A DNA stretch of 22,338 bases from a virus: positions 1 through 22,338 of the IMG/VR virus record IMGVR_UViG_3300023172_000209. One strand, given 5' to 3'. The notes below the pieces were generated by a model. That model searched no databases. It was not told the DNA's origin and saw only the letters and a list, made by a program, of their open reading frames with translations. Shown here piece after piece: positions 1-22,338 of the stretch. Numbering within the stretch: position 1 is the first letter of the stretch; each line of letters starts with the position of its first letter. A program made the position numbers and the translations under genes.

Positions 1-1790
1 CTTAGATCAGATTGGTAATGCGGTTGTGCATTAGTTGTTGCTTGACCAAAATAATTGCCAATGTATAGATTACCACTTGTACCAACACCAAACGTAGCGG
101 ATGCTTGATTAAGTATTCGAGTTCCGTCTAAATAGATAAACAAAGATCCGCTGCTACGAACCCAAGCAATATGATGCCATTGATTTAAACTGACTAGATT
201 ATTTGGTGAATTGTAGTTTGCAAGTGCTGCCCAAGATGTCCCATTTCCTGCTTCGTATCCAACTGATCCAGTGTTAGTTATATATGTGGTAAAGTTATCT
301 ATTCCCTGATGTGAACCTAAGCTTAGAATAACAGTGGCTGTTGCAAATGATTTAAAATAAAACCAACCATCTATAGTCCAATCGCCTTGATCTTGACGGA
401 AATCGTCACTGGCTGGAATTGTTAAATAATCACCCTGCCCATCAAAATACACAGACCCGCCGTGATCTGCCGCTGAGTATTCATTGTTATCGTTAGGAAC
501 ATCAGTAGTAAATGTAAATGCCGTTAAACTGCTTATTGGCCTTGCTGCTGTACTTACATCTTGCATAGTCGGCGTTGTACAACCTAAAAATACTGTACCA
601 ACACCCACTTGTGCTGGTGAATAAATTGAAGTTGTATCTGGTTCATAAGAATAGCCTTTTACAACATGAATATCTTTCATCCACCCTCTAAAATCGTTTA
701 TTCCGCTATTGCTATTTCCAATACTAAGACCCTGAGCTGTATAGTTATTATTATCGGTTGTAGAGGCGGCTTGAGTACCATTAAGAAAAATTTTTAAATT
801 TCCGGAACCATCTCTAGTTACACATATATGACCCCATACTCCTACTGCTGCAGTTGTTGATGCGCCCAAAACCGTACTTGTTGCGTAATAAACATTTACA
901 CCCCCAGAAGGGCCAAGCCATATTCTAAATCCATTCATATTAACGCTAGTTTGACGTGTATCAAAAATCTCGGATGAAAATGAATGTTCAAATTTATACC
1001 AAAAACTTACAGTAAAGGCTCCAGTACCAAATGCAAAATCAGAACTTGGTGCTATAACATTATCTGTATACGGTCCCCAACCAGAATCAGGAAAATATGT
1101 TGAATATCCCCCATGCCGATACGGACTAAACGTACCAGCATGAACATCTCCAGTTACAGTGATTGTGTGATTACTGGATGATGCATCGGTAATATCGTTG
1201 TTATCACCAGTGCCAGTAGCAGTTGCTAATAAAGTTGTATATCTACTGTTTTCTATAATAGTAACAAAACTAAGAGTAAAGCTTGATACGCTAGGCAGAA
1301 TATTTACTCCGTCTGATGCTCTAAATGTGATGGATCCAGTAAATTCTTGACCAGCATTAGATAAGTCTTGCGCAATAGGTGTGATAGTAAAGACACTGGA
1401 ATCTTGACTGATAGTAGCCATACTATCCATAGATCCAGCAGTTACATAAGAATATGATATAGGAAGACCGTCTGGATCTGAAGCAGCAAGAGTTATTATA
1501 GTTGCATCTTGTGGACTATCTGCATCCAGCACATAAGAACCAGAAGGTTGTCCGCCTGAATCCCATGTTGGAGTTTCATTTATTAAGGCTATTCTATACC
1601 AGCCAGCGCCGTTCCAGATATATAATGTATTACCAACAACTCTTTGATCACCTATTACATTTCCAACAGAGCTCAAATTATCAGTACTAGAAACTTGTTC
1701 AATAGTAGATATATCATCCGAAAGCTTTTCGGCTTTAATTTGACCACTACTTGCTATTAATTGGCTAAAAAGTCTGGACTTACTTGGCAT
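1..1790 (-). CDS. LamG-containing tail fibre/adhesin, C-terminus outside the window
   Basis: Read on the minus strand from the ATG at 1790-1788, the frame stays open for 596 codons to the left edge, so the gene is partial. Residues 1-20 (MPSKSRLFSQLIASSG) resemble the start of the fibre at 15551 and probably form an attachment peptide. Residues 54-68 hold the LYIWNGAGWYRI motif common in marine phage fibres. Residues about 75-178 form a cadherin/Ig-like beta domain (ASDPDGLPISYSY, ITFRASDG). Two LamG-like (concanavalin-type) domains follow, about 225-385 and 440-596, with typical edges such as VGVWGHICVTRDGSG and LNQWHHIAWVRSSGSLFIYL. LamG domains usually bind glycans, so a role in host-surface binding is likely. 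The stretch 1637-1095 is clearly paralogous, in inverted orientation, to 12781-13326 of the plus-strand fibre. A minus-strand late promoter lies just upstream. Confidence 0.88.
   Translation of the reverse strand, partial: MPSKSRLFSQLIASSGQIKAEKLSDDISTIEQVSSTDNLSSVGNVIGDQRVVGNTLYIWNGAGWYRIALINETPTWDSGGQPSGSYVLDADSPQDATIITLAASDPDGLPISYSYVTAGSMDSMATISQDSSVFTITPIAQDLSNAGQEFTGSITFRASDGVNILPSVSSFTLSFVTIIENSRYTTLLATATGTGDNNDITDASSSNHTITVTGDVHAGTFSPYRHGGYSTYFPDSGWGPYTDNVIAPSSDFAFGTGAFTVSFWYKFEHSFSSEIFDTRQTSVNMNGFRIWLGPSGGVNVYYATSTVLGASTTAAVGVWGHICVTRDGSGNLKIFLNGTQAASTTDNNNYTAQGLSIGNSNSGINDFRGWMKDIHVVKGYSYEPDTTSIYSPAQVGVGTVFLGCTTPTMQDVSTAARPISSLTAFTFTTDVPNDNNEYSAADHGGSVYFDGQGDYLTIPASDDFRQDQGDWTIDGWFYFKSFATATVILSLGSHQGIDNFTTYITNTGSVGYEAGNGTSWAALANYNSPNNLVSLNQWHHIAWVRSSGSLFIYLDGTRILNQASATFGVGTSGNLYIGNYFGQATTNAQPHYQSDL
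1095..1637 (-). repeat. Inverted paralogous segment, left copy
   Basis: This pairs with 12781-13326 on the plus strand. Both encode the LYIWNG motif, the cadherin-like domain and the link to LamG1. Bases 1513-1554 are a perfect 42-base reverse complement of 12861-12902, and identity drops on either side. Confidence 0.88.
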
Positions 1791-1822
1791 AAGGTTTCTC
1801 TCATTTATATCATAGTTGATAC

Positions 1823-1830
1823 TATTTATA
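1823..1830 (-). promoter_or_regulatory. T4-type late promoter box for the minus-strand fibre
   Basis: The plus strand reads TATTTATA, so the minus strand has the exact T4 late promoter consensus TATAAATA, 33 bases upstream of the fibre start codon. T4-like phages read this box with gp55-type sigma and the sliding clamp. It sits back to back with an early-type promoter facing right. Confidence 0.75.
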
Positions 1831-1851
1831 AAAAAATAATTAGAAAAAATG

Positions 1852-1891
1852 CATTTTAAGGGTTTACAATACATATTAGATAATATATAAT
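1852..1891 (+). promoter_or_regulatory. Early-type sigma70 promoter, copy 1 of 3
   Basis: The upstream box CATTTTAAGGG (1852-1862) leads into a -35 TTTACA (1863-1868), a 17-base spacer and a perfect -10 TATAAT (1886-1891). The same arrangement with the same spacing occurs at 4638 and 5255. It reads into the DUF932-type gene. This copy has A for G at one base of the box. Confidence 0.85.
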
Positions 1892-1912
1892 GTTTACATA
1901 TTAAGTGAAAAA

Positions 1913-1924
1913 GAATCGGAGAAA
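1913..1924 (+). promoter_or_regulatory. Conserved leader/ribosome-binding element GAATCGGAGAAA, copy 1
   Basis: GAATCGGAGAAA precedes the ATG at 1929. The CGGAGA core acts as the Shine-Dalgarno sequence and decides the start. The same 12 bases occur at 4691, and GAATCGGAAGGA at 5308. Confidence 0.7.
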
Positions 1925-1928
1925 TATA

Positions 1929-2885
1929 ATGGCACATGAAGTTGAAACAATGGCATACGCTGGTGAATTACCTTGGCACGGTCTTGGTGTTCCAGTGAGT
2001 AATGATCTAACCCCGTGGCAAATGCAACAAAAAGCTGGTCTTGATTGGGGTGTAGAAAAAGTTGATGCTTTTGTTAACATCGGTGGTCAACAAGTAAAAA
2101 CTGGTCAGCAAGCACTTATCCGTACAAGTGATAATACAATTCTTACTAATGTTGGTGAGGGTTGGAATCCAGTTCAAAATGCTGAAGCATTTGACTTCTT
2201 TAATGACTTTGTTATGGAAGGTGATATGGAAATGCATACAGCCGGATCTTTAAAAAACGGTCAAATTGTTTGGGCTCTTGCAAAAGTAAAAGAGTCCTTT
2301 GATCTATTTGGTGAAGATCGGGTAGACTCTTACTTTCTGTTTTCAAATCCACATCAGTATGGTAAAGCAATTGATATTCGTTTTACTCCAATTCGTGTAG
2401 TATGTAATAATACTCTTACTATGAGTTTAAATGCTAGTGCTGATCGTGCAGTAAAAGTTGGTCATCGTACAGTTTTTGATGCAGATTTAGTAAAACAAAA
2501 ACTTGGTCTTGCAACCGAAAAGTTTGCAAAATATAAAGATATGGCCCAGTTTCTTAGTTCTAAGCGTTTTAAAGTTGAAGACCTTCTTAACTTTTATAAC
2601 GATATTGCCCCACATAGCACAACGGAAGGTAAAGAAAAAACCATTGCTTCATATGAAGACCTTTCTCGTGGTGCTAAAATGTGTTATGATGCTCTTGAAA
2701 CACAACCTGGTGCAGAGTACGGTGCAGGAACTTGGTGGCAAGCTTTTAATTCAGTAACATATTATACTGACCATCAACAAGGACGCAATGCTGAAAATCG
2801 TCTTTATAATCAGTGGTTTGGTTACAATCAAACACGTAAAGTAAAAGCTGCTGAAAAAGCGGTTGAATATGCTATGGCCTCTTAA
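1929..2885 (+). CDS. DUF932-type phage/plasmid-like protein
   Basis: This 318-residue protein starts MAHEVETMAYAGELPWHGLG, the hallmark opening of the DUF932 (TIGR03299, phage/plasmid-like protein) family, and has the usual length. The later RFTPIRVVCNNTLTMSL segment (about residues 158-174) is also characteristic of the family. The ATG at 1929 is chosen over an in-frame GTG at 1905 because GAATCGGAGAAA lies 4 bases before it and the GTG falls inside the conserved leader. The family is common on phages and plasmids, and its biochemical role is not established. The gene is expressed from a strong sigma70-like promoter that it shares in type with two other small-gene units, which suggests early expression. 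No signal peptide or membrane segment is visible. Confidence 0.92.
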   Translation: MAHEVETMAYAGELPWHGLGVPVSNDLTPWQMQQKAGLDWGVEKVDAFVNIGGQQVKTGQQALIRTSDNTILTNVGEGWNPVQNAEAFDFFNDFVMEGDMEMHTAGSLKNGQIVWALAKVKESFDLFGEDRVDSYFLFSNPHQYGKAIDIRFTPIRVVCNNTLTMSLNASADRAVKVGHRTVFDADLVKQKLGLATEKFAKYKDMAQFLSSKRFKVEDLLNFYNDIAPHSTTEGKEKTIASYEDLSRGAKMCYDALETQPGAEYGAGTWWQAFNSVTYYTDHQQGRNAENRLYNQWFGYNQTRKVKAAEKAVEYAMAS

Positions 2886-2896
2886 GGTCATAGCTT

Positions 2897-2904
2897 TATA
2901 AATA
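2897..2904 (+). promoter_or_regulatory. T4-type late promoter box upstream of a small gene
   Basis: An exact TATAAATA lies 12 bases past the DUF932-type stop and 33 bases before the likely start at 2937. That is the same distance as for the minus-strand fibre, which supports a real late promoter. Confidence 0.7.
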
Positions 2905-2936
2905 TTTACAGTAATAACAATAAAGGGAATATGGTG

Positions 2937-3125
2937 ATGTTTAGCATCGAGTTAGACATCCCTAATCACCTGCCAATGGGAGACTTATCTCAGTTTGCAA
3001 GTGATAACAACGTTACATTTGAAATCGTAAAAGTTGAGGGACGCAAGTCGACCGTGAAGTTCACGGCTCGCAATAAAGATTCATTTGAAAAATTTAAGGG
3101 GCTGGTTGAAGAAAAAATTAGATAA
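2937..3125 (+). CDS. Small phage protein of unknown function
   Basis: The product is 62 residues from the ATG at 2937. AAGGGA lies at 2923-2928, giving 8 bases of spacing; the in-frame ATG at 2931 would leave only 2. I do not recognise the family. It alternates beta-like and helical stretches (MFSIELDIPNHLPMGDL at the start, VEGRKSTVKFTARNKDSFEKF near the end), which suggests a compact alpha/beta fold. It has no cysteines or membrane segment. The exact TATAAATA upstream suggests late expression, unlike the early-type genes on either side. Confidence 0.65.
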   Translation: MFSIELDIPNHLPMGDLSQFASDNNVTFEIVKVEGRKSTVKFTARNKDSFEKFKGLVEEKIR

Positions 3126-3137
3126 TATTACAAAACT

Positions 3138-3167
3138 GTTACAAGAAATTTAACTATGTGTTAATAT
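3138..3167 (+). promoter_or_regulatory. Possible weak sigma70-like promoter for the permease gene
   Basis: GTTACA (3138-3143), an 18-base spacer and TAATAT (3162-3167) lie upstream of the permease start. The TTACAAG part recalls the strong early promoters, but the CATTTTAGGGG box is absent, so this is tentative. Confidence 0.3.
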
Positions 3168-3202
3168 ATAAAATTATAATTAACTATAGGAGAAAAATTA
3201 CA

Positions 3203-4165
3203 ATGGAACTTGTAACTCTCTGGATGGCAGTCGGATTCTTATTCGCTGCATATTCAGTTATTGCTAATGATTCTGTACAGACTCTCGGTACTTGGATCGC
3301 ATCAAACAATGAGAGATTTAATTGGAAAGTTATGTGGGGAGCAGCAAGTGCAGTACTGCTCTACACCTTATGGTACGGTTGGTACATGAACGGAGGCGAC
3401 ATTAGTTACGGTCGTCTAAATAAGATCCCGTTTCAAGAAATCCAATGGTATCATGCAGCTGCACCAGGTTTGCTTTTAATACTAACAAGAATAGGCGTAC
3501 CGGTAAGTACGTCTTTTTTAGTTTTATCTGCTTTCGCTTCAACGTTTGTTCTTGAAAAAATGCTTATGAAATCTATGATGGGATATGCTGTTGCAGCAGT
3601 AGCGGCATATGCTATATGGATTATAGTCAGTAAGATATTAGATGAAGCAAAACCGGTAAAAGAAGAACATAAGAAATTATGGCGAATAGGTCAATGGGTA
3701 ACCACTGGATTTCTTTGGTTCACTTGGTTAAGTCATGATATGGCTAATATTGCCGTTTTCCTTCCAAGACAGATACCTATTGATTTAATGATAGTTGTCA
3801 GTTCAGTGTTTGTTTTTGGTCTCTGGTATATGTTTCGAGAAGGTGGAGGTAAGATCCAAAAAATTGTTCTTGAAAAACATAATACACGTTATGTCAGATC
3901 GGCTACAATTATTGATCTGGTGTATTGGATTATTTTATTTTTCTTTAAAGAACTAAATGATATTCCAATGTCAACAACTTGGGTATTTGTTGGTTTACTA
4001 TGTGGTAGAGAATTAGCAATGGCAACCGTCACTGGTAAAGAAAAATTTAAAGTTGTTTTTCCTCTAATAGGAAAAGACTTTCTAAAGATGATGGTAGGAC
4101 TTGCGGCTTCGGTCGGCGTAGTGCTTACTATACATTACATAATAGTTCCTAACGGACTTCATTAA
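3203..4165 (+). CDS. PiT-like (inorganic phosphate transporter family) membrane protein
   Basis: This 320-residue polytopic membrane protein has about 8-10 hydrophobic segments. The ATG at 3203 is chosen because AGGAGA lies at 3188-3193; the longer reading from 3158 has no ribosome site. The two halves carry matching motif pairs: FAAYSVIANDSVQTLG (14-29) with GVPVSTSFLVLSA (98-110), and LSHDMANIAVFLP (176-188) with DIPMSTTWVFVG (253-264). An ND-type motif followed by a P-x-S-T-[ST] motif in each half is the inverted-repeat signature of PiT (COG0306-like) permeases, which import phosphate with Na+ or H+. GDISYGRL at 65-72 is a further motif. I infer a role in phosphate uptake during infection, and other anions are possible. 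The gene stands alone and ends in a strong hairpin terminator. Confidence 0.68.
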   Translation: MELVTLWMAVGFLFAAYSVIANDSVQTLGTWIASNNERFNWKVMWGAASAVLLYTLWYGWYMNGGDISYGRLNKIPFQEIQWYHAAAPGLLLILTRIGVPVSTSFLVLSAFASTFVLEKMLMKSMMGYAVAAVAAYAIWIIVSKILDEAKPVKEEHKKLWRIGQWVTTGFLWFTWLSHDMANIAVFLPRQIPIDLMIVVSSVFVFGLWYMFREGGGKIQKIVLEKHNTRYVRSATIIDLVYWIILFFFKELNDIPMSTTWVFVGLLCGRELAMATVTGKEKFKVVFPLIGKDFLKMMVGLAASVGVVLTIHYIIVPNGLH

Positions 4166-4195
4166 AAAAGGGGAGCTTCGGCTCCCCTTTCTTTT
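4164..4195. terminator. Bidirectional rho-independent terminator
   Basis: GGGGAGC (4170-4176), a TTCG tetraloop and GCTCCCC (4181-4187) form a perfect stem. It has A-rich sequence before and TTTCTTTT after, so it can end the permease transcript and the convergent minus-strand small gene. Confidence 0.9.
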
Positions 4196-4216
4196 CCCTT
4201 AATTTTCACTGGCTAA

Positions 4217-4450
4217 TTATTTTTTATTCCAAATGTGCCAGAGTACTGCTAATGCAACTAGACCGACCAGTCCTTGATCACTAAAGTTTGATAGCAATCC
4301 TAGGATGTTTCCTGTTACATTTACGTCTGGCCAGAACGGAATGTTCATTCCGTTAAATAAAATTTCTAGTACAATCCCCAGACCAATTAAACTTACGCCT
4401 GCAGATGCTAGCGCGCTGGCCCATCCCTTGATTGAATTTAGTACTTCCAT
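4217..4450 (-). CDS. Small two-helix membrane protein, possible holin-like
   Basis: The product is 77 residues, read from the ATG at 4450-4448 with AAGGAGAG on the minus strand just upstream. It has two hydrophobic segments, about residues 12-32 (SALASAGVSLIGLGIVLEIL) and 58-74 (QGLVGLVALAVLWHIW), joined by a polar and aromatic linker, and ends NKK. Small two-helix proteins with a short basic tail include class II holins, but no lysis enzyme lies nearby, so that role is only a guess. It is the only minus-strand gene between the plus-strand units, it converges on the bidirectional terminator, and it must use its own promoter in the 4451-4560 stretch. Confidence 0.75.
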   Translation of the reverse strand: MEVLNSIKGWASALASAGVSLIGLGIVLEILFNGMNIPFWPDVNVTGNILGLLSNFSDQGLVGLVALAVLWHIWNKK

Positions 4451-4486
4451 TTTTTCTCTCCTTAATTGTTTTGAGAATATGTGACG

Positions 4487-4503
4487 GTATATACTTTATA
4501 TAC
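4487..4503. repeat. AT-rich perfect inverted repeat upstream of the minus-strand small gene
   Basis: GTATATA, CTT, TATATAC form a perfect 7-bp inverted repeat 37 bases upstream of the minus-strand start codon. It could be an operator or contain a -10-like element. It is not a terminator, since no T-run follows. Confidence 0.5.
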
Positions 4504-4521
4504 TTGCATCACTGTTGATAG

Positions 4522-4537
4522 GTGTATAGTCATACAC
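4522..4537. repeat. Second small inverted repeat in the divergent intergenic region
   Basis: GTGTAT, AGTC, ATACAC form a perfect 6-bp inverted repeat, 18 bases from the first. Together they are the only structure I see in 4451-4637, which is otherwise AT-rich and non-coding. Confidence 0.45.
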
Positions 4538-4637
4538 TCTTATCATGGTTTTATTTAGTAATGTTATAATTTACATTTAGAACAGTTTTTAATCTTTGTA
4601 ATATAAATGTTACACATGAAAAAGTACAAAAAAAAAT

Positions 4638-4677
4638 CATTTTAGGGGTTTACAAGTAGTGTAAAATAGTATATGTT
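4638..4677 (+). promoter_or_regulatory. Early-type sigma70 promoter, copy 2 of 3
   Basis: The box CATTTTAGGGGTTTACA (4638-4654) includes the -35 TTTACA (4649-4654). A 17-base spacer and the -10 TATGTT (4672-4677) follow. It reads into the gene pair 4709-5241. Confidence 0.83.
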
Positions 4678-4690
4678 ATAAGAGTAAATA

Positions 4691-4702
4691 GAATCGGAGA
4701 AA
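4691..4702 (+). promoter_or_regulatory. Conserved leader/ribosome-binding element GAATCGGAGAAA, copy 2
   Basis: It is identical over 12 bases to the element at 1913 and supplies the ribosome-binding site for the ATG at 4709. Confidence 0.7.
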
Positions 4703-4708
4703 GAAAAA

Positions 4709-5023
4709 ATGAAAATCATCGTAAAACATATGGATCGCAATGAAATCACCGGCGACGTAGAAGGTTTTACACCAGTTGCAGAAGTCAATGCTTCTTACTT
4801 TTCTAACGATTTTGAAAAAGCGCTTGAGTATGCATTTCGTTGGACCAACAACTTAATGGGTAGCTGGTCTAAGAAAATTGGCGAAGATGCTAATGATGAT
4901 GTAACAGTTCTTATTGAACGTGAAGATGGTTTAGGTCTTCGTTCTACTTCAATGGGTGATCGTATGGAAGTCGATGGCGTTGAATACAGAGTTGCAATGG
5001 TTGGCTTTAAGGAGGTAGCGTAA
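4709..5023 (+). CDS. Conserved phage hypothetical protein (104 aa)
   Basis: The product begins MKIIVKHMDRNEITGDVEGF. Central features are ALEYAFRWTNNLMGSWSKKI (about 38-57) and the C-terminal YRVAMVGFKEVA. I recognise the EYAFRWTNN and VAMVGFKE blocks as belonging to a conserved family of small phage proteins without a known function. It is acidic overall, soluble and has no cysteines. The start is set by the conserved GAATCGGAGAAA leader. Its stop codon overlaps the start of the next gene (TAATG), and GGAGGT at 5011-5016 inside its end serves that gene, so the two are translationally coupled. Confidence 0.85.
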   Translation: MKIIVKHMDRNEITGDVEGFTPVAEVNASYFSNDFEKALEYAFRWTNNLMGSWSKKIGEDANDDVTVLIEREDGLGLRSTSMGDRMEVDGVEYRVAMVGFKEVA

Positions 5024-5241
5024 TGTCTATAGCAGAAATCGCTTTTGTTGGAGATGAGATTCGCCGTATCAATGCTGATACGGCTCAAGGTGAACAATCT
5101 ACAATGGTTCAGCACGATATGAAGCAATGGGCTTTGAAAGAAGGTCATTGGCCTCAGATGGACTATGTTCACATGATTGCAGCTCATGGTGTTGCTCGTG
5201 GATGGACACAAGAAGGTTTCACTGGATTGGAGACTTACTAA
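5023..5241 (+). CDS. Conserved small phage protein (72 aa)
   Basis: The product begins MSIAEIAFVGDEIRRINADT and ends ARGWTQEGFTGLETY. A perfect GGAGGT lies 6 bases before the ATG, which overlaps the upstream stop codon. It is mainly helical with many His, Met and Trp residues (KQWALKEGHWPQMDYVHM). I do not know a function. It is co-transcribed with the preceding gene from the promoter at 4638. No terminator is visible before the next promoter at 5255, so read-through into the next unit is likely. Confidence 0.78.
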   Translation: MSIAEIAFVGDEIRRINADTAQGEQSTMVQHDMKQWALKEGHWPQMDYVHMIAAHGVARGWTQEGFTGLETY

Positions 5242-5254
5242 GTGGCATAAAGTT

Positions 5255-5294
5255 CATTTTAGGGGTTTACAAGCCCCTAAAATTATACTATATT
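5255..5294 (+). promoter_or_regulatory. Early-type sigma70 promoter, copy 3 of 3
   Basis: The box CATTTTAGGGGTTTACA (5255-5271) is identical over 17 bases to copy 2. A 17-base spacer and the -10 TATATT (5289-5294) follow. It reads into the 5327-6178 gene cluster. Confidence 0.85.
5256..5283. repeat. Palindrome formed by a second, inverted copy of the promoter box
   Basis: ATTTTAGGGG (5256-5265) is mirrored exactly by CCCCTAAAAT (5274-5283). The -35 hexamer sits in the 8-base loop between. Only this promoter copy is palindromic, which suggests a dimeric or doubled binding site over the -35 region. Confidence 0.6.
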
Positions 5295-5307
5295 GATAGT
5301 GTAAAAA

Positions 5308-5320
5308 GAATCGGAAGGAA
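5308..5320 (+). promoter_or_regulatory. Conserved leader/ribosome-binding element, copy 3 variant
   Basis: GAATCGGAAGGAA is the third copy, with AGGA extending the Shine-Dalgarno core. The -10 to element distance (14 bases) equals that of copy 2. It sets the ATG at 5327. Confidence 0.65.
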
Positions 5321-5326
5321 ATAAAA

Positions 5327-5728
5327 ATGACTTACACTTACTCAGATTGTGGTTTTTCAGATCTCCATAAAGATGTTTATGGTTTCCGTCCTCGTGGTGA
5401 TCTTATGGATGAGTGGAATGCTCGTACACATCGCCAGAAACAAGAGTTATGGAATGCTCTTTGCGATGAGCTTGAAACAAAAATCAAGCATGAAAAAATT
5501 GCTGAAGAACAAGCCGTTGCTGAGTTTAAAGAACGGATTGAGCAAGCTCAAGTTTGGGGTGCCAGAGATTACTGGGATGCTCTTCGCTGGATCACAGGAT
5601 GTGAAACTTTCTATCACATTCAAGATGTTGAACATTTTGTATGGGAACAAGGCATCCTATTTACCGACTTTGGTAAGCAACTTATCAAAGATATTGCAAA
5701 AGTAACTGAATACAAGGAATATGCATAA
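5327..5728 (+). CDS. Conserved phage hypothetical protein (133 aa)
   Basis: The product begins MTYTYSDCGFSDLHKDVYGF and contains FRPRGDLMDEW, a long charged helix at about residues 45-75 (ETKIKHEKIAEEQAVAEFKE) likely to be a coiled coil, ARDYWDALRWIT, and VEHFVWEQGILFTDFGKQL near the end. I recognise the 'YSDLHKDVYGFRPRG' start and 'GILFTDFGK' end as a widespread uncharacterised phage family. The start is fixed by the GGAAGGAA leader. Its stop overlaps the start of the next mini-gene. Position behind an early-type promoter suggests early expression; its function is unknown. Confidence 0.87.
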   Translation: MTYTYSDCGFSDLHKDVYGFRPRGDLMDEWNARTHRQKQELWNALCDELETKIKHEKIAEEQAVAEFKERIEQAQVWGARDYWDALRWITGCETFYHIQDVEHFVWEQGILFTDFGKQLIKDIAKVTEYKEYA

Positions 5729-5802
5729 TGGGAACGGTTGTTGCTTGTGGATTATTTTTTATAGTAATGATTTTAATAACGGTCTTTGTTGAAGGAATTT
5801 AA
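5728..5802 (+). CDS. 24-residue single-helix membrane micropeptide
   Basis: The ATG at 5728 overlaps the preceding TAA (TAATG). The 24-codon frame reads MGTVVACGLFFIVMILITVF followed by VEGI, almost entirely one membrane helix with an acidic end. AAGGAAT at 5714-5720 is a plausible ribosome site. The overlap and clean hydrophobic composition argue for a real gene. The extreme shortness keeps confidence moderate, and no function can be assigned. Confidence 0.5.
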   Translation: MGTVVACGLFFIVMILITVFVEGI

Positions 5803-5805
5803 ATA

Positions 5806-5964
5806 ATGTGGTATGTTGAAGGAATATATAATTGGAACACAGGAGAAAAAGAAAGGTATGAAGGTTTAACCGAAAAGCAAAAAGCTGATATTCACAATAG
5901 AATGTGGAAAGAAGGTTATACCTTTGTTAGATCAGGGAGAATGTTTTATGGGAATTGCAGTTAA
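5806..5964 (+). CDS. Small hypothetical protein (52 aa)
   Basis: The frame begins MWYVEGIYNWNTGEKERYEG, continues LTEKQKADIHNRMWKEGYTF and ends GNCS. GAAGGAATT lies just before the ATG, and the gene starts 3 bases after the previous stop. It is rich in Trp and Tyr, with an alternating pattern that suggests a short beta hairpin and a helix. The start of the next gene lies inside its last codons, a normal packing for this cluster. I do not recognise the family. Confidence 0.6.
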   Translation: MWYVEGIYNWNTGEKERYEGLTEKQKADIHNRMWKEGYTFVRSGRMFYGNCS

Positions 5965-6178
5965 TTCAGCTAGATCAGATTCTTACATTGGAACTTTTTA
6001 TAAAAAAGATAAATCTGATATGGAACAATTGGTTACAGTTAGAAAAATTGTATCCAATTTAAATAAAGATTTAAAACGTGCTGGCAAAAATTATCAGTTT
6101 TATGTTAAGTGTCAAGGTCATGGTCATATTCCTCTTAATTTAGCTGATAGTATGGATGCTTACATTTATAAAAGATAA
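5948..6178 (+). CDS. Small hypothetical protein (76 aa)
   Basis: The start is the ATG at 5948 (MGIAVNSARSDSYIGTFYKK), with GGGAGAA at 5937-5943 as ribosome site. A longer reading from a TTG at 5924 is less likely. It overlaps the previous frame by 17 bases. The sequence is basic, with NLNKDLKRAGKNYQFYVKCQ then GHGHIPLNLADSMDAYIYKR at the end. The GHGH stretch is notable but no metal site can be claimed. It is the last gene before the terminator at 6208, so it closes the early-type unit. Confidence 0.68.
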   Translation: MGIAVNSARSDSYIGTFYKKDKSDMEQLVTVRKIVSNLNKDLKRAGKNYQFYVKCQGHGHIPLNLADSMDAYIYKR

Positions 6179-6207
6179 TAAGTTAAATTTCCTTTGTTAT
6201 AAACTGT

Positions 6208-6233
6208 GGGGGTAAAATCTACCCCCTTTTTTT
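6208..6233 (+). terminator. Rho-independent terminator ending the accessory unit
   Basis: GGGGGTA (6208-6214), a 5-base loop and TACCCCC (6220-6226) form a perfect stem, followed by seven T. The late promoter begins 2 bases after the T-run, so this marks the early/late boundary. Confidence 0.9.
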
Positions 6234-6234
6234 A

Positions 6235-6242
6235 TATAAATA
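6235..6242 (+). promoter_or_regulatory. T4-type late promoter box opening the late operon
   Basis: An exact TATAAATA sits directly behind the terminator and 28 bases before the ATG at 6270. It heads a tightly coupled operon that runs to at least 12561. Confidence 0.85.
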
Positions 6243-6269
6243 GTAGGTAAAATATAATTAGGAATTTTT

Positions 6270-6563
6270 ATGTTACAATTTAAAAGTTTCATATCAGAAG
6301 GCGTAAAGCTCAAGTTAATCCGCGGTAGAAACATGGACGTTCTAAAGATGTGGAACAAAGGCGACAGTAAATGGGTTGAACTTAGAGGTAAGCCTGGGTT
6401 TGAAACAAGATACGATCCAAAAGATCCTTTACATAAAGCGATCACCGCACTAGGTAAATCAGCAAATATTTCTGATTTTATGAATGGCAATGAAGTAAGT
6501 ATAAATCCAAAACATCCAGATGGTAAGAAAGCTTTAGACACAATAAGAGGACTGATGAAATGA
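6270..6563 (+). CDS. Small late protein with capsid-targeting-like N-terminus (97 aa)
   Basis: It begins MLQFKSFISEG, a ten-residue peptide ending in Glu that resembles the T4 capsid-targeting sequence (MKTYQEFIAE in T4 IPIII, from memory). The rest is basic and small: VKLKLIRGRNMDVLKMWNKG, then a repeat-like charged segment ending DGKKALDTIRGLMK. It is the first gene after the late promoter, with AGGAATT before the ATG. Its stop overlaps the next start (ATGA). I do not know its function; a small internal or structural head protein fits the start and the location. Confidence 0.75.
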   Translation: MLQFKSFISEGVKLKLIRGRNMDVLKMWNKGDSKWVELRGKPGFETRYDPKDPLHKAITALGKSANISDFMNGNEVSINPKHPDGKKALDTIRGLMK

Positions 6564-7366
6564 GTCAATTTAGCGTAAGTAGACAAAGACATTTTGGAAT
6601 TAATAATACAGATATTCATGAAATAATGATGCTAGCTGATCAATACGGTAACATTATTAACACCTTTGGTGCAGCAAGCAACATATATGTTGCAGCTGGA
6701 AATTTAGAAGGATATTCTGGTGTTCATAAATTTGGTGGGGTGTTTGGAACTGCGTCAGCTGACATGTCCACCGTATGGACAGCGGCAGATACAACTACAA
6801 CATTTTTATATGATTGGTCATACACTAATGGTGCTGTTACAGTAGTTTCAACTGACGCAGGAGACACAACGGACGTTACCGTTCAAGGATTAGACTCAGA
6901 TTATAACCCTGTAGAAGAAACGTTTACTCTGACAGGCACATCCCCCACAGCTACTGGATCTGTTAATTTTACAAGAGTGAATCGTGCCTTTATGAATGAA
7001 ACAACAAATGTAGGTAAAATTCAAGTTAAAAGAGGAACTACCCTAGTTACAGAAATTGGAGCAGGATTTGGACAAACACTTCAATGCTTTTATACTGTTC
7101 CCGCAAATAAAACAGCATATCTAATGAGTATTGCCGCAAGTGCAAGTAAAAATCAAATCGTAGATTTGTTTTTCTATCAAAGACCATTCGGTGGTGCGTT
7201 TAGAGTAAATACAACAATGTCTTTAAATCAATCAAATCAAACATTAGAATTTCCAGTTCCTCTTAAATTTTCTGAAAAAACTGATTTAGATGTTCGTGTA
7301 AGAGGTTCATCAAATGCTACAATTTCATGTGACTTTACAATGATTTTAGTGGATAATCCAAGCTAG
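6560..7366 (+). CDS. Putative virion structural protein, beta-rich (268 aa)
   Basis: It begins MSQFSVSRQRHFGINNTDIH, with a middle part full of Thr/Val/Gly beta strands (ADTTTTFLYDWSYTNGAVTV) and repeated short strand patterns to the end (TISCDFTMILVDNPS). The composition, lack of cysteine-rich, membrane or catalytic motifs, and its place early in a late operon fit a capsid- or tail-associated structural protein. I recall similar proteins in marine T4-like phages but cannot name the particle position. It overlaps the preceding stop (ATGA) and is followed after 12 bases by the next gene, so it is translated in the same unit. Confidence 0.72.
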   Translation: MSQFSVSRQRHFGINNTDIHEIMMLADQYGNIINTFGAASNIYVAAGNLEGYSGVHKFGGVFGTASADMSTVWTAADTTTTFLYDWSYTNGAVTVVSTDAGDTTDVTVQGLDSDYNPVEETFTLTGTSPTATGSVNFTRVNRAFMNETTNVGKIQVKRGTTLVTEIGAGFGQTLQCFYTVPANKTAYLMSIAASASKNQIVDLFFYQRPFGGAFRVNTTMSLNQSNQTLEFPVPLKFSEKTDLDVRVRGSSNATISCDFTMILVDNPS

Positions 7367-7378
7367 GTAGTATAAAAC

Positions 7379-8608
7379 ATGCAAAATTTTAAAGCACATA
7401 TAAATGAAAATAAAAACACACACATGACCCATATTGAAGATAGAGTTATTTATGGTGGTGTGAAAGGAACAAGAGAGGCAATATTTGCTCTTAGAGATTT
7501 AAGAGATATGCTTGCTGGTACTAAGGAAGGAAATGTAAGTGTTAAATGGGATGGTGCTCCTGCTGTTTTTGCTGGTATTGATCCGAGTGATAATAAATTT
7601 TTCGTTGCCAAAAAAGGTATATTCAACAAAAATCCTAAGGTCTATAAATCTGCAGCTGACGTTGATGCTGATACTTCTGGTGATCTTGCTACTAAGCTCA
7701 AAGATGCACTCAAATATTTGCCTTCTCTCGGAATCACCGGAGTTATTCAAGGAGATTTCTTATTTAGTAAAAGCGACTTGTCAAGTCAAACTATAGACGG
7801 AAAAAAATATGTCACTTTCCACCCTAATACAATTATTTATGCAGTGCCAGAAGGAACTCCTTCTGCAAAAGAAATTAGATCAGCAGAAATTGGAATCGTC
7901 TGGCACACAACATACACAGGATCGTCTTTTGAAACGATGAAAGCAAGTTATGGTGTAGATGTAACTAAGTTTAAAAAGTCAAAGTCTGTCTGGTCTCAAG
8001 ATGCAATGCTAAGAGATATGACAAAAGTAACAATGTCAAAAAAGGATACGGAGGAAGTAAATGAACGTCTTTCGGAAATTGGGAAACTCTTTAACCAAAT
8101 ATCTAGTAGCACCCTTAAAGAAATTGAAACCAACGCTGAACTTTCGCAAACAATTGAAACCTACAACAACTCCTTTGTTAGGAAAGGCGAAATTATTAAA
8201 GACACTCGAAAACATGCCGACGGACTCATTAGATGGATCAAAGATAAATACGAAAAAGAAATTTTCAAACGCAAGTCAGAACGCGGCAAAGATGCGCAAA
8301 TTAAAAAGAGGGAAGAAATCTTAAAATTTTTCTCTCCTACTAATAAACAAAATTTAATAAAGGTATTTGAATTACAGAAACTAATTGTATTAGTAAAATT
8401 AAAACTTATAAATATACTTAATAATATTAAAAAAATTGATACATTCGTAAAAACTACAAAAGGATTTAAAACAACAGGTCACGAAGGTTATGTAGCAATT
8501 GATAGACTTGGTGGTGACGCTGTAAAGATTGTTGATAGGATGGAATTTTCATACAACAACTTTTCGCCAAATATTTTAAAAGGATGGGATAAACCAGGAA
8601 GAAACTGA
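7379..8608 (+). CDS. Putative covalent nucleotidyltransferase (ligase-like) with capsid-targeting-like N-terminus
   Basis: In this 409-residue protein I can see an ordered set of ligase/capping-enzyme motifs. SVKWDGAP (54-61) matches motif I KxDG, with K56 as the candidate adenylated lysine. VIQGDFLF (122-129) is a motif III-like strand, with Asp in place of the usual Glu. IGIVWHTTY (171-179) is IIIa-like. GHEGYVAI (367-374) is motif IV-like EG. DAVKIVDRMEF (380-390) is motif V-like with K383. About 190 charged, largely helical residues lie between IIIa and IV. I think it belongs to an uncharacterised phage family (DUF6267, from memory). Residues 1-10, MQNFKAHINE, look like a T4-type capsid-targeting peptide. 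A DNA or RNA ligase activity is inferred and not proven. The AG-rich site at 7364-7369 precedes the ATG. Confidence 0.6.
   Translation: MQNFKAHINENKNTHMTHIEDRVIYGGVKGTREAIFALRDLRDMLAGTKEGNVSVKWDGAPAVFAGIDPSDNKFFVAKKGIFNKNPKVYKSAADVDADTSGDLATKLKDALKYLPSLGITGVIQGDFLFSKSDLSSQTIDGKKYVTFHPNTIIYAVPEGTPSAKEIRSAEIGIVWHTTYTGSSFETMKASYGVDVTKFKKSKSVWSQDAMLRDMTKVTMSKKDTEEVNERLSEIGKLFNQISSSTLKEIETNAELSQTIETYNNSFVRKGEIIKDTRKHADGLIRWIKDKYEKEIFKRKSERGKDAQIKKREEILKFFSPTNKQNLIKVFELQKLIVLVKLKLINILNNIKKIDTFVKTTKGFKTTGHEGYVAIDRLGGDAVKIVDRMEFSYNNFSPNILKGWDKPGRN
8407..8414 (+). promoter_or_regulatory. Internal TATAAATA, possible late promoter
   Basis: An exact late box lies inside the ligase-like gene, 194 bases before the next start. 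In AT-rich coding DNA it may be chance, but it could boost the downstream genes. Confidence 0.3.
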
Positions 8609-9063
8609 TGTTAAAATTTAAAGATTTAATTACTGTAGATTATGCTCCAGGCGAACCAGATGAAATTAAATATAAAAGACATAGAAAAAGAAGAACGGGG
8701 CTTGATCGTGGTTTAAACGACGGTCTTGAGACTGAAGCTCTGTCTATGGCTCAAAGATTAAAGAAAGCGCGTGATTTTAAAAGAAACCGCGCTAAGATTG
8801 CTCTTGGTAGAAAGAGAGCGGCTCGTCGTGTAGCAAGTAAAGAAGTGCTATTGAAAAGAGCAAGAAGGGCTGCTCGTAATAAAATATTACTCAAGATAAC
8901 AAAAGATGTTCCTCGTGGAGAACTAACTGTTGCAAGAAAGCAAGAAATTGAAAAAAGACTTGATAAACCAGCAATGAAAACACGAATTGATCGTTTAGCC
9001 AAGAAAATGTTTCCTCTTATTCGTAAAGCTGAAATGGAAAGAAAAAGAGGCGGTGCTAAATGA
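8608..9063 (+). CDS. Very basic Arg/Lys-rich phage protein, possible DNA-binding head protein
   Basis: This 151-residue protein is dominated by Arg and Lys. It starts MLKFKDLITVDYAPGEPDEI. Helical basic stretches follow (RKRAARRVASKEVLLKRARR at about 68-87), ending KAEMERKRGGAK. I recall a conserved family of such proteins in marine T4-like phages, with the KRAARR and EKRLDK...R signatures, but no function. The first seven residues align with the capsid-targeting-like starts of its neighbours, although the Glu at position 10 is Val here. High basicity plus late expression fits a protein packed with DNA, as for T4 internal proteins. It is coupled on both sides by one-to-four-base overlaps. A role in nucleic acid binding is inferred from composition only. 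Confidence 0.62.
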   Translation: MLKFKDLITVDYAPGEPDEIKYKRHRKRRTGLDRGLNDGLETEALSMAQRLKKARDFKRNRAKIALGRKRAARRVASKEVLLKRARRAARNKILLKITKDVPRGELTVARKQEIEKRLDKPAMKTRIDRLAKKMFPLIRKAEMERKRGGAK

Positions 9064-10415
9064 TTAATTCTTTTTCTCAATTTTTAGTTGAAGAAGAAAA
9101 GGTTGCTTATTTTGCCTTTGGTAGAATGAATCCGCCTACTATAGGACACGGTAAGCTAATGGATAAATTATCTGCCGTTGCTGGTAAAAATCCTTATTTT
9201 CTTTATCTTTCCCAGTCTAATGATAAAAAAGATAATCCATTAGAATATACCAATAAAATAAAATATATTCGTAAAATGTTTCCGAAACATGCAAGACAAG
9301 TTTTAGTTAATAAAAAAGTAAAGACACCATTTGATGCTTTAACCGATTTATATGATCGTGGTTATAGAAAAGTTGTTATGGTTGCTGGTTCAGATAGATT
9401 AGATGAATATAATATAAGATTAAATAAGTATAATGGCAAAAAGGGGAACCATGGTTTCTATAATTTTGCTAATGGTATTAAAATAGTTTCTGCCGGACAA
9501 AGAGATCCTGATGCTAAAGGTGCAGAAGGTGCTTCTGGCACTAAACAAAGAGAATATGCTTTAAATAATAATTTTACTTCTTTTGCTCAAGGTTTACCAG
9601 ATAAAATGTCAAATAGTGATGCTAAAAAACTTTTTAATGATATTAGAAAAGGTATGGGTTTAAAAGAACAAAAACAGTTTAGAAATCATATTAAACTTGA
9701 ACCTGTATCCGATATTAGAGAATCTTATCTTAGAGATAATATTTTTAAAAAAGGTGAACAAGTTGTAATAACTAAAAACGGCATTATCGGCAATATAAAA
9801 TATTTAGGTACAAATTATTTAATAGTAGAATCAAAGGGTGAAACATGGAGATGTTGGTTAGATGATGTATCTAAAGTAGATCCAAATGATATACCACCTG
9901 CACATTTAGAAGCTGATTTTGGAGCAGATCCATTACAAGGCCCATATAAGATTTTATCAGAATCATCTTCTTCAATGTATAAAGATAAGCCCGATTGGGG
10001 AACTCCAGAATCTGCACGTAAAGCCAAAGAAATAACTCCTGGTGAAAAGTCTAAAATAAAATCAGAAGCTGAAGATCCTGATATAGGACATAAAAAAGGT
10101 GTTCAACCAAAAGGGTATTATGCTGGTATTAAATCAAAATCCACTAAACTTGCTAGAGCAAGACATTTTGCTAAACATGGTAAGAAAGCAGACGATGATA
10201 GAAGTGCTTATAAACCAGCTCCTGGAGATGCTACAGCAAAAACAAAAACAAGCACACATACCTTAAAATTTAGACAAATGTATGGTGAAGATGCTATAAA
10301 AATAGCACAAGCAAAAATTGATAAAGAAAAAGAAGTAGATGCACTAAAACACGATAGAATGTTAGATCGTGCTAGATTAGCTAAAGCTAGGGCAAAAAAT
10401 AGGGCAACAAAATGA
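9060..10415 (+). CDS. NMN adenylyltransferase-like nucleotidyltransferase fused to C-terminal phage domains
   Basis: The 451-residue protein has a HIGH-family Rossmann domain at about 14-200. FGRMNPPTIGH (20-30) is the (H/T)xGH motif, VVMVAGSDR (105-113) the central GSDR motif, and SGTKQREYA (159-167) the [IS]SxTxxR-like motif. These are typical of nicotinamide-nucleotide or similar adenylyltransferases (ATP plus NMN to NAD). A KOW/SH3-like barrel follows (GEQVVITKNGIIGNIKYLG, 232-250, ending in WRCWLDDVSKV). The tail holds YYAGIKSKSTKLARARHF and AYKPAPGDATAKTKTSTHTL, segments I associate with other marine phage head proteins. MINSFSQFLVEE at the start is capsid-targeting-like. The true substrate is unknown. 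Overlapping starts and stops tie it into the late operon. Confidence 0.7.
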   Translation: MINSFSQFLVEEEKVAYFAFGRMNPPTIGHGKLMDKLSAVAGKNPYFLYLSQSNDKKDNPLEYTNKIKYIRKMFPKHARQVLVNKKVKTPFDALTDLYDRGYRKVVMVAGSDRLDEYNIRLNKYNGKKGNHGFYNFANGIKIVSAGQRDPDAKGAEGASGTKQREYALNNNFTSFAQGLPDKMSNSDAKKLFNDIRKGMGLKEQKQFRNHIKLEPVSDIRESYLRDNIFKKGEQVVITKNGIIGNIKYLGTNYLIVESKGETWRCWLDDVSKVDPNDIPPAHLEADFGADPLQGPYKILSESSSSMYKDKPDWGTPESARKAKEITPGEKSKIKSEAEDPDIGHKKGVQPKGYYAGIKSKSTKLARARHFAKHGKKADDDRSAYKPAPGDATAKTKTSTHTLKFRQMYGEDAIKIAQAKIDKEKEVDALKHDRMLDRARLAKARAKNRATK

Positions 10416-10669
10416 TTAAATTTAAACATTATATAAAAGAAGATGCAACAGCAGGGCTTAAGAAAAAAGCAGAAAAATCTGGTATGCCTCTTGGTATATT
10501 AAGACAAGTTTATAATCGTGGTGTTGCTGCTTGGAAAACTGGACATAGACCTGGTACTACACCAGAACAGTGGGGATTTGCAAGAGTTAATTCCTTTGTA
10601 ACTAAATCATCAGGAACATGGGGTAAAGCAGATAAAGATCTGGCTGCAAAAGTAAGAGGTTCAAAATGA
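10412..10669 (+). CDS. DUF5824-type small phage protein with capsid-targeting-like N-terminus
   Basis: The 85-residue protein begins MIKFKHYIKED, matching the M-x-x-F-K-x-x-I-x-E start seen upstream. The body carries the conserved block LKKKAEKSGMPLGILRQVYN, then RGVAAWKTGHRPGTTPEQWG, then ARVNSF and GTWGKADKDLA. I recognise this block as a common phage domain (DUF5824, from memory), found alone or fused in larger phage proteins. Its function is unknown. The Arg, Trp and Lys content suggests a nucleic-acid or head-associated role. It overlaps both neighbours by 4 bases (ATGA). Confidence 0.82.
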   Translation: MIKFKHYIKEDATAGLKKKAEKSGMPLGILRQVYNRGVAAWKTGHRPGTTPEQWGFARVNSFVTKSSGTWGKADKDLAAKVRGSK

Positions 10670-12561
10670 AAACCATAGAAGAAAAATTGGCTACAAATCA
10701 ATTAGATAGATTAGCTAAACACTGGTCTGGCATGAAAGGCAAGAGAATTCAACCTTCTGATGCTATTAAACTTTCTGCAATGGTTGGAAAATTCGGTAAA
10801 GATGAATTAGAACAATTAGCTACTAAAGATATACCTTTTCTTTCAATGTCTGCAATTAATAATTTAATGATTAAACATAATTATAGTGCAGATCAAATAA
10901 ATGGTCTTATGAAAGAAAATACCGAATATCTTTATGATCTCTATATGTTTGAAGATGTAGATGCAGGAGAATATGATTACGAAGGTGATATGGCAAAGAC
11001 TCAGCTTATTACTATTGCAGATGCTGCTGAAGAACTCCATGACATGCTTGAAGATGATGAAAATCTTCCAGAATGGTGCCAGAACAAAATCACTAAAGCG
11101 ATGGATTACCTAGATACCGTTCGTGATTATATGATAGCAAAAGACACAGATGAAGAACCCGGTAATGAAAATCCAAATGAATCAGTAAAACAAGAAATGT
11201 TTTCGGAAGAAAGAATGGCCGCAGGACGTTTTGGTAAAAATGTACATGATATTAAGATAAAGATACCAGCTCGGATTGACAAAGTCATTAAAAAAGCTAG
11301 TCCTGTTTATGACCAACGTGAAAACAAACCTCATAAGGCAATCGGTAAACATCTGAAAGATATTATGCAAAAACATGGCGTTAAGGCATCAGGTAAGAAA
11401 CATTATCACAATGATATGAGTGGTCATTATATGTTTGCTCACCCAGATAATGATCCAGCAAAAGTCCATGCAGCTGCAACTGAATTTGAAAAAACTGTAG
11501 GCAAAGCAATTCGTACAGAATCTTTAGATGAAGGTAATATGGCATCAGCAGCAAAAGAGTTAGAAACTTATGCACGTAAGTCTGGCGGAATTGATAAAAA
11601 TGATTTTATTAAAGCAGCTATGATGATGAAAAGAAACCAAAAGAAACAGCTTGATAAGTTTGTTGATGAGTTGGATACAGAACCGCGTGAAAAGATTTTA
11701 TCAGTCATGGATAAACACTTAAATGAAGGTATGAAAGAACCGTTTGATGAAAAAAAAGGTGACTTACATCTATATAATAACGAAGCTGATGCACGTAAAA
11801 AAGCAAAAGAAGTTTCTGGTAAAGTTATTAAAGGAACCGGAAAATCTGCTGGTAAATGGGCAGTTAAAGAAAAAGTTGAACTTGACGAAAAAGTAAACGC
11901 TAAAGCAATTCAAAAAGCAGTTGACGATGGCAAGTCTATGGACGTTATTATGACTATGTTTGCTAACAAGCGCACAACTAATACAGACGAAATCCGCAAA
12001 GTCGTAAAAGACTACATGTGGAAGAAGCGTATGAAAAAAGAAGAAGTAGAACTTGATGAAAAGTTTGAACCAAAAACTGTTGGTATGAAAATTGTTCATA
12101 AAAAGCCGCATCCGGCTGGAGGACAATATGTTGTTCTAAGTAAACCTGGAGCTGGTCAATATGTTATTAGACATTTAAATAAAGGTCAAGTTAAAACTCT
12201 TGGAACAGTACCTTCACTTGGTCTTGCAAAATCTTATATTGATGCTAAAAGTAAAGGGAAAGATCCAAAAGATTTATTAAAAACTGAAGAAGTGTCCGAA
12301 AAGGCACCAAAGATTGATTCTAAAAAATTTGCAGCTCATATGTCAAGAAATACTAAACCAAAAACTATGACATCAACACAAAAATCTTTATCTAGTATCA
12401 GCCGTAGAGCAAATGAAAAACTTTCTGTAGCTGATGGTATGGGTGCTTGGATAGATGATTTTAAACAGTCTGATGCACCACAGTTTAAAGGTAAAACCGC
12501 AAAAGAGCGCAGAGATATGGCTATAGCAGCATATTTAAGTGCAAAAAAAGATAATGAATAG
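10666..12561 (+). CDS. Large modular phage protein with repeated LDE linkers, probable internal head protein
   Basis: The 631-residue soluble protein is Lys/Glu-rich and has several modules I recall from marine T4-like phages: an acidic helical part about 105-160 (LEDDENLPEWCQNKITKAMD), a His-rich part 245-280 (KKHYHNDMSGHYMF), an LYNNEADARKKAKEVSGKVI segment (369-388), a TNTDEIRKVVKDYMWKKRM helix, and a C-terminal SDAPQFKGKTAKERRDMAIA block. Short acidic linkers separate them: ESLDEG (285-290), HLNEG (351-355), KVELDEK, EEVELDEK. LxE followed by Gly or Ala is the cleavage form of T4-type prohead protease. The start MKTIEEKLA loosely resembles T4 capsid-targeting peptides. Function is inferred only. 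It is the last gene of the coupled late run. Confidence 0.7.
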   Translation: MKTIEEKLATNQLDRLAKHWSGMKGKRIQPSDAIKLSAMVGKFGKDELEQLATKDIPFLSMSAINNLMIKHNYSADQINGLMKENTEYLYDLYMFEDVDAGEYDYEGDMAKTQLITIADAAEELHDMLEDDENLPEWCQNKITKAMDYLDTVRDYMIAKDTDEEPGNENPNESVKQEMFSEERMAAGRFGKNVHDIKIKIPARIDKVIKKASPVYDQRENKPHKAIGKHLKDIMQKHGVKASGKKHYHNDMSGHYMFAHPDNDPAKVHAAATEFEKTVGKAIRTESLDEGNMASAAKELETYARKSGGIDKNDFIKAAMMMKRNQKKQLDKFVDELDTEPREKILSVMDKHLNEGMKEPFDEKKGDLHLYNNEADARKKAKEVSGKVIKGTGKSAGKWAVKEKVELDEKVNAKAIQKAVDDGKSMDVIMTMFANKRTTNTDEIRKVVKDYMWKKRMKKEEVELDEKFEPKTVGMKIVHKKPHPAGGQYVVLSKPGAGQYVIRHLNKGQVKTLGTVPSLGLAKSYIDAKSKGKDPKDLLKTEEVSEKAPKIDSKKFAAHMSRNTKPKTMTSTQKSLSSISRRANEKLSVADGMGAWIDDFKQSDAPQFKGKTAKERRDMAIAAYLSAKKDNE

Positions 12562-12585
12562 TAAAAGTAATTCTGGAGATTATTA

Positions 12586-15129
12586 ATGCCAAGTAAAGCA
12601 TTTAAATTAGCAGAAGCAATGGTTAGTAACCCTGTTATGAATGACATTGTGACAAATACCAATGCAGTTCCAGAAGCAATAATTACTCAAATTGAAACAT
12701 CTACAGATCTAGGTGTAGCAAATGTAGCCGATTTACCAAATACAGGAAACAACGCTGGTGATATCCAGTTTGTAGAAGCTACAAATCGACTTTATATATG
12801 GAATGGATCCGGCTGGTATAACATCGCACTTATTAACACTACTCCAACATGGGATTCAGACGGACAACCTTCTGGTTCTTATGTGCTGGATGCAGATAGT
12901 CCTCAAGATGCTACTATTATTACACTAGCTGCTTCAGATCCAGAAGATATTCCAATATCGTATTCTTATGTAACTAGCGGATCAATGGACAGTATGGCAA
13001 CCATCAGTCAAGACTCAAGCGTCTTTACTATCACACCTAAGACAGTTGCGCAAGTAGGAGAAGGAGTTGAACTAACAGGCAGTATTACCTTTAGAGCATC
13101 TGATGGTGTTAATATTTTACCACATGTATCAAGTTTTACACTCAGTTTTATTTCTATTGTACAAAACAGTAAATATACAGTTTTATTAGCAACAGCAGTT
13201 AATACATCAGGTAGTAACAATAATATAACAGATGAATCAACCAATAATCATACTATAACATCATATGGTAATGTTCATGCTGGTACGTTTAGTCCATACA
13301 GACATGGTGGGTATAGCGCTTATTTTAATGGTAGTCAGGAATTAAGATACCAACCTTATACAGGAGGGGATTATAGTCTTGGTACTAGTAATTTTACAAT
13401 GGAAGCTTGGGCATATGCAACAGTCGAAGCATTTAATGGAAATTCTGTTATCTTTTCACAAAGACGTGTTAGTAATGGTGGACCACAAATCCGTGTAGTA
13501 TCGGGTGGTACTATTCAATATTTTTATTTTAATGGAAACAACTCACAAACTTCAACAGCTACATTTCCTATTAATCAGTGGAATCATATTGCTCTGGTTC
13601 GCTCTGGAACTGGAGTAGATGAAACTAAACTATATTTAAATGGTACTGAAATATTGTCCTTTCAAGAGACGGCCAATTTTAACAGTACTGCTGCTGACTT
13701 AACGATAGGTAATTTTTCGTTGTATAATGAGCCTTGGTATGGTTTTATTTCAGATGTTAGGATTGTAAAAGATGCAGTATACACATCTGACTTTTCCAAT
13801 TCGCTGCCAACAGAACCTTTAACAGCTATTAATAATACTATATTTTTAGCTCCATTTAATAGTAACTCCAGCTACCATTATTTTGATGATATTACGGGTA
13901 ATGGGAGAGTAACTGCTAACACTGGCTCTACAGGAGTAAAAGCTTTCAGCCGACATGACAATTTAGAATACTCAGCGGTAGATCACGGCGGGTCTATTTA
14001 TTTTGATGGGTCTGGAGATTATCTAAGAGCTGATGCTGCATTAAGTTCATTTACTTCAAGCACATCTCCTTTTACAATTGAAGCTTATGTATATCCATCA
14101 CCTGCAAGTTTATCAAGTCATTATTTATTTGGAATCAATACATCAAGTTCTGGTACAAATAATTTATTATTCAACACACACCAGATAGTGACCAATCACG
14201 GCGGAGGTTCAGATACTGTAACAACACTTAGTTCACCAATAACGTATAATGTCTGGAGTCATGTTGCATTAGTTAGCGATGGAACCACATTAAAAGCATT
14301 CATAAATGGCGATGAATACGCCAGCATAACAGCCCCATCAACACCTTTAGCAGATTGTGTGCTTGGGATTGGAACGGAATTTGATGCAGCTAACGGCGGA
14401 ACGCCAGGGAATTATTACACTGGGCATATGTCAGATATAAGAATTTCTGATACAGCTCTTTATACAAGCGCATTTACTCCAACATTTTCTCCTCTTACTA
14501 CTCCTGCAGGAACAACATTGCATATAAAAGGAACAGATGCATCCATCATAAATAAAGCTCAGGGTAATAATATGCAGCTTTTTGGAAATGCCACTGGTTC
14601 GACAACACAAGTTAAGTTTGCTGACACAAAATCCATGTATTTTGATGGAAGTGGTGATTATATAAGAATAGATGATACTAGTCTACTAAGGTTCAGAGGA
14701 ACGCATGATTTTACTATAGAAGCATGGGTTTACAAAACTGCGGATAACGTAATGATATTATCTAATCAAGATGGGGGCACTGATAACAATTATATTTCTT
14801 TTAAGACAGATGGTACAAATACGACTGTACAATTACGAGATGCTAATGGTCAAGCATTTGCATACGGAGCAGCAGTAGCGATTAATACTTGGAATCATCT
14901 TGCAGTATCAAGATCTTCAGGTAGTGTTCGTGTATTTGTAAATGGAATTTCTGGGACGCCTGTAACGATAACAAAAGATACTCCAGCTAGATCAACTATA
15001 ATTGGTGGATTTTTAATGACCAACTATATAGGTTATATGACAGGCTATATTCAAGACCTAAGAGTCACTAAGAGTTTAGCAAGATACACCTCAAACTTTA
15101 CACCGCCAACAAAACCACTTAAAGGATAA
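12586..15129 (+). CDS. Triple-LamG tail fibre/adhesin
   Basis: The 847-residue structural protein starts MPSKAFKLAEAMVSN, with CTGGAG shortly before the ATG. GNNAGDIQFVEATNRLYIWN (55-74) with GWYNI is a fibre motif common in marine phages. Residues about 88-190 form a cadherin/Ig-like domain (DPEDIPISYSYV, ITFRASDGVN). Three LamG-like domains follow at about 225-400, 460-635 and 670-845. Each has the YFDGSGDY-type start, an NxWNHIAxxR core and a final SDxRI or QDLRV strand. LamG repeats point to glycan binding on the host surface. Residues 66-247 are paralogous to the minus-strand fibre at the window start, including a 42-base perfect DNA match. It is the first of four long plus-strand adhesion genes. 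Confidence 0.9.
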   Translation: MPSKAFKLAEAMVSNPVMNDIVTNTNAVPEAIITQIETSTDLGVANVADLPNTGNNAGDIQFVEATNRLYIWNGSGWYNIALINTTPTWDSDGQPSGSYVLDADSPQDATIITLAASDPEDIPISYSYVTSGSMDSMATISQDSSVFTITPKTVAQVGEGVELTGSITFRASDGVNILPHVSSFTLSFISIVQNSKYTVLLATAVNTSGSNNNITDESTNNHTITSYGNVHAGTFSPYRHGGYSAYFNGSQELRYQPYTGGDYSLGTSNFTMEAWAYATVEAFNGNSVIFSQRRVSNGGPQIRVVSGGTIQYFYFNGNNSQTSTATFPINQWNHIALVRSGTGVDETKLYLNGTEILSFQETANFNSTAADLTIGNFSLYNEPWYGFISDVRIVKDAVYTSDFSNSLPTEPLTAINNTIFLAPFNSNSSYHYFDDITGNGRVTANTGSTGVKAFSRHDNLEYSAVDHGGSIYFDGSGDYLRADAALSSFTSSTSPFTIEAYVYPSPASLSSHYLFGINTSSSGTNNLLFNTHQIVTNHGGGSDTVTTLSSPITYNVWSHVALVSDGTTLKAFINGDEYASITAPSTPLADCVLGIGTEFDAANGGTPGNYYTGHMSDIRISDTALYTSAFTPTFSPLTTPAGTTLHIKGTDASIINKAQGNNMQLFGNATGSTTQVKFADTKSMYFDGSGDYIRIDDTSLLRFRGTHDFTIEAWVYKTADNVMILSNQDGGTDNNYISFKTDGTNTTVQLRDANGQAFAYGAAVAINTWNHLAVSRSSGSVRVFVNGISGTPVTITKDTPARSTIIGGFLMTNYIGYMTGYIQDLRVTKSLARYTSNFTPPTKPLKG
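12781..13326 (+). repeat. Inverted paralogous segment, right copy
   Basis: This is the partner of 1095-1637. Bases 12841-12909 match the left copy in reverse complement with only two differences that I count by eye. Further on, mainly third codon positions differ. Confidence 0.88.
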
Positions 15130-15144
15130 AAATAAAAGTAATGC

Positions 15145-15152
15145 TATAAATA
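15145..15152 (+). promoter_or_regulatory. T4-type late promoter box within the adhesion cluster
   Basis: An exact TATAAATA in the 48-base gap after the triple-LamG gene, 26 bases before the ATG at 15178, gives the rest of the cluster its own late promoter. Confidence 0.82.
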
Positions 15153-15177
15153 TTAGGACGCAATAGATTAGAAAGGT

Positions 15178-15540
15178 ATGGATGGAGTGGAAAATTTTAG
15201 AAAATATAGAGAACAAAAAATAGACGCAATCTGTGAAGAATGTAATCTATATGAAGATTTAGAAATAACTGAAGCAGAGTATCAAGGTCGTAAAGTAAAA
15301 CTAAATGATCCCACTCGTTCGAATGACGGTAAGAAAAAATTCTATGTTTATGTCAAAAACGATAAAGGTAATATTGTTAGGGTTGGTTTTGGTGACCCTA
15401 ACATGGAAATCAAAAGAGACGATCCAGCACGAAGGGCTTCCTTCCGTGCCAGACATAACTGTGACAATCCTGGACCAAAATGGAAAGCAAGATATTGGAG
15501 CTGCTATCAATGGAGAGCAGGCGCTAAAGTAGACAATTAA
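15178..15540 (+). CDS. DUF5872-type small phage protein with conserved Cys
   Basis: The 120-residue protein (113-120 depending on the start) has an ICEECN motif (C19, C22) near its start. Its C-terminal half is well conserved: KFYVYVKNDKGNIVRVGFGD (54-73), then KRDDPARRASFRARHNCDNP (79-98), then KARYWSCYQW. I recognise this half as a phage domain of unknown function (DUF5872, from memory), which often ends larger phage head or structural proteins. C95, C109 and H93 together with the CxxC could bind zinc, but this is only a suggestion. The ATG at 15178 has AAAGG only 2 bases away; a GTG at 15187 (VENFRKY) is an alternative start with better spacing. It is read from the late promoter just upstream. 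Confidence 0.8.
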   Translation: MDGVENFRKYREQKIDAICEECNLYEDLEITEAEYQGRKVKLNDPTRSNDGKKKFYVYVKNDKGNIVRVGFGDPNMEIKRDDPARRASFRARHNCDNPGPKWKARYWSCYQWRAGAKVDN

Positions 15541-15550
15541 GGAATATTAA

Positions 15551-18500
15551 ATGAGTAAGGCCAGTTTATTTTCCAAGCTTGCAGCAGGCAATGGAAATCT
15601 AATACCAGATTCCGATGAAGGTCGTGATTTAGGTTCTGCTTCAAAGAAGTGGAAAGATTTGTATCTATCAGGTAGTTCACTAATTCTCGGTAGTGTTACT
15701 CTTAAAGATTCTGGTGGACAGCCTAGCTTTACTAATTTAAATGGTGATAAAGTAAAAATTGATCTGTCTGCAATGTCGACGGATGATCTTTCTGAAGGTT
15801 CTAATTTATATTATACACTTGCAAGAGATGATTCAGCATTTGATGTTAGATTATCAACTAAATCAACAACAGACATTTCTGAAGGTTCTAATTTATATTA
15901 TACAGATATAAGAGTAGAAGCTGTAGTCAATCCAATGATTGACTCTGCAATAAATGCTCTTGTCAATGGCGCACCGGGGCAACTTAATACACTTGATGAA
16001 CTTTCTGCCGCATTAAATGATGACTCAAATTTTGCAAATACAGTGACTGCTAATATAGCAACCAAGCTTGCAATTAGACATGATATTACAGTCACTGTAG
16101 CAAGCGGCACTAACGAATATGGAACTGGAAATAAGTACCATTTTGAAGGAGTAGTAAGTCCTTATTTACATCTTCAACCAGGCAGAACATATAGGTTTGA
16201 TCAATCAGACGCATCAAACTCTGGTCACCCTTTAAGATTTTCTACAAATGCAAATAACAGTCCAAGTGCCACGTATTCTACGGGTGTAACTGTAGTCGGA
16301 ACTCCAGGCTCTGCTGGAGCATATACCGAGATTGCTGTTACTGCTGGCACACCACCTCTACACTACTACTGTACTAATCATTCTGGTATGGGTGGTTCAT
16401 CACCTGCTGGATCTATTTTTGACGGACAATGGTCTAGTCTCACAGGTACTCCAACAACTATTTCTGGTTACGGTATCACCGATGCGTTTGATGGAGCATT
16501 TAGTTCTTTATCTGGTACTCCTACAACGATTTCCGGATATGGTATCACCGATGCGTTTGATGGCCAGTACTCATCGTTAACGGGTGCACCAACAACTTAT
16601 GCTTGGTCAACAATTACTTCAACACCAACAACAATATCTGGTTATGGTATCACTGATGCTCAAGCTACATTAGTATCTGGAACCAATATTAAAACTATTA
16701 ATGGTAACACTCTTCTCGGTTCTGGCGATCTTGTTATAAGCGGTGGTGGTTCTGGAGGAACTGATTCGGCAACAGTCTCAGCAATTATACTAGCAGACGT
16801 TGACTCGGCCTATGTTCAAGCAAGACAGTCTGGCGGTGGATCTGGTATCAGTTTAGCTGAAGCAAGAGCCGGTATATCTGTTACTACAGGATCCGCATCT
16901 GGCGGAGGTACTTTATCATATGATAATACTACCGGTGTTCTAACATTTCAACCGTCTACGAATACTGGGGGCGGTGGAAGTGGTACAGTAGATTCAGCTC
17001 AAACAATATCTCTTATTACTAGTACTATAGACTCAGCTTATGTTCAAGCAAGACAGTCTGGTGGTGCTAGCTCCGTACCTGCATTTAGTGTAGATGGCGG
17101 TGTTGATACATTTAAATTTACATCTGATTCTGGTCAATCTATATTCACTGGATTAGATAGTGCAGGTAATACTTTATCTTTTGATCCAATAAATGTTAAT
17201 GTTTTCTTAAATGGTATTTTTCTACAAAAAGGACTTGATTATACCACGACTGGAAACAACACTATTACATTTACGCCTGCTCTTGATATAAATCAAGATG
17301 TTATAATTCAAAATATTGATGTAAAATCTTCTTCTGCTCTTGTGTCTGGCGGTATAAACACATATGCATATACTGCTGATTCTGGTCAGACGGCATTTAG
17401 TGGTGCTGATGATAACGGAAATTCATTACAGTTTACCGGTAATAATATTTCAGCATACTTAAACGGTGTTTTACTACAACGTAGTGCCGATTATAGTTTA
17501 TCAAACGAAAATACGCTTACGCTTACATTTAATGCTGCAATCGGTGATGAGATTTCAATCGTATCATTTGATCCTACAAGTACTGATAATTTAGCATCCT
17601 ACTTTGATTCAAGTTATATCACAAGCAGAGTTTCGGTATCTTATCCTGCAAGAGGATCAGTAGAAAATTTCTTCTATACAGCAACTGATGGTCAATTAAC
17701 ATTTAGTGGTAATGACGCAAACGGTAATTTATTACAGTTTACTCAAGATAATAAAAATGTATTAGTATCAGTAAACGGTGTTCTTCTAATTCAAGGAACA
17801 GATTATACAACCAATGCTTCAACTAATACTCTTACCCTTGTAGACTCTGCAGGTGCTGGAGATCAGATTTATATAAACACATTCTCTAATCTATATCGTT
17901 CCTCAGGTCTTGATTCTATTGATATGCAAGAAATAATTGATTCTAACTTCATAACGAGTAGAATTAGTGATGTCTTTGTTTCAACCGATATTGTTGACTC
18001 AAATTATATAACAAGTAGAATCAATGGAATTTATCCTATAACAAATACTGTTACAAGATTTAAGTTTACTTCGGATTCTAATCAATCTATATTTACCGGA
18101 GCTGATTCTGCAGGTAATATATTATCATTTGACAGTCAAAATGTTAATGTATTCTTAAACGGTATATTTTTAGAAAAGGGTGCTGATTATACTACCTCTG
18201 GTGGTAACACCATTACAATGACACCGCCACTTCCTATAGATCAAGATGTAGTAATACAAAACATTTCTATTAGATCACAGTTACTTGTTGGTTCAGATAC
18301 AATACTAGAAGTTCTTAATGATGGTGTTCTTCAATCACAAGTTGATTCAGCTTATATTTCTCAGAGAATTGGAGAAATATATGGCGGCGGAAGATCATTT
18401 GATAATTATAGATATGTATCAACGGAAGGTCAAGCAATATATACAGGTAATGATATTAACGGTAATGCATTATCTTTTACAGATGCTGGAGTTCAAGTAC

Positions 18501-19546
18501 ATTTAAACGGTATTCTTCTTACTCAAACACAAGATTATACTACATCAGCAGGAAATTCAATAACACTTCTTGATTCAATTGGTGCTGGTAATGAAATAAT
18601 TATTAATAGTTTTGAAACAAAGTTTACGGTAGATTTAGCAACATCCGTTGTAGACTCATCATATGTTATAGCCAGAATACCAAATTATTCAACCACTACA
18701 AATATTAATAAATTTAAATTTACAACAACCGGACCACAAACAGTATTTACTGGAACCGACGATGTAGGAAATACTTTATCATTTGATTCTGATAACATTC
18801 TAGTGTTTATGAATGGTGTAAATTTATATCAAGGTGGAGATTTTACAACATCCGGCGGTAATACAATTACCTTAAATGAACCTACGGATTCTAATTTTGA
18901 AATAGTAGTAAATAATTTTGATAAGTATTTTAATACTGTTTTAAGTACAATTGATTCAGCCTATGTTACAGCAAGAATACCGCAATATGGTTCTACTTCT
19001 ACGGTTGATCGTTATAGATTTGTTGCAACCGCAAACCAAACGGTATTTAGTGGAACAGACGCCGATGGTGGAACACTTTCCTATACGGCTGATCAAGTTC
19101 AAGTATTCTTAAATGGTATCTTACTTACGCCCACTACAGACTATACCGCTTCGAATGGAACTTCAATAACGTTAACAGATCCAGCTTCCGCAGGATTTGA
19201 AATTATCGTATATGATTATACAAAACAATTTAATGTTAATGTTATTGAACCAAGTAGCGTTAGTTGGCAGATTGTTACTACTACACCGTTTACCGCGCCT
19301 TCAAACTCTAAATTAATTGTTAACACTTCATCACCGAAAACTATTAATCTTCCGTCATCACCTTCTTTAGGAAATGAAATAAGAATAGTTGACGGTGATG
19401 GAACAGCAGCTACTAATAATATTACTATTTCATCATCCAATAAAATTATAGGTAGTGATTCAGATTTCATAATAGATATAAATGATGCAAATATTGAGCT
19501 AGTCTATTATAACGCAACTCGCGGTTGGATATTAACGGATAAGTAG
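15551..19546 (+). CDS. Long tail fibre with a cupredoxin-like domain and seven beta repeats
   Basis: The product has 1331 residues. The start MSKASLFSKLAAGNGNLIPD is followed by the fibre motif GRDLGSASKKWKDLYLSG (24-41) and two SEGSNLYYT repeats (81, 110). Residues about 177-282 look like a cupredoxin: SGHPLRF (H226) and YYCTNHSGMGG (C274, H277, M280) supply all four ligands of a type 1 copper site. Residues 288-370 hold SLTGTPTTISGYGITDAFDG-type repeats. From 518 to 1223 there are seven copies of an about 72-residue unit (FKFTSDSGQSIFTG...VFLNGIFLxKGxDYTT...NTITxTP), joined by [VI]DSxY[VI]xxR linkers that may help trimerise the fibre. A C-terminal domain (about 1237-1331, NLPSSPSLGNEIRIVDGDG, RGWILTD) is typical of fibre tips. 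No proteolytic or enzyme motif is visible. Confidence 0.92.
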   Translation: MSKASLFSKLAAGNGNLIPDSDEGRDLGSASKKWKDLYLSGSSLILGSVTLKDSGGQPSFTNLNGDKVKIDLSAMSTDDLSEGSNLYYTLARDDSAFDVRLSTKSTTDISEGSNLYYTDIRVEAVVNPMIDSAINALVNGAPGQLNTLDELSAALNDDSNFANTVTANIATKLAIRHDITVTVASGTNEYGTGNKYHFEGVVSPYLHLQPGRTYRFDQSDASNSGHPLRFSTNANNSPSATYSTGVTVVGTPGSAGAYTEIAVTAGTPPLHYYCTNHSGMGGSSPAGSIFDGQWSSLTGTPTTISGYGITDAFDGAFSSLSGTPTTISGYGITDAFDGQYSSLTGAPTTYAWSTITSTPTTISGYGITDAQATLVSGTNIKTINGNTLLGSGDLVISGGGSGGTDSATVSAIILADVDSAYVQARQSGGGSGISLAEARAGISVTTGSASGGGTLSYDNTTGVLTFQPSTNTGGGGSGTVDSAQTISLITSTIDSAYVQARQSGGASSVPAFSVDGGVDTFKFTSDSGQSIFTGLDSAGNTLSFDPINVNVFLNGIFLQKGLDYTTTGNNTITFTPALDINQDVIIQNIDVKSSSALVSGGINTYAYTADSGQTAFSGADDNGNSLQFTGNNISAYLNGVLLQRSADYSLSNENTLTLTFNAAIGDEISIVSFDPTSTDNLASYFDSSYITSRVSVSYPARGSVENFFYTATDGQLTFSGNDANGNLLQFTQDNKNVLVSVNGVLLIQGTDYTTNASTNTLTLVDSAGAGDQIYINTFSNLYRSSGLDSIDMQEIIDSNFITSRISDVFVSTDIVDSNYITSRINGIYPITNTVTRFKFTSDSNQSIFTGADSAGNILSFDSQNVNVFLNGIFLEKGADYTTSGGNTITMTPPLPIDQDVVIQNISIRSQLLVGSDTILEVLNDGVLQSQVDSAYISQRIGEIYGGGRSFDNYRYVSTEGQAIYTGNDINGNALSFTDAGVQVHLNGILLTQTQDYTTSAGNSITLLDSIGAGNEIIINSFETKFTVDLATSVVDSSYVIARIPNYSTTTNINKFKFTTTGPQTVFTGTDDVGNTLSFDSDNILVFMNGVNLYQGGDFTTSGGNTITLNEPTDSNFEIVVNNFDKYFNTVLSTIDSAYVTARIPQYGSTSTVDRYRFVATANQTVFSGTDADGGTLSYTADQVQVFLNGILLTPTTDYTASNGTSITLTDPASAGFEIIVYDYTKQFNVNVIEPSSVSWQIVTTTPFTAPSNSKLIVNTSSPKTINLPSSPSLGNEIRIVDGDGTAATNNITISSSNKIIGSDSDFIIDINDANIELVYYNATRGWILTDK
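16412..16660 (+). repeat. Tandem TISGYGITDA repeats within the fibre gene
   Basis: Three imperfect units encode TPTTISGYGITDA, two of them followed by FDG, spaced about 28 residues apart. This is a common tail-fibre repeat and a likely site of unit gain or loss. Confidence 0.75.
17102..19219 (+). repeat. Seven-copy protein repeat in the fibre shaft
   Basis: The units start near residues 518, 602, 703, 834, 950, 1053 and 1152. Each has an F-x-[FY] start, the TGxDxxGNxLxF middle, the V[FY][LM]NG[VI] core, DYTT, and a final VI[IV]xN[FI] strand. Units 1 and 4 are the closest pair (QSIFTG, NVNVFLNGIFL). DNA identity is partial, so the copies are old. Confidence 0.8.
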
Positions 19547-19553
19547 GTAAAAT

Positions 19554-20954
19554 ATGGCAAGATTATCAGACATAAAAACTAATGAGATTACTGAAGACCT
19601 AGGAGTAAGCGGCGGTGCTACTCCTGTAGCTAATGATGCAGCTTTACCAACTGCTGGTAACTCAACAGGTGATCTTAAATTTAATGAAGCTAAGAAAACA
19701 GTTCATGTTTGGGATGGAACTGAGTGGGATAGAATCTTATCTGGTACCGATGGTTCTCCAGTTTGGTATGATTCGAGTACAGGTGCTTATTTGTCAAGAC
19801 CCAATACAACATCATTAAAAACATTTGATTCAATGCTATCAAATGACTCAGCGGCACTAGATTTTACGGTAACCGCAATAGATCCTGAAGGATTTCCTAT
19901 TACTTATGCTTATGATGTTTTTCCAGCAAATCCGAGTCAACTTTTTAGTATTACACAGCCGGCGGGAACTAGTGTAGGTAGGTATGTAGTTACACCTAAT
20001 ATTTCAGATTCTTCACACAATCCGGGCGATTTTAATATGAGATTAAGAGCATCGGATGGAGTAAGAACAATATCAGATGTAATACAATTTAGTTTAGAGT
20101 ATGGTCCTGCAAATGCCTTTGCAGCTCTTTATAGTACTGCTACAGGTGGTACAATACGTTATATTCAAGGCGGCACAGATGAAATTAATGCAACAGATCT
20201 TACAAGCTTAGTTGACACTACTGTGAATTCTGGAGACGTTATATTTTTACAGAAAGCACCAGGATCTAATTACGGTCACTTTAAGTATATAGGAAGTGCT
20301 GGAGCTAATAGTAATATGTGGGCTAATAAAGCATTTGCATTTGTTGGAGGTGGATTAGAACCAGATAATATTTTCATATGGCACGACCACGACGGAAACG
20401 TTGCTACAAGAGATCATGCTATATTTGCTAGTTCTTCATCTGGTGCGACTGGAACCGAAACATATAGACAGTTTGCATTCAACTTGACATATCATCGTCA
20501 CCGGACTAGTAACACAAACTATGAATGTTCACTTTGTATGAGTCCCGCAAGTGGTGGTGGCACCATGTTAAATTGTATTATTGATTTGAATGGAGGTAAT
20601 GTATCATGGCACTATGATAATACTGCTAGTTCTGCATATAGACGATCATTTAAGCACTGTACTTTCTTAAATTATGGAAATTGGATAGCCCCTTACTCTG
20701 GTTCTGATGCAGCAGTTAGAATTATAGATTGTGCTTTTCAGGGTGGTTATCATTCCAGTGCTACATTCTTAGGTACTCAGGGTACCAGTATTGATTTGGA
20801 TGGATGGACTTATGATACGTATAGTAATGCAGGTGTGGATATTAAAGCAAATGATACTAACATAGCTAATGGAGTCTATGGTCATATGAAAGATTTAAAT
20901 AGTGTTACCGCTTCAAATATTAATTTTGATAACTATCAAGATGTTAATACTTAG
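19554..20954 (+). CDS. Tail fibre/adhesin with beta-solenoid-like C-terminus
   Basis: The 466-residue product starts MARLSDIKTNEITEDLGVSG, with AGGTAA overlapping the previous stop. Residues 24-64 (PVANDAALPTAGNSTGDLKF, then VHVWDGTEWDRILSG) are an N-terminal module shared with the next gene. Residues about 90-183 form a cadherin/Ig-like domain (IDPEGFPITYAYDV, RLRASDG). From about 188 on, short hydrophobic strands in parallel-repeat style (GDVIFLQKAPGS, KAFAFVGGG, GTMLNCIIDLNGGNVSWHYD, FKHCTFLNY, VRIIDCAF) suggest a right-handed beta-helix, as in phage tailspikes and pectate lyases. No catalytic site can be identified. The gene ends in TAG inside the ribosome site of the next gene. Confidence 0.85.
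   Translation: MARLSDIKTNEITEDLGVSGGATPVANDAALPTAGNSTGDLKFNEAKKTVHVWDGTEWDRILSGTDGSPVWYDSSTGAYLSRPNTTSLKTFDSMLSNDSAALDFTVTAIDPEGFPITYAYDVFPANPSQLFSITQPAGTSVGRYVVTPNISDSSHNPGDFNMRLRASDGVRTISDVIQFSLEYGPANAFAALYSTATGGTIRYIQGGTDEINATDLTSLVDTTVNSGDVIFLQKAPGSNYGHFKYIGSAGANSNMWANKAFAFVGGGLEPDNIFIWHDHDGNVATRDHAIFASSSSGATGTETYRQFAFNLTYHRHRTSNTNYECSLCMSPASGGGTMLNCIIDLNGGNVSWHYDNTASSAYRRSFKHCTFLNYGNWIAPYSGSDAAVRIIDCAFQGGYHSSATFLGTQGTSIDLDGWTYDTYSNAGVDIKANDTNIANGVYGHMKDLNSVTASNINFDNYQDVNT
19623..19745 (+). repeat. Direct repeat between two adjacent fibre genes, copy 1
   Basis: This 123-base stretch, encoding PVANDAALPT...DRILSG, recurs in the same orientation and frame at 21070-21192. I count about 15 mismatches by eye, mostly silent. 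Confidence 0.88.
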
Positions 20955-20964
20955 GGAATAAAAA

Positions 20965-22338
20965 ATGGCAACTAGAGCAAGAAACTTAGCAAACTTACTT
21001 GGAAACACTTCTAGGACTGAGTCTACTATACCTGTATCATCGATACCGGAAGGTGTAAGCGGCGCTTCCCCTGTAGCTAATGACGCGGCTTTACCTACAA
21101 CCGGTAACTCAACTGGGAATCTTAAATTTAATGAGGCCAAGAAAACTGTTCATGTTTGGGATGGCACAGAATGGGATAGAATCTTATCTGGTGTAGACGG
21201 AGCACCTATATGGGATAGTAATGGAACAGCAGTTAGTACTCCACGCTCAATGTCATCGCCACTTAATTTTGATGGAGTTTTAAGTGCCGACTCTGCAGCA
21301 ATAACTCTTAATGTTAACGCAGTAGATCCTGACGGATTTCCTATTAAATATGCGTATGATCAGTATCCTGTTTCAAATAATATAATAGCTAGTGTAACTC
21401 ATGAAAGTGCTGGTATAGGTAGATTTACCATAACTCCTAACTTTATGGCGGGTGAAAGTAATGAAACCGAAACCGCCAGTTTTAGAGCCATAGCATCAGA
21501 CGGCGCGAGAGTAACAACCGCATCTCTTGTGTTTAGTATACAATATGGAGCTTTCACTATTTATAAAGTTGGTGGAGCAGGTCCTGGGTATTGGGGAACA
21601 CAATATGGTTCCGCTTGGGATTATGGGATGACTAATGTAGGAACAAGCTATAATGGTGCAGGCGGCGTAAATATATTAAATGAGTTTGGAGAGTACTATC
21701 TTTTACCAAAGAAAAACTTTTCTGCACGCCTCAAAATGTGGGGAGCAGCTGGATCAACTAGTTCTGATGGTTTTGCTGGTCAGGGTGATGATTGGGTGGC
21801 ATTCGGCACATCCACTGGTACAGGTTACGGTGGATACACATACGCTGATATGGATTTTGTAAAAGATCAGTGGTATACTATTATAGTTGGAGAAGGTGGG
21901 GCTTTTGGAACCGATAATAGAAACTCACACGGTCCTCCCGGATCATTTGGTGGCGGAGGATATACCGGAAGAGCTAATTTTGGAGGAGGTCATGAACACG
22001 GCAGAGGAGCTGGCGGTGGCTTAACTGGTATATTCCTTGGAAGACATTTTCCTGATGTGACTTCAGCTCACGCAGCATCACTATTAATTGCTGGCGGTGG
22101 CGGTGGTGGATTTGGTCAAGTTCATGGCGGAGGATCCGGAGGAGGAACTTCGGGTACTGGAGGCCAGGCTGGTGGTTCTGCCACCGGCGGAGGCGCTGGA
22201 ACACAATCTGGCGGCGGAGGTCAAGGAGGTTCATATGCTGGATACGGTGGAGCTAAGACCAACGGCTCAGCTTTACAGGGTGGTTACATGGCAAGAACTA
22301 ACACAGGCGTAGGCGGCGGCGGAGGCGGAGGCTACTAC
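20965..22338 (+). CDS. Poly-glycine adhesin, C-terminus outside the window
   Basis: The frame is open for 458 codons from the ATG at 20965 (AGGGAATA before it) to the right edge. Residues 36-76 repeat the N-terminal module of the preceding gene (SPVANDAALPTTGNSTGNLK, then VHVWDGTEWDRILSG). Residues about 95-195 form a cadherin/Ig-like domain (VDPDGFPIKYAYD). Residues about 250-458 are extremely Gly-rich, with runs such as SLLIAGGGGGGFGQVHGGGS and a final stretch of seven to eight Gly. The LIAGGGGGGG signature is typical of glycine-rich receptor-binding domains; T4-like gp38 adhesins fold such stretches into packed poly-Gly II helices. A receptor-binding tip is inferred. GC content rises in this part because of the Gly codons. 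Confidence 0.88.
   Translation, partial: MATRARNLANLLGNTSRTESTIPVSSIPEGVSGASPVANDAALPTTGNSTGNLKFNEAKKTVHVWDGTEWDRILSGVDGAPIWDSNGTAVSTPRSMSSPLNFDGVLSADSAAITLNVNAVDPDGFPIKYAYDQYPVSNNIIASVTHESAGIGRFTITPNFMAGESNETETASFRAIASDGARVTTASLVFSIQYGAFTIYKVGGAGPGYWGTQYGSAWDYGMTNVGTSYNGAGGVNILNEFGEYYLLPKKNFSARLKMWGAAGSTSSDGFAGQGDDWVAFGTSTGTGYGGYTYADMDFVKDQWYTIIVGEGGAFGTDNRNSHGPPGSFGGGGYTGRANFGGGHEHGRGAGGGLTGIFLGRHFPDVTSAHAASLLIAGGGGGGFGQVHGGGSGGGTSGTGGQAGGSATGGGAGTQSGGGGQGGSYAGYGGAKTNGSALQGGYMARTNTGVGGGGGGGYY
21070..21192 (+). repeat. Direct repeat between two adjacent fibre genes, copy 2
   Basis: This is the partner of 19623-19745. The 3' end is identical (TGGGATAGAATCTTATCTGG). Recombination between the copies would delete 1447 bases and fuse the two fibres in frame. 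Confidence 0.88.

Follow-up and report, generated by a model that had tools for sequence, protein, structure and literature searches.

A predicted T4-type capsid-targeting sequence opens four proteins of one late-gene run in a viral genome fragment

In phage T4, the N-terminal capsid-targeting sequence (CTS) contains residues for targeting (positions 4 and 7) and for processing (positions 8 and 10), and the motif of the gp21 protease is [LI]xE (PMC9026906). T4 proteins bearing this tag are injected and target host defences (PMC12373910, PMC9391042). Two other systems are related in outline: the Alt ADP-ribosyltransferase of T4 is a packaged enzyme whose N-terminal propeptide is trimmed by gp21 and which is delivered to the host (PMC9026906), and in phiKZ and SPN3US, head proteins are brought in by N-terminal propeptides, which a gp21-like protease cleaves behind a Glu residue (PMC5694885). 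Proteomics of cyanophages has repeatedly found enzymes in the particles, with the authors undecided between cargo and contaminants, and proteins delivered together with the DNA are almost unknown in these ocean phages.

The stretch of DNA analysed here (the window; 22,338 nucleotides) is a fragment of a marine viral genome, and all of its features described below are on the + strand. A preliminary description had claimed that a run of late genes starting at positions 6270, 7379, 8608, 9060, and 10412 share an N-terminal decapeptide although their bodies are unrelated; all five N-termini were located at these positions, and a Glu-terminated decapeptide opened four of the five proteins (6270, 7379, 9060, and 10412), the bodies of which differed. 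When a position matrix whose only training set was DUF6267 N-termini from other (IMG/VR) phages was applied, the proteins from 6270, 7379, and 10412 scored 17.7, 16.6, and 15.6, respectively. Scores of 11.7 and 10.2 were obtained for the proteins from 8608 and 9060 (the latter as an 11-mer), and every score of the 14 other window genes tested was below 0. The common opening pattern was confirmed for the four proteins. No internal 10-mer of the window proteins scored 10 or higher (0/5,603); pooled with the cyanophage S-CREM2, the internal match rate was 1.1e-4, giving a P value of ~6e-13 for at least 4 matches in 19 genes. Since the greedy ORF caller missed the gene at 6270 and S-SZBM1_192, later scans were run on every ORF or from annotated starts; furthermore, loose matrix thresholds with a free choice of start yielded 1-3 chance matches per genome, and the tests were therefore limited to strict patterns or annotated starts. 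When T4 was scanned by pattern as a positive control, IPII and IPIII were recovered.

The first tag, MLQFKSFISE followed by G (6270..6299), was found in 42 of 43 distinct homologous genes with 24 different 11-mers, and opens a predicted capsid cargo of 97 aa (6270..6563) that is basic (pI 9.9) and belongs to no known family. The second, MQNFKAHINE followed by N (7379..7408), opens a DUF6267 protein of 409 aa, also predicted cargo (7379..8608; Pfam PF19782, E 2.8e-103). Its pattern was matched by 146 of 156 homologues, the other ten being mostly longer variants, and in an alignment of 29 family members E10 was invariant and F4 was conserved in at least 90%. The third, an 11-residue form, MINSFSQFLVE followed by E (9060..9092), is located on an NMNAT/cytidylyltransferase-like protein of 451 aa (9060..10415; PHROG cytidyltransferase, 1.9e-69), again predicted cargo. 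F5, L9, and E11 were invariant in 26 sequences, and the tag was matched in 121 of 155 homologues, most of the others having a few extra residues ahead of the same core; the pattern claimed for this protein was therefore present, but with a length of 11 and Glu at position 11. The fourth, MIKFKHYIKE followed by D (10412..10441; pattern match in 82 of 131 homologues, a few of which lacked a clean Glu), opens an 85-aa DUF5824-type domain (10412..10669; Pfam 1.1e-17). The look-alike N-terminus MLKFKDLITV (8608..8637) had hydrophobic residues of the targeting type, but V instead of Glu at position 10. Because Glu was absent and the motif of this family was FKDxxxVDY, the protein was excluded from the tagged set; only 4 of 142 distinct homologous genes, an unbiased set, matched the tag, and its proposed looser membership was not upheld. 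The late-gene run is also interrupted and bounded by untagged genes: one of phrog_8198 (6560..7366; score -3.3) within it and one of 631 aa (10666..12561; score -6.4) downstream. A comparison of the latter with the virion protein S-SZBM1_139 revealed no relationship.

These N-termini satisfied the definition of a CTS in being N-terminal, approximately ten residues long, and common to proteins with unrelated bodies, as in IPII and IPIII of T4, which they also resemble in having an aromatic residue at position 4, a hydrophobic or aromatic residue at position 7, I/L at position 8, and Glu at position 10. Position 4 differs from that of T4 in being nearly always Phe, not Tyr, and the length of the marine tag varies between 9 and 12. 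In the DUF6267 family, the pN/pS value was 0.07 for codons 4, 8, and 10, but 0.75 for codons 2, 3, 5, 6, and 9; codon 7, mostly encoding Y/F/H, showed an intermediate value of 0.57, and the body 0.09, with ample synonymous change. The targeting (4/7) and processing (8/10) determinants of T4 were thus recovered, with codons 4, 8, and 10 strongly and codon 7 partly constrained. The constraint at the tag codons acts on amino acids, not on nucleotides. The likeness might nevertheless have nothing to do with the head and be a by-product of constraint at the translation start or on nucleotides, or of a signal for degradation or for the membrane, since K, F, I, and N are favoured after the start codon in AT-rich genomes and short motifs are easily over-read. 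This explanation, which we regard as scarcely credible, is already largely refuted by the amino acid constraint and by the independent virion proteomes described below, which the tag predicted, and it does not account for the failure of internal 10-mers of the same proteins to match.

The tag was found on ~30 unrelated protein families, and other homologues of the same bodies were untagged: the untagged DUF6267 homologues start at the tag/body junction (MSKNTHLEHLED and similar sequences). The decapeptide was therefore conserved independently of the body, as had been anticipated.

A gp21-type protease (Peptidase_S77) was found in 13 records of phages that either contain this block or are related to it, and was encoded by every examined phage genome with clear tags, so that the expected co-occurrence of the tag with a gp21-like protease was borne out; S-CBWM1 had neither an S77 match nor a credible tag. 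Furthermore, the [LI]xE motif at the end of the tag recurred in the major capsid protein of 12 of 13 genomes, between residues 51 and 58 and followed by [AGSTQ] (for example FLTE, FLAE, and FLSE); that of HTVC008M, a related phage with S77 but only degenerate forms of the tag, contained FLGE before I, outside the search pattern. Protease and capsid genes were absent from the 22-kb window, and the window's own S77 copy is not visible because the window is a fragment.

Published virion proteomes of related phages provided a further test. The top five of 187 CDS of S-CREM2 ranked by the DUF6267-trained matrix on annotated starts (SAM hydrolase, APH/ChoK kinase, cytidylyltransferase, and two unknowns) were all present in its virion proteome (p=0.0014). 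With the strict pattern alone, applied to ORFs that we called ourselves, the result was weaker (p value of 0.053), since the GTG-started kinase and the Leu/Phe variants escaped it. When four phages were pooled, 8 of 11 tagged proteins were virion-detected against 2.1 expected (P=1.4e-4). Tagged cytidylyltransferase/NMNAT proteins were present in the virions of S-SM1, S-CREM2, S-SZBM1, and S-SCSM1; in S-SM1, a forward prediction limited to proteins named in the main text of the paper, the virion cytidylyltransferase begins with MKKFSAFLNE. The untagged homologue of S-PM2 was reported as not detected in virions. Three small tagged proteins (S-SZBM1_191, S-SZBM1_192, and S-SCSM1_30) were undetected in shallower proteomes, as was S-SZBM1_141, an untagged DUF6267 homologue and the only one in a proteome readable by gene name; the data at hand include no virion detection of DUF6267 itself. 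The majority of virion proteins were untagged, as would be expected of components of the shell and the tail. The enzymes detected may instead be abundant late proteins that co-purify, the tag having no packaging role, a possibility that the S-CREM2 and S-SCSM1 proteome papers themselves raise. We consider such contamination very improbable: it would not single out one N-terminal decapeptide (5/5 in S-CREM2, 8/11 pooled), nor would it miss the untagged S-PM2 protein. The presence of tagged proteins in virions was thus established for relatives only, not for this phage, and the packaging part of the earlier inference was supported by agreement with these data, while cleavage and injection remain inferred.

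We therefore consider it highly likely that a T4-type CTS loads these proteins into the head. What was directly observed is a common signal under protein-level constraint, its portability, the protease in relatives, and the link between tag and virion in relatives; binding to the core, cleavage after Glu, injection, and the host function of the cargo are inferred, and no mature N-terminus has been measured. In the proposed mechanism, the decapeptides would act as CTSs, in which residues 4 and 7 (aromatic/hydrophobic) attach the protein to the core of the assembling prohead, and the gp21-type S77 protease would remove the tag by cutting at its last four residues ([FYH][IL]xE) as the head matures. 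The mature bodies (the NMNAT-like enzyme, its split C-terminal domain, the DUF6267 protein, and the small basic protein) would be trapped in the head, and most likely ejected into the host along with the DNA. The tag may also package proteins that act inside the head, in DNA condensation, as scaffold, or in maturation, without being delivered as effectors. All five named window proteins are basic (pI 9.5-11.3), like T4 internal proteins, and in several cargoes no enzyme domain could be recognised; on the other hand, many are enzyme-like, with SAM hydrolase, kinase, and NMNAT in virions, HD ppGpp-hydrolase-like and Zeta-toxin-like proteins are also tagged, and T4 injects proteins bearing this tag, which then act on the defences of the host (PMC12373910, PMC9391042). 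A role confined to the head therefore appears unlikely. An ART-like reading of two cargo families rested on weak matches and is not claimed.

The tag system proposed here resembles T4 IPII/IPIII also in the S77 protease of the genome, the basic cargo, and the tagged proteins in virions of relatives. It differs in that enzymes (NMNAT, SAM hydrolase, kinases, HD, and Zeta-type) are among the marine cargo, whereas that of T4 consists of small restriction inhibitors, and in its hosts, which are bacteria of the sea and of fresh water. As an enzyme carried in the head with an N-terminal propeptide, T4 Alt is similar, but no sequence relation to the bodies here was seen and the tag residues differ; the propeptides of the phiKZ and SPN3US ejection proteins are mostly longer than 100 residues, with no shared decapeptide. 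It seems probable, if less secure than head loading itself, that marine and freshwater T4-like phages possess a portable head-loading tag, gained and lost across ~30 families, and that the tagged proteins would form a ready-made set of effectors entering together with the genome, which can be read from metagenomes: likely enzymes of nucleotide, NAD, SAM, and possibly ppGpp metabolism, kinases, and perhaps a Cas9-like nuclease. The type of signal is already known, while its spread over marine phages and ~30 cargo families appears to be unreported in the literature searched. Since tagged proteins were found in virions of relatives, the tag should reveal head-carried, probably DNA-co-delivered proteins from sequence; it offers a rule predicting which virion enzymes are cargo, testable on existing mass-spectrometry data, and would allow candidate injected effectors of very abundant ocean phages to be listed from metagenomic contigs. 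Such short natural tags may also be usable for loading proteins into phage heads.

The preliminary description had proposed two nucleotide-using enzymes, of which that from 9060 was substantiated: its AF2 model matched PPAT/NadD/NMNAT structures (E 1.3e-5, prob 1.0), and a HIGH-type fold and the GRxNPPTxGH motif placed it among the NMNAT/cytidylyltransferase-like nucleotidyltransferases, with the substrate not identified. The second, from 7379, is backed by sequence motifs only. The conserved KWDG, GVIQGDF, and EGYVAID of the DUF6267 alignment (KxDG- and EG-type) may recall ligase-type nucleotidyltransferases; Foldseek and HMM searches returned no significant match, only weak ligase matches, and a PDB profile search gave chance matches only; a ligase identity of DUF6267 is unproven and rests on the motifs. 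Homologues of the 9060 protein with the same tag are the virion-detected cytidylyltransferase/NMNAT proteins of cyanophages (T4-GC190; S-CREM2 ORF154, S-SZBM1_140, and S-SCSM1_91); the available parts of those papers make no mention of the tag. In the window and its close relatives, unlike these cyanophages, the C-terminal domain is a separate, separately tagged gene. The bodies are thus unrelated in general, with the exception that the product of 10412 is the split-off DUF5824-type C-terminal domain of the 9060 protein. In HTVC008M and Melnitz, this domain and the NMNAT domain form a single protein; where the genes are split, the tag is usually located on each half, and a CTS was found in 51 of 72 distinct split forms.

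The N-termini given in the preliminary description for the proteins starting at 6270, 7379, 8608, 9060, and 10412 matched the window exactly. A position matrix was trained on 40 distinct decapeptides, all taken from DUF6267 proteins in other marine viral contigs that were found via the body of the 7379 protein (DUF6267); no window sequences entered the training, and every clear window gene was scored. The Glu-ended N-terminal tag scored 17.7 in 6270, 16.6 in 7379, 15.6 in 10412 (DUF5824-type), and 10.2 in the NMNAT/cytidylyltransferase-like 9060 (as an 11-mer); 8608 scored 11.7. The remaining 14 genes each scored below 0, no internal 10-mer of the window proteins reached 10, and the probability of at least 4 of 19 genes matching by chance was ~6e-13 (pooled rate, 1.1e-4). 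This signal is of a known kind, the capsid-targeting sequence (CTS) of T4, by which internal proteins of T-even phages have already been identified. No report of a CTS in marine T4-like phages, cyanophages included, was found in the open literature (subscription papers and preprints not covered); the extent of the tag, the enzyme cargo, and a rule helping to separate cargo from contaminant are new.

Homologues were collected on bodies alone and their N-termini read afterwards, making the sets unbiased with respect to the tag. It was present on 42 of 43 distinct homologous genes for 6270 (24 different 11-mers, with Gly right after the tag in the examples listed), 146/156 homologues for 7379 (most exceptions being slightly longer forms, e.g., MIKSFSTHVLSE), 121/155 for 9060 (the majority of exceptions being longer forms with the same core), and 82/131 for 10412. 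The decapeptide proposed to be common to five proteins thus held for these four, but not for 8608, which was dropped from the tagged set because only 4 of 142 homologues were tagged and the family motif, FKDxxxVDY, lacks Glu. The C48C1 relative of the 8608 body, in the syntenic position, begins with a tag (MLSFKQFVSE; one example of several); since some relatives are tagged, this body may be cargo in other phages. At 15178-15540, the window gene has only a degenerate form, VENFRKYREQ; its likely C48C1 homologue (68091-68408) starts with a perfect tag, MKKFKQYIDE/G (slash, predicted cut point).

Among 60 distinct DUF6267 N-terminal sequences, pN/pS was 0.07 at codons 4, 8, and 10, with abundant synonymous change, 0.75 at the interleaved codons 2, 3, 5, 6, and 9, 0.57 at codon 7 (mostly Y, F, or H), and 0.09 in the body (codons 11 to 30). 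In T4, mutational work assigned residues 4 and 7 to targeting and 8 and 10 to processing, and gp21 cleaves after [LI]xE (PMC9026906). Because this collection required M1 and E10 ahead of a conserved body, the constraint on E10 was partly built in, a bias covered by the body-only count for 7379. Conservation of the decapeptide independently of the body, a check proposed in the preliminary description, was supported by tags on ~30 unrelated families in the fetched loci (a few single-sequence families possibly by chance) and by untagged DUF6267 proteins of P-HM2, S-PM2, S-CRM01, and S-SZBM1, which start at the would-be cut point (MSKNTHLEHLED, MATQNKHLEHLED, MAKDGKNVHLEHLED, and MAKNTHLEHLED; tagged homologues have ITE/QKNTHMTHIED). 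In HTVC008M and Melnitz, a single protein has the NMNAT domain with the DUF5824-type domain behind it, whereas the latter has its own gene in the window, its large relative G002, and C48C1; split forms carried their own tag in 51 of 72 distinct sequences.

Peptidase_S77 (gp21 family) was found in C48C1, DLP6, Melnitz, HTVC008M, S-CREM2, S-SZBM1, S-SM1, Syn9, S-PM2, S-CRM01, S-SCSM1, T4, and two large relatives of the window, G001 and G002 (DUF6267 identity to the window copy, 71 and 73%, respectively). S-CBWM1 had neither an S77 match nor a credible tag. The co-occurrence of clear tags with a gp21-like protease, proposed as a check, was borne out in the phage genomes examined. A predicted [LI]xE site before [AGSTQ] was located at residues 51-58 of the major capsid protein in 12 of 13 genomes, e.g., FLAE/T (G001), FLTE/A (G002), FLSE/A (Melnitz), and ILTE/T (S-SM1); these predicted sites are much like the tag end.

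For S-CREM2, published virion proteomics that gives coordinates for the genes (PMC10665884 Table 3) was compared with scores of the DUF6267-trained matrix on 187 annotated starts. Five proteins scored >8 (next best, 2.4; 0.07 expected by chance): ORF154 (cytidylyltransferase; MKNFSSFLTE), ORF14 (APH/ChoK kinase; MKRFDAFLTE, GTG start), ORF136 (MQTFSMFFSE), ORF6 (SAM hydrolase; MKDFDSFLEE), and ORF13 (MKDLHSFLTE). All five belong to the set of 52 proteins detected in virions (Fisher p = 0.0014). Other phages agreed: S-SZBM1_140 (MRFRQFIIE; PMC9146016) was virion-detected, S-SCSM1_91 (MKSFLQFLKE) was labelled a virion protein, the S-CRM01 kinase (MISFDQFLSE) was in virions according to PMC10665884, and S-SM1 T4-GC190 carried MKKFSAFLNE, read after its virion presence was known (PMC3037559); the S-PM2 homologue of the last was untagged and is reported as not detected in virions. 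Pooling four phages, 8 of 11 tagged proteins were virion-detected versus 2.1 expected (P = 1.4e-4); the undetected S-SZBM1_191, S-SZBM1_192, and S-SCSM1_30 were all small. The S-CREM2 matrix test was the cleanest because the pooled set was chosen by pattern and some of its N-termini were already known from exploration.

The analysis shows the tag signal, its constraint and portability, the protease, and the association with virion presence in relatives. It remains an inference that the tagged proteins bind the prohead core, are trimmed after Glu, and are ejected into the cell, and what the cargo does there is likewise inferred. The analogy is with T4, whose internal proteins with a like tag enter the host by injection and inhibit its restriction systems (PMC12373910, PMC9391042).

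Of the two nucleotide-using enzymes suggested previously, 9060 was supported: its model (pLDDT 68 overall, ~80-90 across most of the N-terminal domain) matched structures of PPAT, NadD, and NMNAT with E 1.3e-5 and a probability of 1.0, the substrate not being identified. For 7379 there were motifs only: KWDG, GDF, and EGYVAID are retained in DUF6267, resembling ligase-type nucleotidyltransferases, but a fold search gave no significant match. The first 16 residues of the DUF6267 model were predicted at very low confidence, as expected for a flexible tag. Recognizable tagged families elsewhere included DUF6321, a HAD-type phosphatase (just below the cut-off), a Zeta-toxin-type kinase (290 aa, MQSFQSYLSE, in locus L063; Pfam E 5.6e-8), and an HD protein (189 aa, MLNFKSHMNE, in locus L019 and relatives). 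The HD protein is near RelA/SpoT hydrolase domains (TIGR00691, 9e-27), and is a candidate injected alarmone ((p)ppGpp) hydrolase.

Several minor observations were also made. Tagged proteins of loci L023 (239 aa, MKPFRKFITE) and L104 (304 aa, MITFKQYIAE) contain LYHWT/LYHGS stretches faintly recalling RNA 2'-phosphotransferase/ADP-ribosyltransferase folds (best E 0.004, L023 only). The virion-detected Cas9-like nuclease ORF12 of S-CREM2 (OR473000 7704-10313, minus strand) has a tag-like LRFASFMAE/A ~16 residues past the annotated ATG, with no ATG/GTG/TTG directly ahead. Similar small proteins beside virion kinases, S-CREM2 ORF15 (virion-detected) and S-CRM01 g131, start with a shorter tag-like form (MNFSEFNE and MNFSEFLE, respectively), and the 69-aa virion protein SSCSM1_93 (S-SCSM1 MK867354 91626-91835) has a tag-like core in its C-terminal RTFKEFLEYIE. 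A 54-aa ORF of T4 (NC_000866 18966-19130, minus strand) begins with a strong tag, MKTFKEFIKE, apart from the IPII/IPIII genes. The annotated start of the C48C1 cytidyltransferase (OQ984149 63448-64857) is probably wrong, judging from a GTG 66 bases upstream that would yield MIKNFSQYLLE/EEREVYFTFGR. Phrog_4808, named 'ribonucleotide reductase alpha subunit', aligns with residues 219-274 of the 9060 protein; this name looks wrong for the 84-91 aa proteins of S-RSM4 and S-PM2, which probably represent a domain split off from the NMNAT-like protein.
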